From Faecalicatena contorta (GTDB lineage: Bacteria > Bacillota > Clostridia > Lachnospirales > Lachnospiraceae): a stretch of DNA of 64,000 nucleotides. The position numbers and the translations under genes were made by a program. The stretch is from contig NZ_JAFBIY010000004.1 in assembly GCF_021531975.1 (NCBI RefSeq), forward strand, positions 186,001-250,000, written 5' to 3'. Of the stretch, positions 1-64,000 are shown in pieces (positions within the stretch are counted from its first letter, which is position 1; every line of letters starts with the position of its first letter). Under the pieces are notes generated by a model. The model saw nothing but the letters and a program-made list of their open reading frames with translations, was not told where the DNA came from and searched no databases.

Positions 1-350
1 TTGAAACAGCAAAAATCCTGTCTGCGCTTCGTATTCCTGTTGTCAAGATTCACTCACTTTATATTGCCCGAAACACACAGTTGTGTGAAGCGTACGAAAA
101 TGGTACAATAACTCTATGTTCAAAAAATGAGTATCTGGACAGACTGATCGAATTTCTGGAATATCTGCATCCGGATATCGCAGTTGAACGGCTTTTCAGC
201 CGGGTTCCCGAAAAAGATGCTGTTTTCTGTAACTGGGGAACGAGCTGGTGGAAGCTGAAAGATGAAGTCCTTTTGCTTATGCAAGAGCGAAACACAAGGC
301 AGGGGAAATGCTGTGACTATCTTGACGGATCAGCATTAAAGCAATGGTAG
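1..350 (+). CDS. TIGR01212-type radical SAM protein, C-terminal part (5' end outside window)
   Basis: Only the C-terminal ~115 residues are present. The frame is open from base 3 and ends at TAG 348-350. The order of motifs (VKIHSLYI, then a Tyr/Glu-rich helix, HPDIAVERLFSRVP, and a final Lys/Trp segment ending near RNTRQGKCCDYL) matches the C-terminus of the YhcC/YtqA radical SAM family (TIGR01212). The CxxxCxxC cluster that binds the iron-sulfur centre lies upstream of the window and cannot be checked. The substrate of this family is not known. The stop overlaps the ribosome binding site of the next gene, so the two are probably co-transcribed. Confidence 0.8.
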   Translation, partial: ETAKILSALRIPVVKIHSLYIARNTQLCEAYENGTITLCSKNEYLDRLIEFLEYLHPDIAVERLFSRVPEKDAVFCNWGTSWWKLKDEVLLLMQERNTRQGKCCDYLDGSALKQW

Positions 351-361
351 GAGGCAATATT

Positions 362-1741
362 TTGGCTGATAAAAATAATGTGACGAACATTACAGTCTTT
401 CGAAAAAAATGGAATATTAATATTGGTGTGTTCCTTTTTGGAGTTATTTTCATTTATCTGATCGTAACGGTTCTTTTATACCTCACCGGTCAGCATGTTT
501 CTGCATATGAAGTACGGGAGGGAACCATACTGAAAGATAATGCATATACGGGTTTCATTGTGAGAAATGAGCAGGTTGTAACAGCCGAAGCAGACGGATA
601 TGTAAATTATTTTGCACCTGAAGGAAGTAAAGTCGGTGCACGCACAAATGTATATTCTCTTTCTTCACAGGAGCTCGATTTTGCAGACACTTCTGCTTCA
701 GAAACAGAAGAACTTTCTGCCGAAGAAAGAGATGCGATTTTTGGCAAAACCCAATCATTCAGTGATAGTTTTCATCCGGAACAGTTCAGTGATGTGTATA
801 CTCTTAAGAATAATATTCAGTCTGTACTGGAAAGCAAGTCCAGCCAGAGCCGTCAGGCGCAGCTTGAAGAAATGCTGGCATCCGGTGTGGATGGTCTGCA
901 GGTATACCCGGCAGCAGGTGACGGCATTATCATCTATGCTACCGATGGATATGAGAGTACAACTGTCAGTGATGTTACTGCAAATATGATTTCAACTACC
1001 GATTATATTCTTACCGGAATAAAGAACAATGAGAAAATAAAAGCCGGAGAACCAGTCTATAAGCTGATTAAAGACGATCATTGGAGTATTGCAATTCTTC
1101 TTGAGGATGACACCGCCAGGGAGCTTGCTGAAGTATCAAGAGTAAAGGTACGTTTTTCCAAGGATAACGAAACAACAAGAGCAGATTTTGCTATTTATAA
1201 TACAAAAGACGCTAATATTGGATTTCTTACTTTTGACTCTTCCATGATACGCTACGCAAAGGAAAGATATCTGGATATTGAACTGATTTTGGAAGACGAG
1301 ACAGGTCTTAAGATCCCGAAATCTTCTGTCGTAAAGAAAAGCTTTTATCTTGTGCCGGAATCATATCTGACACAGGGCGGAAATAGTAAGGAGACCGGCG
1401 TACTGATCGACTCCGGAAAAGATAATGCGGAATTCAAAAAAGTAGACATTTATTACAGAGATAATGAAAATGGCATGGTATATCTGGACCCTAATGTATT
1501 TGATAAAAATACAACTCTTTTAAAACCGGATTCAACAGAAACGTATACCCTGAAGAAAACAAAGGCTTTAAAAGGTGTATATAACATTAACAAAGGATAT
1601 GCTGTATTTAAACAGATAAAGATACTTTGCGAAAGCGAAGAGTATTACATTGTAGAATCTGGCAATGATTATGGTCTGGCGAATTATGATCATATTGCAC
1701 TGATTGGCGAAGATGTACAGGAAAATGATGTCGTATTTTAA
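362..1741 (+). CDS. HlyD-like membrane-anchored envelope protein
   Basis: About 460 residues with a short cytoplasmic N-terminus, one membrane segment near residues 18-40 (NIGVFLFGVIFIYLIVTVLL) and a large extracytoplasmic part. The early region has the beta-rich hairpin of HlyD-type periplasmic adaptor proteins (the EVREGTILKDNAYTGFIVRN region) and a later barrel-like domain. I chose TTG 362 because AGGAGG at 349-354 lies 7 nt upstream; an ATG at 344 in the same frame has no ribosome binding site. The gene overlaps the translational signals of the gene before it and is followed 18 nt later by yggS, so it probably belongs to the division-associated operon. No partner ABC transporter is seen here, so a true efflux role is unproven. 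Confidence 0.75.
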   Translation: MADKNNVTNITVFRKKWNINIGVFLFGVIFIYLIVTVLLYLTGQHVSAYEVREGTILKDNAYTGFIVRNEQVVTAEADGYVNYFAPEGSKVGARTNVYSLSSQELDFADTSASETEELSAEERDAIFGKTQSFSDSFHPEQFSDVYTLKNNIQSVLESKSSQSRQAQLEEMLASGVDGLQVYPAAGDGIIIYATDGYESTTVSDVTANMISTTDYILTGIKNNEKIKAGEPVYKLIKDDHWSIAILLEDDTARELAEVSRVKVRFSKDNETTRADFAIYNTKDANIGFLTFDSSMIRYAKERYLDIELILEDETGLKIPKSSVVKKSFYLVPESYLTQGGNSKETGVLIDSGKDNAEFKKVDIYYRDNENGMVYLDPNVFDKNTTLLKPDSTETYTLKKTKALKGVYNINKGYAVFKQIKILCESEEYYIVESGNDYGLANYDHIALIGEDVQENDVVF

Positions 1742-1759
1742 GAACAGGAGTGATACATA

Positions 1760-2464
1760 ATGTTAAAAGAAAATCTGGAACAGGTAGAAAAAAATATTCA
1801 GGAAGCTTGCGAAAGAAGTGGTCGCAAACGCAGTGAAGTGACATTGATCGCTGTCAGCAAAACGAAACCTGTAGAAACCTTACAGGAGGCTTATGACCTT
1901 GGTGTTCGTGTCTTTGGCGAAAATAAGGTACAGGAACTGACCGAAAAATACGAGGCTCTTCCGGAAGATATTCACTGGCACATGATTGGTCACCTTCAGA
2001 GAAACAAGGTGAAATATATCATTGATAAGGCAGAATTAATTCACTCTGTAGATTCCATTCGTCTCGCAGAAGCAATTGAAAAAGAAGCAGCCAAAAGAAA
2101 TATTACAGCAAATATTCTGATAGAGGTTAATGTTGCAAGAGAAGAGAGCAAGTTTGGTCTTATGCCAGAAGAAATAGACGAATTTGTGGATAAAGTTTCC
2201 GAATTCGAACACATTTGTGTAAAAGGTCTGATGACAATCGCCCCATACGTAGAAAATCCAGAGGAGAATCGCCCGATTTTCGCGCGTTTACGTAAATTAT
2301 CTGTTGACATTGCAGCGAAAAACGCCCATAATATTACTATGAGTATACTGTCGATGGGTATGACCGGAGACTATCAGGTTGCTATAGAAGAAGGTGCCAC
2401 TTTAGTTCGCGTTGGCACCGGTATTTTTGGCGAGCGAAATTATGCTCAAACAAACGTAAGATAG
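1760..2464 (+). CDS. yggS: YggS/YlmE-family pyridoxal phosphate homeostasis protein
   Basis: A 234-residue single-domain alanine-racemase-like barrel of the PROSC/YggS family. The PLP lysine is K34 in the motif AVSKTKP, followed by the family motifs FGENKVQEL, WHMIGHLQRNK, VNVAREESKFG, GLMTIAP and SMGMTGDY. Family members bind PLP and keep its free level and amino-acid pools in balance, with no robust catalytic activity known. It lies directly upstream of sepF, as ylmE lies before ylmF in Bacillus subtilis. Length is typical of the family. Confidence 0.95.
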   Translation: MLKENLEQVEKNIQEACERSGRKRSEVTLIAVSKTKPVETLQEAYDLGVRVFGENKVQELTEKYEALPEDIHWHMIGHLQRNKVKYIIDKAELIHSVDSIRLAEAIEKEAAKRNITANILIEVNVAREESKFGLMPEEIDEFVDKVSEFEHICVKGLMTIAPYVENPEENRPIFARLRKLSVDIAAKNAHNITMSILSMGMTGDYQVAIEEGATLVRVGTGIFGERNYAQTNVR

Positions 2465-2476
2465 GAGAATACATAA

Positions 2477-3022
2477 ATGGGAGTATTAGATAAGTTTTTA
2501 GACATCATGAAATTAAGTGACGATGAGGATTACGAGGACGATTTTTTCGATGATGACTATGAAGATGATTACGAAGAGAAACCAAAGAAAAGTTTTTTCC
2601 GTAAATCTAAAGACTATGATGAAGATGATGACTATGATGACGGTTATGATCTTCCGGCAAAGTCTTCCAAAACTTCCCGCTCTAATAATAAAGTAACACC
2701 TATGCGTCAGCCGGCAAGAAGAACTGGCGTTGCTATGGAAGTATGTGTCATCAAGCCAACATCTGTTGAAGATGCAAGAGAAATTACAGAGACATTACTT
2801 GATGGCCGAACAGTTATCCTGAATCTGGAAGGTCTGGATCTGGAAGTTGCACAGCGTATCATTGATTTTACATCAGGTGCAACATATGCGATCAGTGGAA
2901 ACCTGCAGAAGATTTCTAATTATATTTTCCTTGTGACACCGACTAACGTAGATATATCCGGTGATTTACAGGATCTTCTGAATACATCCTTTGATGCCTC
3001 TTCCATGCGTTCAAGATTCTAA
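2477..3022 (+). CDS. sepF: SepF cell division protein
   Basis: A 181-residue SepF. A short N-terminal amphipathic helix (MGVLDKFLDIMKL) that would bind the membrane is followed by a long Asp/Glu/Tyr-rich linker (about residues 15-60) and the globular C-terminal domain (about 90-175) with the conserved IKPTSVEDAREI, VILNLEGLD and FTSGATYAISG motifs. SepF anchors and bundles FtsZ at the division septum. It sits 12 nt after yggS and is followed by ylmH, the usual Firmicutes order; ylmG is absent between them. Confidence 0.95.
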   Translation: MGVLDKFLDIMKLSDDEDYEDDFFDDDYEDDYEEKPKKSFFRKSKDYDEDDDYDDGYDLPAKSSKTSRSNNKVTPMRQPARRTGVAMEVCVIKPTSVEDAREITETLLDGRTVILNLEGLDLEVAQRIIDFTSGATYAISGNLQKISNYIFLVTPTNVDISGDLQDLLNTSFDASSMRSRF

Positions 3023-3043
3023 GAAGTTATAAAGGTTTATCAG

Positions 3044-3799
3044 ATGAACAAAGAAGAAATCATGCTCAGAAAACGTCTGGAAGAATTGTCAAATCAGGCT
3101 TACCAGCGTGATATTGTCACTTTTTCAGACTTTCTGAATCTTAATGAACTAAATATACTTCATACAACACCGAAAGATATGTTTCCTGCACATTATGAAA
3201 CGTATGGAGGTTATGAATTAGCAGAGCGTCAGATGGTTGCATTTCTACCTGATGCTCTTTATTATGAGTACACATATCCCATGTGTGTTCTTGAAATCAG
3301 GCCTGCTAATCCCCGTTTCTCAGAAGAGCTGACCCACAGAGATTATCTCGGTTCACTTATGAACCTGGGTATTGAAAGAAGTAAACTCGGGGATATTATC
3401 GTAGACAGTACTGCTGCGATGGTATTTGCACGTGAAGAGATCGCACCATATATCGCAGAGCAGCTTACACGAATTCGGCATACCGTTGTCAAAATAACGA
3501 TACATGATGCGATAGATATTACGTATGCGCCATCATACGAGACAATCAAGGGAACGGTTCCTTCCATACGTCTGGATACTGTCCTTTCTGTTGCATATCC
3601 AATGTCCCGCAGTAAGATTACTGCATATATCGAAGCCGGGCGTGTGTTTGTAAATGGAAAATTAATCACAAGCAACGGATATCACTTAAAAGAGAATGAT
3701 ATCATATCTGTAAGGGGTCTGGGGCGTATCGCATACGAAACCGTACTTTCAGAGACGAAAAAAGGGCGCTATATGATTTCTGTCCGAAAATATATTTAA
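3044..3799 (+). CDS. ylmH: YlmH-like S4-domain RNA-binding protein
   Basis: A 251-residue protein with the N-terminal YlmH domain and a C-terminal S4 RNA-binding fold (about residues 178-240, beginning RLDTVLSVAYPMSRSKITAYIEAG and including VFVNGKLI and ENDIISVRGLGR). The family binds ribosomal large-subunit complexes; in Bacillus YlmH helps rescue stalled 50S subunits carrying peptidyl-tRNA. It sits in the sepF-lspA operon. AAAGG at about 3031-3035 supports ATG 3044. Confidence 0.9.
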   Translation: MNKEEIMLRKRLEELSNQAYQRDIVTFSDFLNLNELNILHTTPKDMFPAHYETYGGYELAERQMVAFLPDALYYEYTYPMCVLEIRPANPRFSEELTHRDYLGSLMNLGIERSKLGDIIVDSTAAMVFAREEIAPYIAEQLTRIRHTVVKITIHDAIDITYAPSYETIKGTVPSIRLDTVLSVAYPMSRSKITAYIEAGRVFVNGKLITSNGYHLKENDIISVRGLGRIAYETVLSETKKGRYMISVRKYI

Positions 3800-3814
3800 A
3801 TAATAAGGATATAA

Positions 3815-4348
3815 ATGAAAATGAAAGAAAAACGTAGTTTCCACTATCTGCTGGCACTTACAGTAATCGCTGTCGGAGTTATAGCAGATCAGATTACAAA
3901 ATATTTTGCACTTATCAGACTTAAAGATTGTCCACCCTATGTAATATGGGAGAATGTATTTCAGCTGGAATATCTGGAAAATCGTGGTGCCGCATTTGGA
4001 ATGTTTCAAAACCAGCAGACATATTTTATCCTATGTGTCATTGTTGTTATTTCATTTGTTCTGTGGTTCTATATTCGAGTACCAATGGACAGATATTTTC
4101 TTCCAATGCGTATATGCACATTACTGATTGTTGCAGGTGCATTGGGGAATTGTATTGATCGTGTACGTTTCAATTACGTGATAGATTTCTTTTATTTTAA
4201 ACTGATTGATTTCCCGATATTTAATGTGGCAGATATTTACGTTACAGTTGCAACATTTTTACTTGCTGTTTTATTGCTCTTTTATTACAAGGAGGAAGAT
4301 TTTGAAAGAATATTTCACAGTAGAAAACGAGGCCGGAGAGAGGATTGA
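3815..4348 (+). CDS. lspA: Lipoprotein signal peptidase (signal peptidase II)
   Basis: A 177-residue membrane protein with four hydrophobic segments, the standard LspA topology. The two catalytic aspartates are in GNCIDRV and NVADIYVT, and the conserved NRGAAFGMF motif follows the first loop. It cleaves the signal peptide of diacylglyceryl-modified prolipoproteins such as the ApbE encoded later in this window. It overlaps the start of rluD by 47 nt, which suggests translational coupling; lspA-rluD (ylyB) is the normal Firmicutes order. Confidence 0.95.
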   Translation: MKMKEKRSFHYLLALTVIAVGVIADQITKYFALIRLKDCPPYVIWENVFQLEYLENRGAAFGMFQNQQTYFILCVIVVISFVLWFYIRVPMDRYFLPMRICTLLIVAGALGNCIDRVRFNYVIDFFYFKLIDFPIFNVADIYVTVATFLLAVLLLFYYKEEDFERIFHSRKRGRRED

Positions 4349-5216
4349 CCGTTATCTTGCCGAAGAGTTAGAAGGGCGTTCACGCTCCTATATACAAAAG
4401 CTCATAAAAGAAGGACATGTGAAAGTAAACGATAAGCCTGTAAAAGCAAATTACAGGCTTGTTTTAGGTGACCGCGCAGAGGTCTTTCTCCCCGAGATTG
4501 TGGAACCGGATATTCTGCCGGAAAATATTCCACTGGATATTCTATATGAAGATCAGGATATCATTGTCGTAAATAAACCCAAACAGATGGTTGTGCATCC
4601 GGCACCGGGACACTATACCGGAACACTTGTGAATGCTTTGATGTATCACTGCGGAGAGGATTTATCCGGCATTAACGGAACCATGCGTCCTGGTATTGTC
4701 CATAGAATTGATATGGATACAACGGGATCACTGGTTATCTGTAAAAATGACATGGCACACCAGAGCCTTTCTGAGCAGTTAAAAGACCATTCGATCCATC
4801 GCATTTATGTCGCGATTGTACATGGAAACATAAAGGAAAACGAAGGAACTGTAAATGCACCGATCGGCAGACATCCAACCGACCGTAAGAAGATGAGTAC
4901 ACAGTCCAGGCATGCCAGAGAAGCCATAACCCATTATAAAGTACTGGAACGATTTGGTGATTACACCTATATACAATGTCAACTGGAAACAGGACGTACA
5001 CATCAGATTCGCGTGCATATGGCAAGCATCGGTCATCCATTAGTAGGAGATGCCGTATATGGTCCCAAAAAGTGCCCATTTCCCCACTTACAGGGTCAGA
5101 CCTTGCATGCAAAAATCCTTGGATTTATCCATCCACGTACTGAATCTTATATGGAGACAGAAGCACCATTACCACAATATTTTGTAGAATTATTAGACAG
5201 ACTAACTAAATTTTAA
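4302..5216 (+). CDS. rluD: RluD-family 23S rRNA pseudouridine synthase
   Basis: A 304-residue protein with an N-terminal S4 domain (about 1-70, including GERIDRYLAEEL and YIQKLIKEGHVKVN) and the RluA-type catalytic domain. The catalytic aspartate is in HRIDMDTTG and the fold signature RTHQIRVHMA is present. The family converts uridines of 23S rRNA helix 69 or nearby to pseudouridine. I chose TTG 4302 because AAGGAGGA at about 4289-4295 is correctly spaced; this places the start inside the last 47 nt of lspA. An upstream in-frame extension to 4206 has no ribosome binding site. Confidence 0.93.
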   Translation: MKEYFTVENEAGERIDRYLAEELEGRSRSYIQKLIKEGHVKVNDKPVKANYRLVLGDRAEVFLPEIVEPDILPENIPLDILYEDQDIIVVNKPKQMVVHPAPGHYTGTLVNALMYHCGEDLSGINGTMRPGIVHRIDMDTTGSLVICKNDMAHQSLSEQLKDHSIHRIYVAIVHGNIKENEGTVNAPIGRHPTDRKKMSTQSRHAREAITHYKVLERFGDYTYIQCQLETGRTHQIRVHMASIGHPLVGDAVYGPKKCPFPHLQGQTLHAKILGFIHPRTESYMETEAPLPQYFVELLDRLTKF

Positions 5217-5261
5217 GTTAAAATTTTCTAAAAATTATATACTTTCTGCACAAATTATTAT

Positions 5262-5267
5262 ATAATA
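5262..5267 (+). promoter_or_regulatory. Possible sigma-A -10 element before the kinase gene
   Basis: TATAAT is present about 29 nt upstream of the start codon of the cytidylate-kinase-like gene, in an AT-rich 79-nt gap. The -35 position (5239-5244, TATACT) matches the consensus poorly, so this is a weak call. Confidence 0.4.
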
Positions 5268-5295
5268 GCTTATATAAAAAAGGAGCGTGATAAGT

Positions 5296-5937
5296 ATGGC
5301 AAAAACAAATACAATTATTACAATCGGCAGACAGTTCGGAAGCGCCGGTCGTGAGATAGGTTATAAAGTAGCAGAAGATCTGGGCATCAAACTATATGAC
5401 AGAGAAATGCTGGACAGGGCAGCAAAAGAAAGCGGCATCTGCCAGGAGCTCTTCGAAACACATGACGAAAAGCCAACGAACAGTTTCCTTTACTCCCTTG
5501 TCATGGATACCTATTCCCTTGGTTATTCCGCAGGAAGCTATGCGGATATGCCAATCAACCACAAAGTATTTCTTGCACAGTTTGATGCAATTAAGAAAAT
5601 AGCAGATGAAGGTCCTTGTATTCTTGTCGGACGTTGTGCTGACTATGCATTAGAAGAATATGATAACGTATTAAGCGTTTTCATCCACGCAGATCTGGAT
5701 TCAAGAATCCGTCGTATTGCACGTATCTATGATCTGACAGATGCAAAAGCAAAAGAACTCATTCTGAAAACAGACAAAAAACGTTCCAGCTATTACAACT
5801 ACTACAGCAATAAGAAATGGGGATCCGCTGAAAGCTACCATATGTGCCTGGACAGTTCCGTATTAGGAATAAGCGGAACAGCAGAGGCAATTGAAAAACT
5901 GGTAGAATTAAAAGAAAATAATACAGAGAAAATATAA
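5296..5937 (+). CDS. Cytidylate kinase-like P-loop protein
   Basis: A 213-residue protein of the cytidylate-kinase-like group. The N-terminal phosphate-binding loop is GRQFGSAGREIG (about residues 11-22), and the middle holds ILVGRCADYAL and a LID-like region rich in Arg and Lys (KTDKKRSSYYNYYSNKKWG). Family members phosphorylate nucleoside monophosphates, but the true substrate is not established. AGGAG 5281-5285 lies 10 nt before ATG 5296, so an in-frame GTG at 5287 is unlikely to be the start. The downstream inverted repeat probably ends its transcript. Confidence 0.85.
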   Translation: MAKTNTIITIGRQFGSAGREIGYKVAEDLGIKLYDREMLDRAAKESGICQELFETHDEKPTNSFLYSLVMDTYSLGYSAGSYADMPINHKVFLAQFDAIKKIADEGPCILVGRCADYALEEYDNVLSVFIHADLDSRIRRIARIYDLTDAKAKELILKTDKKRSSYYNYYSNKKWGSAESYHMCLDSSVLGISGTAEAIEKLVELKENNTEKI

Positions 5938-5979
5938 ATTTGGGACGTAGACTTTTTCAAAAAGTCTACGTCCCAAATT
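5937..5979. terminator. Perfect 43-bp inverted repeat between convergent genes
   Basis: Two 21-nt arms (5937-5957 and 5959-5979) are perfectly complementary around C5958. The arms run from AATTT through GGGACGTAGAC to TTTTT. The repeat lies between the convergent ends of the kinase gene and the ttcA-like gene, so it can act as a terminator for both. It is also copy 1 of a dispersed element. Confidence 0.75.
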
Positions 5980-5997
5980 GCAAAATGTGGTGTACCC
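5937..5997 (-). repeat. REP-like dispersed element, copy 1
   Basis: Read on the minus strand the unit is a GGTACACCAC box (5987-5996), a 12-nt spacer and the GGGACGTAGAC hairpin. The same unit with the same spacing occurs at 42462-42521 on the plus strand. Conservation of the box outside the hairpin shows that the two are related copies and not merely similar terminators. Confidence 0.65.
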
Positions 5998-6004
5998 AAA
6001 TGAA

Positions 6005-6739
6005 TTATCTTACATGTGGAACTCGCTGCGGCCAGCCTTTAATATCCCCATTCAGAATGGCTGTAAACATACGCTGTTTTGCGCCTGGGTGCTCCTGATT
6101 TAATTGACGTACAAGCTCCTTTGCATATTGACGCTTGGTATATCCGTCAATCGGACACCGGCTCGTAACGACAGGAAGCTTGTATTTATTTTTAAATCCG
6201 ATCACATCTGCCTCATCTACAAACATGATGGGGCGGATGACAGTAAGATCCATACGATCCAGATATGTCCTTGGGGAAAAGGAATAAAATCGTCCTTCAA
6301 ATAGTAATGATAAAAGCATTGTTTCTATAATATCATCTTTATGATGCGCATAAGCCACTTTATTACAGCCCATTTCCTTAACAGCCTGATTCAGTGCACC
6401 TTTTCTCATCTTTGCACAAAGAGAACAGGGATTCGGTTCTTTACGCTCCTCAAACAATATATGCGCAATATCTGTTTTTACAATCCGATAGGGAACTCCC
6501 AATTCTTCACACAACTTTATAACAGGTGTGAAATCACATTCTGAATATCCCAGATCTACTGTTATGGCACTCAATTGAAACTTCTTTGGATAAAATCTCT
6601 GTAATCCGTGAAGCGCATATAGAAGAGTAAGACTATCCTTTCCGCCGGAAATTCCGACTGCAATATGATCGCCTTCGTCTATCATCGTGTATTCATCTAC
6701 GGCTTTCCTTGTATAACTCAAAAGCTGCTGTAATTTCAT
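6005..6739 (-). CDS. TtcA-like tRNA 2-thiolation ATPase (PP-loop)
   Basis: About 244 residues. The ATP-pyrophosphatase loop SGGKDS is near residue 31. Cysteines in CSLC (about residue 107) and in SRCPIDG (about 193) fit the iron-sulfur ligands of the TtcA family. Family members activate C32 of tRNA with ATP and replace oxygen with sulfur. ATG 6739 is 10 nt after an AGGA; an ATG at 6748 lies too close to it. The gene points toward the plus-strand kinase gene and shares the inverted repeat at 5937-5979 with it. Relatives in Firmicutes are poorly studied, so the exact tRNA position is inferred. Confidence 0.85.
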   Translation of the reverse strand: MKLQQLLSYTRKAVDEYTMIDEGDHIAVGISGGKDSLTLLYALHGLQRFYPKKFQLSAITVDLGYSECDFTPVIKLCEELGVPYRIVKTDIAHILFEERKEPNPCSLCAKMRKGALNQAVKEMGCNKVAYAHHKDDIIETMLLSLLFEGRFYSFSPRTYLDRMDLTVIRPIMFVDEADVIGFKNKYKLPVVTSRCPIDGYTKRQYAKELVRQLNQEHPGAKQRMFTAILNGDIKGWPQRVPHVR

Positions 6740-6861
6740 TTGTACCATGTCCTTTCTAAAAAATGCATTTCCTCATATAGAGTACATGATATTTAATTTT
6801 TTTACAATATGATATAATAAGAAAAAATGACATATTTAAGAAAGATAAGAAAGGCGCTAAA

Positions 6862-7916
6862 ATGGCTGATTTAAAAACAAGATGGACAGAATCTGTTCAA
6901 AACAATAAAAATCAAGTGCTGCAAGAATATCCTCGCCCATCTATGAAGAGGGAGAGTTATATAAATTTAAATGGACTATGGGATTATGCAATTACTGATT
7001 CTCCCCAGTTTCCAGATAAATATGAGGGCAAAATACTTGTTCCATTTTCACCCGAGGCACCTCTGTCAGGAGTTGAACGGCAGGTAAAACCTGAACAATT
7101 TCTCTGGTATCATCGTATACTGCCAGAAGAAATCAATGTTACTTCTCCGAAACGCTGGCTTCTGCATTTCGGAGCTGCAGATCAGCTTGCTGCAGTCTAT
7201 GTCAATGGAACACTTGTATGCAGACATTCTGGGGGATATCTGTCTTTTTCTGCTGACATTACAGATGCTTTGAATAAAACAGGGGAAAATGAGATTATTG
7301 TTACTATTAAGGACTACTCCGAAAAAGCGTATTACGGGAAAGGCAAACAATCCCTAAAACCCGGCGGAATGTTTTATACTGCACAAAGCGGAATCTGGCA
7401 GACAGTCTGGGCAGAGGAAGTACCGGAGACATACATCCATTCATTAAAAATAACTCCGATACTGGACACCTCTGAGGTTGAGATTACCGTTCATACAATC
7501 AGCAACAGACAAAACGAAAAAGCATCTATTACTTTTTCAAGTACAGAATCATAGACAGATGAAATAAACCAGCAAGTACAGAATCATAGACAGATGAAAT
7601 AAACCAGAAAACATTTGATATCCCGGTTAACTTGCCCGTTCGTATGCCGGTGCAGAATCCACACGAATGGAGCCCGGAAGATCCATTTTTGTATCATCTG
7701 GAGGTCACCTTAAACCAGGATAAGGTGGAAAGCTATTTTGCGATGCGAAAAGTAGAACTCAAAAAAGATGCTCATGGTTTTTCCAGGCTATTTCTGAATC
7801 ATATGCCATACTTCCTGCGTGGTGTTCTTGATCAGGGCTACTGGCCAGATGGACTTTATACAGCTCCTTCTGATGAAGCACTTATGTTATATAGAATAAA
7901 TCATAAAACAAATTAA
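6862..7916 (+). pseudogene. Decayed glycoside hydrolase family 2 gene (beta-galactosidase/glucuronidase type)
   Basis: The first 230 codons encode a GH2 sugar-binding domain (NLNGLWDYAIT, WYHRILPEE, AVYVNGTLV) and the start of the immunoglobulin-like domain, then an in-frame TAG at 7552-7554. The reading frame returns at about 7610 and encodes MPVQNPHEWSPEDPFLYHLE to YWPDGLYTAPSDEAL, the stretch just before the TIM barrel, and ends at TAA 7914-7916. The catalytic barrel is missing. Three lesions are visible: the nonsense codon, a 35-bp tandem duplication that shifts frame, and loss of the 3' half. ATG 6862 follows GAAAGG. The gene abuts the terminator of the convergent recombinase gene. Confidence 0.85.
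7538..7607 (+). repeat. 35-bp perfect tandem duplication inside the GH2 pseudogene
   Basis: Bases 7538-7572 and 7573-7607 are identical. Both copies carry the TAG triplet. Thirty-five is not a multiple of three; removing one copy puts the two GH2 reading frames back in phase (770 minus 35 is divisible by 3). Confidence 0.95.
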
Positions 7917-7947
7917 GGGAACCATATTCTTTATGGTTCCCTTAATT
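7911..7947 (-). terminator. Hairpin terminator of the recombinase gene
   Basis: Arms 7911-7926 and 7932-7947 are perfectly complementary (16 bp, TTAAGGGAACCATA type) with a 5-nt loop. On the minus strand a T-rich stretch (TTTGTTTTATG) follows. The upstream arm lies inside the last codons of the recombinase gene. Confidence 0.75.
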
Positions 7948-8992
7948 TAACAGCAGAAGCCGCCTGTCGCCGTCTGTTCTCATCAATTGCAGCATAATGC
8001 TTCTTTGTTGTATTTACATCTTTATGTCCAAGAACGTCTGCAACAAGGTAGATGTCACCTGTTTCCTTATAAAGAGACGTGCCATATGTACTTCGAAGCT
8101 TATGAGGCGTGATTTTTTTATTCGGCGTTACCTGACGGGCATATTTTTTGACCATATTTTCAACAGCCTGTACACCCATGCGACGTCTCTGTGTGGAAAG
8201 AAAAAGTGCATTTTCATGGCCGGAGAGAGGAGTAATCATTTTTCTGTCTCCTTCGATGTAATTCACAAGAGCCTGTTCAACTTCTTCTCCAAAATAGACT
8301 ACCATCTGGTTTCCACCTTTTCTTGTGACCGTAATTCCATTATTCTTAAAATCCACATCTGTAAGATCCAGTCCGACACATTCTGATACTCGAATACCGG
8401 TTCCGAGAAGTAATGTAAGAATGGCAATATCACGTTCTCTTGTTTTCTTATAATATGTCAGAGCCTGCCCGGTAAGCTTGCTTCCGGCATTATCTACAAA
8501 GTCAAGCAACATAGCAACCTCATCCGCATCAAGCCTTATTATGGCTTTTTCATGTATTTTCGGCATTTCTACAAGTAATGTTGGATTCCTGGAAATCATC
8601 TGTCTCTTATAATAATAGCCATAAAAACTTCTAAGAGCAGACATTTTTCTTGCCAGACCTTTTTCTCCGTTAATCATCGTTTCGTCATCATCACGTTTAT
8701 AAATCTTCAGATATTCCATATATTCTTCAATATCTACAGGTTCAAGACGTTCCAGATCCTTTACCGTAAACTGTTCAATCGAATATTTACTGTATATCGG
8801 ATTATTTTCCATCAGGAAACGGTAAAAAACACGAATATCATATGCATAATTCATACGTGTACGGATAGATGATACCGGTTCCATTGCCCGGAAAAAATCA
8901 CGTGCAAACGGCGGTAATGTCTTTAAAAGCTCACGAAGTCGTAATGTATAATCAATTTGTGTCTGCTCATGATATGTCGTTGGTTTAGCCAT
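7931..8992 (-). CDS. XerS-like tyrosine recombinase
   Basis: A 353-residue phage-integrase-family recombinase with a SAM-like core-binding domain (about 10-150) and a catalytic domain (about 170-350). The catalytic set is visible: Arg in GTGIRVSE, Lys in TRKGGNQ, HxxR in PHKLRST, His in VLGHKDVNTT and the tyrosine in KKHYAAID. Length and the spacer LTGQALTYYKKTRERDIAILTLLL resemble the single-recombinase XerS type of streptococci more than XerC/XerD. The gene has its own promoter and terminator, no excisionase or phage genes lie near it, so chromosome-dimer resolution is more likely than mobility. Function is inferred. Confidence 0.8.
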   Translation of the reverse strand: MAKPTTYHEQTQIDYTLRLRELLKTLPPFARDFFRAMEPVSSIRTRMNYAYDIRVFYRFLMENNPIYSKYSIEQFTVKDLERLEPVDIEEYMEYLKIYKRDDDETMINGEKGLARKMSALRSFYGYYYKRQMISRNPTLLVEMPKIHEKAIIRLDADEVAMLLDFVDNAGSKLTGQALTYYKKTRERDIAILTLLLGTGIRVSECVGLDLTDVDFKNNGITVTRKGGNQMVVYFGEEVEQALVNYIEGDRKMITPLSGHENALFLSTQRRRMGVQAVENMVKKYARQVTPNKKITPHKLRSTYGTSLYKETGDIYLVADVLGHKDVNTTKKHYAAIDENRRRQAASAVKLREP

Positions 8993-9029
8993 AATAATAA
9001 ACTCTCCTTAAAAATCCCCTTATAGCCGT

Positions 9030-9058
9030 ATATTACCATATTTGATATTTTATGTCTA
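9030..9058 (-). promoter_or_regulatory. Sigma-A-type promoter of the recombinase gene
   Basis: On the minus strand TAGACA (9053-9058) and TAATAT (9030-9035) are 17 nt apart, with AAGGAG and the ATG of the recombinase about 30 nt downstream. The rest of the 290-nt gap (8993-9282) holds a terminator at 9146-9189, a possible Xer site near 9060-9090 and no open reading frame of note. Confidence 0.5.
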
Positions 9059-9145
9059 CATCTTTTGGAAAAATCGGTATTTTACGTATAGATTGATTTC
9101 TCTAATCACTGTTAACACTCCTCATTACTTTTTACATAAAATAAA

Positions 9146-9189
9146 GCAATGCCTGGGCAGAAAAATCATCTTCCGTAACCAGGCATCGC
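9146..9189 (-). terminator. Putative terminator of the yneA-like gene
   Basis: Arms 9146-9156 and 9179-9189 pair over 11 bp (minus strand GCGATGCCTGG with CCAGGCATTGC, one G-U) around a 22-nt loop, and are followed on the minus strand by the T-rich stretch TTTATTTTATG. It lies about 95 nt beyond the stop of the LysM gene. The large loop leaves room for an alternative structured role. Confidence 0.5.
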
Positions 9190-9282
9190 CATGGGTGAGT
9201 ATAATATATATAAGGTAAGATACTACTCTTATATACCAAAATAAATATATGTATTAATAAGGATATGATCAAAAACCATCAT

Positions 9283-9642
9283 CTAATGAAACTCGGTATC
9301 AAAGTATGCTATAGTCAAATACTGACCCTCATGAATATCATCGGAATCCAGATGATTCATCTCTTTCAACTCATAAATATATTCATACACAGATTCATAT
9401 TCATCATTCATATATTCTTTTGCGATTCCCCACAAGGTATCGCCTGCCTCAATTTCAATACTCTTATAATACTTGTGCTCAACAGGAACCTCTGCGGTAC
9501 TGTCATGTGCAGCAGCAAAATTACATCCGGCAAAGATGCTCAGACATGCAATAATCATAACTGATACCATACAGAGAAATAATTTTCTTAAGTAAACCTG
9601 TCTTCTTCTTTTTATTGATACGTGTGCTCTGTGTCCCTTCAT
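9283..9642 (-). CDS. LysM-domain membrane protein, YneA-like SOS cell-division inhibitor
   Basis: A 119-residue protein with a basic N-terminus, one membrane segment (about 20-40, LFLCMVSVMIIACLSIFAG) and a C-terminal LysM domain (about 62-112, from IEIEAGDTLWGIAKEY to GQYLTIAYF). Small membrane LysM proteins divergent from lexA are the YneA type, which delays division during the SOS response. Two LexA boxes sit in and just after its promoter. The cysteine in FAGCNF could suggest a lipobox but the preceding residues fit poorly. Assignment rests on architecture and context, not on high sequence identity. Confidence 0.8.
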   Translation of the reverse strand: MKGHRAHVSIKRRRQVYLRKLFLCMVSVMIIACLSIFAGCNFAAAHDSTAEVPVEHKYYKSIEIEAGDTLWGIAKEYMNDEYESVYEYIYELKEMNHLDSDDIHEGQYLTIAYFDTEFH

Positions 9643-9674
9643 TTTTCATATCCCCCTTACAGATAACCATATAT

Positions 9675-9688
9675 CGAACTTCTGTTCG
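9675..9688. promoter_or_regulatory. LexA operator 1 (perfect consensus)
   Basis: CGAACTTCTGTTCG is a perfect CGAAC-N4-GTTCG palindrome, the Firmicutes LexA box. It lies just downstream of the -10 element of the yneA-like promoter. Confidence 0.85.
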
Positions 9689-9695
9689 TGTTTAT

Positions 9696-9725
9696 ATTAT
9701 ACAGAACAACAGTTCGATTTGTCAA
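9696..9725 (-). promoter_or_regulatory. SOS promoter of the yneA-like gene
   Basis: On the minus strand TTGACA (9720-9725) and TATAAT (9696-9701) are both perfect consensus hexamers separated by 18 nt. The spacer holds LexA operator 2, so bound LexA would block RNA polymerase directly. Confidence 0.8.
9703..9716. promoter_or_regulatory. LexA operator 2
   Basis: AGAACAACAGTTCG has one mismatch from CGAAC-N4-GTTCG. It lies between the -35 and -10 hexamers of the divergent yneA-like promoter. Confidence 0.75.
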
Positions 9726-9757
9726 TACTTTTGTCAAAAAAATCGAACATATTTTCT

Positions 9758-9769
9758 AAACATTTGTTT
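9758..9769. promoter_or_regulatory. Possible degenerate LexA operator at the lexA promoter
   Basis: AAACATTTGTTT is a 12-bp palindrome with the AAC-N4-GTT core of a LexA box but lacking the outer C and G. It touches the -35 hexamer of the lexA promoter, where an autoregulatory site would be expected. Confidence 0.35.
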
Positions 9770-9796
9770 GCTTTTTAAATCGGCCTATGTTAGAAT
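9768..9796 (+). promoter_or_regulatory. lexA promoter
   Basis: TTGCTT (9768-9773) and TAGAAT (9791-9796) are 17 nt apart. AAGGAGG lies at about 9830-9836, ahead of ATG 9846. Confidence 0.6.
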
Positions 9797-9845
9797 TATT
9801 TTAAGCAAAGCAGAGGTACGGTTTTTTGTAAGGAGGAAATAAACT

Positions 9846-10460
9846 ATGGCACAGGGAAAGATCAGCGCCAAGCAACAGGAAATTCTTGAATATATTAAAT
9901 CTCAGATTCTGGAGCGTGGCTTTCCACCGGCTGTTCGTGATATATGTGAAGCAGTTCATCTGAAATCTACTTCTTCTGTTCACTCTCATCTTGAGACACT
10001 GGAAAAGAACGGATATATCCGAAGAGACCCGACAAAGCCCAGAGCGATTGAGATTCTTGATGATTCTTTTAATTTTACAAGACGGGAAATGGTCAATGTA
10101 CCGATCGTTGGACGTGTTGCAGCAGGCGAACCGATTCTGGCCGAACAAAATATTGAGAATTATTTCCCTATCGCTATGGAATATATGCCGAATCAACAGA
10201 CGTTTATGTTGAAAGTCCGTGGCGAAAGTATGATTAATGCAGGTATTCTCGATGGAGATATGGTTCTTGTTGAACAGCGTAAGACAGCTCACAATGGCGA
10301 GATAATCGTAGCTCTTATTGAAGATGGAGCTACTGTTAAGACATTTTATAAAGAAGAAGGTGTTATCCGTCTGCAGCCGGAGAATGACACGATGGATCCG
10401 ATCATTGTGCCGGATTGCCAGATTCTTGGTAAAGTAATAGGTGTCTTTCGTTTCCTTTAA
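9846..10460 (+). CDS. lexA: LexA SOS repressor
   Basis: A 204-residue LexA. The winged-helix DNA-binding domain is at about 1-70 (KQQEILEYIKSQILERGFPP, SSVHSHLETLEKNGYI). The self-cleavage Ala-Gly bond is in GRVAAGEPI, and the catalytic serine and lysine are in RGESMINAGI and ATVKTFYKE. RecA-stimulated self-cleavage relieves repression. It is divergent from the LysM inhibitor gene and shares a 200-bp control region holding LexA boxes, so both are expected to be LexA-controlled. Confidence 0.97.
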   Translation: MAQGKISAKQQEILEYIKSQILERGFPPAVRDICEAVHLKSTSSVHSHLETLEKNGYIRRDPTKPRAIEILDDSFNFTRREMVNVPIVGRVAAGEPILAEQNIENYFPIAMEYMPNQQTFMLKVRGESMINAGILDGDMVLVEQRKTAHNGEIIVALIEDGATVKTFYKEEGVIRLQPENDTMDPIIVPDCQILGKVIGVFRFL

Positions 10461-10471
10461 TTCATTAAAAA

Positions 10472-10511
10472 AGCCAGCATGATTTCGAAAACATAAAAAA
10501 TCATGCTGGCT
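10472..10511. terminator. Bidirectional terminator between lexA and rsfS
   Basis: Arms 10472-10485 and 10498-10511 (AGCCAGCATGATTT) are perfectly complementary with a 12-nt loop. TATTTTT follows on the plus strand and an A/T-rich tract on the other side. It separates two convergent genes. Confidence 0.85.
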
Positions 10512-10520
10512 CTATTTTTC

Positions 10521-10868
10521 TTATTCTGTCATATCTACTTCTCTTCCATCACTCCAGATGCGCTCCAGATTGTAGAAGGAACGATTCTCTTTGTCAAATA
10601 CATGGACAATAATATCGCCGTAATCCAGAAGTGTCCAGGAACCATTTCCATTTCCTTCCTGCTGCTTCAGTGAATAGCCGGCTTCATGCATTTTTTCCTC
10701 TACATTATCTACCAGCGCATGTACCTGGCTGTCGCTGTTTCCGTGAGTGATAACAAAGTAATCTCCGATTACAGAGATGCCTGAGATATCAATTACCTTA
10801 ATATCCTGCCCCTTTTTATCCTCTAACGCGCGATAGGCGATCTGTGCCATATGCATTGCCTGTTCCAT
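10521..10868 (-). CDS. rsfS: Ribosome silencing factor RsfS
   Basis: A 115-residue RsfS/YqeL/DUF143 protein. The hallmark motifs IKVIDISGISVIGDYFVI, GNSDSQVHALVDNV and WTLLDYGDIIVHVFD are present. It binds ribosomal protein L14 and blocks subunit joining when nutrients are scarce. It overlaps yqeK by one base and lies in the normal nadD-yqeK-rsfS order. Confidence 0.95.
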   Translation of the reverse strand: MEQAMHMAQIAYRALEDKKGQDIKVIDISGISVIGDYFVITHGNSDSQVHALVDNVEEKMHEAGYSLKQQEGNGNGSWTLLDYGDIIVHVFDKENRSFYNLERIWSDGREVDMTE

Positions 10869-11458
10869 TACATTTCCTCCTGTTTATTCAGCTTCTCTCT
10901 ATAATATTCATAAGTCTTTTCTGTTGTCGGATCAATCGTCATGTCTTTTGATTTCAGATACACAAGAGAATCTTTCAATATCCGGTAAAGACATTGATCA
11001 ATATCCTGAAATGCCAGTGTACGTACATCCTGCATATTCGGAAGTTCTTTGCGTCCTGGTTCAATATAATCTGCAATATAAACGATTTTTTCAAGAAGAC
11101 TCATACCGGGCCTTCCGGTCGTATGACTCCGGATCGCATCCAGTATCATCGGATCTGTGATACGGTACTTTTCCGCTGCCAGATATGCCCCTAGTTTCGC
11201 ATGAAGAAGACTCGGATTCTTACTCTCTGCATCCGAAATATCTATATGGTTTTTCTTACACAGCTTCAGCTTTTTCTCACCGGGAATACACTTGGCGCAG
11301 TCATGTAAAAGTCCTGCTGTCAGTGCCTGGTGAATGTCTGCGCCATATCGCATTGCCATTGCAGAAGCCGTGTACATAACGCCAAGTGTATGTTCGTACC
11401 GGCTTACATCAAGCTCTTTTTTCAGTTCACGCTGTATCTCACTTAATCTTTGTTCCAT
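10868..11458 (-). CDS. yqeK: YqeK HD-domain phosphohydrolase (diadenosine tetraphosphatase type)
   Basis: A 196-residue HD-domain protein. The metal-binding motif is LLHDCAKC near residue 57, with an earlier His in RYEHTLGV and a later SHTTGRPGMS. Family members hydrolyse Ap4A symmetrically to two ADP. I chose ATG 11458 because a GAGGG ribosome binding site precedes it; a longer frame to 11527 would run deep into nadD. It overlaps nadD by 20 nt, consistent with coupling. Confidence 0.92.
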   Translation of the reverse strand: MEQRLSEIQRELKKELDVSRYEHTLGVMYTASAMAMRYGADIHQALTAGLLHDCAKCIPGEKKLKLCKKNHIDISDAESKNPSLLHAKLGAYLAAEKYRITDPMILDAIRSHTTGRPGMSLLEKIVYIADYIEPGRKELPNMQDVRTLAFQDIDQCLYRILKDSLVYLKSKDMTIDPTTEKTYEYYREKLNKQEEM

Positions 11459-12056
11459 ATAGACCCTCTTTCCTGATGTACGCTTCCACTGCCTCCGGCA
11501 CATATTCTGCGACAGAGCGTCCGGCATGTATCATCTCGCGTAGTTCATGGGAGGAGACATTCATAAGCGGCGAATGCAGAAATTCTATTCTGGCATTATA
11601 TTTTCTCTCCAGATAACGAATCTGGTCATACATTTCTTCTGCTGTATCTATCTCGTCCCGACATGCCGCAACAATCGTACAAACCGGAAATATCCTCTCC
11701 GGATGTACCCATGTTTCAATTGCGAACAAAGAATCTGCACCAATAATAAAGAAAAATTCATCACCTTTGTTTTCTTCTGCAAAATGATGCAATGTCTGCC
11801 ACGAACAGGAGACCTCTTTTCTTTCTGCTTCGTATCGTTCTACCCGGAACCTGTCCATTCCCCGGATTGCCAGCTCTGTCATAGCGACTCTGTCTTTCAC
11901 ATCAGACTGTATGGAAGACTGCTTCTTATGCGGTGGATTTCCATTTGGCATAAACCAGACTTCATCCAGTTCAAACTGACAGAGTGCTGTCTTTCCAAGC
12001 ATTAAATGTCCATTGTGAATCGGATCAAAAGTTCCGCCCATTATACCTATTTTCAT
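11439..12056 (-). CDS. nadD: Nicotinate-nucleotide adenylyltransferase
   Basis: A 205-residue nucleotidyltransferase of the HIGH superfamily, with GGTFDPIHNGHLMLG at the N-terminus, WFMPNGNPPHK for the nicotinate site and a C-terminal VSSHELREMI segment in the place of the usual SSTxIR motif. It makes nicotinate adenine dinucleotide from NaMN and ATP on the way to NAD. It overlaps yhbY by 4 nt and yqeK by 20 nt. Confidence 0.95.
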   Translation of the reverse strand: MKIGIMGGTFDPIHNGHLMLGKTALCQFELDEVWFMPNGNPPHKKQSSIQSDVKDRVAMTELAIRGMDRFRVERYEAERKEVSCSWQTLHHFAEENKGDEFFFIIGADSLFAIETWVHPERIFPVCTIVAACRDEIDTAEEMYDQIRYLERKYNARIEFLHSPLMNVSSHELREMIHAGRSVAEYVPEAVEAYIRKEGLYGTKIK

Positions 12057-12340
12057 AATATAATCTTCTTATTCTTATCTTTTCCTTCTTTATAAAGGAC
12101 AATCTTCTTTCCAATGACCTGAACCACCTGAGAACGTGTTCTCTCTGCAAGCAGTGCTGCAAGCTCCTTCGGGTCATCCGCACAGTTCTTAAGAACACTG
12201 ATCTTAATAAGCTCACGTGCCTCCAGCGCCTCTGCGATCGCTTTTGTGAACTCAGGTGTCATACTGTTCTTCCCTACCTGGAAAATCGGATCCATCGTCA
12301 TGGCAAGGCTTTTGAGATATGCTCTTTGCTTTGTTGTCAT
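12053..12340 (-). CDS. yhbY: YhbY-type CRM-domain RNA-binding protein
   Basis: A 95-residue single CRM domain: an N-terminal TTKQRAYLKSLAM, the GKNSMTPEF loop in place of the usual GxxG motif, and a C-terminal VQVIGKKIVLYK strand. YhbY binds pre-50S ribosomes and takes part in assembly. It sits between obgE and nadD, the common Firmicutes arrangement. Confidence 0.93.
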   Translation of the reverse strand: MTTKQRAYLKSLAMTMDPIFQVGKNSMTPEFTKAIAEALEARELIKISVLKNCADDPKELAALLAERTRSQVVQVIGKKIVLYKEGKDKNKKIIL

Positions 12341-12360
12341 CTGTCATACTCCTCTTCTAC

Positions 12361-13698
<1,338 letters not shown>

Positions 13699-13704
13699 TC
13701 ATTA

Positions 13705-13989
13705 TTATTCTGCTACCGGATAGATAGAAACCTGTTTCTTATCTCTTCCTTTTCTTTCAAATCTTACTACACCGTCAACAAGTGCGAACAATGTGTCATC
13801 ACCGCCGCGTCCTACGTTAACACCTGGGTGAATCTTTGTTCCGCGCTGTCTGTAAAGGATGTTACCAGCTTTAACGAACTGTCCGTCAGCTCTCTTGGCA
13901 CCAAGTCTCTTAGACTCAGAATCTCTGCCGTTCTTTGTAGAACCAACACCCTTTTTATGAGCAAAAAACTGAAGATTTAATTTCATCAT
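13705..13989 (-). CDS. rpmA: 50S ribosomal protein L27 with cleavable N-terminus
   Basis: A 94-residue bL27. The N-terminal extension [10 protein letters not shown] is the Firmicutes form in which the peptide up to FF is removed by the Prp protease before the functional [12 protein letters not shown] end can reach the peptidyl transferase centre. The core motifs [16 protein letters not shown] and [20 protein letters not shown] follow. The processing protease gene lies directly upstream. Confidence 0.97.
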
Positions 13990-13994
13990 GGTTG

Positions 13995-14327
13995 TTACAC
14001 CTCCTCGAATGTTAAATCAATGTATTCTTCATAGTTCTCGTCATCTGCCATCTGTTCAAGTCCGAGAATCATTGTCTTTACCAGAAGCTCTGCCTCTTTA
14101 GAAAGAGTCTTTGTAAAATGACATGAGATCATTCCCTCTTCCTCATCGGAAACAACTGAGAAATCATCCTGTGTATACAACTCCAGTGCATTCATCGTAT
14201 TGATGACCAGCACAGATACCGCAGCACACACAATATCCTGTCCCTCTTCGGCAAATCCCGCATGTCCTTTCAGCTGAAAGCCTGTACATACATTTCTCTT
14301 ATCTTGATAAATGGCTACATGAATCAT
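13995..14327 (-). CDS. prp: Ribosomal-processing cysteine protease Prp
   Basis: A 110-residue Prp (YsxB) protein. The catalytic His is in [12 protein letters not shown] and the catalytic Cys in [11 protein letters not shown]. It removes the N-terminal peptide of L27. It is encoded between rplU and rpmA, the usual place, so protease and substrate are made together. GGAGAA precedes ATG 14327. Confidence 0.95.
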
Positions 14328-14341
14328 GGATATTCTCCAAA

Positions 14342-14650
14342 TTAAGCATTAATCTTATTAATCTTTACTGCTGTATACTGCTGTCTGTGACCGTTTTTCT
14401 TATGGTATCCAGTTTTTCTCTTATACTTGTAAACGATAACTTTTTTCGCTCTACCGTTCTCAACTACAGAAGCTTCAACTGTTGCACCTTCAACAGTCGG
14501 ATTACCAACCTTTAATCCGTTGTCACTTACTGCAAGCACCTGGTCAAATGTAAAAGTCTCTCCAGCTTCTACACCAAGTTTTTCTACTTTAATGATATCG
14601 CCTTCGGCTACTTTGTACTGTTTACCACCTGTTGCTATAATCGCGTACAT
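14342..14650 (-). CDS. rplU: 50S ribosomal protein L21
   Basis: A 102-residue bL21 beginning [18 protein letters not shown], with the C-terminal [20 protein letters not shown] typical of the family. ATG 14650 is preceded by AGGAGG at a good distance; a 10-residue longer frame lacks one. It is the first gene of the rplU-prp-rpmA operon. Confidence 0.97.
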
Positions 14651-14731
14651 ATGGCACCTCCTATTATCATTACTCGCCAATTACGGTGTCAGTGCATAAG
14701 CACCAAACTTAAACCCCATTGTGCGGCATAC
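14651..14731 (-). ncRNA. Putative L21 leader (ribosomal protein autoregulatory 5' UTR)
   Basis: The roughly 80-nt 5' UTR of rplU contains, on the minus strand, GGTGCTTATGCACTGACACC and neighbouring GCAC/GTGC complementary segments that can fold into a stem. Firmicutes rplU genes often carry an L21 leader at this place. I recognise position and a hairpin potential, not a full covariance match. Confidence 0.45.
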
Positions 14732-14737
14732 TGGTAT

Positions 14738-14766
14738 ATAATAGCATATGATTTTACAAAAATCAA
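14738..14766 (-). promoter_or_regulatory. Promoter of the rplU-prp-rpmA operon
   Basis: On the minus strand TTGATT (14761-14766) and TATTAT (14738-14743) are separated by 17 nt. The -35 end overlaps the last codons of the EamA-family gene. Confidence 0.65.
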
Positions 14767-15671
14767 GTATTCTCATTCATTTTTTTATCAAATTTCTCTG
14801 GCCATTTTATCTGCAGAAGAATCAGCGCAGATACAACACATATGATTCCGATAATATTCAGTATTCCCAGCATTTCTCCGTACAAAACAACCCCGATCAT
14901 ACTTGCCGCCACAACCTCAAATGAAGCAATAATTGATGCCCGGCTGCTTTCTATATATTTTAACGCAATCGAATAACAAATATACGGCATCGCCAGCGTT
15001 ATGACACTGCCTGCCACGATAAGCGGCATTTTCCCGAGATTTTCTCCAACAATGCGAAACATCCCGGCAGGTTCAGATATGAAAAATGTAGCCGTCGCAG
15101 CAATGATAAATGTATAGGTAGTCACCGTAAGTGAATCATATTTTTCCACCAGAACCTTACCGATAATACTATACAATCCGTAAGCCATACCGGTACACAG
15201 ACCGAATGCAAGTGTAATAAGAGGCTGCTCTCCTGCATTGCCATCGGACAGCCCGACCACAAGAATACATCCTGCAAAAGAAAGAATAAGTGCTGTTATC
15301 TTCTGGGCTGTGAGCTTCTCTTTAAAGAACACAGCGGAAAGTATCATCACAAAAAAGGGTGCTGTATAAAGCAGTACAACAGCAACAGAAAGAGATGCGC
15401 GCTGCACTGTTTCTGCATAGCAGAGATTATTGACAAACAGACTTCCAAGCCCTGTTCCAAAGAACCATTTGAGATCTTTCTTATCGATTTTCAGTTTCTT
15501 CCGATCTGTAATAAGCAAAAACAACACAAGGCAAATCGTTGCAGAACAGATCCGGATCGCAGCAGTCTGCCGCGTGTGAAATCCAAGACCAGCGACATAA
15601 CGTGTAACAATCCCCATAGAACCCCACAGCACAGAGGCTGCAAGTACAAAAAGCCATGCAAATTTCTTCAC
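14763..15671 (-). CDS. EamA/DMT-family membrane transporter
   Basis: A 302-residue membrane protein with about ten hydrophobic segments in two EamA repeats, starting LFVLAASVLWGSMGIVTRYV and with the second repeat beginning near GLCTGMAYGLYSIIGKVLV. Drug/metabolite transporters of this family export amino acids or other small metabolites; the substrate cannot be told from sequence. It is followed closely by the rplU promoter and is preceded, 10 nt away, by the amidohydrolase gene. Confidence 0.88.
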   Translation of the reverse strand: MKKFAWLFVLAASVLWGSMGIVTRYVAGLGFHTRQTAAIRICSATICLVLFLLITDRKKLKIDKKDLKWFFGTGLGSLFVNNLCYAETVQRASLSVAVVLLYTAPFFVMILSAVFFKEKLTAQKITALILSFAGCILVVGLSDGNAGEQPLITLAFGLCTGMAYGLYSIIGKVLVEKYDSLTVTTYTFIIAATATFFISEPAGMFRIVGENLGKMPLIVAGSVITLAMPYICYSIALKYIESSRASIIASFEVVAASMIGVVLYGEMLGILNIIGIICVVSALILLQIKWPEKFDKKMNENT

Positions 15672-15681
15672 TGAATCACCT

Positions 15682-16470
15682 TTACAATCCTAATAATTGA
15701 CACGCATTCTTATAATATATCTTCTGTCGTTCTTCTTCCGTAAGGTTCATCTCATTTATAATCCGAATAAACTCTTTCTGTCCGGCCCACGGAGAATCTG
15801 TTGCAAACAGAATCTTATCTGCCCCATGGTCATGTACAATGCGCAGAAACTGTTCTTCAGGCATCTTGTTCAGTACGACACCAGTATCAAAGTATACTTT
15901 TTTTCCTACCAGATACTCTTCCACTTCATCCCACTGTTCATTTCCACCCATATGAGCCAGCACAAGACTTTCCGGATGTACATCATCTATGAGTTCTGCA
16001 GACATCTGAGGTGTACAATGAACGTCATCCGGGCACTTCGGGTCTCTGCCTGCGTGTACGCTTACGATCAGTCCTAGTTCCGATGCATAATCAACGATTC
16101 TCTTATAACGAATATCGTTAAAATATACTTCCTGATAATCTGGGTGAAGCTTAATTCCCTTCATTCCCAATGCTTTAATTTCTCTAAGCTGTCCTTTATA
16201 ATCTTCCGTTTCCGGATGAATACTTCCAAAAGAAATTATATTCCCTTCCAGATAATGGGATGCAAACTCATTGATCGAACGAAACTGCTTTGGCTTCGTC
16301 ACAATGGGAAGTGCCACAGAAATCGAAACACCCGAATTCTCTGTCTCTTTTTTCAGGCCTTCATATGTACCATCTGTATGAGGAGAAGTCTTGCAGACAT
16401 TTGCCAGAAAATCGATGGTTCCTTTTGCGATCTTATCCGGAAACATATGTGTATGAAAATCAATTATCAT
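15682..16470 (-). CDS. Amidohydrolase-2 family metal-dependent hydrolase
   Basis: A 262-residue TIM-barrel hydrolase. Metal ligands are visible: DFHTHMFP at the N-terminus, the lysine and histidine in GIKLHPDYQ, a histidine in VHAGRD, a histidine in LAHMGG and the aspartate in ATDSPWAGQ. The family includes decarboxylases and hydrolases, and the substrate is unknown. Its start overlaps the stop of the CBS-domain gene by one base. Confidence 0.88.
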   Translation of the reverse strand: MIIDFHTHMFPDKIAKGTIDFLANVCKTSPHTDGTYEGLKKETENSGVSISVALPIVTKPKQFRSINEFASHYLEGNIISFGSIHPETEDYKGQLREIKALGMKGIKLHPDYQEVYFNDIRYKRIVDYASELGLIVSVHAGRDPKCPDDVHCTPQMSAELIDDVHPESLVLAHMGGNEQWDEVEEYLVGKKVYFDTGVVLNKMPEEQFLRIVHDHGADKILFATDSPWAGQKEFIRIINEMNLTEEERQKIYYKNACQLLGL

Positions 16471-16883
16471 TATTTGTCACTGTCCTTTATCTTATCATAA
16501 CAATATCCGATAATATCACGTCTGGTGATAATACCGATAAAATGATCTCTGTCATCTACGACCGGGACAAAGTTCTGTTCCATTGCTCTGCCGATCAGGT
16601 CTTCCATATTGGATTCCGCACTGACGCACTGATAATCCAGTCGCCTCTCAATCTTCATAATACTGATATCTTCCGCATCCTTGATATTCAGAAGATTTCT
16701 CTTTTTTAACCCCCATAAAAGATCGCCCTCCGTAATAGAGCCGACATACTTCCCCTCTTTATTCAGAATCGGGATAGAAGAATATTTGTGATACTCCATA
16801 ATTTCCAATGCCTGTCTGAGCGTATGGTAATCATAGATATACGCCAGTTCACTTTTTGGCTTTAGAAAGAATAAAATATTCAT
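16470..16883 (-). CDS. CBS-domain pair protein
   Basis: A 137-residue protein made of two CBS domains (about 15-65 and 78-135), including YSSIPILNKEGKYVGSITEG and NFVPVVDDRDHFIGIITRRD. CBS pairs bind adenine nucleotides and act as sensors. There is no attached enzyme domain. It overlaps the downstream amidohydrolase gene by one base and lies 17 nt after aspartate kinase; the target is unknown. Confidence 0.88.
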   Translation of the reverse strand: MNILFFLKPKSELAYIYDYHTLRQALEIMEYHKYSSIPILNKEGKYVGSITEGDLLWGLKKRNLLNIKDAEDISIMKIERRLDYQCVSAESNMEDLIGRAMEQNFVPVVDDRDHFIGIITRRDIIGYCYDKIKDSDK

Positions 16884-16900
16884 TTTTCACCTCCTGTTAC

Positions 16901-18232
16901 CTATATCTGTGTTGTAACAAAAATATCGTAAATCGCTTGAATTGCTGATTCGAAATCATGATTACGGACACCAATAATAATATTTAATTCACTGGAGCCC
17001 TGGTCGATCATTTTCACATTTACATTTGCATGAGCAAGTGCAGAAAAAATACGTCCTGATGTGCCACGGGTTGCCTTCATTCCTCTGCCTACGACGGCAA
17101 TCAATGCCAGATCTGATTCCAGTTCAATGAAGTCCGGCTCAACTGCGCGGTGAATACCGGCTATTACCTTCTGCTCTTTCTCCTGGAACTCATCCTGGTG
17201 TACAAAGATCGTCATCGTATCAATACCGGAAGGCATATGCTCAATGGAAATATCATTTTCAGCAAACACTTCCAATACACGCTTGCAGAAGCCTACCTCT
17301 GTATTCATCATTGCTTTTTCTACGGTGATAGAGGCAAAATCTTTCTTTCCGGCAATTCCCGTAATGGTAAATCTTGGTTTCTGACATGTCGCCTCAACGA
17401 TCAGTGTACCTTTATCCTCCGGAGCATTGGTGTTACGGATATGAATCGGGATGCCTTCCTTTCTTACCGGGAAAATAGCATCTTCGTGTAACACTGTTGC
17501 CCCCATGTAGGACAACTCCCTGAGTTCTCTGTATGTGATCACATCAATCGCTTTCGGATTCTTAATCACACGAGGGTCTGAAATCAGAAATCCGGAAACA
17601 TCTGTCCAGTTCTCATACATGTCAGCATGAACTGCCTTTGCAACAATAGAACCTGTGATGTCCGATCCTCCGCGCGAAAATGTCTTTACCTTTCCGTTTG
17701 GCATAGAGCCGTAAAATCCCGGAATAACTGCACGTTCAACATTTTCCAGCCTTTCTGAAAGTATCCTGTCTGTTTTTGCAGCATCAAAATTCCCCTCTTC
17801 ATCAAAGAAAATCACTTCTGCAGCATCAATAAACTCAAATCCAAGATATGCAGCCATAATAATACCATTTAAATATTCACCTCTGGAAGCTGCATAATCT
17901 CTCCCAATCTTTTTGCTGAAATTCTCACGGATCGTCCGAAACTCTTCATCCAGTGAAAGATCCAGTTTCAGCCCCTTAATAATACCATCGTATCTCTCCT
18001 TGATCCGTTTCAGAATATCAAGAAAATCCTCCTCCATATCGTCATCCAGAATTGCCTGACGATAGCAGCTGTACAACATGTCTGTAACCTTTGTGTCAGA
18101 AGAACTTCTCTTTCCCGGAGCAGACGGAACTACGTATCTTCTCGTCTCATCTTTTCGTATAATTGCTCCTACTTTCTGAAATTGTTCTGCACTTGCAAGT
18201 GAACTTCCGCCAAATTTTACAACTTTTTTCAT
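16901..18232 (-). CDS. lysC: Aspartate kinase
   Basis: A 443-residue monofunctional aspartokinase. The kinase domain carries VVKFGGSSLA, KVTDMLYSCY and TFSRGGSDITGSIVAKA, and two ACT domains follow (about 310-440, including TGIAGKKDFASITVEKA and VVGRGMKATRGTSGRIFSAL). It phosphorylates aspartate in the first step of lysine, threonine and methionine synthesis; the ACT domains suggest feedback control. No lysine riboswitch fits in the 53-nt upstream gap. The symbol is by family and the isoform is not certain. Confidence 0.92.
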   Translation of the reverse strand: MKKVVKFGGSSLASAEQFQKVGAIIRKDETRRYVVPSAPGKRSSSDTKVTDMLYSCYRQAILDDDMEEDFLDILKRIKERYDGIIKGLKLDLSLDEEFRTIRENFSKKIGRDYAASRGEYLNGIIMAAYLGFEFIDAAEVIFFDEEGNFDAAKTDRILSERLENVERAVIPGFYGSMPNGKVKTFSRGGSDITGSIVAKAVHADMYENWTDVSGFLISDPRVIKNPKAIDVITYRELRELSYMGATVLHEDAIFPVRKEGIPIHIRNTNAPEDKGTLIVEATCQKPRFTITGIAGKKDFASITVEKAMMNTEVGFCKRVLEVFAENDISIEHMPSGIDTMTIFVHQDEFQEKEQKVIAGIHRAVEPDFIELESDLALIAVVGRGMKATRGTSGRIFSALAHANVNVKMIDQGSSELNIIIGVRNHDFESAIQAIYDIFVTTQI

Positions 18233-18285
18233 TTTCTGCCGTCTTCCTCCAAATTGCCTTTTCTTTTGTCCGTTACTATATTACA

Positions 18286-18891
18286 TCATTTTTCCAACAT
18301 CTGCAATGGAACATCTGTAGTAAATACAACTCCTTGCATACCGAGGCGCTGTGCAGTTTCAATATTTTCCACACGGTCATCAAAAAAAATCGCTCTTTCG
18401 GGCACAATATCATACCGTTTTAACAGCCGTTTATATATCTCTTCGTCAGGCTTCATACATTTCTCTTTCCAGGAAAAAATTCCTCCATCAAAGTTCTCAA
18501 GAAAAGTCAGTCGATCTTTGGATTGTCTGTACATTTCATTTGAATAATTGGAAAGATAAAAAATACGCATCCCTTTCTCTTTAAAAAACTGTATCCAGGA
18601 CTCTGTTGTTTCATATGGGATAATAGTCTTACCTATATTGTGAAATACCTGCCGTATTTCTGCTTCATATGTGGGATCATTTTCAATAAAGAGAGTAAGC
18701 CACTCTTCTGTCGTCACAAGGCCGGAATCTCCGGCGTTCCAGTCTTTATTTCGAAATGTTGCATCTGCAACATGTTCATATGTTTCCTCTGAAAATCCAA
18801 AAGAATGAAGATAATCTGTCCACGCAAAATTTATCAGGACATTTCCTATATCAAAAATAACAGTATCTATATGTTCAAGATTAATTTCCAT
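18286..18891 (-). CDS. HAD-family phosphatase (YihX-like)
   Basis: A 201-residue haloacid-dehalogenase hydrolase. Motif I is FDIGNVLINF, motif II is YLSNYS, the lysine motif is in KCMKPDEEIYKRLL and motif IV is FFDDRVENIETAQRLG. The helical cap is of type C1. Such enzymes dephosphorylate small sugar or nucleotide phosphates. The exact substrate is not predictable. Confidence 0.88.
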   Translation of the reverse strand: MEINLEHIDTVIFDIGNVLINFAWTDYLHSFGFSEETYEHVADATFRNKDWNAGDSGLVTTEEWLTLFIENDPTYEAEIRQVFHNIGKTIIPYETTESWIQFFKEKGMRIFYLSNYSNEMYRQSKDRLTFLENFDGGIFSWKEKCMKPDEEIYKRLLKRYDIVPERAIFFDDRVENIETAQRLGMQGVVFTTDVPLQMLEK

Positions 18892-18910
18892 ATCCTGTCC
18901 CTCTTCTGTA

Positions 18911-19393
18911 TTACTTATGGATCACATCAGCAAATGTTGCACCGGATGCTTTCTGAAGATCCTGCGGCGCCAATGTAAGCTGCATGCCAAGCTTGCCCCC
19001 ACTTACATGTATCTGTGCAAGATTCTTCGCATCCTCCTGAATGACCGTCGGATACTGCTTTTTCATACCAACAGCAGTGCAGCCACCGCGAACATAGCCT
19101 GTCACCTTTGTAAGATCTTTCAGGTGCAGCATTTCCAGAGACTTCTCACCAACAACCTTTGCCGCTTTCTTAAAATCAATTTCCTCTTCAATCGGAATCA
19201 CAAAAACATAATAGCCACCGCTTTTCCCTACAGTTACAAGTGTCTTATACACAAGCGTATGGTCATACCCCAGCTTATCTGCCACCTGAATCCCATCTGT
19301 AAATTCATCGCATGTATATTCCTCGTATGTGTATGAAATCTTCTGTCTGTCCAGAATACGCATGGCATTTGTCTTAACTTCTTTCTTTCCCAC
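18911..19393 (-). CDS. ybaK: YbaK-type aminoacyl-tRNA deacylase
   Basis: A 160-residue YbaK/EbsC domain protein. The conserved lysine and tail motifs TLVYKTLVTV, GGYYVFVIPIEEEIDFKKAA, GYVRGGCTAVGMKKQYP and VSGGKLGMQLTLAPQDL are present. The family hydrolyses mischarged Cys-tRNA(Pro). It is 3 nt downstream of the TIGR03936 gene and probably co-transcribed. Confidence 0.92.
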   Translation of the reverse strand: MGKKEVKTNAMRILDRQKISYTYEEYTCDEFTDGIQVADKLGYDHTLVYKTLVTVGKSGGYYVFVIPIEEEIDFKKAAKVVGEKSLEMLHLKDLTKVTGYVRGGCTAVGMKKQYPTVIQEDAKNLAQIHVSGGKLGMQLTLAPQDLQKASGATFADVIHK

Positions 19394-19396
19394 AGA

Positions 19397-20113
19397 CTAC
19401 ACCTCCATCTCACTTCCAAGAGCATCTAACGGCACCAGATTGCCCTCGTCATTTCTGGCATATACATCAAGCCTGTGATAATGCAGAGGACACTTTTCTT
19501 CTCCCATGAATCTAAGGAATGCTTCCATGACAAGATCCGGCTTTAAATTCGCCTCGCTTCCCGTTGCAAGGAAAAGATAAATGCATCCATCCTCCGCCTT
19601 CATATCATAGATCATCGGCTTGATATCCACTTCTTTTTCACTTCGCTTGGTCTTTTTCCACACAACAATGGCATCCTGCGCCATAAACTCTCTACAGGCT
19701 TCCTGCCATTTGGAAGGAACAGCCAGACGAATATCTGAAGTCTTCGGTGATTCCAGCAGGAACACCTGATAATCCGCAGCTGCTGTTATCGTCATACCAC
19801 TCGCTTTTTTATCATCCGGAATTTCAACAAAACTGATAATATCAATTCCTTCCGCCATCACCCGATTCATTTGGCTGACTGCCTGTGAAGAAGTAATTCG
19901 CTCCGTAAGTTCAATATCCAGATATTCTCCGTCACTTGTCACTCCAACACCAAGAGGCTGTGCAAAGGACATGACCATATGCGGACTGAAGCCACCGGTA
20001 AATGCAATCGGGATCTCTGCTCTTCGCATTGCCTTCTGAAAATAACGCATTACGTCCAGATGGCCGATAAATTTCATTACACCATATTTACGAAACTTAA
20101 TTCTTGCCTTCAA
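19397..20113 (-). CDS. TIGR03936/DUF2344 radical-SAM-associated protein
   Basis: About 238 residues. The N-terminus KARIKFRKYGVMKFIGHLD and the RRAEIPIAFTGGFSPHMVMSFAQPLGVG stretch (split across conserved blocks) mark DUF2344. This protein always accompanies the large radical SAM protein of the next entry, with which it may form a two-part enzyme; the reaction is unknown. I chose TTG 20113 because GGAGGAGG lies 7-8 nt upstream. The gene overlaps its partner by 17 nt. Confidence 0.88.
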   Translation of the reverse strand: MKARIKFRKYGVMKFIGHLDVMRYFQKAMRRAEIPIAFTGGFSPHMVMSFAQPLGVGVTSDGEYLDIELTERITSSQAVSQMNRVMAEGIDIISFVEIPDDKKASGMTITAAADYQVFLLESPKTSDIRLAVPSKWQEACREFMAQDAIVVWKKTKRSEKEVDIKPMIYDMKAEDGCIYLFLATGSEANLKPDLVMEAFLRFMGEEKCPLHYHRLDVYARNDEGNLVPLDALGSEMEV

Positions 20114-21962
20114 AGCAGACACCTCCTCCCCACACTGCTGCTCCACAACCTGAGCACTTCATGCGACAGTTTGGCGTCACTTCGCCATTCATCGCCCGTT
20201 CCCATTCACGTTTCAGAAAAGCTTTTGTCACACCAATATCAATAAAATCCCATGGGAACAGTTCATCCAGTGAACGTTCTCTTTCGTTATAAAATGCAAT
20301 ATCCAGTCCAGTATTTTCAAACGCCTTCATCCATTTTTCATAATCAAATATATCGCTCCAGGAATCATAGATACAGCCGAGACGATATGCCTCCAGAATA
20401 ACATCTGCTGTCTTTCTGTCTCCTCTTGCAAATACACCCTCCAGAACGGTTACCTCCGCATCATGCCAGTTATATTTCAGGCTCTTTCTATTCAACTGAT
20501 CCTGAAATGCGTGTTTCACGATTGCCGCGCGGGAGATATATTCTTCATTCGTATACATACGTGCCCACTGGAACGGAGTAAACGGCTTTGGAATAAAGAA
20601 AGAGGAACTCGCTGTGATCTGACACTTACCATTCCTTTGGTCCTTTGGAATCTCGTAATACTTTCTGGCGATCTTGTCCGCAAGAACAGCAATTTCTTTC
20701 ATATCTTCTTCCGTTTCTGTCGGAAGGCCAAGCATAAAATAAAGCTTCACCTTATTCCATCCGCCGGCAAACGCCTGCGCTGCACCTTCCAGGATATCTT
20801 CCTCTGTCAGTCCTTTATTGATGACATTACGCATTCTCTGAGAACCTGCTTCAGGTGCAAAGGTAAGACTGCTTTTACGAATATCCTGTACTTTCTCCAT
20901 AACGTCCAGAGAAAATGCATCTATTCTGAGAGATGGAAGTGAAATATTGATTCCTTTTCCTTTAAATTCATCAATCAGAAATGTTACAAGCTCTTTCAGA
21001 TGACTATAATCACTGGAACTTAATGAACTCAGAGAAATCTCTTCATGTCCGGTACTTTTCAACATCGCATATGCATATTTCTTCAATGTTTCCACATCGC
21101 GTTCTCTTGTCGGACGGTAAAGCATACCCGCCTGACAGAAGCGACATCCACGTATGCATCCTCTTTGAATCTCCAGAACAACCCTATCCTGTGTAACTTT
21201 TATGAATGGTACGACCGGTGCCTGCGGATAGCAGGTATTTGTCACATCCATAACTACCTGCTTCTTAACCTTTACAGGTGCATGTGGATTATTCGGTGTG
21301 AAAGACGCAAGCGTACCATCTTCATGGTAAGCCACATCATAAAATGCCGGTACGTAGATACCCTCTATCTCAGCTGCTTTTTCAAGGTAGTCCTTTCTGG
21401 AACCACCATTTTTCTTATTTTCCTTGTATGCATCCAGGAGCTGATCATAAACCGTCTCACCCTCCCCGATATAGATAAGATCAAAGAACGGTGCAAGAGG
21501 TTCCGGATTATACGTACAGGGTCCTCCTCCTATGATAATGGGAACATCTTCTCCTCTTTCTGAGGCATAAAGCGGAATACCACTTAAATCCAGCACCTGC
21601 AGAATATTGGTATAACACATCTCGTATTGAATGGTAATCCCAAGAAAATCAAAATCTTTAATCGGATCCTGTGATTCCAACGCAAAGAGAGGAATCTTCT
21701 GTTCCCTCATAATCTTGTCCAGATCTACCCACGGAGAGTACACCCTTTCACACCAGACATCTTCTCTACGATTGAACATATCATAAAGTATCTGTATTCC
21801 CAGATGGGACATTCCGATTTCATAGACATCCGGAAAGCACATTGCAAAACGAATATCTATCTCATCCTTATTTTTCATCACAGAATTGATTTCATTCCCG
21901 ATATATCTGGCCGGTTTCTCCACCGACATTAAAATATCATCTGACAGTGCTAGTTTTCTCAT
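20097..21962 (-). CDS. TIGR03960 B12-binding-like radical SAM protein
   Basis: A 621-residue protein. The N-terminal half has a cobalamin-binding-like fold (MSHLGIQILYDMFNRR, GGGPCTYNPEPLAPFFDL). The iron-sulfur/SAM motif is GCIRGCRFCQAGM, followed by the elongator-like TIM barrel with FAPEAGSQRMRNVINKGL and FMLGLPTETEEDM. The C-terminus has a Cys-rich CRMKCSGCGAA element. The family is conserved in Clostridia with no settled function; co-occurrence with TIGR03936 implies a joint role, perhaps in RNA modification. Confidence 0.9.
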   Translation of the reverse strand: MRKLALSDDILMSVEKPARYIGNEINSVMKNKDEIDIRFAMCFPDVYEIGMSHLGIQILYDMFNRREDVWCERVYSPWVDLDKIMREQKIPLFALESQDPIKDFDFLGITIQYEMCYTNILQVLDLSGIPLYASERGEDVPIIIGGGPCTYNPEPLAPFFDLIYIGEGETVYDQLLDAYKENKKNGGSRKDYLEKAAEIEGIYVPAFYDVAYHEDGTLASFTPNNPHAPVKVKKQVVMDVTNTCYPQAPVVPFIKVTQDRVVLEIQRGCIRGCRFCQAGMLYRPTRERDVETLKKYAYAMLKSTGHEEISLSSLSSSDYSHLKELVTFLIDEFKGKGINISLPSLRIDAFSLDVMEKVQDIRKSSLTFAPEAGSQRMRNVINKGLTEEDILEGAAQAFAGGWNKVKLYFMLGLPTETEEDMKEIAVLADKIARKYYEIPKDQRNGKCQITASSSFFIPKPFTPFQWARMYTNEEYISRAAIVKHAFQDQLNRKSLKYNWHDAEVTVLEGVFARGDRKTADVILEAYRLGCIYDSWSDIFDYEKWMKAFENTGLDIAFYNERERSLDELFPWDFIDIGVTKAFLKREWERAMNGEVTPNCRMKCSGCGAAVWGGGVCFEGKN

Positions 21963-21963
21963 G

Positions 21964-23247
21964 TTATTCTCCTGACTTATTAAATATCTCTCGGTCTAAT
22001 GCTTTGTTCTGATGTGCAACAATCGTTGTACATACAGCATCTCCTGTAATATTAACTGCTGTTCTTGTCATATCAAGGATACGGTCAATACCCATGATAA
22101 GACCGATTGCCTCAACCGGAAGTCCTACAGAATTAAATACCATTGTAAGTGTTACAAGACCGACACTCGGTACTCCTGCTGTTCCAATTGATGCAAGTGT
22201 TGCCGTTCCGATTACCGTAATATAATCTACTATCGTAAGATGAATGCCAAACGCCTGTGCAGCAAATACAACTGCAACTCCCTGCATGATCGCAGTTCCG
22301 TCCATATTGATCGTCGCACCAAGCGGAATGGTGAAAGATGAAATCTTTTTGGAAACACCCATTTTCTTCGCCAGTGTATCAATAGACAATGGAATCGTTG
22401 CATTAGATGTTGCGGTTGAAAATGCAAATGCCATTACCGGAAAAAAGTTCTTAATAAACTTGAACGGATTCAGTCCGGTAAATATCTTAAGAAGTCCCAG
22501 ATAAACGACGAAACACTGGATTGCAAGCGCTACAATAACACCAATCATATACTTTCCAAGAGGAATGAATGCACTGAATCCAATCGTTGCAAATGTTCTT
22601 GAAATCAGACAGAACACTCCGATCGGAGCAAGACTCATTACCATCATTGTCATTTCCATCATAATATCATTAAACTGACTGAAGAAATTTCCGACTGTCT
22701 CGGTTCTGTCTCCAAGCTTCGCAAGGATAATTCCAACAATAAGCGCAAATACTATGATCTGCAGCATGTTTCCATTTGCAAGCGATCCAATCGGGTTGTC
22801 CGGAATAATATTAAGAAGGGTATCTGTAAGAGAAGTCGCTTCCATCTCCTGTACAGCTGTAGCATTAGACTTGACCGCACTCATATCCAGCCCTTTTCCG
22901 GGATTAATCATATTTCCTACAGAAAGTGCTATCGTAACAGCCAGAGCTGTTGTAAATAAATAGAAAATCAATGTACGCACTCCGACTGTTCCTAGCTTTT
23001 TTGTATCTCCGATGGACATACTGCCACAGACGAGAGAACAAAATACAAGAGGTACAACAAGCATCTTCATAAGACGAATGAAGCCTTGTCCAATTACAAA
23101 TAAAATACCTTCCACAAGAATATTATCTTTCACATGACCGGACGGCACTGCATAACATAAAAAAATGCCAAAAGCCGCACCTGCCAGTAATGCGATAAAT
23201 ATCGTCGTTGTAAGTCCCAGTTTTTTCTTCTTTTTTGTATCTGTCAT
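21964..23247 (-). CDS. Dicarboxylate/amino acid:cation symporter (SDF family)
   Basis: A 427-residue transporter of the glutamate/aspartate and C4-dicarboxylate family with eight membrane segments and two re-entrant hairpins. The serine-rich hairpin motif FSTATSNATIPLSID, the NMDGTAIMQGV motif and the substrate-binding GIDRILDMTRTAVNITGDA are all intact. It imports substrate together with sodium or protons. It lies between a radical SAM gene and the RfbD-like reductase, all in the same direction with tiny gaps. Confidence 0.92.
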   Translation of the reverse strand: MTDTKKKKKLGLTTTIFIALLAGAAFGIFLCYAVPSGHVKDNILVEGILFVIGQGFIRLMKMLVVPLVFCSLVCGSMSIGDTKKLGTVGVRTLIFYLFTTALAVTIALSVGNMINPGKGLDMSAVKSNATAVQEMEATSLTDTLLNIIPDNPIGSLANGNMLQIIVFALIVGIILAKLGDRTETVGNFFSQFNDIMMEMTMMVMSLAPIGVFCLISRTFATIGFSAFIPLGKYMIGVIVALAIQCFVVYLGLLKIFTGLNPFKFIKNFFPVMAFAFSTATSNATIPLSIDTLAKKMGVSKKISSFTIPLGATINMDGTAIMQGVAVVFAAQAFGIHLTIVDYITVIGTATLASIGTAGVPSVGLVTLTMVFNSVGLPVEAIGLIMGIDRILDMTRTAVNITGDAVCTTIVAHQNKALDREIFNKSGE

Positions 23248-24096
23248 CTACATTCTCCTCCTTTCCTTCAAATATTCTTCCAATGCACTTCTCCAATGTG
23301 GCATCTCATATAAATGAATGATGCGCAGGATAAAGTTATCCAGTACTGCATACGCCGGTCTTGCATAGGACAGATCAGATTCACTTGTCGGTACAGATTT
23401 AAGCGCAACTTCTTTGCCGGTAATTTCAAGAATTGCTTTTGCAAATTCATAACGGTTACATACTCCCTGACTGGTCACATGATAAGTACCATATTCATTG
23501 GTATGAATCAGGTGAAGAACCAGCTTTGCCAGATCATTTGCGCTGGTCGGAGAACCGAACTGATCAGAAGCAACAGATAAAGGTTTCTTATCTTCTGCCG
23601 CCTTCAGGACTTTTTCTACAAAGTTATTACCCTTTCCATATACCCAGTTACTGCGGATAATAAAATGCTTTCCGGTAAATTCTTTTACATAATTCTCACC
23701 GGCTCTTTTGGAACGTCCATATACAGTCTTTGGGTTTGTGTCATCAAACTCTGTATATGGTCTTTTACTGAGTCCGTCAAATACATCATCGGTAGAAAAC
23801 TGTACTATCTTTGCACCAACTTTACGTGCAACTATACTTAAATTCCTTGCGCCAAGCGCATTGACACGATAAGCATGTTCCGGATCTTTTTCACATTGTT
23901 CCGGATCTGTAACAGCCGCACAATTAATAATCACATCCGGACGATTGATTTCCCCAAAGCTCAAGACCTCATCCGTATTGGTAATATTAAGTTCCCTTTC
24001 GTCCGTATTGAACACTTCAATCTCCAGTGGGTCAAGCATCTCATTAATTGCAGTTCCAATCTGCCCGCCCGAACCGGCAATCCATACTTTTAACAT
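23248..24096 (-). CDS. RfbD-like dTDP-4-dehydrorhamnose reductase
   Basis: A 282-residue short-chain extended reductase. The NAD(P)-binding loop is WIAGSGGQIGTA, the STDDVFDG motif is followed by the active-site YGRSKRAGEN, and the C-terminus has the YHVTSQGVCNRYEFAKAIL pattern of RfbD. It would reduce a keto-sugar nucleotide. No other rhamnose genes lie nearby, so the physiological product is uncertain. It is the first gene after the promoter at 24181-24209. Confidence 0.82.
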   Translation of the reverse strand: MLKVWIAGSGGQIGTAINEMLDPLEIEVFNTDERELNITNTDEVLSFGEINRPDVIINCAAVTDPEQCEKDPEHAYRVNALGARNLSIVARKVGAKIVQFSTDDVFDGLSKRPYTEFDDTNPKTVYGRSKRAGENYVKEFTGKHFIIRSNWVYGKGNNFVEKVLKAAEDKKPLSVASDQFGSPTSANDLAKLVLHLIHTNEYGTYHVTSQGVCNRYEFAKAILEITGKEVALKSVPTSESDLSYARPAYAVLDNFILRIIHLYEMPHWRSALEEYLKERRRM

Positions 24097-24136
24097 AGAA
24101 AAACCTCCTCGTATCGTCTAAACTCACACATAGTGA

Positions 24137-24165
24137 AAGCGTTGATTAGAGCATAACCAACGCTT
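24137..24165 (-). promoter_or_regulatory. 12-bp hairpin in the 5' UTR of the reductase gene
   Basis: On the minus strand AAGCGTTGGTTA (24154-24165) pairs with TAATCAACGCTT (24137-24148) around a 5-nt loop, with one G-U pair. It lies between the promoter and the ribosome binding site. No T-run follows, so it is not a plain terminator. Confidence 0.6.
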
Positions 24166-24180
24166 CATCTTAGTGATTTT

Positions 24181-24209
24181 ATTATAGCAATTTCACAAAT
24201 CCAAGTCAA
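24181..24209 (-). promoter_or_regulatory. Promoter of the reductase-symporter operon
   Basis: On the minus strand TTGACT (24204-24209) and TATAAT (24181-24186) are 17 nt apart, about 85 nt ahead of the RfbD-like start. Confidence 0.75.
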
Positions 24210-24518
24210 TCAAAGATTCTCCCACACTCCATAAGCCTGAAAGTCAGTTTCTATCTCATGAACAATACGTTCACTTCCGATGACCCCCAGTATTTTCTCA
24301 TCCTGACGATCCATCGTTACAAATGCGGCAAAAAGGAGTAAGCACACGAACATACGAATAGCCAGTGTTCCTCCTGTGCTTTCCTTCTCCTCATATCCAT
24401 ATAACTGGCCATAAAGATTCCGATAACGCGGATGTACGGCAGGCACAAAACGACTGTCACTGTACAGATTTCGCGTTCGTTCCAGAAGCTGTTTCCTTCG
24501 TTTCTCGGATGAATTCAT
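24210..24518 (-). CDS. Small single-pass membrane protein, unknown function
   Basis: A 102-residue protein with a charged N-terminus (about 1-50, rich in Arg, Lys and Tyr, including HPRYRNLYGQLYGYEE), one hydrophobic segment (about 51-67, LAIRMFVCLLLFAAFV) and a short extracytoplasmic tail. I do not recognise a family. The -35 element of the following promoter abuts its stop codon. Confidence 0.6.
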   Translation of the reverse strand: MNSSEKRRKQLLERTRNLYSDSRFVPAVHPRYRNLYGQLYGYEEKESTGGTLAIRMFVCLLLFAAFVTMDRQDEKILGVIGSERIVHEIETDFQAYGVWENL

Positions 24519-24574
24519 TGCATCACGATCCTTACCTTTTTCTCTAATCTATGCAATACCCATCCCATGTATGA

Positions 24575-25857
24575 CTATCTGTCCGCAAGCTCCTGGATAA
24601 TATCTTCCCAGTCAACTCCTTTTTCAACCATAAGTACCATAGCGTGATACAGAAAATCCGCCATCTCATATTTGATTTCTTCTGGATTCGGATTTTTAGC
24701 AGCAATAACAATCTCTGTCGCCTCTTCTCCGACCTTTTTCAGTATCTTATCAATTCCTTTGTCAAACAGATAATTTGTATAGGAACCTTCCTTTGGATGC
24801 TTTTTTCTGTCCTCAATAGTATTATATACTGTTTCAAAAACACGGAGTGGATTCTTCTCATCATGATCGGCACCTGCAAGTGGCTGGAAAAAGCATGTCG
24901 GATTGCCTGTATGGCAGGCTGCACCTATCTGCTCAACCTTGGCAAGAAGTGTATCACAGTCACAGTCTATAGTCAGCGACTTCACATACTGGAAATGTCC
25001 GCTTGTCTCACCTTTTACCCAAAGTGTATTTCTGCTTCTGCTAAAATAGGTCATCTTGCCTGTTTTAATTGTCTGATTAAATGCCTCTTCATTCATATAT
25101 GCAAGCATCAGCACTTCCTGCGTCTTATAATGCTGTACAATAACCGGGATCAATCCCTGTTCATTTGTCTTGAACTGTGAGAATTCCATCATACTTTCAA
25201 AGGATGTCATGGAAATGCCTTCCTTACTGCATTTTTCTTTAAATTTCACAAAATCCATATCGGTCTGACTCACATATTTTCCAGAAAGTCCCTTTACACC
25301 CGGAGAATGCAAAATCTTAAATAATTCCGGTTCTTCCATTGTATCTGTCAGCACGATACAGCGAATATCCGTCACATTCATGACAGAATTCAGATCCAGT
25401 CTGTGCATAAATACAATCTCGCTGCAATACTCCCGTATCAGATGCTGGTGCTTGAAAAGAGCATCAAAATCATTTAATGATACTGCAATCTTCTCCTTTC
25501 CGAAACGCTGTGCCGCATCCTCAATAAGCTTCGTACTGTCCGGCTTTGAGAAATTGACCATTGCTCTTTTTGCTCCGGAATACAGAATCTTCTTGATATC
25601 TTCCTGACGCTTGATATTACCTCCCGCAACCATCGGAATACGGATTACCCGGTTAATCCTTCTCATCAGATCAATGGCTTCTTCATGCTCTTCATCCGAA
25701 TCTGACAGATCCAGTACCAGGAGCTCATCCGCGCCATGATCACTGTAATATTTTGCCAGACCAATAACATCTTCACTGATAACGGTTCGATCATTGAACC
25801 ATTTTACTGCTTTGCCCCCATCAATAAAAATACAGGGGATAATCTCTTATAACTCAT
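24575..25857 (-). CDS. hisI: HisIE (PRA-CH/PRA-PH) with degenerate HisA/HisF-like N-terminal domain; apparent 5' frameshift
   Basis: From ATG 25666 a frame of 363 residues is open. Its C-terminal two-thirds hold HisI (zinc motif DCDCDTLL and [10 protein letters not shown]) and HisE ([26 protein letters not shown]); they cyclise phosphoribosyl-AMP and hydrolyse phosphoribosyl-ATP. The frame continues upstream without a start codon to about 25846 and encodes [16 protein letters not shown], then a HisA/HisF-like barrel. AAAGGAG and ATG 25857 lie in the other frame: ATG opens only 17 codons. A single missing base near 25844-25848 would join the two into a ~427-residue protein. The barrel has Phe where HisF has its catalytic Asp. 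Whether the frameshift is real cannot be decided here. Confidence 0.8.
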
Positions 25858-25870
25858 TTTTATTTCTCCT

Positions 25871-26458
25871 TTACAGGCTTCCTTTCGTCGTCCATGCCTC
25901 GCTGATACGCGGCTCACTCATAGTTGCCATGTCCAGTGCCTTGCCAAAACTCTTAAATAATGCTTCTGCCATATGATGATTATTAACACCATCCAGAATT
26001 TTCAGATGAATATTCATCATAGCACCATATGATACAGCATAAAAGAATTCCTTTATCATTTCTGTATCCATATTACCAATTTTTTCTGTTGTAAAAACAG
26101 CATCATAATTCAGGTACGGTCTGCCGGAAAGATCTACTGCACAAAGCGCCAGTGTCTCATCCATCGGCAGGATCATGTGACCATACCTGCGGATTCCTGC
26201 CTTATTACCGACTGCTTCGGCAATGACCTGACCAAGGACAATACCGGTATCTTCTATCGTATGATGACAATCCACATCCAGATCACCTCTGACCTGCACA
26301 GTCAGATCAAAAAGTCCATGCCTTGCCATACCGTCCAGCATATGGTCAAAAAATCCGATACCGGTATGGATATCATTTTTTCCAGTACCATCCAGATTTA
26401 GAGTAACTGTAATATCTGTTTCCTTTGTTGTTCTTCTTCGACTTGCAATTCTTTCCAT
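25871..26458 (-). CDS. hisB: Imidazoleglycerol-phosphate dehydratase
   Basis: A 195-residue monofunctional HisB. Metal-binding motifs are GIGFFDHMLDGMARHG, DLDVDCHHTIEDTGI, SYGAMMNIHLKILDGVNNHH. It makes imidazole-acetol phosphate. ATG 26458 has AAGGAGG upstream; a 16-residue longer frame would run into hisD. It is followed 13 nt later by hisIE. Confidence 0.96.
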   Translation of the reverse strand: MERIASRRRTTKETDITVTLNLDGTGKNDIHTGIGFFDHMLDGMARHGLFDLTVQVRGDLDVDCHHTIEDTGIVLGQVIAEAVGNKAGIRRYGHMILPMDETLALCAVDLSGRPYLNYDAVFTTEKIGNMDTEMIKEFFYAVSYGAMMNIHLKILDGVNNHHMAEALFKSFGKALDMATMSEPRISEAWTTKGSL

Positions 26459-26468
26459 AACTGCCTCC

Positions 26469-27764
26469 TTATCTGTCCTCAAAACGAACCTTGATTGAGT
26501 TTGCATGGGCAGTCAGATGTTCCGCCTCGGCAAATGCTTCAATATCAAAATGAACAGCTTCAAGCGCTTCTTTTGAATAAGCGATCACACTTGATTTTTT
26601 AATAAAGTCATCGACGGACAGCGGCGAGAAGAATCGTGCCGTTCCATTTGTCGGAAGAACATGATTCGGTCCTGCAAAATAGTCTCCAAGCGGCTCACTT
26701 GCATACTCGCCGATGAAGATTGCTCCGGCATTTCGTATCTTTGTCATCACTTCATATGGATTTGCCGTCTGTATCTCCAGATGTTCGGATGCGATCTCAT
26801 TAGCTGTTGCAATTGCTTCATCCATATTATCTGCAACTAATATATATCCATAATTATCCAGTGATTTCTGAATGATCTCACCCCTTGATAACTGGGCGAC
26901 AAATGCATCCACTTCTTCGGATACCTGATGGGCAAGCTTTTCGCTTGTGGTTACAAGTATGGCGGATGCCAGTTCATCATGTTCCGCCTGAGACAGAAGA
27001 TCTGCAGCCACATAGCGTGGATTTGCTGTCTCATCTGCAATCACGAGGATTTCACTTGGTCCGGCAATCGCGTCAATGCTAACATATCCGTATACAGCCT
27101 TTTTGGCAAGCGCAACGTAAATATTTCCCGGACCAACGATCTTATCCACCTTAGGAATACTCTCTGTTCCGTAAGCCAGTGCACCGATTGCCTGTGCACC
27201 GCCAACTTTATAAATGGCATCTGCACCTGCCTCATTTGCGGCGACAAGCGTTGTTGGGGTTACCTTGCCATCTTTTCCCGGAGGCGTTACCATAATGATT
27301 TCCTCTACACCTGCCACCTTAGCCGGCAGAATATTCATCAGTACAGAAGATGGGTACGCAGCCTTTCCTCCGGGAACGTAAACACCCACTCTCTGTAAAG
27401 GCGTCACCTTTTGACCAAGCATCGTTCCATCCGGCTTGCTGTCGAACCAGCTGTACTGCTTCTGTTTTTCATGATATGTACGGATATTTTCCAGCGCTTT
27501 CCGGATAATTTCAACCAGCTTCGGATCTACCAGACCATAAGCCTCTTCTATTTCCTCTTTCGTAACCCGGATATTGGCAGCCGATATCTCTGCCTTATCA
27601 AAACGCTTTGTATAATCAAATAATGCCTCATCCTTTTTCTCCTTTACCGCCGCAAGTATCTCGGCAACACCCTGCTCATACTCTCCGTAATGATTCGGAC
27701 TCCTTTTAAGCAGGTCCTCCAACAGATTCTGTCTTGTACTTTCGTCTAATTTCTGTATTCTCAT
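26469..27764 (-). CDS. hisD: Histidinol dehydrogenase
   Basis: A 431-residue HisD with the signature VDKIVGPGNIYVALAKK, the zinc and substrate residues in AGPSEILVIAD and LLSQAEHDELASAIL, and the C-terminal FAGPNHVLPTNGTARFFSP. It oxidises histidinol to histidine in two NAD-dependent steps. ATG 27764 lies 8 nt after AGGAG; a GTG at 27773 overlaps that site. Confidence 0.96.
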   Translation of the reverse strand: MRIQKLDESTRQNLLEDLLKRSPNHYGEYEQGVAEILAAVKEKKDEALFDYTKRFDKAEISAANIRVTKEEIEEAYGLVDPKLVEIIRKALENIRTYHEKQKQYSWFDSKPDGTMLGQKVTPLQRVGVYVPGGKAAYPSSVLMNILPAKVAGVEEIIMVTPPGKDGKVTPTTLVAANEAGADAIYKVGGAQAIGALAYGTESIPKVDKIVGPGNIYVALAKKAVYGYVSIDAIAGPSEILVIADETANPRYVAADLLSQAEHDELASAILVTTSEKLAHQVSEEVDAFVAQLSRGEIIQKSLDNYGYILVADNMDEAIATANEIASEHLEIQTANPYEVMTKIRNAGAIFIGEYASEPLGDYFAGPNHVLPTNGTARFFSPLSVDDFIKKSSVIAYSKEALEAVHFDIEAFAEAEHLTAHANSIKVRFEDR

Positions 27765-27775
27765 GTTTATCACTC

Positions 27776-28411
27776 CTAAATCTGCATTCTAAGCTTCATA
27801 AGCAGGCTCTTAATTCGTTCACTTTCCATACGCATACTCACCGGATTCACGATCATACGTGCTGAAAGCGGGCACACCTCTTCCAGCACTTCAAGTCCGT
27901 TCTCCTTAAGAGTAGAACCTGTTTCCACAATATCGACGATCACTTCAGAAAGACCGACGATCGGCGCAAGTTCAATGGAACCATTTAATTTGATGATCTC
28001 CACGGTCTGATGCTTCGTATTATAAAAATAATCCTTTGCAATGTTCGGATACTTTGTAGCGACCCTGATGAGCTCATGATGCTTTAATAAGGAAGCGGAA
28101 CTCTTGTAACCACATACGCACATACGGCACTTTCCATAGCCAAGATCCAGTACCTCATGCACCTTTCGGCCTTCTTCCAGTATCGTATCTTTTCCAACCA
28201 CTCCAATGTCAGCCGCACCATACTCAACATAAGTCGGTACATCCGGGCCCTTGGCAAGGAAAAACCTGAGTTTCAGCTCTTCATTTACGAATATCAGTTT
28301 ACGGGAATCCTTGTCTTTCATCTCCTCACAGGTAATCCCGATCTTTTCTAAAAGCTCCAGTGTCTGTTTGGCAAGACGCCCTTTGGCAAGGGCAAATGTA
28401 AGGTATCTCAT
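27776..28411 (-). CDS. hisG: ATP phosphoribosyltransferase, short form
   Basis: A 211-residue short HisG, lacking the C-terminal regulatory domain, as expected because hisZ lies directly upstream. It includes LTFALAKGRLAKQTLELLE, the YGAADIGVVGKD element and the PRPP loop region DIVETGSTLKENGL. It joins ATP and PRPP in the first step of histidine synthesis; activity and feedback inhibition need HisZ. Confidence 0.96.
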   Translation of the reverse strand: MRYLTFALAKGRLAKQTLELLEKIGITCEEMKDKDSRKLIFVNEELKLRFFLAKGPDVPTYVEYGAADIGVVGKDTILEEGRKVHEVLDLGYGKCRMCVCGYKSSASLLKHHELIRVATKYPNIAKDYFYNTKHQTVEIIKLNGSIELAPIVGLSEVIVDIVETGSTLKENGLEVLEEVCPLSARMIVNPVSMRMESERIKSLLMKLRMQI

Positions 28412-28431
28412 GTCATAACTCCTATCTGTCT

Positions 28432-29673
28432 CTATTTATTAATAACCTTCTGTTCACCGGTCACAAGATTGATCATAATAATATCTCCGTTCTTCTTAAT
28501 ATAGATCAGACTACCTGCATAATATTCTTTTCCATATTGTACATATTCCTCCAGCGGTCGGTCCTTTGCCTTCTTCACAAGCTCCGTATTCTTCGCTTTA
28601 TGTCGGAAATCCTTTGCAAGCGTAACGGCTTCTCTTGTCATTCCCTCATCATACAGAATAATGGTATTCTTCCTCGTATAAACGATCCTGATCTTCTGAC
28701 GGATCAGCGCATTCATAAGCTCATCGATCACAATGGCAAAACCGATGGACGGAGAACGTTTTCCAAATTTTTCAAGCAGGTGATCATAACGTCCACCCTT
28801 TACGATGGCATCTCCGGTGCCAAATGTGTATCCACGGAAAATGATCCCCGTATAATAATCATAATTACCAGTCATGCTCAGGTCAAAGGTTACAAATTTC
28901 TCCACACCATAAAGCTTCAGTATATTATATATCTTCTCCAGACGCTTGATTGCCATGATACCGCCGGAATTTGGTGCAATATTCTTCGCTTTGGAAAGAA
29001 TCTCAACACCGCCCACAAGCTCTCCGAGTACACCGAAAGCCTCCATCGAGCTTCTCTTGACTTTAATATTATCCAGATATTCCTCAACACCATAATAATT
29101 ACGATTATTAATAAGCTCTATCACTCTCTCCTGCGCATCTTCATCCAGTGAAGCGTCTTCGATCAGGCTGCGGAAAAATGCAAGGTTTCCTACATTCAAC
29201 TGAAACTCTTTTAATCCAATAGACAAAAGTGATTCAATGACCATAGCCAGCATTTCTGCATCTGCCTCCACGGAATCATCACCAATAAGTTCGGCACCCA
29301 GCTGCGTGACTTCCCGCAAACGTCCCTGATAACTGGAATGATTGATAAATGTATTTCCGGTATAGCAAAGACGGATCGGCAGTTCTTCTTCTCCAAAAAG
29401 AGTTGCAGCTGCTCTGGCGACCGACGGCGTTATATCCGGTCTGAGTACAAGCGTATTCCCTTCTTTATCAAAAAATTTATATAAATCCTTAGACGGAATC
29501 GTTCCTATTTCTTTTCGAAAAACATCAAAATATTCAAATGTAGGTGTCTGGATATCATGATACCCGTATAGGTGAAGTGTCTTAACCAGACGACTCTCCA
29601 ATGCCAGTTTCTTTCCACACTCTACGTTATATATGTCTCTGACTCCCTCGGGAGTATGCAGTAATTTCTTCAT
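28432..29673 (-). CDS. hisZ: ATP phosphoribosyltransferase regulatory subunit HisZ
   Basis: A 413-residue histidyl-tRNA-synthetase paralogue. It has motif 1-like PEGVRDI, motif 2-like VLRPDITPSVAR and CYTGNTFINHSSYQGRLRE, and the FDLSMTGNYDYYTGIIFRGY segment. The length and the pairing with short HisG point to HisZ and not to a true synthetase. It is the first gene of the histidine group, under the promoter at 29747-29775. Confidence 0.93.
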   Translation of the reverse strand: MKKLLHTPEGVRDIYNVECGKKLALESRLVKTLHLYGYHDIQTPTFEYFDVFRKEIGTIPSKDLYKFFDKEGNTLVLRPDITPSVARAAATLFGEEELPIRLCYTGNTFINHSSYQGRLREVTQLGAELIGDDSVEADAEMLAMVIESLLSIGLKEFQLNVGNLAFFRSLIEDASLDEDAQERVIELINNRNYYGVEEYLDNIKVKRSSMEAFGVLGELVGGVEILSKAKNIAPNSGGIMAIKRLEKIYNILKLYGVEKFVTFDLSMTGNYDYYTGIIFRGYTFGTGDAIVKGGRYDHLLEKFGKRSPSIGFAIVIDELMNALIRQKIRIVYTRKNTIILYDEGMTREAVTLAKDFRHKAKNTELVKKAKDRPLEEYVQYGKEYYAGSLIYIKKNGDIIMINLVTGEQKVINK

Positions 29674-29746
29674 AAATCCTCCTGTTGCAGTAGTTTTGTC
29701 CTATTTTTTCAGCCACTTTAGTGTGCTACCACGATAAATTCTCTTC

Positions 29747-29775
29747 ATTATACGAATTTTCTCATTTTTTGTCAA
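29747..29775 (-). promoter_or_regulatory. Consensus promoter of the histidine operon
   Basis: On the minus strand TTGACA (29770-29775) and TATAAT (29747-29752) are perfect hexamers with 17-nt spacing. The -35 box lies in the last codons of recU. The leader is only about 70 nt and holds no full T-box or long attenuator. Confidence 0.85.
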
Positions 29776-30313
29776 GCTCTTCGTCTCGTTCTGCCAGATC
29801 ACGGTTCAATGTTTCCAGATAAGGAACATAATACCCTCTTTTAAGCTCCAGAAAATAAGCCGGGTCAAGCTCGTCATAACGTATACTTTTCCTGCCGCCA
29901 TCCTGCCCTCTTTTCCAGAAAGAAAGAAGCTCCTGAAAGCGCATGTAATACAATACATTTCTCTCGGAATAGTATATCAACAGAAATGAAATCCCATCCT
30001 GCTTTTCAAAATCACCCATGAACTTTACCTGATGCTCATGTACATTCTGAAGAGGAAATGTATCTGCGACACATTCTTTTGCATCAAAGCAAACAGGAAT
30101 GCCCTGTACGGCGCCAATATAATCGACGGTACTTCGTTTATCAAAATAGGCAAGTGTAATATGCCTGTTCTCTTTATCCATCTTAACCGGTGTGATTGGT
30201 GTGGGTATCTTCTGGATTAGCGCCAGCCCTTTCTCCAGATAATATTCATTTGTCCGGTTGATCATTTCTTCTAATGTAGAACCTCTAAGGCCTCTTGAAT
30301 TCCATGTTCCCAT
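29762..30313 (-). CDS. recU: Holliday junction resolvase RecU
   Basis: A 183-residue RecU. Nuclease residues are visible in STVDYIGAVQGIPVCFDAKE, with the earlier NSRGLRGSTLEEMINRTN helix and later HQVKFMGDFEKQDGISFLLI. It cleaves four-way junctions during recombination and chromosome segregation. In Bacillus recU lies next to ponA; here it overlaps a pseudouridine synthase gene by 43 nt and precedes the histidine operon. Its last codons carry the his promoter -35 box. Confidence 0.92.
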   Translation of the reverse strand: MGTWNSRGLRGSTLEEMINRTNEYYLEKGLALIQKIPTPITPVKMDKENRHITLAYFDKRSTVDYIGAVQGIPVCFDAKECVADTFPLQNVHEHQVKFMGDFEKQDGISFLLIYYSERNVLYYMRFQELLSFWKRGQDGGRKSIRYDELDPAYFLELKRGYYVPYLETLNRDLAERDEELDKK

Positions 30314-31284
30314 GTCTGCTCCTTTATCAGTCTTTCAAATACCGCCGGCACCTGTGCCCGGAACTTTTTCCCCGACAGATTGTCAAGCGGAGGTTCCATA
30401 TCCGGCAGAATCAATTCATATGCATGCAGCACCTGTGCCTCAATATGAAATGTACTGCGGTATGTTTCATTCCAGGACCGGTTTCCATATTTATAATCAC
30501 CCAGAAGCGGATGTCCGGAGGATGCCAGATGTGCTCTGATCTGATGTGTCCGTCCGGTGATCAGATGCACTTTTAAAAGCGTCATCTCATCGTTATACGC
30601 AATAGGCATATATTCGGTCTCAATCGGTACACAGTCATCGTCTTTTTTGGTTTTTGTAATTTCCACCCGGTTTGTGCCTTCATCTTTCCTCAGGCAACCA
30701 CTGATATAATGACAACCGGTAATCTTTCCCTTTACAAAACACAGATAATACTTCTTTAGCGTACGTTCCTTAAAAAGTTCACCCATTTTCTGCAGACCGG
30801 CCAGGCTCTTTCCTGCAACAATCAGACCACTTGTATTGCGGTCCAGCCGATTGCAGACAGAAGGATGAAAGGTATGCAGTTCCTCTTTTGTAAGTTTCCC
30901 TTTTTCCAGCAGATAACCGATCACATGCTCAACGACAGAAATATCATCCTTTTTCGCTTTCTGTGACAGCATGCCGGCCGGCTTATTCAGTACAAGAATG
31001 TGGGAATCCTCGTAGATAACAGGAAGCCGACTCGAAGACTGATAAACCTCTTCTTTTTCTTCTCTTCCCGAAAACTTATCCAGTGTTTCCTCTGAGAAAA
31101 ACAATTTTACTGAATCTCCACTTGCAAGCTTCTCACTTCCGGATACTTTCTTTCCATTCAGTACAATATTCTTTTTTCGCATCATTTTATATAGAAAACT
31201 GCCCGGCGCCTCCGGAAGATACTTTTTCAAAAATTTATCCAGGCGCTGTCCGGCCTCATTTTCTCTGATTATAATCTCTCTCAT
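30271..31284 (-). CDS. RluA-family pseudouridine synthase (RluC-like)
   Basis: A 337-residue protein with an S4 domain (about 10-65) and the RluA catalytic domain (NRLDRNTSG with the catalytic Asp, RTHQIRAHLA). The usual His in HRLD is Asn here (CNRLDRNTSG). Of the two RluA-type genes in this window this is the RluC-like one. The C-terminus overlaps the recU start by 43 nt. The target uridine is unknown. Confidence 0.88.
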   Translation of the reverse strand: MREIIIRENEAGQRLDKFLKKYLPEAPGSFLYKMMRKKNIVLNGKKVSGSEKLASGDSVKLFFSEETLDKFSGREEKEEVYQSSSRLPVIYEDSHILVLNKPAGMLSQKAKKDDISVVEHVIGYLLEKGKLTKEELHTFHPSVCNRLDRNTSGLIVAGKSLAGLQKMGELFKERTLKKYYLCFVKGKITGCHYISGCLRKDEGTNRVEITKTKKDDDCVPIETEYMPIAYNDEMTLLKVHLITGRTHQIRAHLASSGHPLLGDYKYGNRSWNETYRSTFHIEAQVLHAYELILPDMEPPLDNLSGKKFRAQVPAVFERLIKEQTWEHGIQEALEVLH

Positions 31285-31292
31285 AATATTCT

Positions 31293-31868
31293 TTACATCG
31301 AAACTGTCAGTATCAGTCTACGGATTGCCTTTTCTTTCCTGCGGTTTTCCGGCTGTTCCACCGCTGCAATACTGTTCATCCCTTCTGCACGGGAAAGGAA
31401 AGCATGATAATCATGAAACAGTTTTACAGTAACCTTATCATGTTTATTATTCTTAAGCATCTCCTTTATATATCTGGCACAGACCACTTCATCTGTTTTG
31501 GCGCTTTCACAATACCCACAGACCGTGTGACCGGAGATTACAATCGCTGTTACCGGCATGACCTTCTCACTGCTTGTAAGCAGAAGATCATAAGCCTTTG
31601 TAAGAAGTGGTGCTTTTTCCTCTATTTCCGTATACATTTCTACAGAAATACTTTGATGTGGTGCCATTGTAATAAACTCCACCAGCATTTTCGCTGCCGG
31701 GAGACACCCCACCACTGCGATGATCGTAAAAAGATTCATCTTGCTGCCTGTCTGCATATACCCCAGAACAAGAATCGCAACCACAATTCCAAATTCAGCC
31801 AGTGCCCAAATAAGATACTTTGTCTTCTGTGCTTTGATATAACCCGGTTGTCCTTTTTCTATTTTCAT
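31293..31868 (-). CDS. Two-segment membrane protein, unknown function
   Basis: A 191-residue protein with two hydrophobic segments near the N-terminus (about 20-40, YLIWALAEFGIVVAILVLGY, and about 45-65, LFTIIAVVGCLPAAKMLVEF) and a soluble C-terminal part with HTVCGYCESAKTD and a basic tail. I do not recognise a named family. It is 5 nt downstream of the SDR gene and 9 nt upstream of the RluC-like gene, so it is probably in one operon. Confidence 0.65.
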   Translation of the reverse strand: MKIEKGQPGYIKAQKTKYLIWALAEFGIVVAILVLGYMQTGSKMNLFTIIAVVGCLPAAKMLVEFITMAPHQSISVEMYTEIEEKAPLLTKAYDLLLTSSEKVMPVTAIVISGHTVCGYCESAKTDEVVCARYIKEMLKNNKHDKVTVKLFHDYHAFLSRAEGMNSIAAVEQPENRRKEKAIRRLILTVSM

Positions 31869-31872
31869 TGTA

Positions 31873-32661
31873 CTATATTCCCTCTTTCTCTTCCTTTTCG
31901 CTGTCCACGCTCACTCTTGCCATTACCATTGCCAAAAATCTGTCCGGAAGCAGGTGTGCAGCAACTCTTGCAATCTTCATTGGCAAACCGTAAACAGATA
32001 CCTGTTTCCCATAAGCCGCATCGAGAAGTGCCTGACGTACAACAAAAGGTGCCTGCACCCGGAATGCCTTTTTCCCATTACCGCTTTTTCTTCCGGTATG
32101 ATCAAAAAATTCTGTATCTACCGGTCCTGGACATACCGCTGTCACAACAATACCCTTTTTCCTGCATTCCACCGATAGTGCTCTGGAAAGACTGTACACA
32201 TAAGACTTTGTAGCCGCATACACGGCAAACCCCGGCTGGGGACAAAATGCTGCCGCTGAAGCCAGCTGTATGAGGCGGCTCCCTCTTCCCATATAAGGAA
32301 GACATAACGCTGTCATCCGTGTAAGAGCACGGCAATTGATGTCCAGCATATGCATCTGTCCGTTTAAATCCGTCTCAGTAAAGTTACCAATCCGTCCACA
32401 TCCGGCACTGTTTACCAGCATTCGTACATCCGGGCGATGCAAGATAAGCTCTCTGGAAAGTCTTTCATAAATGGAATCTCTTCTTAAATCTCCATCAAAA
32501 ATCCGCACGGGAACAGCAAGTTCATTCTTTAGTTCCTGCAGTCGTTCCTTCCGTCTTGCAACAAGCCATATCTCATCCAGCTGCCTGTACAAACGTGGAA
32601 TCTGTCTCGCAAACTCTCTTCCAATGCCGGAAGAGGCGCCTGTTACAATTGCAATTTTCAT
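31873..32661 (-). CDS. Short-chain dehydrogenase/reductase
   Basis: A 262-residue classical SDR. The cofactor loop is TGASSGIGREFAR, with LVNSAGCGR and the catalytic YxxxK in YAATKSYVYSLS, and PGPVDTEFF near the substrate site. The substrate is unknown; relatives act on short-chain alcohols, fatty acids or steroids. It lies between YgiQ and a small membrane protein. Confidence 0.9.
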   Translation of the reverse strand: MKIAIVTGASSGIGREFARQIPRLYRQLDEIWLVARRKERLQELKNELAVPVRIFDGDLRRDSIYERLSRELILHRPDVRMLVNSAGCGRIGNFTETDLNGQMHMLDINCRALTRMTALCLPYMGRGSRLIQLASAAAFCPQPGFAVYAATKSYVYSLSRALSVECRKKGIVVTAVCPGPVDTEFFDHTGRKSGNGKKAFRVQAPFVVRQALLDAAYGKQVSVYGLPMKIARVAAHLLPDRFLAMVMARVSVDSEKEEKEGI

Positions 32662-32673
32662 ATCTATACACCT

Positions 32674-34572
32674 CTATCGTTTCTTTTTATGAACATTTCG
32701 AATGGTCTTTTTCTTTTTTGGTCTCTGTTCTTTCGCCGCCTTATTTTTCTGCTCACTACCATAGGGTTTATGACCATGTCGTGGTCTTATGAGACATTCT
32801 TTCCCATATCCCACCAGATCCATTCTTCCGCCTTTTTGCAATGCTTCCAGAACAAGGTCATAGTTTTTCGGATTGCGATACTGGATCAGTGCCCTCTGCA
32901 TTGCCTTCTCATGCGGATTCTTTGGCACATACACAGGGGACATATCTCTCGGATCCAATCCGGTATAATACATACAGGTAGATATCGTGGACGGTGTCGG
33001 ATAAAAATCCTGTACCTGTTCCGGCATATATCCAAGATCACGAAGATATTCTGCAAGCTCAATCGCCTCTTTCAGAGATGACCCCGGATGCGATGACATC
33101 AGATAGGGAACCAGGTACTGTTCCTTATGAATCTCCTGATTTATTTTCTTATATTTTTTTACAAATGCCTGATACACTTCATTTCTGGGTTTTCCCATCT
33201 TAGACAGAACAGCATCTGACACATGCTCTGGAGCAACCTTAAGCTGTCCGCTTACATGATATTCACAAAGCTCTCTGAAAAATGTATCATCCTTATCAGC
33301 CATCACATAATCAAACCGGATGCCGGAACGAATAAATACTTTCTTTACATTTGGGAGCTCTCTAAGCTTCCTGAGAAGAGAAATATAATCCTTATGATCT
33401 ACTTTCATATTCCCACAAGGCTTCGGAAACAGACACTGCTTTTCTTTGCACACCCCATACTTCAGCTGCTTTTCGCAGGAAGGACAGCGGAAATTCGCAG
33501 TCGGCCCACCTACGTCATGGATATATCCTTTGAAATCCTTATCCCATATCATCTGCCTTGCTTCCGCAAGAAGCGATTCATGACTTCTCGTCTGTAAGAT
33601 CCGTCCCTGATGGAATGTTAACGCACAGAAATTACAGCCGCCAAAGCATCCTCTGTTGCTGATAAGGCTGAACTTCACTTCCCGGATAGCCGGAACTCCG
33701 CCCGCCTCTTCATAAGAAGGATGGTAATTTCTCATATACGGATAGCTGTAGACCCGGTCCATTTCCGCCTGAGAAAGAGGCTTCTGCGGCGGATTCTGCA
33801 CAACATAGAGATGCTCGCCATAAGGCTCCACCAGACATTTTCCCGAAAACGGATCGGTATTGCAATATTGTGTGTAAAAACTTCTCGCATAATTCAGTTT
33901 ATCTTTTTTAAGTTCTTCAAAAGAAGGAAGTATTTCCGCATCATATACACTGTCCAGTGATTTCACCTTACATACGGTACCCGCAATAAAAGTGATATCC
34001 TCTACCTTAATACCGCTGTCCAGTGCTTCTGCAATCTCAATAATGGAACGCTCACCCATTCCATAAAAAATCATATCTGCTCCCGAATCCAGAAGCACGG
34101 AACGCTTCAGACGGTCTGACCAGTAATCATAATGCGCAAGACGACGGAGACTTGCTTCAATTCCTCCAAGGATGATTGGCGTTTTCTTATATACCTGTCG
34201 AATGAGATTACTGTATACAACCACGGCGTAATCTGGACGTTTCCCCATCACACCTCCCGGCGTAAATGCATCCGAACTGCGCCGTTTCTTTGATACAGAA
34301 TAATGATTTACCATGGAATCCATATTTCCAGCGGACACAAGAAATGCAAGCCTCGGCTCCCCGAATTCCATGATGCTGTTCTTATCCTTCCAGTCCGGCT
34401 GTGCGATGATGCCGACTTTATATCCATGTGCTTCAAGTGTTCGCATAATGATAGCATGACCAAAAGATGGATGATCCACATATGCATCTCCACATACATA
34501 GACAAAATCCAGCTGTTCAATGCCCCGGTCAATCATATCCTGTTTACATATCGGTAAAAATCCCTGTGTCAT
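32674..34572 (-). CDS. YgiQ-family radical SAM protein
   Basis: A 632-residue YgiQ. The N-terminal B12-binding-like region ([20 protein letters not shown]) is followed by the iron-sulfur motif [20 protein letters not shown], a second Cys-rich element CRCP-like ([20 protein letters not shown]) and the barrel with [18 protein letters not shown]. The C-terminal tail is strongly basic ([19 protein letters not shown]). The function is unknown. It abuts the HAD gene with no gap. Confidence 0.92.
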
Positions 34573-35250
34573 TTATAACACCTCATAAGTTTCTCTTTCT
34601 ATATCGAAATAATCTTGTATGTAATAATCGGCAAGCTCTCTTTTTTTCGCCTCTTGCGGTCTGGAAAAATCATCCTCCACCGCACAGACATGCATGCCCG
34701 CATTCTTTCCTGCCAGAATGCCCATCGGAACATCTTCAAATACAAGGCAGTGCTCTGGCAGAACAGCAATATCTTCGGCCACTTTCAAATACACATCCGG
34801 TGCCGGTTTCCCCACACCAACTTCACAGGATGTACGGATCGCATCAAAAAGATATGCGATCCCCATAGCCTCAAGTGTGTCATTTACAAGACTTTTTTCA
34901 TTACTTGTTGCAATACCGATCTTCTTCCCCTGCCTTCTCATTTCTTCAATAAATTCACGCACACCGCTCTTAAGCTTCACTTCATTTACGTATTTATCGT
35001 GTGCCATTTCTTTCCATTCCAGCATGATTTCTTCTAGTGTACACGTAAGCGTGGGAAAAACATCCAGGTAATACTGTGCCACTTCGGTATAACTCATTCC
35101 TTCCATCGTTTCATGGAAATCTTCCGGCTGTTTGAGATCATATTTTTTCAGATAATCTTCATCGATATCTGTCCATACCCACATGGAATCCATCAGCGTT
35201 CCGTCCATATCGAAAATAATTGCATCTATATCCTGTAACATCTTTGTCAT
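34573..35250 (-). CDS. HAD-superfamily phosphatase/phosphoglucomutase-like
   Basis: A 225-residue HAD protein. Motif I is IIFDMDGTLMDSM, motif II is GIATSNEKS, the Lys is in CEVGVGKPAPDVYLKVAE and motif IV is VFEDVPMGILAGKNAGM. The cap fits beta-phosphoglucomutase or sugar-phosphate phosphatases. It overlaps the RsuA-like gene by 4 nt. Confidence 0.9.
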   Translation of the reverse strand: MTKMLQDIDAIIFDMDGTLMDSMWVWTDIDEDYLKKYDLKQPEDFHETMEGMSYTEVAQYYLDVFPTLTCTLEEIMLEWKEMAHDKYVNEVKLKSGVREFIEEMRRQGKKIGIATSNEKSLVNDTLEAMGIAYLFDAIRTSCEVGVGKPAPDVYLKVAEDIAVLPEHCLVFEDVPMGILAGKNAGMHVCAVEDDFSRPQEAKKRELADYYIQDYFDIERETYEVL

Positions 35251-35957
35251 AGATTCTCTAACTCCTCATCTGTAAGTTCTCTGTATTCTCCCGGCAGCAG
35301 TTTTTCATCCAGTTTAAGACTACCCATACTTTCTCTGCGAAGATAAATAACTTTCTTTCCCACAGCCTGAAACATCCGTTTCACCTGATGAAACTTTCCC
35401 TCCTGAATACAAAGACGGATCTCGGAAAGCTCACCACTTTTCAAAATATTAAGCCGGGCAGGTCTTGTCCAATCTTCCTCTTCCTCTGTGCCGATATTCA
35501 CTCCCTCAGAAAATGCTTTCACATCCAGGGAAGTCACACAGCCCTCTACTTTTGCATAATACCATTTATCTACATGCTTCTTTGGAGATAGCAGCCGGTG
35601 TGCAAGTGCACCATCATTGGTAATCAAAAGAAGACCTTCCGTATCTTTATCCAGCCGTCCGACCGGAAAAAGGTCCTTCCTTTTTCTGCTCTCGATCAGA
35701 TCGAGGACCGTCCGGTCATGCCGGTCTTCGGTAGCAGAAACAACGCCTGCCGGCTTGTTCAGCATATAATATTCATACGCGGCATATCCGATTTCATTTC
35801 CATCAAAGGTAACGAGCTGACTTTCTTCATCAATCTTCTGCTCCGGCTTCTCTGCTGTCACACCATCAACTGCAACTCTTCCCTGCCGTATGAACCTCTT
35901 CACTTCCTGTCTTGTCCCTGTACCCATCTGTGACAGGTACTTATCCAGCCGCATCAT
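35247..35957 (-). CDS. RsuA/RluB-family pseudouridine synthase
   Basis: A 236-residue protein: S4 domain (about 2-60, RLDKYLSQMGTGTRQEVKRF) and the RsuA-type catalytic domain with the active Asp in GRLDKDTEGLLLITNDG and KWYYAKVEGCVT. Members modify 16S (RsuA) or 23S (RluB) rRNA. It overlaps its neighbours by 4 nt on both sides, a tight translational chain with the RsmF-like methylase. The starts at 35957 and 35954 are both possible. Confidence 0.9.
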   Translation of the reverse strand: MMRLDKYLSQMGTGTRQEVKRFIRQGRVAVDGVTAEKPEQKIDEESQLVTFDGNEIGYAAYEYYMLNKPAGVVSATEDRHDRTVLDLIESRKRKDLFPVGRLDKDTEGLLLITNDGALAHRLLSPKKHVDKWYYAKVEGCVTSLDVKAFSEGVNIGTEEEEDWTRPARLNILKSGELSEIRLCIQEGKFHQVKRMFQAVGKKVIYLRRESMGSLKLDEKLLPGEYRELTDEELENL

Positions 35958-37336
35958 GCCAGCCTCCAGCCCGGAAGATATTTATTCTTTAAAGTACCGC
36001 CTGCAAGTTTTCCCCATCCCAGCGGAAAACCATCCACACAGACGAGGTACCAGCCTTTTTCTTTTACTGAAACCAGTTCGTCCACATCTAAAGTTTCACC
36101 CTTCAGATAGCGTACGATACGTTCATCATCTGCCGGCAGATCAATACAATGTCTATACTCTTCTTTCTTCAGTGACATGGCAAATGCCTGGCTTGGCTCA
36201 AACCTGTTCTTCTTGAGCTCCCCAAGAAGAAGTCCGGTACGCAGGAAACGTATGCCTCTGACATCCGGCAATCCTTCCGGCATATAGTAGACCCGTTCCC
36301 CATGAATCTCCAGACGGGATACATCGATTTCTTTTTTTACATCATCCAGGAACCGGCTAAGCTCCTCCGGGATTTTCCTTTTTCCCGTGCTGGACAGCGA
36401 TACGACTTTGGACTCTTTTGCATCTCCTTTTTGCACAAGTGCGAGATAATGTCCTTCTCCCTGCATTTTGTGTGGAAAAATGCGAACCGTATCGCGAAGG
36501 GTCTCCTCTCCGGATTCAGTTTTATCCGGCATACCTTCACAGAAGCCCTCAAAATATGGCTCTATTTTCAGAATGCGAAATTCCGGACAGTTCTTCAAAA
36601 GGTGCTCGATGATCTGTTCATTTTCCCTCTCATCGAAGGTACATGTAGAATAAAGCATCATACCACCCGGCCGCAGCATACCTGCCGCCTGAAGAATAAT
36701 ACTCTTTTGTATATTTGAGAAAAACTCCGGTCCATGCTCTTCCCACGCCCGAACCATTTTCTTATCCTTACGGAACATGCCTTCTCCGGAGCAGGGAGCG
36801 TCGATGAGTATCTTATCAAAATATTCCGGAAAATAGCCTGTCAGCTTTCCCGGTTCCTCACTCAGCACAAGCATATTTCCGATTCCGAACACCTCTATGT
36901 TCTTAAGAAGTCCCTTCGCTCTTGAATTGCTGATGTCATTTGCCGCAAGAAGTCCGGTGCCTTTAAGCTTCGCACCAAGCTCTGTCGCCTTGCCGCCCGG
37001 CGCCGCACAGATATCCAGCACCTTATCACCCGGCTCTACAGGAAGACGGCTCGCAGGAGTCATGGCACTTGGTTCCTGCAGATAATATAGCCCTGCAAAA
37101 TAATACGGATGCCTGGAAGGAGTGATATTCTCTCCATCATAATAGAAACCATTATCAATCCAGGGGATCGGTGTGATTTCAAAAGGACATATCTCCTTGA
37201 ACTTTTCTACGGAAATCTTATTTGTATTCACACGGAGCCCATAGTATCTTGGCTCATCATAACAGGCAATGTAGTCTGCATATTCTTCCTTCAGAAGATT
37301 TTGCATCTTTTTCTCAAACTTCTCAGGCAGCTTCAT
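35954..37336 (-). CDS. RsmB/NOP family rRNA cytosine-5 methyltransferase (RsmF-like)
   Basis: A 460-residue NOL1/NOP2/Sun methylase. SAM motif I is VLDICAAPGGKATELGAKL; the two catalytic cysteines are in DAPCSGEGMFRKD and STCTFDERENE. A C-terminal PUA-like region, about residues 290-460, ends with GWGKLAGGTLKNKYLPGW, as in the RsmF type. It makes 5-methylcytosine in 16S rRNA. It is first of the three overlapping genes that include the RsuA-like synthase and the HAD gene. Confidence 0.92.
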   Translation of the reverse strand: MKLPEKFEKKMQNLLKEEYADYIACYDEPRYYGLRVNTNKISVEKFKEICPFEITPIPWIDNGFYYDGENITPSRHPYYFAGLYYLQEPSAMTPASRLPVEPGDKVLDICAAPGGKATELGAKLKGTGLLAANDISNSRAKGLLKNIEVFGIGNMLVLSEEPGKLTGYFPEYFDKILIDAPCSGEGMFRKDKKMVRAWEEHGPEFFSNIQKSIILQAAGMLRPGGMMLYSTCTFDERENEQIIEHLLKNCPEFRILKIEPYFEGFCEGMPDKTESGEETLRDTVRIFPHKMQGEGHYLALVQKGDAKESKVVSLSSTGKRKIPEELSRFLDDVKKEIDVSRLEIHGERVYYMPEGLPDVRGIRFLRTGLLLGELKKNRFEPSQAFAMSLKKEEYRHCIDLPADDERIVRYLKGETLDVDELVSVKEKGWYLVCVDGFPLGWGKLAGGTLKNKYLPGWRLA

Positions 37337-37392
37337 ATATCTCCTCCATTAACGTACATTCATTTTAGTATATCATATCTGGCAAAAGAACT

Positions 37393-38109
37393 CTAGGAGT
37401 AAGCATATTTTAATTTTTTATTTTCCAGACTGCAGAGTATATAATAGGGGTTCACACTGATTTCTTCATCCTCTTTATAACAATAAATCCCCACATGAAG
37501 ATGTACTGCAAATTTACCGGAAGTTCCTTCGGGCCCATAGCCAGTATCTCCCATATACCCCAGAAATTCACCTGCCTTAACCTTTTTCCCCTTCCATATT
37601 GTGTCAGCATAAGACTCCATATGTGCGTAGTAGTAATAAGTACCACTGTTTGACGTTATGCCAATACGATATCCTCCCTTTTCAAGCCATCCTATTTTCG
37701 TAACCGTCCCTTCGGTCATACTGACAATCGGATAAACACCTTTTCTGTTTTCCGCTGCCATAATATCTGTCCCTTCATGTCCACGTCTGCCATTGTAATT
37801 ACGTTCTGCCTGCCATGTATTTACAAAAGAAACCTTTAACCTCTTATCTTCCGTAGATTCCGGTACCGGGAAATACTTCGTCTCTTTTTCCACATTTTCA
37901 AGAAATATCCGGCACTCCTCAGACAACATACCTTCTACCTCTTTCATCTTTGCACCTGCAAACTGTTCACGGTAAAATTCGTCCCTGACTGTCATTTTCT
38001 GGTAATAATATGCCTTTGCCGTCTGATAAAGTCTGTGCTCCCAAAGCACAGTAAAGAGTGCCAGAAGTAATAGCAGAAGTAACATATTCCCTGTCCTTTT
38101 ACGCCTCAT
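37393..38109 (-). CDS. M23-family peptidase (membrane-anchored)
   Basis: A 238-residue protein with an N-terminal membrane anchor (about 8-25) and an M23 LytM domain (about 108-215). Zinc ligands are seen in GHEGTDIMAAEN, YYYYAHMESYAD and FAVHLHVGIY, so it should be an active peptidoglycan endopeptidase. It may act in spore engulfment, as SpoIIQ-like proteins do, but it lacks any clear SpoIIQ mark. Downstream lies rsmF after a 56-nt gap; the pepD terminator is upstream. Confidence 0.85.
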   Translation of the reverse strand: MRRKRTGNMLLLLLLLALFTVLWEHRLYQTAKAYYYQKMTVRDEFYREQFAGAKMKEVEGMLSEECRIFLENVEKETKYFPVPESTEDKRLKVSFVNTWQAERNYNGRRGHEGTDIMAAENRKGVYPIVSMTEGTVTKIGWLEKGGYRIGITSNSGTYYYYAHMESYADTIWKGKKVKAGEFLGYMGDTGYGPEGTSGKFAVHLHVGIYCYKEDEEISVNPYYILCSLENKKLKYAYS

Positions 38110-38144
38110 TTCGAAAATCCCTTTTCTTGAACTATATGCAAAAA

Positions 38145-38173
38145 GACCACATCTCTATGTCAGAGATGTGGTC
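38145..38173 (-). terminator. Terminator after the dipeptidase gene
   Basis: Arms 38145-38156 and 38162-38173 (GACCACATCTCT) are perfectly complementary with a 5-nt loop. TTTTTG follows on the minus strand, 16 nt beyond the stop of pepD. Confidence 0.88.
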
Positions 38174-38188
38174 CATTTTATCCCGTTA

Positions 38189-39631
38189 TTATTTTAATCC
38201 GGCAAGAATTGCCTTCAGATATGTCCACATACGTTCTGTAGACGCAATACCTACACTTTCGTTAAAGGAATGTACATTTGGGATATCCGGTCCAAATGAT
38301 ACACAGTCCAGATCCGGACGTTTTCCAAGGAACAATCCACATTCCAGTCCTGCATGAACGGCAGAAATAACCGGAGCTTTTCCAAACAGTTCTTTATATG
38401 TATTCTCCATCAGTTCACGAAGTTCAGAATTCGGATTATACTGCCATGCCGGATATTCATTGGAGATACCTGTTCTTGCAGATACAAGCTTTGCACACTG
38501 CTCCAGTTCCTCTCTCAGAAGCGTCTTCTTACTCTCCACAGAGCTTCTTACAAGAGATATCGCTTTCACACAGGTATCTTCTGTCTTTAGAATACCAAGG
38601 TTCAAAGAAGTCTCTACCAGATTATCAAGCTTACGTGCGAGTGTCTGTACTCCGTTCGGACAGATCACGATATAAGAAATCACTCGTTCTGTACTCTCCT
38701 TATCCAATGCGGCCGCAGACGCACTCTCTGTAATCTCTACATCTACTTCCAATGTCGGCTCATCGCCCATAAACTCATTATCCCATACTGCCTTCATCTG
38801 CTCTGCCTGCGCCTTTGCCTTCATGGCATCTGCAGCAAAGAAATCAGCTGTACACTCCATAGCAATGACATTATCCTTGTCTCCGCCAAATATATCAATC
38901 AAATGGATCTCTGTTTCCTGTGCAATTACATTCAGGAGTCTTCCCATCATCTTATGTGCATTTCCGCGCTGTTTATGAATCTCAATACCGGAATGTCCGC
39001 CCTGAAGACCATGGATCTTAATCTGTACTTTTGCCCCTTCCTTCTGTTCTCTTACAACTGGAATCTCTGCTGCAAAAGTAAATCCACCAGAACATCCTGT
39101 TGTCAGAATGCCTTCCACTTCCGAATCAATATTCAGTACCTTATGTGCCTTTAATCCAGACATATCAAGCGCAAGCGCACCACCCATACCAACCTCTTCG
39201 TCAATGGTAAATACCGCTTCAATCGGCGGATGTGGAATGTCTGTGCTGTCCAGAACAGCCAGCGTCATCGCTACCGCGATACCGTCGTCACCACCCAGTG
39301 TCGTATCCTTTGCTTTTACAGAACCGTCTTCTACAATAAGTTCAATCGGATCCTTGGAAAAATCATGATCAGAATCCGGGCGTTTTTCACATACCATATC
39401 CAGATGGCCCTGGAGGATAACCGGTTCACTGTTCTCATATCCGGCAGATCCCGGCTTCTTAATGATGACATTGTTGACTTCATCCTGTATAACTTCCAGA
39501 TTCCGCTCCTTTGCAAAAGCTACACAATAGTCACTGATTCTTTTCGTATCAAAAGTTCCTCTTGGAATCTGACACATTTCTTCGAAGAATCGAAAAACTT
39601 CTTTTGGTTCAATGTTTGATAATACTGCCAT
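38189..39631 (-). CDS. pepD: Aminoacyl-histidine dipeptidase (M20 family)
   Basis: A 480-residue M20 peptidase. Metal and catalytic residues are in LQGHLDMVCEK, GGDDGIAVAM, DEEVGMGGALAL and the C-terminal AVHAGLECGLFL. It cleaves dipeptides such as beta-alanyl-histidine (carnosine). The length fits PepD. It has its own terminator and is divergent from ylbJ across an 86-nt gap that holds TTGATT and GATAAT-like boxes. Confidence 0.93.
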   Translation of the reverse strand: MAVLSNIEPKEVFRFFEEMCQIPRGTFDTKRISDYCVAFAKERNLEVIQDEVNNVIIKKPGSAGYENSEPVILQGHLDMVCEKRPDSDHDFSKDPIELIVEDGSVKAKDTTLGGDDGIAVAMTLAVLDSTDIPHPPIEAVFTIDEEVGMGGALALDMSGLKAHKVLNIDSEVEGILTTGCSGGFTFAAEIPVVREQKEGAKVQIKIHGLQGGHSGIEIHKQRGNAHKMMGRLLNVIAQETEIHLIDIFGGDKDNVIAMECTADFFAADAMKAKAQAEQMKAVWDNEFMGDEPTLEVDVEITESASAAALDKESTERVISYIVICPNGVQTLARKLDNLVETSLNLGILKTEDTCVKAISLVRSSVESKKTLLREELEQCAKLVSARTGISNEYPAWQYNPNSELRELMENTYKELFGKAPVISAVHAGLECGLFLGKRPDLDCVSFGPDIPNVHSFNESVGIASTERMWTYLKAILAGLK

Positions 39632-39750
39632 TTTATTTCCCTCACTTCTTATGACATAAATTTACTTTATGCTTTCATTATCCAACACTTAACATAAAAA
39701 ATCAACCTTATCATAGAATGAAACAAAAGAGTTTTAAGGTGGGTTTTCCT

Positions 39751-40698
39751 GTGAAGCAGTCTCTTCAAAAAGCATCCGTTCTGTTTGTTTTTTTTCTTAT
39801 GTTGTTATTTCCGTCACAGGTCTTCGATGGCGCATGCAGAGGGCTTTTGCTTTGGTTTCACACAGTCCTGCCTACCCTCCTTCCGTTCCTTATCTTATCA
39901 TCCCTTTTGATACAGACAAAGGCCATAGACTGGATCGTTCATATATGTGCACCACTTTTCTGCAGATTTTTCCGTATCACTCCCTACGGTTCCTATGCCA
40001 TACTGACCGGTTTCCTGTGCGGTTATCCAATGGGCGGAAAAACGACCTGCGACTTACTTCGTACAGGTTACATTTCATACACCGAAGCAAAATATCTGCT
40101 GTCATTTTGCAATAACGCAAGTCCCATTTTTATTATCAGTTATGTAGTTCTACAAAACTTAACAAACCGCAGGCTCATCGCACCTGCACTTCTGATTCTT
40201 ATGATGGCTCCGGTTCTTTCCAGCTTCCTTTTTCGCCGGTTTTATTCTAGTGAATCAGATTTCGTTCCTCTCGGAAATAACAAATGTATCTCTGCAGCAA
40301 ATAATCACGCCGGCACATATGGAAGCCTTATGGACGACTGTATCATGAATGGATTTGAAAATATTACAAAAGTAGGCGGATATATTATTTTATTTTCCAT
40401 CTTCCTGTCTCTGGCACAATTACTCCCTGTCCGTACTTTCGTATATGATTATTTCCTTCTCCCCTCTCTGGAAATCACAAATGGAATTGCATGGATATGC
40501 AGAAGAGGACTTTCTGATAAGGCAACATTTTTTCTGTGCATGACCTGCACTTCTTTTGGTGGGTTATGCGCAGTCGCACAGACAAGATGTATGCTGGCCG
40601 GAAGTACACTTTCTATCCGGCCGTATATAATAGAAAAACTGGTTACCGCTGCAGTAACCAGTCTCTTAACATTTATCTACCTTTTATTCTTCTATTAA
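39751..40698 (+). CDS. ylbJ: YlbJ-like sporulation integral membrane protein
   Basis: About 315 residues with eight or so membrane segments and the nucleoside-recognition-type repeat motifs LPTLLPFLILSSLLI, TGFLCGYPMGGKTTCDLL and FCNNASPIFIISYVVLQ. YlbJ is needed for sporulation in Bacillus. GTG 39751 has AAGGTGGG 7 nt upstream; an ATG at 39718 in the same frame has none. It is the only plus-strand gene in a long minus-strand block and its last 15 bases overlap the coiled-coil gene tail to tail. In Bacillus it lies beside coaD and rsmD, as here. Confidence 0.88.
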   Translation: MKQSLQKASVLFVFFLMLLFPSQVFDGACRGLLLWFHTVLPTLLPFLILSSLLIQTKAIDWIVHICAPLFCRFFRITPYGSYAILTGFLCGYPMGGKTTCDLLRTGYISYTEAKYLLSFCNNASPIFIISYVVLQNLTNRRLIAPALLILMMAPVLSSFLFRRFYSSESDFVPLGNNKCISAANNHAGTYGSLMDDCIMNGFENITKVGGYIILFSIFLSLAQLLPVRTFVYDYFLLPSLEITNGIAWICRRGLSDKATFFLCMTCTSFGGLCAVAQTRCMLAGSTLSIRPYIIEKLVTAAVTSLLTFIYLLFFY

Positions 40699-41310
40699 AT
40701 CATCATCCAGCATGTAATCCTCTTCTTCTACCGGAGTACCATACTCTGCTTCAAGGGCACGGGAAGACTGTTCTGGAATCTCCAGTTCCGCTCTGTTATT
40801 GCGAACCATATCGTAGCACTCCTGAAGAGAATTCACAAGACCATCATACTTTGTTGTATAACTGTCAAGCGTATGTCCGATAATACCTTCAGCGTTTGCA
40901 AGAAGATCATCTGCATACTGCATTGCACCGATACGAATATCATTGGCATCTCTTGTCGCATTGTCAAGAATCTCCTGCGCCTGCTCCGTAGCAGCGGTAA
41001 CAACCGCATTTGCCTGTGCATATGCCTGCTGCATAATCTCATGTTCACTTACAAGCTCATTCGTATGGATCTGTGCCTCTTCAATCATACTGTCTGCCTT
41101 AGACTGTGCATCCGCAAGGATTGCATCCTTATTTGCAATGATCTTCTGATATCGCTTAATCTCATCTGGTGTCTTCATACGAAGCTCACGGAGAAGCTCG
41201 TCCATCTGATCTTTATTTACAATAATCTTAGATGTAGATAACGGCTGAAACTTACAGCTATCAATATACTCCTCAATCTCTTCAATAATCTGTTCAATAC
41301 GGCTGCTCAT
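40684..41310 (-). CDS. Coiled-coil protein (vacuolar H+-ATPase subunit H-like label)
   Basis: A 208-residue, mostly helical protein. The centre (about 55-150) is a long Ala/Gln/Glu heptad-type coil (ILADAQSKADSMIEEAQIHT, AYAQANAVVTAATEQAQEIL) with no membrane segment, and the C-terminus is acidic. Similar Lachnospiraceae proteins are often labelled ATPase or V-type ATPase subunit H, which rests on the coil alone. It could be a division or cell-pole protein of the DivIVA type, but I see no lipid-binding start. It overlaps coaD by one base and ylbJ by 15 nt. Confidence 0.75.
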   Translation of the reverse strand: MSSRIEQIIEEIEEYIDSCKFQPLSTSKIIVNKDQMDELLRELRMKTPDEIKRYQKIIANKDAILADAQSKADSMIEEAQIHTNELVSEHEIMQQAYAQANAVVTAATEQAQEILDNATRDANDIRIGAMQYADDLLANAEGIIGHTLDSYTTKYDGLVNSLQECYDMVRNNRAELEIPEQSSRALEAEYGTPVEEEDYMLDDDLIEE

Positions 41311-41804
41311 TATTTACACTCTCCTTTTTTACTTATTTTCTCAAATATTCTGTCCATGACTAACTCCGGGACAAACTGAGAAATATCCCCTCCAAAAGAA
41401 GCGACTTCCTTCACTATCGTTGAACTCAAATAAGAATATTCAAGTGCTGTTGTCAGAAAAACGGTCTCCAGCTCCTCCTCCAGCTTGTGATTCGTCTGTG
41501 CCATCTGCAGTTCATACTCAAAATCTGTAATAGCACGGAGTCCACGGACAACCATTCTGGCATCCATCTGTCTGGCAAAATCTACCAGCAGACCTTCAAA
41601 AGGAACAATCCTCACTTTTGGTACGTCTTTAGTTACTTCCTCTAACATTTTAACACGTTCTTCTACGGAAAACAACGGGCTTTTTGCGTTATTATTCAGC
41701 ACTCCGACAATTAATTCATCTACCAGTTTCGACGAACGACGGATAATATCAATATGACCATATGTGACCGGGTCAAAACTTCCCGGGTAGATTGCCTTTA
41801 ACAT
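41310..41804 (-). CDS. coaD: Phosphopantetheine adenylyltransferase
   Basis: A 164-residue CoaD with [49 protein letters not shown] and the ATP-site element [18 protein letters not shown]. It adenylates 4'-phosphopantetheine on the way to coenzyme A. It overlaps rsmD by 7 nt; rsmD-coaD-ylbJ neighbours match Bacillus. Confidence 0.97.
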
Positions 41805-42367
41805 ATATCTTTCCTCCCTGTCGGCTCAAGAAATACGTGTTTATTTGTCTTATACACTTTTTCACGGATTACATGGAAGCCAAGTTCTTCTACATAATCA
41901 AAAGATGTTTCTTTTGAAGCCTCAACAATCACAGTCCCTTCATCGGCAAGCAATGTGGAACCCGCAAGATATTCCAGCACCTTTTGCTCCCATTGCTGAT
42001 TATAAGGTGGATCCATAAAAATATAATCAAACTGCTTATCATCTTCCAGTCGCTTAAGCGCCGACAGAACATCCGTCTGTATGGTCATCGCCTTATCCGC
42101 AAGCTTTGTATGTACAAGATTCTCCTTAATACACACCATTGCCTTCGGATTCTTCTCAACGAACACCGCTTCCCCTGCGCCGCGGCTTAACGCTTCAATC
42201 CCGATCCCGCCACTTCCTGCGAACAGATCAAGAAAACTACAGTCAAACAAATACGGTGTAATAATATTAAATAATGTCTCTTTGATCCGGTCTGTTGTGG
42301 GTCTTGTCTCAATACCGTCCAAAGTCTTAAGAACCAGCCTTTTCGCTGTGCCTGCAATCACTCTCAT
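41798..42367 (-). CDS. rsmD: 16S rRNA (guanine-966 N2) methyltransferase RsmD
   Basis: A 189-residue RsmD. The SAM loop is [20 protein letters not shown] and the catalytic NPPY-type motif is [12 protein letters not shown] 42367 is preceded by AAGGA; the upstream extension to 42451 would run into the hairpin region and lacks a ribosome binding site. It modifies 16S rRNA before subunit assembly. Confidence 0.95.
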
Positions 42368-42425
42368 AAACAATTTCCTTCTAATATTTATACAAGTTTT
42401 CTCGTACATTATAAATTTGAGGGTA

Positions 42426-42455
42426 AAAAATGTCAATTGGGGACAGGACATTTTT
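42426..42455. repeat. 9-bp-stem hairpin beside the REP-like element
   Basis: AAAAATGTC (42426-42434) is perfectly complementary to GACATTTTT (42447-42455), with a GGGGACAG-containing loop. Together with the copy-2 element that follows, it forms a composite of hairpins upstream of rsmD. Confidence 0.5.
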
Positions 42456-42461
42456 CATTCA

Positions 42462-42521
42462 GGTACACCACAAAATGAAATTTGGGACGTAGACTTTTTG
42501 CAAAAGTCTACGTCCCAATTT
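42462..42521 (+). repeat. REP-like dispersed element, copy 2 (also SASP terminator)
   Basis: The box GGTACACCAC (42462-42471), a 12-nt spacer and a hairpin (42484-42499 with 42501-42516, one mismatch) match copy 1 at 5937-5997 in opposite orientation. It is 10 nt downstream of the SASP stop on the minus strand, so it can end that transcript. Confidence 0.7.
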
Positions 42522-42530
42522 CACATTTCA

Positions 42531-42737
42531 TTATTTACCAGCCATCTGTTTTTCCTGCTGTTCGATCATTTTTTTCACCATATATCCACCTACAGAACCA
42601 TTCTGTCTGGATGTCAGGTCTCCATTGTATCCGTCAGATAACGGTACTCCTAATTCATTTGCAACCTCGTATTTGAACTTGTCAAGTGCACCCTTTGCTT
42701 CAGGTACGGCTGCTCTGTTAGATGAACGATTTGCCAT
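42531..42737 (-). CDS. Alpha/beta-type small acid-soluble spore protein
   Basis: A 68-residue SASP. It has the GPR protease site region KFKYEVANELGV (Glu-Val bond) and the C-terminal DNA-binding GSVGGYMVKKMIEQQEKQ. It coats spore DNA and changes its form to protect it from UV and chemicals, and is degraded on germination. AGGAGG precedes ATG 42737. The upstream region contains TATACTA, one base from a forespore sigma-G/F -10 element; the -35 is unclear. This gene proves the organism can form spores in principle. Confidence 0.95.
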   Translation of the reverse strand: MANRSSNRAAVPEAKGALDKFKYEVANELGVPLSDGYNGDLTSRQNGSVGGYMVKKMIEQQEKQMAGK

Positions 42738-42804
42738 TTTATACTCCTCCTTTTTGTATCTTTGTAACTTTCACTTTTTGTTACACCGATAGTATATGGA
42801 GGTT

Positions 42805-44835
42805 TTAAATTATTACACTGGCAGTTGTTTCATAATCTGGCAGTTCATGGTCCCATTTATTTTGATTTTTTAACATCCAGTCTGCAGCCTCATTCGCTTC
42901 CTTAAGTATCTTTGCATCCTGAAATACATCGCCGAGCTTAAAGTCCATAAGACCGCTTTGGCGAATGCCAAACAAATCGCCTGGACCGCGAAGTCTCAAA
43001 TCTTCACTGGCAATCTTAAAACCGTCATTTGTTTTATTTAGTATTTCGAGCCGTTCTTTTGTTTCTTTTGCTTTTGACGCACTCATGAATATGCAGTAAG
43101 ACTGATGTTTTCCTCGTCCCACACGACCTCTGAGCTGGTGAAGCTGTGCCAGACCAAATCTTTCTGCGTTTTCTATCATCATGACCGTGGCATTAGGAAC
43201 ATCGATTCCAACTTCTATTACTGTCGTAGAGACAAGTATCTGTATCTCATTTCTCCCAAACTGTTCCATAATGCTGTCCTTTTCTGCCTGTTTCATTTTC
43301 CCATGAAGAAATGATACACAGATGTCTTTTCCCATTTCTTCCTGAAGCATCTTTGCGTAATCCATTACATTTTCTGCTTCCAGATGCTCGCTTTCCTCTA
43401 CCATCGGACAGATAACGTAACACTGTCTTCCCTCAGCAATCTGTTTTTTCATAAATGTATATGCCGTTGCCCGATACCCGGTGTCAACGACACAGTTTTT
43501 AATTGGAAGCCGGTTCGCCGGCAACTCGTCAATAACCGAAATATCGAGATCCCCATAAAGAATGATCGCCAGTGTTCTTGGAATGGGTGTCGCGCTCATT
43601 ACAAGAACATGCGGCGCACCGCCTTTTTGCGCAAATGCTTCTCTTTGTTTTACTCCGAATCGATGCTGCTCATCGGTCACCACAAGAGCAAGACTGTCAT
43701 ACTCCACCGCTCCCTGAATGAGTGCATGAGTTCCGACAATGATTTTTGCATAACCACAGGCAATGCGGTCATAGGCTCTTCTTTTTTCCTTCGCTGTCAT
43801 AGAACCGGTAAGAAGCTCAACCTTAACCGGTATATCGTATGTCTCAAACAGCCGGGTAATCGATTCGTAATGCTGTCTTGCAAGCACCTCTGTCGGTGCC
43901 ATCATCGCTCCTTGCAGTCCGTGATATGCTACATTCAAAAGTGCAAGTATGGCCACGATTGTTTTTCCTGAACCCACATCACCCTGGACAAGTCTGGACA
44001 TAACTGTATCGGATGCCATATCGGCAGCAATTTCTTTCCAGACCTTCTGCTGTGCTTTTGTTAGTGTATACGGAAGCTTCCCGATCAATTCATTTACCTT
44101 GGCATTCTCCGGAATCACATACGCATTTTCCAGCTTCTCATTCTTGTCACGCAGTTTTCGAATCGACAGGATAAAGGACAGGAACTCTTCAAACACAAGT
44201 CTTCTTCTGGCATGATAATACACTTCTTTATCTTCCGGAAAATGAATTCCTCGAATCGCATAATTATATTCTGCAAGGCTGTATTTCATCCGGACTTCTT
44301 CCGGTAAATGTTCTTTTGACAGATCAAGTCCATCAATCACCTGTCGCACTGCTTTTGACACCGCATGATTTGACAATCCCGCCGTAAGCCCATATACTGG
44401 CTGCAGCGTATGCAGCTTTTCCTCATACTTTTCAGCTGGATAAAATATTTCCGGATGTTCCATGACAAGTCCACTTTTTTTCGAAACCACACGTCCCCTG
44501 AGAGTGATCGTGCCTCCTCCTGCAAATGTATTTCTAAGGAACGGCATACGAAACCAGACAACCTTCAGTGTCCCGGTAAGATCCTTTACATGCATGGTTG
44601 TCACCTGCATATTACGCGTTCCTGACACCTGCACCCGACCAAATATCACACCTGACACCGTCATAATCTTTCCTTCTTCCAGCTGCGCAATCGGCACCGC
44701 TTCTTCATATACATCATAACCTCGCGGATAATATCTGAGAAGTTCTCCTGCCGTTGTAATGCCGAGCTTTGCGAACAACTTTTCTGTTTTTTCTCCAATT
44801 CCTTTAATCTCTGTAATCCTGCTCTGCTTTATCAT
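42805..44835 (-). CDS. recG: ATP-dependent DNA helicase RecG
   Basis: A 676-residue RecG. The N-terminal wedge/OB domain (about 1-240) is followed by the helicase core with Walker A GDVGSGKT, the motif II DEQHRFG, motif III VMSATPIPRT, and the C-terminal TRG-type QLHQLRGRVGRG. It drives branch migration at stalled forks. ATG 44835 starts MIKQSRITEI; a 21-residue longer frame overlaps a hairpin. Confidence 0.97.
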   Translation of the reverse strand: MIKQSRITEIKGIGEKTEKLFAKLGITTAGELLRYYPRGYDVYEEAVPIAQLEEGKIMTVSGVIFGRVQVSGTRNMQVTTMHVKDLTGTLKVVWFRMPFLRNTFAGGGTITLRGRVVSKKSGLVMEHPEIFYPAEKYEEKLHTLQPVYGLTAGLSNHAVSKAVRQVIDGLDLSKEHLPEEVRMKYSLAEYNYAIRGIHFPEDKEVYYHARRRLVFEEFLSFILSIRKLRDKNEKLENAYVIPENAKVNELIGKLPYTLTKAQQKVWKEIAADMASDTVMSRLVQGDVGSGKTIVAILALLNVAYHGLQGAMMAPTEVLARQHYESITRLFETYDIPVKVELLTGSMTAKEKRRAYDRIACGYAKIIVGTHALIQGAVEYDSLALVVTDEQHRFGVKQREAFAQKGGAPHVLVMSATPIPRTLAIILYGDLDISVIDELPANRLPIKNCVVDTGYRATAYTFMKKQIAEGRQCYVICPMVEESEHLEAENVMDYAKMLQEEMGKDICVSFLHGKMKQAEKDSIMEQFGRNEIQILVSTTVIEVGIDVPNATVMMIENAERFGLAQLHQLRGRVGRGKHQSYCIFMSASKAKETKERLEILNKTNDGFKIASEDLRLRGPGDLFGIRQSGLMDFKLGDVFQDAKILKEANEAADWMLKNQNKWDHELPDYETTASVII

Positions 44836-44855
44836 GTTTACTCCATTATCAAACA

Positions 44856-44884
44856 AGGTCAGACTCCGTCCCGGAATCTGACCT
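44856..44884 (-). terminator. Hairpin between yloV and recG
   Basis: AGGTCAGA (44856-44863) pairs with TCTGACCT (44877-44884), with an internal TCCG/CGGA stem. A weak T-rich tract (TTGTTTG) follows on the minus strand. Its core GGGACGGAGTCT resembles GGGACGTAGACT of the REP-like element. Confidence 0.5.
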
Positions 44885-44910
44885 CTTTTGCTTTTCAATA
44901 AGTTTCCCGC

Positions 44911-46590
44911 TTATTCCACAGCCAGTACATAATAATAGATTGGCTGTCCACCGCAGTGTACATCCACATCAACATCAGGATATAATTCCTCGATCTCAGC
45001 TGTTAATGCCTCTGCATCTTCTTCGGTTACTTCTTCTCCATAATACAGACTGATAAGCTCTGACTCCTCATCTACCAACTGAGCAAGCATATCCTTTGTT
45101 GTCTCTGCAATTTCTTTCCCAACAGAAATAATGCCACTATCACCAATACCCATGATATCACCTTCATGGATTTCTTTATCATCAATGTGTGTATCACGTA
45201 CAGCATATGTCACCTGACCGGACTTGACATTCTGAATCTCTTCCAGCATAGTCTCCTCATTTGTCTGCGCATCCGCTTCCGGCATAAAATTAATGATAGC
45301 CGTAATTCCCTGCGGGACTGTCTTTGTCGGGATAACAATAATCTCTTTGTCTTCTACAAGCGCCTTAGCCTGGTTCGCTGCAAGAATAATATTTTTGTTA
45401 TTCGGAAGAATGAAAACTGTATCCGCATTGACATTCTCAATCGCATTCAGCATATCCTCAGTACTCGGGTTCATTGTCTGTCCACCCTCAATAATGTAGT
45501 CAGCACCCAATTCACGGAAAATGCCATTCATTCCTTCACCAATAGAAACTGCAATAAATCCCATTGACTTTCTGGGCTCTTCTGCTTTCTTCTCTTTCTC
45601 TTCCTCTGCCTGCTTCTGTGCGAGATTCTGTGCATCACGAATCAGCTTTTCCTGATGCTCTTCACGCATATTATCAATCTTCATACGGGAGAGCTGTCCA
45701 TAAGTCAGCGCTCTCTGAATAGCAAGGCCCGGATCATTTGTGTGTACATGAATCTTTACTACATCATCATCTGCAACACACACGATAGAATCACCAATGG
45801 AAGACAGATAACTCTTAAAATCGCTCTCATCGTCTTCTGTGAACTCTTTCTCTGTCAGGATGATAAATTCTGTACAATATCCAAACTTAATATCTGCAGT
45901 ATCCTGTGCATCAACCTTAACAGCACCCACACCGGCACCTGCTCCAGGAGCGATCGCGCTATAATCAACCTCTTTGCCAAGAAATGCATCATATGCACCA
46001 CGAATTACCTCCAGAAGTCCCTGTCCGCCTGAGTCAACTACCCCCGCTTCCTTAAGAACCGGAAGCATGTCCGGAGTCTTAGACAGAACTACTTCTGCAT
46101 AATCAATAACTGCCGGGATAAACTCTTCCAGATCATCTGTCTCCTGCGCCATCTCAGCTGCCTTTTCGGCGATTCCGCTTGCAACTGTAAGGATGGTTCC
46201 TTCCTTCGGCTTCATAACTGCTTTATAGGCTGTATCCCGCGCTCTCTGACATGCAGCAGCAAGTGCCATCACATCAATCTCTTTCTCTTCACGAATGGAC
46301 TTCGTAAATCCTCTGAGAAGCTGAGAAAGAATAACTCCTGAATTACCACGGGCTCCTCTTAAGGAACCGGAAGAAATTGCTTTCGCAAGCTCCTTCATAT
46401 CTGGCTTTGCAAGCGCTGTCACTTCCTTGGCAGCAGCCATGATCGTAAGGGACATATTCGTTCCCGTATCTCCATCCGGTACCGGAAATACGTTCAGTTC
46501 ATTGATAAATTCTTTCTTTGCCTCAATATTCTGTGCACCTGCAAGAAACATCTTTGCAAGCATATCCACATTAATAGTTTTTGTAGCCAC
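44911..46590 (-). CDS. YloV/DAK2-domain protein (fatty-acid-kinase-A-like)
   Basis: A 559-residue protein. The N-terminal DhaL/DAK2 kinase domain (about 10-210) has NVFPVPDGDTGTNMSLT and the SLRGARGNSGVILSQLLRG motif. A middle and a C-terminal DegV-related part follow (about 330-559). FakA kinases phosphorylate fatty acids bound to DegV-type FakB proteins. The order yloU-yloV-recG agrees with Bacillus. Acting as FakA here is likely but no fakB gene is in the window. Confidence 0.9.
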   Translation of the reverse strand: MATKTINVDMLAKMFLAGAQNIEAKKEFINELNVFPVPDGDTGTNMSLTIMAAAKEVTALAKPDMKELAKAISSGSLRGARGNSGVILSQLLRGFTKSIREEKEIDVMALAAACQRARDTAYKAVMKPKEGTILTVASGIAEKAAEMAQETDDLEEFIPAVIDYAEVVLSKTPDMLPVLKEAGVVDSGGQGLLEVIRGAYDAFLGKEVDYSAIAPGAGAGVGAVKVDAQDTADIKFGYCTEFIILTEKEFTEDDESDFKSYLSSIGDSIVCVADDDVVKIHVHTNDPGLAIQRALTYGQLSRMKIDNMREEHQEKLIRDAQNLAQKQAEEEKEKKAEEPRKSMGFIAVSIGEGMNGIFRELGADYIIEGGQTMNPSTEDMLNAIENVNADTVFILPNNKNIILAANQAKALVEDKEIIVIPTKTVPQGITAIINFMPEADAQTNEETMLEEIQNVKSGQVTYAVRDTHIDDKEIHEGDIMGIGDSGIISVGKEIAETTKDMLAQLVDEESELISLYYGEEVTEEDAEALTAEIEELYPDVDVDVHCGGQPIYYYVLAVE

Positions 46591-46609
46591 TTCTTATGTT
46601 CCTCCTTAA

Positions 46610-46969
46610 CTAATCGATGACTCTTACGCCTTCAATGTAGATATTGATCTTATCTACCGGCATTCCTGAAAACTCTTCCACACGATATTTTACATTGCTG
46701 ATCAGGTTCTCTGTTACAGCAGAGATACTTACTCCATACGCAACAATAATATGGAAATTAAGAGTTACATGGTTGTCATCAGAAATTGCCACCTGGATTC
46801 CTTTTGTCAGGCTCTCTTTCTTCAGAAGATGTACCAGCCCATCTTTTACATTCACTGCAGCCATACCAACGATGCCAAAGCACTCAACCGCGACTGTTCC
46901 GGCATACTTTGCAATAACTTCCGGGTCAATGGTAATGATACCTAAATCTGTACTCATACAACCTTTCAT
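46610..46969 (-). CDS. Asp23/Gls24-family protein YloU
   Basis: A 119-residue Asp23/DUF322 protein with TDLGIITIDPEVIAKYAGTVA, GIVGMAAVNVKDGLVHLLKK and DKINIYIEGVRVID. These proteins are linked to cell-envelope stress in Gram-positive bacteria. ATG 46969 has GGAGG 8 nt upstream; ATG 46957 is also possible. It lies directly upstream of yloV. Confidence 0.9.
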   Translation of the reverse strand: MKGCMSTDLGIITIDPEVIAKYAGTVAVECFGIVGMAAVNVKDGLVHLLKKESLTKGIQVAISDDNHVTLNFHIIVAYGVSISAVTENLISNVKYRVEEFSGMPVDKINIYIEGVRVID

Positions 46970-47026
46970 ACTGAATACCTCCAATTCTTCTATTTAAATT
47001 CCTTTTTACGCATATTTAACAAGAAT

Positions 47027-47055
47027 ATTATACTCTTTTTAACGTCATATTACAA
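47027..47055 (-). promoter_or_regulatory. Promoter of the yloU-yloV(-recG) operon
   Basis: On the minus strand TTGTAA (47050-47055) and TATAAT (47027-47032) are 17 nt apart, about 57 nt upstream of the yloU start. Confidence 0.6.
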
Positions 47056-47091
47056 ATAGAAAATACCTTCTATACTCAAACAGGCACAAAA

Positions 47092-47121
47092 AAACCCGAA
47101 CTCCCAAGGAAATTCGGGTTT
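47092..47121 (-). terminator. Terminator after rpmB
   Basis: AAACCCGAA (47092-47100) pairs with TTCGGGTTT (47113-47121), followed on the minus strand by a run of seven T. It lies 7 nt beyond the rpmB stop. Confidence 0.9.
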
Positions 47122-47127
47122 CATTCA

Positions 47128-47316
47128 TTACGCACGCTCAACTCTTCCTGATTTTAAGCAAGAAGTACAAACATACATTTTCTTTGTAGCACCGTTTTCT
47201 GTCTTAACGCGAACGGATTTTACATTTGATTTCCACATCTTTGGTGTTTTTCTATTAGAGTGACTTACATTATTTCCAAAATGAGCACCCTTTTCGCAAA
47301 TAGCACATTTAGCCAT
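47128..47316 (-). CDS. rpmB: 50S ribosomal protein L28
   Basis: A 62-residue bL28 with the short zinc-type motif MAKCAICEKGAHFGNNVSHS, a second Cys pair near the C-terminus (YVCTSCLKSGRVERA) and KTPKMWKSNVKSVRV in the core. The two CxxC pairs (CAIC, CTSC) show the zinc-binding form. AGGAGG precedes ATG 47316. It is monocistronic, between its own promoter and terminator. Confidence 0.97.
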   Translation of the reverse strand: MAKCAICEKGAHFGNNVSHSNRKTPKMWKSNVKSVRVKTENGATKKMYVCTSCLKSGRVERA

Positions 47317-47342
47317 GACTGCACCTCCTAACGCTCATAATA

Positions 47343-47359
47343 AGTCCATTACATGGACT
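47343..47359 (-). promoter_or_regulatory. Small hairpin in the rpmB 5' UTR
   Basis: AGTCCAT and ATGGACT (7-bp perfect stem, 3-nt loop) lie between the rpmB promoter and its ribosome binding site. No known leader family was recognised. Confidence 0.4.
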
Positions 47360-47372
47360 CGCAACACTAGTT

Positions 47373-47401
47373 ATTGTAACAGAATATGATAAGGAATGCA
47401 A
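47373..47401 (-). promoter_or_regulatory. rpmB promoter
   Basis: On the minus strand TTGCAT (47396-47401) and TACAAT (47373-47378) are 17 nt apart, about 60 nt upstream of the start codon. Confidence 0.7.
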
Positions 47402-47448
47402 GTACAAAATACATAGTTTTATCAATATTTTGTTATCTTTTGTTATCG

Positions 47449-47586
47449 TCAACAACAAAACAGATTATACCCTGCCAGTATACACAGAATGATACACAAC
47501 ACTTCCACAAATGTATTTGGTAAAATCAAAGCAAGTACAATTCCAACCGCAATAAAGAACAATGCAAATCCGATCACGCGTTTCAC
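47449..47586 (-). CDS. Small hydrophobic membrane protein (45 aa)
   Basis: An open frame of 45 residues from GTG 47586: a basic start (MKRVIGFALFFIAVGI), two hydrophobic segments and the end GYNLFCC. GAGAGG lies 9 nt upstream of the GTG; two ATG codons (47592 and 47595) sit too close to it. The codon use and the strongly membrane-like composition over the whole frame support a real gene. It is 76 nt after gerW on the same strand and ends just before the rpmB promoter. Confidence 0.55.
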   Translation of the reverse strand: MKRVIGFALFFIAVGIVLALILPNTFVEVLCIILCILAGYNLFCC

Positions 47587-47662
47587 ACGCATCATCCTCT
47601 CAGTCTGCCTTGTGATATTCTATGTGCGATCTCACAAAATATTGCCTGTACGCCTTATATTC

Positions 47663-48049
47663 TTACTCTGCTTCATCAAGAATATCCTTCACATCTTCTT
47701 CTGTCATCTTCTCTTCCTTACCTGCAGAGAATTTATCAATAACATCCGGAACCATATCGAGAATCTTCGTGATGGTATCCTGATTCTTAATATTGACAAG
47801 CTTTGTATGTCCATTCTGGATCACAAGCACTGCACATGGTGTCATCTTACCACCAAGACCACCTGCTCCTTTTTCCTTTTTATCGCCGTTAAACGCACCG
47901 GCACCTACTGCAAAGGATACATCTACAAGCGGAAGGATAATCGTATCACCGATGTGAATCGCATCTCCTACAACAGTTTTGGATGATATAACTCCATCCA
48001 TTCCCTGAAAAAGAGCCTCTACCGTTCCCTTAAAATTATTGTCTGCCAT
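47663..48049 (-). CDS. gerW: GerW/YtfJ sporulation protein
   Basis: A 128-residue GerW-family protein. The core TVVGDAIHIGDTIILPLVDV, GAGGLGGKMTPCAVLVIQ and VNIKNQDTITKILDMVPD fits YtfJ. GerW is expressed in the forespore and is needed for normal germination of Bacillus spores. The DUF2953 gene directly upstream is its usual neighbour (ytfI-ytfJ). Confidence 0.92.
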   Translation of the reverse strand: MADNNFKGTVEALFQGMDGVISSKTVVGDAIHIGDTIILPLVDVSFAVGAGAFNGDKKEKGAGGLGGKMTPCAVLVIQNGHTKLVNIKNQDTITKILDMVPDVIDKFSAGKEEKMTEEDVKDILDEAE

Positions 48050-48066
48050 ATCCGTTTCCTCCTCAA

Positions 48067-49002
48067 CTATAATTCAAAATTTTTCACATGCCTGTATGTC
48101 GTGCGGATGTTCTTACACAGAATAAGACGGATGCATACCGCCACAAAATGGCATACGCGGATCTTCCCTTTTATATGAAGATTTCCCTTTAATATCTGAT
48201 GTTCGAAATCCGGCACAATATTGGTATGCTCACCAATAAATGGATACAGCATACTAAAGACTGCAAGTACCTGTCCTGTCGTACAGGGATCATCAAATCC
48301 GAAGACGATATTTGCCTGTATTTTGTCCGGTTTCAGATGTCCAAGAAGATGAAACACTTCTTTTTTCACCTTACAAAAAGCCTGTACATGTACTTCATCC
48401 TGGACAAAAGCTGTAAGCTTATTTTTCTTCTCTGATAATGCCTTTATTTTATCACACAACTTCGTGATTGTACATTTTATCTTTTCAATAAGTCCCTTTA
48501 TCTTCGACGTAATGCTTTCTTTATCTTCTTTGCGATCACTGGATTCTTTTTCAGGAATTTCTTCCACGCTTTCTTTCCATTCCTGAGCATCTTCAGTTTC
48601 CGGCAATTCTTCCTGAGTTTCTGCCAGCTTTTCTTCCGGTTCTTTTTCTTCATATGCATTCTCCTCCTTATTCTCCGTCACAGGCGTCTTCGTCTCTGTC
48701 ACAGGAATCTGCTTTTCTTCCGGTGATGTATAATCTTGTCCGCCCATACGCTTCATCCAGGCAAGTCGCAGACGCCATCGAAGCTTTCGATTCTTAAAAT
48801 ACGCATCCACACGTACAAGATGTAAAAGCCATGTAACTTTTATCTTCGCTTTCAGAGAATCTATATTTCCCTCACATTTTCCTGATACTTCATAACGCAC
48901 AGGTACAAAAAGGACAATACAAACTAACAATACTAATATTCCCAGTATTGCCGCCAATATGATGCCTATTATCTTCAATATCAACAACAGTATATGTAGC
49001 AT
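48067..49002 (-). CDS. DUF2953 (YtfI-like) membrane protein
   Basis: A 311-residue protein with one N-terminal membrane segment (about 5-35, IGIILAAILGILVLLVCIVL), the DUF2953 start FVPVRYEVSGKCEG, a long charged Glu/Lys linker (about 95-175) and the C-terminal part with VNIVFGFDDPCTTGQVLAVF-type motif (here IQANIVFGFDDPCTTGQVL). It is paired with gerW and probably acts in spores. Function is unknown. Confidence 0.88.
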   Translation of the reverse strand: MLHILLLILKIIGIILAAILGILVLLVCIVLFVPVRYEVSGKCEGNIDSLKAKIKVTWLLHLVRVDAYFKNRKLRWRLRLAWMKRMGGQDYTSPEEKQIPVTETKTPVTENKEENAYEEKEPEEKLAETQEELPETEDAQEWKESVEEIPEKESSDRKEDKESITSKIKGLIEKIKCTITKLCDKIKALSEKKNKLTAFVQDEVHVQAFCKVKKEVFHLLGHLKPDKIQANIVFGFDDPCTTGQVLAVFSMLYPFIGEHTNIVPDFEHQILKGNLHIKGKIRVCHFVAVCIRLILCKNIRTTYRHVKNFEL

Positions 49003-49003
49003 C

Positions 49004-49327
49004 TTAATCTTCCTGCTCTTTTTTTAATATATAGGAACGGATATCCACTCCCTTTGTCTCATTATACACCTCTTGTGTTATTTCTTCCACAAGTTCTACT
49101 GCCTCATCATATCCTTTTGTAATACCAACTATAAAAAAGTCTTCATTCGGAAAATCCGGCTGTAAAAAAAGTATACTGTTATATATTTCCAGACTGACTT
49201 TCTCATTGGCAGCAAGTACGATAACATGCACCGAAGGCTGGAACTTTCCACTTTCCAGCTTTCGGATGATTTTATCCTTCTTTTTTCTTATATTTTCTGT
49301 CATATATAGATGTCGATAATATCTCAT
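49004..49327 (-). CDS. Conserved small protein, unknown function
   Basis: A 107-residue soluble protein. The N-terminus is basic (ENIRKKKDKIIRKLESG), followed by an alternating hydrophobic part (VHVIVLAANEKVSLEIYN, DFFIVGITKGYDEAVELVEE) with a Rossmann-like rhythm. I recognise no family. It lies one base upstream of the DUF2953 gene, so it may be part of the same operon with the PBP gene before it. Confidence 0.6.
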   Translation of the reverse strand: MRYYRHLYMTENIRKKKDKIIRKLESGKFQPSVHVIVLAANEKVSLEIYNSILFLQPDFPNEDFFIVGITKGYDEAVELVEEITQEVYNETKGVDIRSYILKKEQED

Positions 49328-49344
49328 AGATGCTGCCTTTCTCC

Positions 49345-50799
49345 CTAATGATATGCATCAAATACCTGTTTGGCAATATTTACGGCTTTTGCTGAACCAT
49401 CTGCGGATTCGATGATCACACTGACAACAAGATCTGGATTATCTACATTTGACATACCGATAAACCAGGAGTGATCTTTTTCTTTATCCGAACTATATTC
49501 CGCTGTTCCGGTCTTTCCTGCTGCTGTATAACTCTGTCCGTTCAGAACCGATGCTGTACCATATTCCGTTACAGCTGTCATATACTGCTTCAGCTGTGCC
49601 GCCTCTTCAGAAGTCATCAATGTGCCATATTTTTCCGGCTTATTTTTCTCAATAATACTTCCTGTGTAATTCGTTACCTGATCCACCAGATACGGTTTCA
49701 TCAGCACGCCCCCATTGGCAATGGCACTTGTGATCAGTGCCATGTGATACGGGCTCACCTGCGTCTGTCCCTGTCCCATAGCTGTCATCATACGCTCCGC
49801 TTCAGACGCATTTTTCTGTAAAGTAAATTTACTTTTGCTGTACGGGAGTTCACACGGGAGCTTGGAATCAAACAAAAGTTCTTTGGAAGTATCCTGAAAT
49901 TTACTGATATTCAGAGATGCACCGATATTGGAAAACGATGTATTACAGGAATATGCCAGACTGTCTTTGAGATCCACATCCCCATGCACATGTCCATTGT
50001 AGCAGTGAATCGTTGTTCCGTTTGCCTCGATTTCTCCGGTACATGTATATCCATAAGAAGCATATCCGGCATTTTCACGCATAAATTCCAGTGTTGTTAC
50101 TACTTTAAATGTAGAACCCGGTGCATACTGTCCCTGTGTTGCACGATTTAAAAGAGCACTGTTTTCGTTATCTGTGCTTAAGGTTTCCCAGTTCTGAGCC
50201 ACTGTATTCGGATCGTAATCCGGTTTTGAGACCATAGCAAGTATTTTTCCTGTACTCGGTTCAATCGCAACAACTGCGCCCTTGTTATTTCCCAATGCAT
50301 TATACGCTGCCTCCTGCACACCTACATCAAGAGTCGTCACCACATTATCTCCGATATTTTTCTTATCCTGAAATTCTGTTTTCAGTTTTTCAAGGAAAAA
50401 TGCATTGGACGTCAGAAGCTCGAAGTTTTCCAAAGACTCAATTCCTGATTTGCCTTTTGCAGTATAACCGACAACATGTGCAAACATATTCCCGTAGGGA
50501 TACTCTCTTGTTTCCGTTCCATCCTCTGCCACATTTGTCTGTGCCAGTACTTTACCTGTTCTGTCAAGTATTTTACCACGTACCACACGGTCGGCAAGTG
50601 AATCAAGTCTTGCATTATACGGACTGCGGATGATATCACGGCTTTTCACTACATTAAAATACGAAATGTATGCCATCATACCGATGAACAGAGCCACAAA
50701 CACATATGTTACCCTAGCGAATTCTTTGTTCCTTGCGCGCTTTTTCTTTGCCCGCCTCTTGTCTTCGCGGTTGGCTTCTTTGCGGTCTTTTCTGGACAT
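49345..50799 (-). CDS. Penicillin-binding protein transpeptidase (FtsI/PbpA-like)
   Basis: About 484 residues: basic cytoplasmic tail, membrane segment (YVFVALFIGMMAYISYF), a short N-domain and a transpeptidase domain. The active serine is in YAPGSTFKVV (SxxK), with the SxN motif in YSCNTSFSN and KTG in AAGKTGTAEY. It cross-links peptidoglycan with the FtsW-family partner encoded upstream. The start is uncertain: ATG 50799 is chosen, but the open frame reaches TTG 50877, so it overlaps ftsW by 86 to 164 nt. Confidence 0.85.
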   Translation of the reverse strand: MSRKDRKEANREDKRRAKKKRARNKEFARVTYVFVALFIGMMAYISYFNVVKSRDIIRSPYNARLDSLADRVVRGKILDRTGKVLAQTNVAEDGTETREYPYGNMFAHVVGYTAKGKSGIESLENFELLTSNAFFLEKLKTEFQDKKNIGDNVVTTLDVGVQEAAYNALGNNKGAVVAIEPSTGKILAMVSKPDYDPNTVAQNWETLSTDNENSALLNRATQGQYAPGSTFKVVTTLEFMRENAGYASYGYTCTGEIEANGTTIHCYNGHVHGDVDLKDSLAYSCNTSFSNIGASLNISKFQDTSKELLFDSKLPCELPYSKSKFTLQKNASEAERMMTAMGQGQTQVSPYHMALITSAIANGGVLMKPYLVDQVTNYTGSIIEKNKPEKYGTLMTSEEAAQLKQYMTAVTEYGTASVLNGQSYTAAGKTGTAEYSSDKEKDHSWFIGMSNVDNPDLVVSVIIESADGSAKAVNIAKQVFDAYH

Positions 50800-52186
50800 C
50801 TCCCGCTTTTCCTGCTCTCTTTTTATTCTCTTGTCTGCTTCTCGCTGCTCGTAACCTTTCCTTTTTCTTTCTTTCAATATCCTCTTCCTCGTCTTCTCTT
50901 AATATATATAAGCCCTGAATGATACCAAACATAACCACCGTGCTGAGGAGGGAACTTCCTCCATAGCTTACAAGTGGAAGTGTCACACCCGTAGACGGGA
51001 TAAATTTCGTCACACCGCCGACATTTAAGAATACCTGGAAAATGTAACATGTTCCAAGTCCCAGTGCCACCAGCTTATAGAATATATTGTGGAGCTGCAT
51101 GGCAATATTCAAAAACATTACATAGCAACTGACACAAATCAAAATCATACATAATGCAAATATCAGACCAAGCTCTTCCGAAATAGCCGAAAAAATAAAG
51201 TCTGAAGATGCAACCGGGATCGTATCTGGTTTTCCCTGATAAAGTCCCATTCCAAACCAGCTTCCTGTACCGATCGCAAACAATGACTGTGCCACCTGAA
51301 ATCCCCCGTCATTATACGCGCCAAACGGATCTTTCCATGCAAGGACACGGACACGAATATGGTTAAACAGATAATATGCAACTACTGACGCCCCACTTCC
51401 TGCCGCCATTCCTGCAAGAATATAAAGAGGCTGCCTCGTTGCCACATACAGCATAACCAGATAAACAACAAATATAATAAGCGCTGCTCCAAGATCCTTG
51501 GATACTACCAGGATCAATACATGGAAAGCCGCAAGAGCTGTTGTTATCACAATGTTACGGAACTCCAGAGACATTTTAAAACTGGATGCCACAAAGAATA
51601 CAAAAATGATCTTCACAAGCTCTGATGGCTGAATATTTACCACTGATGTCTCAAAACCAAGCTTGGCACCGCCGGAGACACCGCCCCATATAACAACTGC
51701 AGCAAGTGATACGATACCAACAATTGCATATAGCTTTCTCCACTCCGAAAGCAGCTTAAACTTCCGGATGATGACCGGAACAACCAGACTCATGGCAATT
51801 GCCACTGCAGCAATCACAAACTGCTTGACAGCAACTGCATAATTCAGTCTTGTCAGCATGATCATTCCAATACACAACAGCATACACATATTATTCACAA
51901 CAAGTCTTGAGACCTTCGGATAAATATTGGTATACAAAAGTATGATTGCACCAAATAAAACAACCTGCATCAGATAAAATGCAAGAAGCTTAATATCTTC
52001 TGTCTCCAGATACATGACCAGATAAGCAATGATCTGTATCATGAACATCAATACATTCTGTCTGCCAAGAAGCTGTTTCTTCCTGTCAGGATCCCGATAT
52101 CCAAAAATACTGAAACACAGAAATGTATACATCGTTATCAGTATGATCATCAGATATTTGGATAATTCTACAATAATATTTACCAA
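50714..52186 (-). CDS. FtsW/RodA/SpoVE-family glycosyltransferase
   Basis: A 490-residue membrane protein with about ten hydrophobic segments and the SEDS motifs SKDLGAALIIFVVYL, GAYNDGGFQVAQSLFAIG, SEELGLIFALCMI and VGGVTKFIPSTGVTLPLVSYGG. It polymerises lipid II into glycan strands. The last ~65 residues form a very basic, low-complexity tail whose DNA also encodes the PBP N-terminus in another frame. It is in an operon with the PBP and gerW group; it could serve division or sporulation. Confidence 0.9.
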   Translation of the reverse strand: MVNIIVELSKYLMIILITMYTFLCFSIFGYRDPDRKKQLLGRQNVLMFMIQIIAYLVMYLETEDIKLLAFYLMQVVLFGAIILLYTNIYPKVSRLVVNNMCMLLCIGMIMLTRLNYAVAVKQFVIAAVAIAMSLVVPVIIRKFKLLSEWRKLYAIVGIVSLAAVVIWGGVSGGAKLGFETSVVNIQPSELVKIIFVFFVASSFKMSLEFRNIVITTALAAFHVLILVVSKDLGAALIIFVVYLVMLYVATRQPLYILAGMAAGSGASVVAYYLFNHIRVRVLAWKDPFGAYNDGGFQVAQSLFAIGTGSWFGMGLYQGKPDTIPVASSDFIFSAISEELGLIFALCMILICVSCYVMFLNIAMQLHNIFYKLVALGLGTCYIFQVFLNVGGVTKFIPSTGVTLPLVSYGGSSLLSTVVMFGIIQGLYILREDEEEDIERKKKERLRAARSRQENKKRAGKAGDVQKRPQRSQPRRQEAGKEKARKEQRIR

Positions 52187-52194
52187 AACTTCAC

Positions 52195-54330
52195 CTACTT
52201 TACACCCCGTTTAAAGTGTCCTCTTGTATAATCCACATCCGGCATCCTGGCTTCGCCGTCCGCCTGGAATACACACCTGTACATCTCTGCGATCTGTCTT
52301 GTCTGTTCTTCGCTTTCTATCGTAAAATCAAGCCGCAGAGCAGCTGGGGATACTTCTTTTATCTCCTCCTTCTGGTCAAGCAGAACCAGCGGCGAGGAAT
52401 TATATATGATATTATAACAATATTTGCAATAGTTTCTGACAGCAAATTTCTTCTTATATCTGTCCGTTAAAAACATAATACCTTCTTTATGCAAGCATTT
52501 TCCTGTTGTTTTCTGAATACAGTTTGCGGTTATCATGACCGGTTCATATCCATAAACGCTCAGGACACCGCCTCCTCCAAGAGCCTGGAGCTCTCTGTAA
52601 TTCAGTTCCGCCGGAAATGTATATTCACAAATATCTGTTTTTCGAAGGAAATCTCTGCTCCAGGTATTGAATACATACAGATTTGCATCTGCTATGATCT
52701 TGCCAGAATATCCCTTTGTCTTAAGCCATTCATAGCTTTCCCAGTTCCGGATCAACACACCGTCATAAGACTGAAGAATAAGCTCATACCGCTTTTCATA
52801 TAGATCGATTGCTTTTCTCCTGAAAATATATGGCATAGCAAGAAACAGCATTCGCCTTTTTTCACTTCTTACTTCCCTGCATATCTTACGCACATCTTCA
52901 TCAAACCCAATACCGTCATCTACATAAACAGAAGAAATTGCCTCATTCTCCAGAACCGCTAAAAGCTGCTCCTTCTTCTGCACGCAGGCATGCAGCGCCG
53001 GTGGGTTCATATCCTTCACAGCTTCTTTACTCGCAGCTGACTCAATCACTTTTGGCTCTCTGCGGTAGTGAATAAGCATTGCATTCTGAAGCTTCTCCAT
53101 TCCATCTCTTCTGAGCACATTTAACGCCTGCATTGGGAGAAAAATGCTTCCTTCTGTCTCAATATTCAGTGATGCAAACACAAATTCTGTATTTCCCGTT
53201 TTTCGCATCTGCTTTTCGATACGTTCATGGTCAAGGGGCTGATTCTTAGCCGTCTGTACCATTTCACCTTGTATCTGTACAGACAACCTTTCATTTTCGT
53301 CAGACAAAAACAGTTTAGCATGTTTTCCCTCAGAAAGTATTAATTTCCCATTAATTTTTACTTTATTTTTATAATTATCCGGAAGATTCTCCTGTTCGCT
53401 ATCGTTTGCAAGACGACCAAAGGATATCATATCTTTTCCATTATGCTGACGGTAATATCCTTCTGAATAACCTCTTCTTCGATACACATTTTCGAGAAGT
53501 CTTAAGTCGTCCGGCGCCACCCGGAAACCTTTTCTTCCAGTCTGCAGATACAGATCCACATACTTTCGATACATGCTTACAACTGTATACACATATTCCG
53601 GCTGCTTCATCCGTCCTTCGATCTTGAAGGAATCTATCCCTGCATCAATAAGATCAGGCAAAAGCTCAATCGTACACATATCTTTAAGACTCAAAAGGTC
53701 TTCCGGTTTCTTTCCGGACACACTGTAGGGAAGACGGCATGGCTGCGCACACTGTCCCCGGTTACCACTTCTTCCGCCGATCATACTGCTAAGAAGACAT
53801 TGTCCGGAATAGCAATAACACATGGCACCATGTACGAAACATTCGATTTCCAGTCCAGTCTTCTCTTTCATTTCACGAATTTCCTGAAGTGACAGTTCCC
53901 TTGCCGGTACAATACGTTCTGCGCCGATTTTACCAAAGAATCCTGCACCTGGTGTCCCCGTTACTGTTGCCTGGGTACTCACATGCAGAGCCAGATCCGG
54001 AAAATGCTTTCTCACAAATTCCATAACACCTATATCTTGTACGATCACAGCGTCCAGTCCCTGTCTGTAATATGGCAAAAGATAAGCATATAATTCCTTT
54101 ATCTCGCACTCTTTCAAAAGTGTATTTACCGTCATATACAATTTTTTTCCATGCAGATGCACATAATCAATCGCCTCCAGCATCTGTTCCTCATTTAGAT
54201 TATCTGCATAGGCACGTGCACCAAATCTGCTTCCACCGATATATACCGCATCTGCTCCCGCACAGACAGCAGCACACAAGCTGTCCCACGAACCGGCCGG
54301 AGCCAGGATCTCAACATTTCTTTTCATCAC
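52195..54330 (-). CDS. U32-family peptidase
   Basis: A 711-residue protein of the U32 family. The N-terminal barrel begins EILAPAGSWDSLCAAVCAGA; the family signature region ECFVHGAMCYCYSGQCLLSS is followed by GRSGNRGQCAQPCRLPYSV, giving four cysteines. A long C-terminal extension (about 330-711) includes a second barrel-like part. E. coli relatives take part in tRNA or collagen degradation, but the role in Clostridia is not settled. It ends 8 nt before ftsW and is preceded by the zapA terminator. Confidence 0.88.
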   Translation of the reverse strand: MMKRNVEILAPAGSWDSLCAAVCAGADAVYIGGSRFGARAYADNLNEEQMLEAIDYVHLHGKKLYMTVNTLLKECEIKELYAYLLPYYRQGLDAVIVQDIGVMEFVRKHFPDLALHVSTQATVTGTPGAGFFGKIGAERIVPARELSLQEIREMKEKTGLEIECFVHGAMCYCYSGQCLLSSMIGGRSGNRGQCAQPCRLPYSVSGKKPEDLLSLKDMCTIELLPDLIDAGIDSFKIEGRMKQPEYVYTVVSMYRKYVDLYLQTGRKGFRVAPDDLRLLENVYRRRGYSEGYYRQHNGKDMISFGRLANDSEQENLPDNYKNKVKINGKLILSEGKHAKLFLSDENERLSVQIQGEMVQTAKNQPLDHERIEKQMRKTGNTEFVFASLNIETEGSIFLPMQALNVLRRDGMEKLQNAMLIHYRREPKVIESAASKEAVKDMNPPALHACVQKKEQLLAVLENEAISSVYVDDGIGFDEDVRKICREVRSEKRRMLFLAMPYIFRRKAIDLYEKRYELILQSYDGVLIRNWESYEWLKTKGYSGKIIADANLYVFNTWSRDFLRKTDICEYTFPAELNYRELQALGGGGVLSVYGYEPVMITANCIQKTTGKCLHKEGIMFLTDRYKKKFAVRNYCKYCYNIIYNSSPLVLLDQKEEIKEVSPAALRLDFTIESEEQTRQIAEMYRCVFQADGEARMPDVDYTRGHFKRGVK

Positions 54331-54346
54331 AACAACCTCTAAAAAA

Positions 54347-54365
54347 GGCTGTCAACCTGACAGCC
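54347..54365 (-). terminator. Terminator after zapA
   Basis: GGCTGTCA (54347-54354) pairs with TGACAGCC (54358-54365), followed by TTTTTT on the minus strand. It separates zapA from the U32 gene. Confidence 0.88.
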
Positions 54366-54377
54366 CTCTGCTTGTAT

Positions 54378-54788
54378 TTACTTTCGTTTATTTTTCATCT
54401 CTGTCTCTAACTGCACGATCTTCATCTGAAGGTCCTTATTCTCCTCCTTCAGCTTGTCCAGTGCCTTCTCTGCGTTCTCCAGTTTGATCTGAACAGAAAT
54501 CAGTTCATGCTTCAGGTCATACATCTCTTTGTCCTTTGCCTCGATGTCACTCTCCAAAGTTCCGCCCTGCTTTCTGGCCTTGAAATAATCATCTGCAATA
54601 TTCAGCGCAAGAAGAACACTCCTTGTCTCAGCACTCTGCTTACGGTACCCGTCGCTGCTTGAGCACTCTTCAATCTTATGATTCAGATAAGTAGATACCT
54701 TCTGCAGATAATCCTCGCTCTCGAATCCGCTTAATGTAAATACCTTTCCACCTATTAATACTTCGGTATAATTTTTTGATGATGCCAT
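54378..54788 (-). CDS. zapA: Cell division protein ZapA
   Basis: A 136-residue ZapA. The N-terminal YTEVLIGGKVFTLSGFESEDYL head is followed by a long coiled coil (about 85-136) that makes the tetramer. ZapA bundles FtsZ filaments. ATG 54788 is preceded by GGGAGG. A tail of about 40 residues longer than in E. coli is seen, as in other Firmicutes. Confidence 0.9.
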   Translation of the reverse strand: MASSKNYTEVLIGGKVFTLSGFESEDYLQKVSTYLNHKIEECSSSDGYRKQSAETRSVLLALNIADDYFKARKQGGTLESDIEAKDKEMYDLKHELISVQIKLENAEKALDKLKEENKDLQMKIVQLETEMKNKRK

Positions 54789-54852
54789 AGAAGCCTCCCA
54801 AACTTTCAAAATATATTGTAATTATTATATACGAATCTCGCGTAAAAACCAA

Positions 54853-55860
54853 CTATTTTTCCTCATTTTCGCAAGAAATTCCCAAATGTATGTATGTTTT
54901 TTCCGTCACAACGCGTCCCCTGGGTGTCCGCTGGATAAATCCATTCTTCAAAAGATACGGTTCATACACATCCTCAATCGTACCTGCATCTTCACCAACA
55001 GAAGCTGCCAATGTATCGAGTCCGACCGGACCGCCCTGAAACTTTCCAATAATTGTCATAAGAAGTTCTCTGTCTGTCTGGTCCAGGCCTTCTTTATCTA
55101 CATCCAGAAGATCCAGCGCATAATTCGCCACATCCTCCGTAATATATCCATTATATTTGATCTGCGCAAAATCCCGCACACGTTTCAGCAGACGATTGGC
55201 AAGTCTGGGTGTTCCACGGGAACGCCTTGCCAGCGCACGTGCACCATTCTCGTCAATTCCCACTTCCAGCACCTTTGCAGAACGCATGATGATGGTCATC
55301 AGCTCTTCCACAGTATAAAACTCCAGTCGATGAATCACACCAAAACGATCTCTGAGAGGCGCTGTCAACATACCTGCCCTTGTTGTAGCACCCACAAGTG
55401 TAAATTTCGGAAGATCCAGACGAATAGAACGTGCAGATGCACCCTTTCCAATCATAATATCAATAGCATAATCTTCCATAGCCGGATAAAGTACTTCCTC
55501 TACCTGGCGGTTCAGTCTGTGGATCTCATCTACAAAAAGGACATCTCCTTCCTGCAGATTGTTGAGGATTGCCGCCATCTCCCCAGGCTTTTCTATCGCC
55601 GGTCCGGATGTGATCTTAATATTCACCTGCATTTCATTTGCAATAATTCCGGCAAGAGTCGTCTTTCCAAGTCCCGGAGGTCCATAGAATAAGACATGAT
55701 CCAGGGATTCTCCTCTTTCTTTTGCTGCTTCGATATAGATCTTTAATGTTTCCTTTGCTTTTTCCTGACCAATATAGTCACACAAAAGCTGTGGTCTTAA
55801 ACTGCTTTCAATTTTAATATCTTCTTCCAGATTCTCAGTTGTGATAATTCTTCTGCTCAT
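54853..55860 (-). CDS. ruvB: Holliday junction branch migration helicase RuvB
   Basis: A 335-residue RuvB with Walker [12 protein letters not shown], Walker B DEIHR, sensor region [19 protein letters not shown] and a winged-helix C-terminus ([17 protein letters not shown]). It drives branch migration with RuvA. It is 14 nt from ruvA. No LexA box is seen upstream of the pair. Confidence 0.97.
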
Positions 55861-55874
55861 TTTGTTACCCTATG

Positions 55875-56486
55875 CTAAAACATCATATATTTTAATGCCT
55901 GCTTCAATACATCTTCTACCGTAGAAACTTCTGTAATCTCTACTTTCTTTACTGCCTTAAGAGCTTCTGTACTGCCATATCCGAGTGCCACCAGCGCCTG
56001 CACGGCATCACTTTGTATCTCATTTCCTCCGGAGCGCTCCACATAGATCTGCTCGCCAGAAGCCGCATGCTCCAGAGCATCTTCAATACGCAGCTTGTCT
56101 TTCAACTCCACGATCAGCTTCTCTGCAGTCTTTTTCCCTATTCCAGGAGCGGAAGAAATAGCCTTAACATCATTTGCCATTACAGCAAAACGAAGATCAT
56201 CCGGTGAAAGAACTGACAAAATTGCCTGTCCTCCTTTTGGCCCAATACCACTGACGCCAATCAGCAGTTTGAAAACAGCAAGATCATCTCTCGTAAGAAA
56301 CCCAAACAACTGCATGGCATCTTCTTTTACATTCAGATATGTATAAATCTTTACTTCATTCCCCACAGGAGGCAGCAGACTCATAGTCTGCACTGGCATA
56401 AAAATACCATAACCGACACCGCCCACATCAACGATCACTTTATCTGCTTCTATAGATGCAAGTTCTCCCCTTATATACGAAATCAT
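55875..56486 (-). CDS. ruvA: Holliday junction complex protein RuvA
   Basis: A 203-residue RuvA. The N-terminal OB domain (about 1-65) is followed by the two helix-hairpin-helix motifs (GVSGIGPKGGQAILS and APGIGKKTAEKLIVELKDK) and a C-terminal domain that contacts RuvB. It binds the open four-way junction. It follows the Gx-transporter gene by 8 nt, so DNA repair and redox genes may share a transcript. Confidence 0.97.
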   Translation of the reverse strand: MISYIRGELASIEADKVIVDVGGVGYGIFMPVQTMSLLPPVGNEVKIYTYLNVKEDAMQLFGFLTRDDLAVFKLLIGVSGIGPKGGQAILSVLSPDDLRFAVMANDVKAISSAPGIGKKTAEKLIVELKDKLRIEDALEHAASGEQIYVERSGGNEIQSDAVQALVALGYGSTEALKAVKKVEITEVSTVEDVLKQALKYMMF

Positions 56487-56494
56487 AATTCCTC

Positions 56495-56986
56495 CTAAAA
56501 CTGTATATTTACAAGCCTTTTCAACATATTATCCGACAGGATACCGATAAGAAAACCTGTCACAAGCCCGGCAACAAGCAGAACCGGCATATAATATGCC
56601 ACATGAAACGTCTCCACAACTGCCATTGCAACAACAAGCTGTCCTACATTATGGAACACTCCTCCGGCAATACTGACGCCAATCACACTGAAATCACCCC
56701 TGTGCTTCAAATATGCCATAACCGTCAGACTCAGAAGCCCACCCGCAAGACTATATATAATACTGAAATAATTACCGAACAAAAAGCCCGCAAGAATCAC
56801 TCTCACAACAGAAAGTACATATGCCTCACGAAGCTTTAACTTATAAAGTGCAATCACAATAATCAAATTGGCAAGTCCCAGCTTCACACCCGGAATTCCG
56901 AACTGTATCGGAATCAAGGTCTCTACATAGCTGAATATCAGTGCCAATGCTGTAAATACACCAAAATATGCAACTCTGTTCTTCAA
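56495..56986 (-). CDS. Gx transporter family protein (heptaprenyl diphosphate synthase component I-like)
   Basis: A 163-residue membrane protein with five hydrophobic segments, of the PF07456 type (GVFTALALIFSYVETLIPIQ, PGVKLGLANLIIVIALY, AGGLLSLTVMAYL, GGVFHNVGQLVVAM). The name heptaprenyl diphosphate synthase component I is historical and may not describe the true function; S-component-like transport is suggested by the fold. It is 12 nt after the NusG-domain-II gene, and both are next to apbE and rnf. Confidence 0.85.
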   Translation of the reverse strand: MKNRVAYFGVFTALALIFSYVETLIPIQFGIPGVKLGLANLIIVIALYKLKLREAYVLSVVRVILAGFLFGNYFSIIYSLAGGLLSLTVMAYLKHRGDFSVIGVSIAGGVFHNVGQLVVAMAVVETFHVAYYMPVLLVAGLVTGFLIGILSDNMLKRLVNIQF

Positions 56987-56998
56987 CCGGAAATCCTC

Positions 56999-57376
56999 CT
57001 AATTCGTCACAGCATCTATTTCACTGTTTACAGCACTGTCCACTTCTACAATAACCTTATTCGGCAGACAGATAATGCTTTCATGATTTTTAGATATCGG
57101 CTTCTGGTTTACACATAACTTATCCGGGCAGTCTGCTTCCACCATATCAGCCTTCCCGTTCTTAATCACAAGCTTATTCGTTCCGCCATTCAATTCCAGT
57201 TCCTGATCTTCAGCCAGACTATATACACCCTCAATTACACCATCCACTTTTACGGTAATACACCCGGCTCCGGCACTTCCGATTTTCTCATGAATCAGAA
57301 AAGCAGATCCCGCAACAATGAGTACAATGACTACAAAAATCCAATCTTTCTTTTTCATATCCAACTTCATTTTCAT
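56999..57376 (-). CDS. NusG-domain-II membrane protein
   Basis: A 125-residue protein with a membrane anchor (about 10-28, WIFVVIVLIVAGSAFLIH) and an outside NusG_II domain. The conserved VEADCPDKLCV, KNHESIICLPNKVIVEV motifs give three cysteines that could be redox-active or bind metal. These proteins often occur beside ApbE and Gx-transporter genes. ATG 57376 lies 8 nt after GAGAGG. Function is unknown. Confidence 0.8.
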   Translation of the reverse strand: MKMKLDMKKKDWIFVVIVLIVAGSAFLIHEKIGSAGAGCITVKVDGVIEGVYSLAEDQELELNGGTNKLVIKNGKADMVEADCPDKLCVNQKPISKNHESIICLPNKVIVEVDSAVNSEIDAVTN

Positions 57377-57398
57377 CTTCATTACCTCTCTAGGCATT

Positions 57399-57427
57399 AT
57401 TTTAGCACAACAACTCTGAAGCCGCAA
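57399..57427 (-). promoter_or_regulatory. Promoter of the NusG-II/Gx/ruvAB operon
   Basis: On the minus strand TTGCGG (57422-57427) and TAAAAT (57399-57404) are 17 nt apart, about 23 nt before the ATG. Confidence 0.55.
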
Positions 57428-57439
57428 CCACATGTTCGA

Positions 57440-57468
57440 TTGCATATCCTCTTTTTCAATGATATAAT
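57440..57468 (+). promoter_or_regulatory. apbE promoter
   Basis: TTGCAT (57440-57445) and TATAAT (57463-57468) are 17 nt apart, followed by GAGGTG about 18 nt later and ATG 57496. It is back to back with the NusG-II promoter. Confidence 0.7.
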
Positions 57469-57495
57469 ATCAGATACATGTATATGAGGTGAATT

Positions 57496-58476
57496 ATGAA
57501 ATATAAGAAATTAATCGCAGCATTCAGTGCTGCAGCAATTTTTATGTCCGGATGTTCCGGTCTTCCATCAAAAGATGATTTATCCTATACTGATACTTTA
57601 TTTGATACGGTTATCAGTGTACAGATTCTGGATCCCGTAGATAAAGATATCCTGGAAGGGTGCGAAAAGCTATGTAAAGATTATGATGTACGCTTTTCCA
57701 CAACTAATGAAGACAGTGAGATCTATAAGATCAATCACGCAGGCGGTGCTGCTGTAGAGGTATCTGAAGATACCATTACACTAATTAAAAAAGGAATTTA
57801 TTACGGTGATTTTTCCAATGGACTATTTGATATTACTATTGGCTCCGTAACAACTCTGTGGGACTTCCATGCGGAAGATCCGGTCGTACCTGATGCCAGC
57901 GCTGTCGCATCTGCGTTAAGTCATGTGAATTACAAGAATATTATTATTTCCGACAACACAGTAAAACTGGCCGATCCAAATGCGGCTATTGATGTCGGAG
58001 CGATAGCAAAAGGTTATATCGCAGATCGTCTGAAGGATTATCTGAAGGAAAATGGTGTTAAGCATGCAGTCATTAATCTTGGCGGCAATGTCCTGACCCT
58101 TGGTACGAAAACAGATGGCTCCAAATATAATATCGGAATCCAGAAGCCATTTGATGAGACCGGAACGCCGATTACGTCTGTTAAAATTGCTGACCAGTCC
58201 ATTGTTACTACAGGAATCTACCAGCGATACTTTGAAGCTGACGGCAAACTATATCATCACATCATTGATCCAAATACAGGTTACCCATGTGAAAATGATC
58301 TGTACAGCGTATCAATTATTACAGATTCTTCACTTACAGCTGATGCGCTAAGCACTGTCTATTATCTGATGGGCTATGAACGTGCCAATGCGCTGAATAA
58401 CCAGCTGAATAATGTAGATGCTGTCTTTATTACAAATGATGAAAAGATTCATTATACAGACAATTTCATGAATTAA
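57496..58476 (+). CDS. apbE: FAD:protein FMN transferase ApbE (lipoprotein)
   Basis: A 326-residue ApbE. A lipoprotein signal (residues 1-20, lipobox FMSGC) places it outside the membrane. The FAD-binding DIGAIAKGYIADRL-like (here DVGAIAKGYIADRLKDYL), the GGNVLTLGTK and the Mg2+ motif TADALSTVYYLMG are intact. It transfers FMN from FAD to a threonine of target proteins, and the rnfG and rnfD genes next to it encode suitable targets. It is divergent from the NusG-II gene and ends at a strong terminator. Confidence 0.95.
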   Translation: MKYKKLIAAFSAAAIFMSGCSGLPSKDDLSYTDTLFDTVISVQILDPVDKDILEGCEKLCKDYDVRFSTTNEDSEIYKINHAGGAAVEVSEDTITLIKKGIYYGDFSNGLFDITIGSVTTLWDFHAEDPVVPDASAVASALSHVNYKNIIISDNTVKLADPNAAIDVGAIAKGYIADRLKDYLKENGVKHAVINLGGNVLTLGTKTDGSKYNIGIQKPFDETGTPITSVKIADQSIVTTGIYQRYFEADGKLYHHIIDPNTGYPCENDLYSVSIITDSSLTADALSTVYYLMGYERANALNNQLNNVDAVFITNDEKIHYTDNFMN

Positions 58477-58506
58477 AAAAAGAGGCTTGCCGATAAGCCT
58501 CTTTTT
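58477..58506. terminator. Bidirectional terminator after apbE
   Basis: AAAAAGAGGCTT (58477-58488) pairs with AAGCCTCTTTTT (58495-58506) around a 6-nt loop. A T-run on each strand serves apbE and the convergent gene. Confidence 0.92.
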
Positions 58507-58515
58507 GTATGCATT

Positions 58516-58980
58516 TTAATAATACAAAGAACCTGCTGTTGCAGTCGCAATTCCTGCTGTTGCAGTCGCAATTCCTGCTGTTGCAGTCGCAATTCTTGCA
58601 ATCACAGCAATAATAATAGCAATTACATAACCGATCGCCACAAGAATCAGTCCTGCACGGCAGTAATTTCTACGGTTAATATTTCCATTTTTCCCAAAGG
58701 CCCACACACAATACAATACGATATTTACACATGGAATACTAAGCAAAAATATTGTCAGAAGCCATTCACCCATTGTCAAAGGTGTTGTATCCATTCCTGT
58801 ATCATAGCTTGTATTATAACCTGTATTGTTTCCTACATTGTAATTGTAATTATCCTGATACTGCTGCTGGTAATCCTTCTTATCTGATGACTCCGGCTGA
58901 TAATACGTATATGGCTGTTGTTCCTGCTGATTCTCACTATTCTCATTATTCTCAGGTATATTATCAAAATTATTATCCAT
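58516..58980 (-). CDS. Asn/Gln/Tyr-rich membrane protein with a C-terminal repeat
   Basis: A 154-residue protein. The N-terminal 70 residues are low complexity (Asn, Gln, Tyr, Asp) and likely disordered, then two membrane segments (about 74-97, EWLLTIFLLSIPCVNIVLYC, and about 110-130, GLILVAIGYVIAIIIAVIA) follow. It ends with three copies of IATATAG. I do not recognise a precise family; it resembles DUF4190/CD-type two-helix proteins of Lachnospiraceae. The repeat could vary in number between strains. Confidence 0.7.
   Translation of the reverse strand: MDNNFDNIPENNENSENQQEQQPYTYYQPESSDKKDYQQQYQDNYNYNVGNNTGYNTSYDTGMDTTPLTMGEWLLTIFLLSIPCVNIVLYCVWAFGKNGNINRRNYCRAGLILVAIGYVIAIIIAVIARIATATAGIATATAGIATATAGSLYY
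58532..58594 (-). repeat. Three perfect 21-bp tandem repeats in the membrane protein gene
   Basis: Units 58532-58552, 58553-58573 and 58574-58594 are identical. They are in frame and encode IATATAG three times at the C-terminus. Confidence 0.95.
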
Positions 58981-59026
58981 TAATCTTCTCCTCCTCTTAT
59001 CCCTGTTTTGTTAATATATTATCACG

Positions 59027-59473
59027 TTAATGATACAAATGCAATAAACCAATCAATCTGCTCAACATATTATATCGGTAATAACTCATTGGGGGTTCAC
59101 CGGGGAAAAACTTGTACATTCTCCAAATATAGAATACAAGCATTCCGGCTATAAGCACAATCGTACACCATCTTAGACCCGTATATTTTTTTCGAAAAAG
59201 AATATATCTCTCCACACAAAATGCTATAGCAAGTCCAATAATCGGATAAATAAATGGATGAATCCGCCACGCCTGTACAAAATGAAATCGAAGCACCTGC
59301 ACACCGGCCCTGGTAAGTCCACATGCCGGACATGGATACCCTGTAAAGATTACCATGGGACATATGCTGTACAATACTTTTCTGAGTAATACAAAATAGG
59401 CGATCACAAATAGAATCGCCCATTTTGCATCTTTTATGTCTCTTATCAATAATTTAAAACTACGTTTTAACAT
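59027..59473 (-). CDS. DUF2752 membrane protein
   Basis: A 148-residue protein with four hydrophobic segments and the DUF2752 motif FTGYPCPACGLTRAGVQVL. The two cysteines in CPACG could bind metal or act in redox. Function is unknown. ATG 59473 is one base from the stop of rnfB, so it is likely read from the rnf transcript. Confidence 0.85.
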   Translation of the reverse strand: MLKRSFKLLIRDIKDAKWAILFVIAYFVLLRKVLYSICPMVIFTGYPCPACGLTRAGVQVLRFHFVQAWRIHPFIYPIIGLAIAFCVERYILFRKKYTGLRWCTIVLIAGMLVFYIWRMYKFFPGEPPMSYYRYNMLSRLIGLLHLYH

Positions 59474-59474
59474 A

Positions 59475-60266
59475 TTACTGAATGATCTTCTTCGGACATT
59501 TTGCTGCACATGCACCGCAGTTCGTACATTTTTCCGGATCAATATGTGCAATGTTATCAATTACCTTAACAGCATCGAATTCACATACTTTTTCACACAT
59601 CTTACATCCGATACATCCTACGGAACAAGCCTTCATTACATCTTTACCTTTATCTCTTGAGCTGCACTGTACCAGATGCTTCTGCTCATAAGGAACAAGC
59701 TCGATGAGGCGCTTCGGACAAGCTGCAACACATTTGCCGCATGCCTTACACTCTTCTTTATCAACAAGTGCAACACCATCCACAATATGAATCGCATCAA
59801 ACGGACAAGCTGCAACACAGCTTCCTTCACCAAGACAACCATAGTTACATGCCTTCGGTCCGCCATCCTGCATCATATTTACCATGACGCAATCATGAAT
59901 TCCGTGATACTCGTATTCCTGCTGTGCTTTTCCACAAGTTCCGGCACATTTAACAAATGCAACCTGACGAACCTGCTCGCCGGCTTCCTGTCCCATGATT
60001 GCTGCAATCTTAGCAGCAACAGGTGCTCCACCGACCGGACATCCACCCACTTCTGCTTCACCTTTTACGATAGCAGCAGCAAGACCGGAACATCCTGCAT
60101 AACCACATCCACCACAGTTATTTCCCGGGAGAACACCTGTGATAGCTTCTTCTCTTTCATCAACTTCTACTGCAAATTTCTTTCCTGCAAATCCAAGGAA
60201 CACACCAATGAATAATCCGGTGCCGCCTACGATTGCAGCAGCAATAATAATACCTGTTATACTCAT
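59475..60266 (-). CDS. rnfB: Rnf electron transport complex subunit B
   Basis: A 263-residue RnfB: membrane anchor (about 1-28), a Cys-rich 4Fe-4S module (GNNCGGCGYAGCSGLAAAIV, GGCPVGG), and two or more bacterial ferredoxin-type clusters (CVAACPFDAIHIV, CKACGKCVAACPKRLIE, CIGCKMCEKVCEFDAV, CTNCGACAAKCPKKII). It accepts electrons from ferredoxin. RnfC-D-G-E-A-B is the complete gene order. Start chosen at ATG 60266, preceded by AGGAGG. Confidence 0.96.
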   Translation of the reverse strand: MSITGIIIAAAIVGGTGLFIGVFLGFAGKKFAVEVDEREEAITGVLPGNNCGGCGYAGCSGLAAAIVKGEAEVGGCPVGGAPVAAKIAAIMGQEAGEQVRQVAFVKCAGTCGKAQQEYEYHGIHDCVMVNMMQDGGPKACNYGCLGEGSCVAACPFDAIHIVDGVALVDKEECKACGKCVAACPKRLIELVPYEQKHLVQCSSRDKGKDVMKACSVGCIGCKMCEKVCEFDAVKVIDNIAHIDPEKCTNCGACAAKCPKKIIQ

Positions 60267-60279
60267 AGTCTGTTTCCTC

Positions 60280-60870
60280 CTATATAAGTCCTGAGAATCC
60301 AAAGAAAGCAATTGCCATAAGGCTTGCTGTAATCAGCACGATTGGAGTTCCCTGGAAAGATTCCGTAATGTCATTATATTCCATCTTCTCACGAAGACCT
60401 GCCAGGATTACGATAGAGATCAGGAATCCGACAGATGTTCCGAGACCGTTTATCACACCTGTTAAGATAGAATACTCTTTCTGTACGTTTGTAAGCGCAA
60501 CACCAAGTACCGCACAGTTTGTTGTGATCAATGGAAGATATACACCAAGTGCCTGATACAGTCCCGGCATAGATTTCTTAAGGAACATCTCAACAAACTG
60601 AACAAGACATGCGATAACAAGAATAAATACAATTGTCTGCAAATATACTAATTTACCGTCAAGGATTGCCTTATTTGCCAAAATAACTTTATTTATCACA
60701 CCTGTAACAAAAGATGCGATCGTAATAACGAATACTACAGCAGCACCCATACCCGCTGCTGTTTCTACTTTCTTAGAAACACCAAGGAACGGACAGATTC
60801 CAAGGAACTGGCTGAGTACAACGTTATTTACAAGTGCTGAACCAATTGCAATAATCAATAATTCTTTCAT
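60280..60870 (-). CDS. rnfA: Rnf electron transport complex subunit A
   Basis: A 196-residue membrane protein with six segments, of the RnfA/NqrE type (LSQFLGICPFLGVSKKVETA, LPLITTNCAVLGVALTNVQK). RnfA and RnfE hold a 2Fe-2S or similar centre between them through conserved cysteines (TNCAVLGV; in RnfE VNCIILGR). It forms part of the membrane core that couples electron flow to sodium or proton export. Confidence 0.96.
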   Translation of the reverse strand: MKELLIIAIGSALVNNVVLSQFLGICPFLGVSKKVETAAGMGAAVVFVITIASFVTGVINKVILANKAILDGKLVYLQTIVFILVIACLVQFVEMFLKKSMPGLYQALGVYLPLITTNCAVLGVALTNVQKEYSILTGVINGLGTSVGFLISIVILAGLREKMEYNDITESFQGTPIVLITASLMAIAFFGFSGLI

Positions 60871-60883
60871 CTATGTACTCCTC

Positions 60884-61609
60884 CTATTCTTCATTTCCTG
60901 TCGGGAACACTTTACCACTGCATGAACTGTTTCCACAGGATGCACAACCTTCACCACATCCGGCTGTCTCTACAACTTTCTTGCCCTTCTTGGCTGCATT
61001 TCTCTTTACTCTGTTCTGAAGAGCGGTAAGCCCTGCAAGTACAAGGAAAGCACCAGGTGCAAGAATAAAGATCGTTACCGGAACATATCCGGCTTTTCCT
61101 GTTGCTGCATCAGCAAGTGGAAGGATCTGCTGTCCAAACGCTTTACCGGAACCGATGATCTCACGGACAACACCAATACAGGTAAGTCCGACCGTAAAAC
61201 CAAGTCCCATACCAATACCATCGAAGATAGACGGAAGTACCGGATTCTTGGAAGCATAACTCTCTGCACGGCCAAGAATGATACAGTTAACTACGATCAG
61301 CGGAATGTAAAGTCCAAGTGCTGAATAAAGACTTGGCATGAAACCTTCCAGCAAAAAGTCTACAATTGTTACAAAGGATGCTACGATTACGATGAATGCC
61401 GGGATTCGAAGTGAATCCGGAATAACTTTACGCAGCATGGAAATCAACATATTTGATAAAACAAGTACGGCTGTTGTAGAAAGTCCCATACCCATACCGT
61501 TAATAGCTGAAGTAGTAACCGCCAGTGTCGGACACATACCAAGCATCAGTACGAAGGTAGGATTTTCTTTAATAATACCGTTATATAATCTTTCGGTGCA
61601 ATTATTCAT
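60884..61609 (-). CDS. rnfE: Rnf electron transport complex subunit E
   Basis: A 241-residue membrane protein of the RnfE/NqrD type with LMLGMCPTLAVTTSAINGMG and GLYIPLIVVNCIILGRAESY. The C-terminal tail is Cys-rich (CGEGCASCGNSSCSGKVF), an addition of unknown meaning that is not present in the textbook proteins. ATG 61609 has AGGAGG 8 nt upstream; a GTG at 61615 lies too close to it. Confidence 0.95.
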   Translation of the reverse strand: MNNCTERLYNGIIKENPTFVLMLGMCPTLAVTTSAINGMGMGLSTTAVLVLSNMLISMLRKVIPDSLRIPAFIVIVASFVTIVDFLLEGFMPSLYSALGLYIPLIVVNCIILGRAESYASKNPVLPSIFDGIGMGLGFTVGLTCIGVVREIIGSGKAFGQQILPLADAATGKAGYVPVTIFILAPGAFLVLAGLTALQNRVKRNAAKKGKKVVETAGCGEGCASCGNSSCSGKVFPTGNEE

Positions 61610-61621
61610 CTTCACTACCTC

Positions 61622-62200
61622 CTAAAATGCGTTCTGATAATATGCAAGGGCTGCATTAACGGCACCTGTGACTGCTCTTGATGTAATGGTTGCTCCACTT
61701 AATGCATCAATCGGTTCACCTTCACCGCCGTCCTTGGATACATAGAACTTATCTGTCTGTTTATCTTTGTACTGCTCATAAAATGTCGGTTCAGTTGCTC
61801 GCATACCAAGACCTGCTGTCTCACCGATAGACAGGATAGAAATACCGCTCACTGTTCCGTCTGCTGTAATACCTACTGTAATCTGGATATCTCCGCCATA
61901 TCCCTCTTTATCTGTAGTAGTGATAACGTATCCGTCTTCTCCTACTGTACAGACTTCATCGATCGTCGCTTTGATTCCAAGATCATTCACTACCTGATCA
62001 GCCACCTTCTGATCAACTTCTACAGCTTCAAAAGCATCTACATCTGCATCTGGAAATACCGCCTGCCATGCTTCTTTCTTAGCTGCGTCCTGCGCCTGAG
62101 CGATTGGATCCTTTGTAATCTCGTATACAAATCCAAGTCCCAGACCAGAAATCAATGTAATAATTGTAAGAATAATCGTATTTTTAATAATCTTATTCAT
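61622..62200 (-). CDS. rnfG: Rnf electron transport complex subunit G (flavinylated)
   Basis: A 192-residue protein with an N-terminal membrane anchor and an FMN-binding domain. The flavinylation motif is SGATITS (the second Thr is the expected FMN site). ApbE is the enzyme that attaches the flavin, and apbE is 4 kb away. It overlaps rnfD by one base. Confidence 0.96.
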   Translation of the reverse strand: MNKIIKNTIILTIITLISGLGLGFVYEITKDPIAQAQDAAKKEAWQAVFPDADVDAFEAVEVDQKVADQVVNDLGIKATIDEVCTVGEDGYVITTTDKEGYGGDIQITVGITADGTVSGISILSIGETAGLGMRATEPTFYEQYKDKQTDKFYVSKDGGEGEPIDALSGATITSRAVTGAVNAALAYYQNAF

Positions 62201-63150
62201 TATTTCTCTCCTCCTTTACCAAATGGTTTTGGAAGAGTAACCCTTTCAATAAGCGGAACTAAAAGGTTACTGATGATAATCGCATAGGACACACCTTCCG
62301 CTGAACCGCCGAAAAGACGGAACAGACCGGTAAGAATACCAAGCAGTGCACCGTATACGATCTGCCCTCTCTTTGTAATCGGAGATGTTACATAGTCAGT
62401 TGCCATGAACCATGCGCCAAGCATCAGACCGCCTCCGCAAAGATGAGCTGTAATATACTGTGGGTCAAAGAATCCAACTGCAGGATTCTGGAAATGACCA
62501 AAAATACCAACAAATATTGCGAATGTCACAATATATGTACCCGGAATACGAAGATCAATTACTCCCATCAAAATCAGGAAAATGGCTCCGATAATAATTG
62601 CGATCACAGAAGTCTCTCCGATTGTACCAGGAATCGTTCCGATCAGCATATTCATTGTGTTCACTGCACTTCCTTCTTTTAACAGTGCAAGTGGTGTCGG
62701 ACCTGTTACACCGTCATAGACAAAACTTGTCATCTGTCCGGTAAAGGAAATCAGAAGGAAACATCTTGCGCCGAGTGCAGGGTTCATAAAGTTCTGACCA
62801 AGTCCTCCAAACAGCTGTTTTACGATCAGGATACCGAAAATACTTCCCAGCACACCCATCCACCATGGCGCTGTAGGAGGCATATTCAGTCCTAACAAAA
62901 GACCTGTAACTGCTGCACTCCAGTCACTGATCGTAATCTTCTTATGCATCAGTTTCTCGTAGATATATTCTGTCGCTACTGCTGATACTGTTGTTGCGAT
63001 CAGCATGACAAGCGCCGGTAATTTGAAATTATACACTCCAAATGCAGCAGCCGGTAAAAGTGCAATAAATACCATAAGCATGATATTACTGGTCGTTGCT
63101 TTGGAACGTACATGTGGTGATGATGACATTTTCAACTTGTAATCACTCAC
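62200..63150 (-). CDS. rnfD: Rnf electron transport complex subunit D (flavinylated)
   Basis: A 316-residue RnfD/NqrB-type membrane protein with about nine segments: LLLGLNMPPTAPWWMGVLGS, GGLGQNFMNPALGARCFLL and ATDYVTSPITKRGQIVYGAL. A threonine in the GVTGPTPLALL segment is the expected FMN site. It forms the ion path of the pump together with RnfG, E and A. Confidence 0.96.
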   Translation of the reverse strand: MSDYKLKMSSSPHVRSKATTSNIMLMVFIALLPAAAFGVYNFKLPALVMLIATTVSAVATEYIYEKLMHKKITISDWSAAVTGLLLGLNMPPTAPWWMGVLGSIFGILIVKQLFGGLGQNFMNPALGARCFLLISFTGQMTSFVYDGVTGPTPLALLKEGSAVNTMNMLIGTIPGTIGETSVIAIIIGAIFLILMGVIDLRIPGTYIVTFAIFVGIFGHFQNPAVGFFDPQYITAHLCGGGLMLGAWFMATDYVTSPITKRGQIVYGALLGILTGLFRLFGGSAEGVSYAIIISNLLVPLIERVTLPKPFGKGGEK

Positions 63151-63178
63151 GTTTGTTCACCTCTTCCTCTCTCATTCT

Positions 63179-64000
63179 TTATTTCTTCTTGCGGTTCGCA
63201 AGTGCAATTTTTCTCATTGAACCAATGGACTGCTTCAGTGGACGTTTTGCAGGACATACATAACTGCAGGATCCACATTCCATACATTCCAGACCTTCAT
63301 GCGCTGTAAAAGCCGCCTCATCATGGTGCTCTGCATAATCAGCAAGTCTGGATGGAATCAGACGGCTTGGGCAGGCATCTACACAACGTCCGCAGTTGAT
63401 GCATGCGGATGGTTCATATGCTGCAACTTCATCTTTCGTAAATCCAAGAATGGATGAAGAAGTCTTTGTGACCGGTACATCCAGGCTAAACATAGAAAAT
63501 CCCATCATCGGACCACCGGAAATAATCTTTTCAGGCTCACTCTTAAATCCGCCTGCTGCTTCCACAAGCTCTGCCTGATTTGTACCAAATAATACTCTGA
63601 AGTTACCCGGCTCATTTACCGCATCACCACTGACTGTTACAACACGCTCCATAGAAGGCTTTCCTTCTGCAACAGCCTGATAAATACTGATCAGTGTTGC
63701 CACGTTATCAACAACACATCCTGCATCTGCCGGAAGCATTGCAGAGTTGATCGCTCTTCCTGTAGTAGCATAAATGAGCTGACGCTCACCGCCCTGCGGA
63801 TACTTGGTCTTCAATGTCAGTACTTCCATACGCGGCTCATCTTTTGTAAGTTCCTTTAATTTTTCAATACAATCCGGTTTATTATCCTCTACACCAAAGA
63901 TTCCCTTCGCGTTATCGAATAACTTCAGGACGATCTTCATACCGCCTACCAGTTTCTCTGGTGTCTCAAGTATGGATCTGTAATCCGCTGTAATATAAGG
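63179..64000 (-). CDS. rnfC: Rnf electron transport complex subunit C (5' end outside window)
   Basis: The frame is open to base 64000, beyond the ATG at 63940, so the N-terminus is missing. The C-terminal half has the SLBB-like part, IKTSSSILGFT-like loops and two 4Fe-4S motifs (CINCGRCVDACPSRL and CMECGSCSYVCPAKRPL). RnfC takes electrons to NAD+ through FMN and iron-sulfur centres. It is the first gene of the rnfCDGEAB operon. Confidence 0.95.
   Translation of the reverse strand, partial: PYITADYRSILETPEKLVGGMKIVLKLFDNAKGIFGVEDNKPDCIEKLKELTKDEPRMEVLTLKTKYPQGGERQLIYATTGRAINSAMLPADAGCVVDNVATLISIYQAVAEGKPSMERVVTVSGDAVNEPGNFRVLFGTNQAELVEAAGGFKSEPEKIISGGPMMGFSMFSLDVPVTKTSSSILGFTKDEVAAYEPSACINCGRCVDACPSRLIPSRLADYAEHHDEAAFTAHEGLECMECGSCSYVCPAKRPLKQSIGSMRKIALANRKKK

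Follow-up and report, generated by a model that had tools for sequence, protein, structure and literature searches.

What purpose does a barrel related to HisF serve in front of HisIE once its catalytic residues are gone? The question was raised by a gene in a stretch of 64,000 nucleotides of Faecalicatena contorta (the window; contig NZ_JAFBIY010000004.1, positions 186,001 to 250,000), in which the HisI and HisE domains are preceded by a degenerate barrel of the HisA/HisF type. A preliminary description had proposed that this barrel probably lost catalysis and may act as a scaffold or as a substrate-handling or allosteric part.

Organization of the locus

The gene lies on the minus strand, a correction to the preliminary description of a HisIE-barrel fusion at 24575–25857, which was confirmed in part. 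The open frame, P0001 (window:24578-25846:-), encodes 423 amino acids and has HisI and HisE behind a HisA/HisF-type domain, as proposed. Three Pfam domains score above their cut-offs: PF00977, with 85.4 bits over residues 1–127, and PF01502 and PF01503, with the scores given in Table 1. The HisIE model NF002747 is also matched above its cut-off (275.6 bits; cut-off 187). The motifs SRSR, KGETSG, DCDCD and ACHTG, which we take to be the active-site and metal motifs of HisI, are all present. The order on the minus strand is hisZ-hisG-hisD-hisB-[barrel-HisIE], with the fusion as the last gene; the four neighbors were named from their own sequences, without a profile search.

Table 1. Features of the barrel-HisIE locus (positions in the window)
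Feature	Position	Strand	Basis or remark
HisF-like (β/α)8 pseudo-barrel (predicted fold), P0001 residues 1–217	25196..25846	-	PF00977, AlphaFold2 model, HisF Z 25.3
Codon of Phe7 in P0001, aligned with the first HisF catalytic Asp	25826..25828	-	alignment with 11 HisF
Codon of Asn125 in P0001, aligned with the second HisF catalytic Asp	25472..25474	-	alignment with HisF
Linker and HisI domain (phosphoribosyl-AMP cyclohydrolase), residues 218–325	24872..25195	-	PF01502 121.4 bits
HisE domain (phosphoribosyl-ATP diphosphatase), residues 333–423	24578..24850	-	PF01503 83.2 bits, TIGR03188 111.7 bits
Stop codon of the barrel-HisIE frame	24575..24577	-	
ATG start with Shine-Dalgarno-like AAAGGAG upstream, into a 17-residue dead end	25804..25857	-	
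First in-frame ATG of the barrel-HisIE frame	25666	-	product from there lacks β1-α1-β2
hisB neighbor	25871..26506	-	own sequence
hisD neighbor	26469..27773	-	own sequence
hisG neighbor	27776..28411	-	own sequence
hisZ neighbor	28432..29673	-	own sequence

The genes hisA and hisF, said to be missing from this cluster, are indeed absent from it, and the genome carries both at other places. With 253 amino acids and a score of 390.1 bits (cut-off 294.55), the true hisF adjoins hisH on contig C33, and a hisA of the eukaryote type (326.5 bits; cut-off 229.3) lies on C27. Of 120 Lachnospiraceae genera, 84 have this type of HisA (TIGR02129; L002:1489-2253) above the cut-off, compared to 0 of 14 control genomes.

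The 427-residue product of the preliminary description does not exist as an open frame in the window. The ATG at 25857 has a good ribosome site and opens a dead end of 18 codons, giving 17 residues and then a stop. An in-frame TAA (25847–25849) stands ahead of the barrel frame, which offers no ATG, GTG or TTG until 25666, inside the barrel; an intact start and reading frame are thus lacking for the HisIE fusion in this assembly. Judged against relatives, the cause is a one-base frameshift near codon 6. The normal frame is present from the start in 80 of 80 relatives (with a GTG start in L108 and a contig end that cuts L056). The gene is therefore normally intact, and 427 amino acids is the commonest length among these relatives. 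We regard an assembly or sequencing error as somewhat likelier than a true mutation. In addition to the frame of the relatives, an error is favored by the invariant columns, none of which is changed in the window gene (0/17 in the barrel, 0/28 in HisI and 0/38 in HisE; 0/83 in total), and by the fact that hisZ, hisG, hisD, hisB, hisH, hisF and hisA are all open in the same genome. However, the completeness of the assembly (99.98%, in 34 contigs) argues for a true mutation; the genus-level sample for this species consists of this genome alone. Apart from the frameshift, the gene shows no sign of decay. The stretch A-TTT-TTA before the stop in the dead-end frame (window 25804-25857) is a candidate weak ribosomal slippage site toward the barrel frame.

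Origin and fold of the barrel

Structure prediction and alignment with HisA and HisF, both suggested in the preliminary description, gave a predicted (β/α)8 barrel whose best match by Z is HisF. In an AlphaFold2 model built with 64 sequences (pLDDT 87.6, pTM 0.57), the barrel comprises eight strands and eight helices. In a structure comparison, this model matched HisF 1h5y with a Z of 25.3 (2.1 Å over 212 residues), and the best HisA row reached 22.5. Scored with a profile of 25 diverse barrels (A1), HisF-LUCA reached 106 bits, compared to 57.7 for the best HisA. The homology of the barrel to HisF is not a matter of chance, as the HisF-LUCA score and the structure match show. In a tree of the N-terminal half, 18 barrels formed one clade (100/98) beside 11 HisF (96/89) and apart from 10 HisA (100/99). 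Collectively, these results group the barrel with HisF rather than with HisA. The barrel clade has a long stem and branches off outside the HisF sampled, which makes its place relative to the HisF lineages unsure. An origin from HisA finds no support in the profile scores or in the tree; the barrel scores 55.1 bits with the HisA model TIGR00007 (cut-off 228.95) and falls outside the HisA clade.

Compared to HisF (PDB 4evz, 1h5y and 1thf), which it resembles in predicted fold, in the sequence of the N-terminal half and as a sister clade in the sampled tree, the barrel differs in several respects. First, it scores 79.1 bits with the HisF model TIGR00735, far below the cut-off of 294.55. Second, it lacks the catalytic Asp pair and the C-terminal phosphate motifs. 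Third, it is about 30–35 residues shorter than the HisF of the same genome, is fused to HisIE and does not have hisH as its genomic partner.

In three loci (L137-L139), the order is hisA-[barrel-HisIE], and the barrel takes the place of hisF in the order hisA-hisF-hisIE of L121 and L123. This synteny is consistent with an old hisF-type gene that was fused to hisIE. The barrel would then be an old HisF-side paralogue, apparently of a single origin, fused ahead of HisIE; it would have kept the fold and lost cyclase catalysis, with the true hisH-hisF pair continuing elsewhere.

Loss of HisF catalysis

The motifs quoted in the preliminary description are present in the window gene, and Phe and Asn do stand at the places of the first and second HisF Asp, presumably Asp11 and Asp130 in Thermotoga HisF numbering. 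The close set of relatives comprised 78 rows, leaving out L056, which is cut by a contig end, and L108 (394 aa). At the first position, all 78 of these barrels have Phe, Tyr or Leu, and Asp occurs there in 1 of the 25 diverse barrels of A1. At the second, Asp is absent in 74 of 78 close barrels and present in the other 4, as it is in 6 of the 25 diverse ones. The motifs DGT[KR] and SGGxG, which we take to be the C-terminal phosphate and substrate motifs of HisF, were found in 0 of 103 barrels (78 close and 25 diverse), compared to 11 of 11 HisF. These observations support the proposal that the barrel is without HisF catalysis and is probably non-catalytic.

The diverse barrels have diverged widely, and the identity of the window barrel to 21 of the 24 other rows of A1 is 21–41%. 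Seven columns are invariant in all 25: D40, E82, K85, Y89, G91, F115 and G116. Except for D40, they lie in or just after α3 (E82, K85, Y89 and G91) or at the end of α4 (F115 and G116), and the catalytic and phosphate-site positions that were checked are not among them. Such a pattern suggests packing or docking rather than catalysis. Positions 5, 46 and 99, which we take to be the ammonia-gate positions of HisF, are R/K, E and R/K in 65, 72 and 72 of the 78 close barrels and in 14, 12 and 13 of the 25 diverse barrels, respectively.

Distribution in Lachnospiraceae and beyond

The fused barrel, treated at first as a local case, is family-wide in Lachnospiraceae. The survey covered 120 genera of this family, represented by genomes at least 95% complete, and a HisI match was found in 115 (above the cut-off in 114). 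A barrel-sized N-terminal extension, by frame length, is present in 95 of the 115, counted after two HisA-HisI fusions (G008 and G017) and one Faecalimonas genome (G130, described below) had been set aside. At least 94 of the 95 have a match to the barrel profile among the matches listed, where G082 does not appear. A true HisF above the cut-off occurs in 93 of the 95 (the exceptions are G061 and G145) and the eukaryote-type HisA in 71. By frame length, 17 of the 115 genera have HisI or HisIE without a barrel. A scan of the collection with the α3 motif gave at least 596 stretches, 590 of which were confirmed, and the 80 relatives kept from it include Dorea, Coprococcus, Mediterraneibacter, Blautia and Roseburia.

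In the class sample outside Lachnospiraceae, HisI frames are mostly 110–290 amino acids long among the matches listed. Seven are longer: one HisF-HisIE (L140), three HisF-HisI (L141, L145 and L146), one HisA-HisI (L142), one HisA-HisIE (L144) and L143, in which no barrel fusion was found on reading. The six fusions keep the catalytic motifs of their barrel. HisA-HisI fusions with intact HisA catalytic motifs were also observed in two Lachnospiraceae genera (L126:1095-2195 and L127:999-2144). All of these share the domain order of the window protein; they differ from it in having kept the Asp pair, and to judge by their sequences they appear active. The tree places the pseudo-barrels outside them and gives no support for descent from the sampled active HisF-HisIE fusions.

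Reduced forms of the pseudo-barrel exist as well. Part of its C-terminal half has been lost in L032, L033, L149-L151 and the Faecalimonas congeners L168 and L169, and one genome of another family of the order carries a shortened barrel (L033/L129). In a reversal of the usual loss, L147 is a barrel-HisI protein of 325 amino acids without HisE. A short HisI frame of 113–173 amino acids, too short for a fused HisE or barrel, was noted in G014, G026, G065, G076, G092, G120 and other genera. Apparent intact HisF-HisIE fusions on long frames in G005, G037, G040, G059 and G046 proved to be separate open reading frames in the DNA. G140, a fragmented assembly, has HisF and HisA and gave no HisI match.

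Selection on the barrel

Pooled over 13 independent pairs, the barrel gave a dN/dS of 0.081, compared to 0.041 in HisI and 0.032 in HisE; dS ranged from 0.05 to 1.6, and the many values above 1 make the estimates rough there. The highest barrel value in any pair was 0.273. In the three closest pairs, pooled, the two halves of the barrel gave 0.013 and 0.021, HisI 0.020 and HisE 0.007. These values show that the barrel is under purifying selection, with a constraint about twice as loose as that on HisI over all 13 pairs.

Retention of the barrel after pathway loss in Faecalimonas

Among 10 Faecalimonas genomes, a HisF match is absent in two, G130 and G359, and the other eight have the match together with the HisI motifs. 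G359 and Faecalimonas umbilicata DSM 103426 (L068) have the same barrel-HisIE protein, identical at all 427 aligned positions. A search with six joined his proteins, which covered 4 of the 10 genomes, found no hisZ, hisG, hisD, hisB, hisH or hisF in G130; apart from the barrel, the only match there was distant, 21% identical to the HisZ part and probably HisRS. The same search in G359 did not find hisG, hisD, hisB, hisH or hisF and returned only hisZ, the barrel and a distant match to the HisZ part, whereas all six genes were found in the controls G000, G358 and G351. The gene hisG is the usual partner of hisZ; in F. umbilicata an open hisZ (L068:4699-5952) lies directly before barrel-HisIE, and hisG was not found in G359. 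In G130, the barrel-HisIE gene is open over 417 amino acids, has a ribosome-site-like stretch and lies directly behind what is, by sequence, a homologue of the window gene at 29762-30313. In both species, the fused gene has remained open in its original location and has a ribosome site.

The domains of these two proteins have fared differently. The HisI motifs are lost in both, and in G130 the barrel retains a full score of 297.5 bits compared to 24.4 bits for HisI. Counted on columns invariant in 83 reference rows, with L068 excluded, G130 has changes in 1 of 17 barrel, 22 of 37 HisI and 4 of 39 HisE columns (barrel versus HisI, p 0.00024), and F. umbilicata in 0 of 17, 9 of 37 and 1 of 39 (p 0.044). 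Relative rates agree with these counts, with the caution that the comparisons are not independent of each other. For F. umbilicata and L162 with L040 as outgroup, unique changes stood at 21:23 (barrel), 21:4 (HisI) and 10:1 (HisE); in 12 comparisons of this kind, its barrel was significantly faster in none and slower in 7, and HisI and HisE were significantly faster in 9 and 4. For G130 and G358 with L162 as outgroup, the counts were 30:14, 37:8 and 21:3, and G130 was significantly faster (p<0.05) with 2 of 6 outgroups in the barrel and with 6 of 6 in both HisI and HisE. The G130 barrel is thus mildly accelerated, and some relaxation is possible there. The same fold elements appear in a model built for F. 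umbilicata (pLDDT 86.7), although the aligned relatives are what drives it.

The tree groups G130 with a histidine-complete species (95/93), which is against a single loss shared by the two species without the pathway, but an AU test does not reject a grouping of G130 with F. umbilicata (p 0.245). Independent losses are therefore favored, not proven.

A HisI site destroyed beside a nearly untouched barrel hints that the barrel serves something other than histidine synthesis. In that case, the fused protein would be non-catalytic or active in HisE only, with the barrel as its essential part. We hold this bolder reading tentatively, at well under even chances: it is based on G130 and F. umbilicata, of which only the latter is a named isolate, and the losses in these two species may not be independent. 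Four other genera without HisI and HisF matches (G019, G077, G087 and G124) have no barrel match either, which counts against an outside role.

Possible roles of the barrel

On balance, the barrel is probably kept as a non-catalytic assembly or docking module. It would fold with HisIE and present a docking face, either for the assembly of HisIE itself or for a partner protein, and the chemistry would be left to HisI and HisE. We infer such a service to HisIE from the fusion and from the conservation of the barrel, and that conservation could also come from folding alone. Two observations are against the module reading. First, the pTM of the model is 0.57 and no interface was observed. Second, the partial losses of the C-terminal half and the 17 of 115 genera without a barrel indicate that the chemistry of HisIE does not need the barrel everywhere.

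Could the barrel instead be an allosteric sensor, its N-terminal half binding a phosphoribosyl intermediate and tuning HisIE? This appears unlikely to us. The position of Asn103, in the N-terminal phosphate site, is conserved in 78 of 78 close barrels and could serve ligand binding in that clade, and the positions of Gly81 and Asp51 are kept in all 78 close barrels and in 19 and 18 of the 25 diverse ones. However, Gly82 has become Asn in 76 of 78 close barrels, Asn103 is kept in 12 of the 25 diverse barrels, none of the 103 barrels has the C-terminal phosphate motifs, and half-barrel forms exist. Of the role first proposed, the non-catalytic part stands; substrate handling and allostery fare less well, as the checked catalytic and phosphate positions are not invariant and the C-terminal half is cut in some lineages.

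It is less likely still that the barrel is a passive relic, an accidental fusion that was tolerated with nothing selecting against it. The loss of catalysis, the long-term drift to 21–41% identity and the loss of part of the barrel in several lineages would all fit such a history. A passive relic is difficult to reconcile with a pooled dN/dS of 0.081 that never exceeds 0.273, with a barrel-sized frame in 95 of 115 genera and with a barrel that is the least changed domain in the two species without the pathway. An active barrel enzyme, be it HisF, HisA or one with a new reaction, whose catalytic residues have moved would agree with the full barrel fold predicted and with selection, but it is highly improbable given the lost Asp pair, the C-terminal motifs missing from every barrel, and the true HisF and eukaryote-type HisA present in 93 and 71 of the 95 barrel genera.

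Comparison with known systems and significance

Compared to HisIE (NF002747; PDB 6j2l; plant HISN2 7bgm), the window protein is alike in its C-terminal 200 residues (TM 0.74 with 6j2l by target length) and differs by the extra N-terminal barrel of 217 residues. PDX1.2, which we take to be a barrel paralogue, is similar in being a catalytically dead paralogue beside an active enzyme, and it differs in being a separate protein of another pathway; the comparison is one of kind only. It is described as a plant pseudoenzyme of vitamin B6 synthesis in the accessible portion of PMC6829848.

The fungal HIS4 protein also has an N-terminal region on HisIE. The accessible portion of PMC1963479, which treats the HIS4, HIS7 and hisIE fusions, describes this region of 160–220 amino acids before HisIE-HisD as unexplained and proposes a structural role for it. 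An identity of the HIS4 N-terminus with the same degenerate barrel found no support in sequence: an approximate yeast query scored 1.9 bits against A1, below the best of 2000 shuffles (9.5 bits), and no fungal HIS4 chain was among the structure matches listed (60 of 121 matched PDB sequences).

In the portions of other articles that were accessible, 'hisF-hisI-hisE' is named among fused genes in one background sentence, without detail (PMC9413887), and extra hisH2-hisF2 copies are reported without a barrel-HisIE fusion (PMC8305728). No description of this domain was found in the accessible portions of the open literature, including PMC1963479, PMC9413887, PMC10138114, PMC9026213 and PMC8305728; subscription papers fall mostly outside this coverage, which makes it weak evidence of absence.

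Since the HisIE model scores above its cut-off, such proteins are likely filed simply as 'HisIE' across a dominant gut family, although a dead copy of another enzyme of the pathway makes up half of the chain. Active HisF-HisIE fusions, full pseudo-barrels, half-barrels and barrels kept after the loss of the pathway form a natural series, which allows one to ask what purpose a barrel retains without catalysis. In the species that lack the pathway, this can be tested directly: why is the gene kept if histidine is not made?
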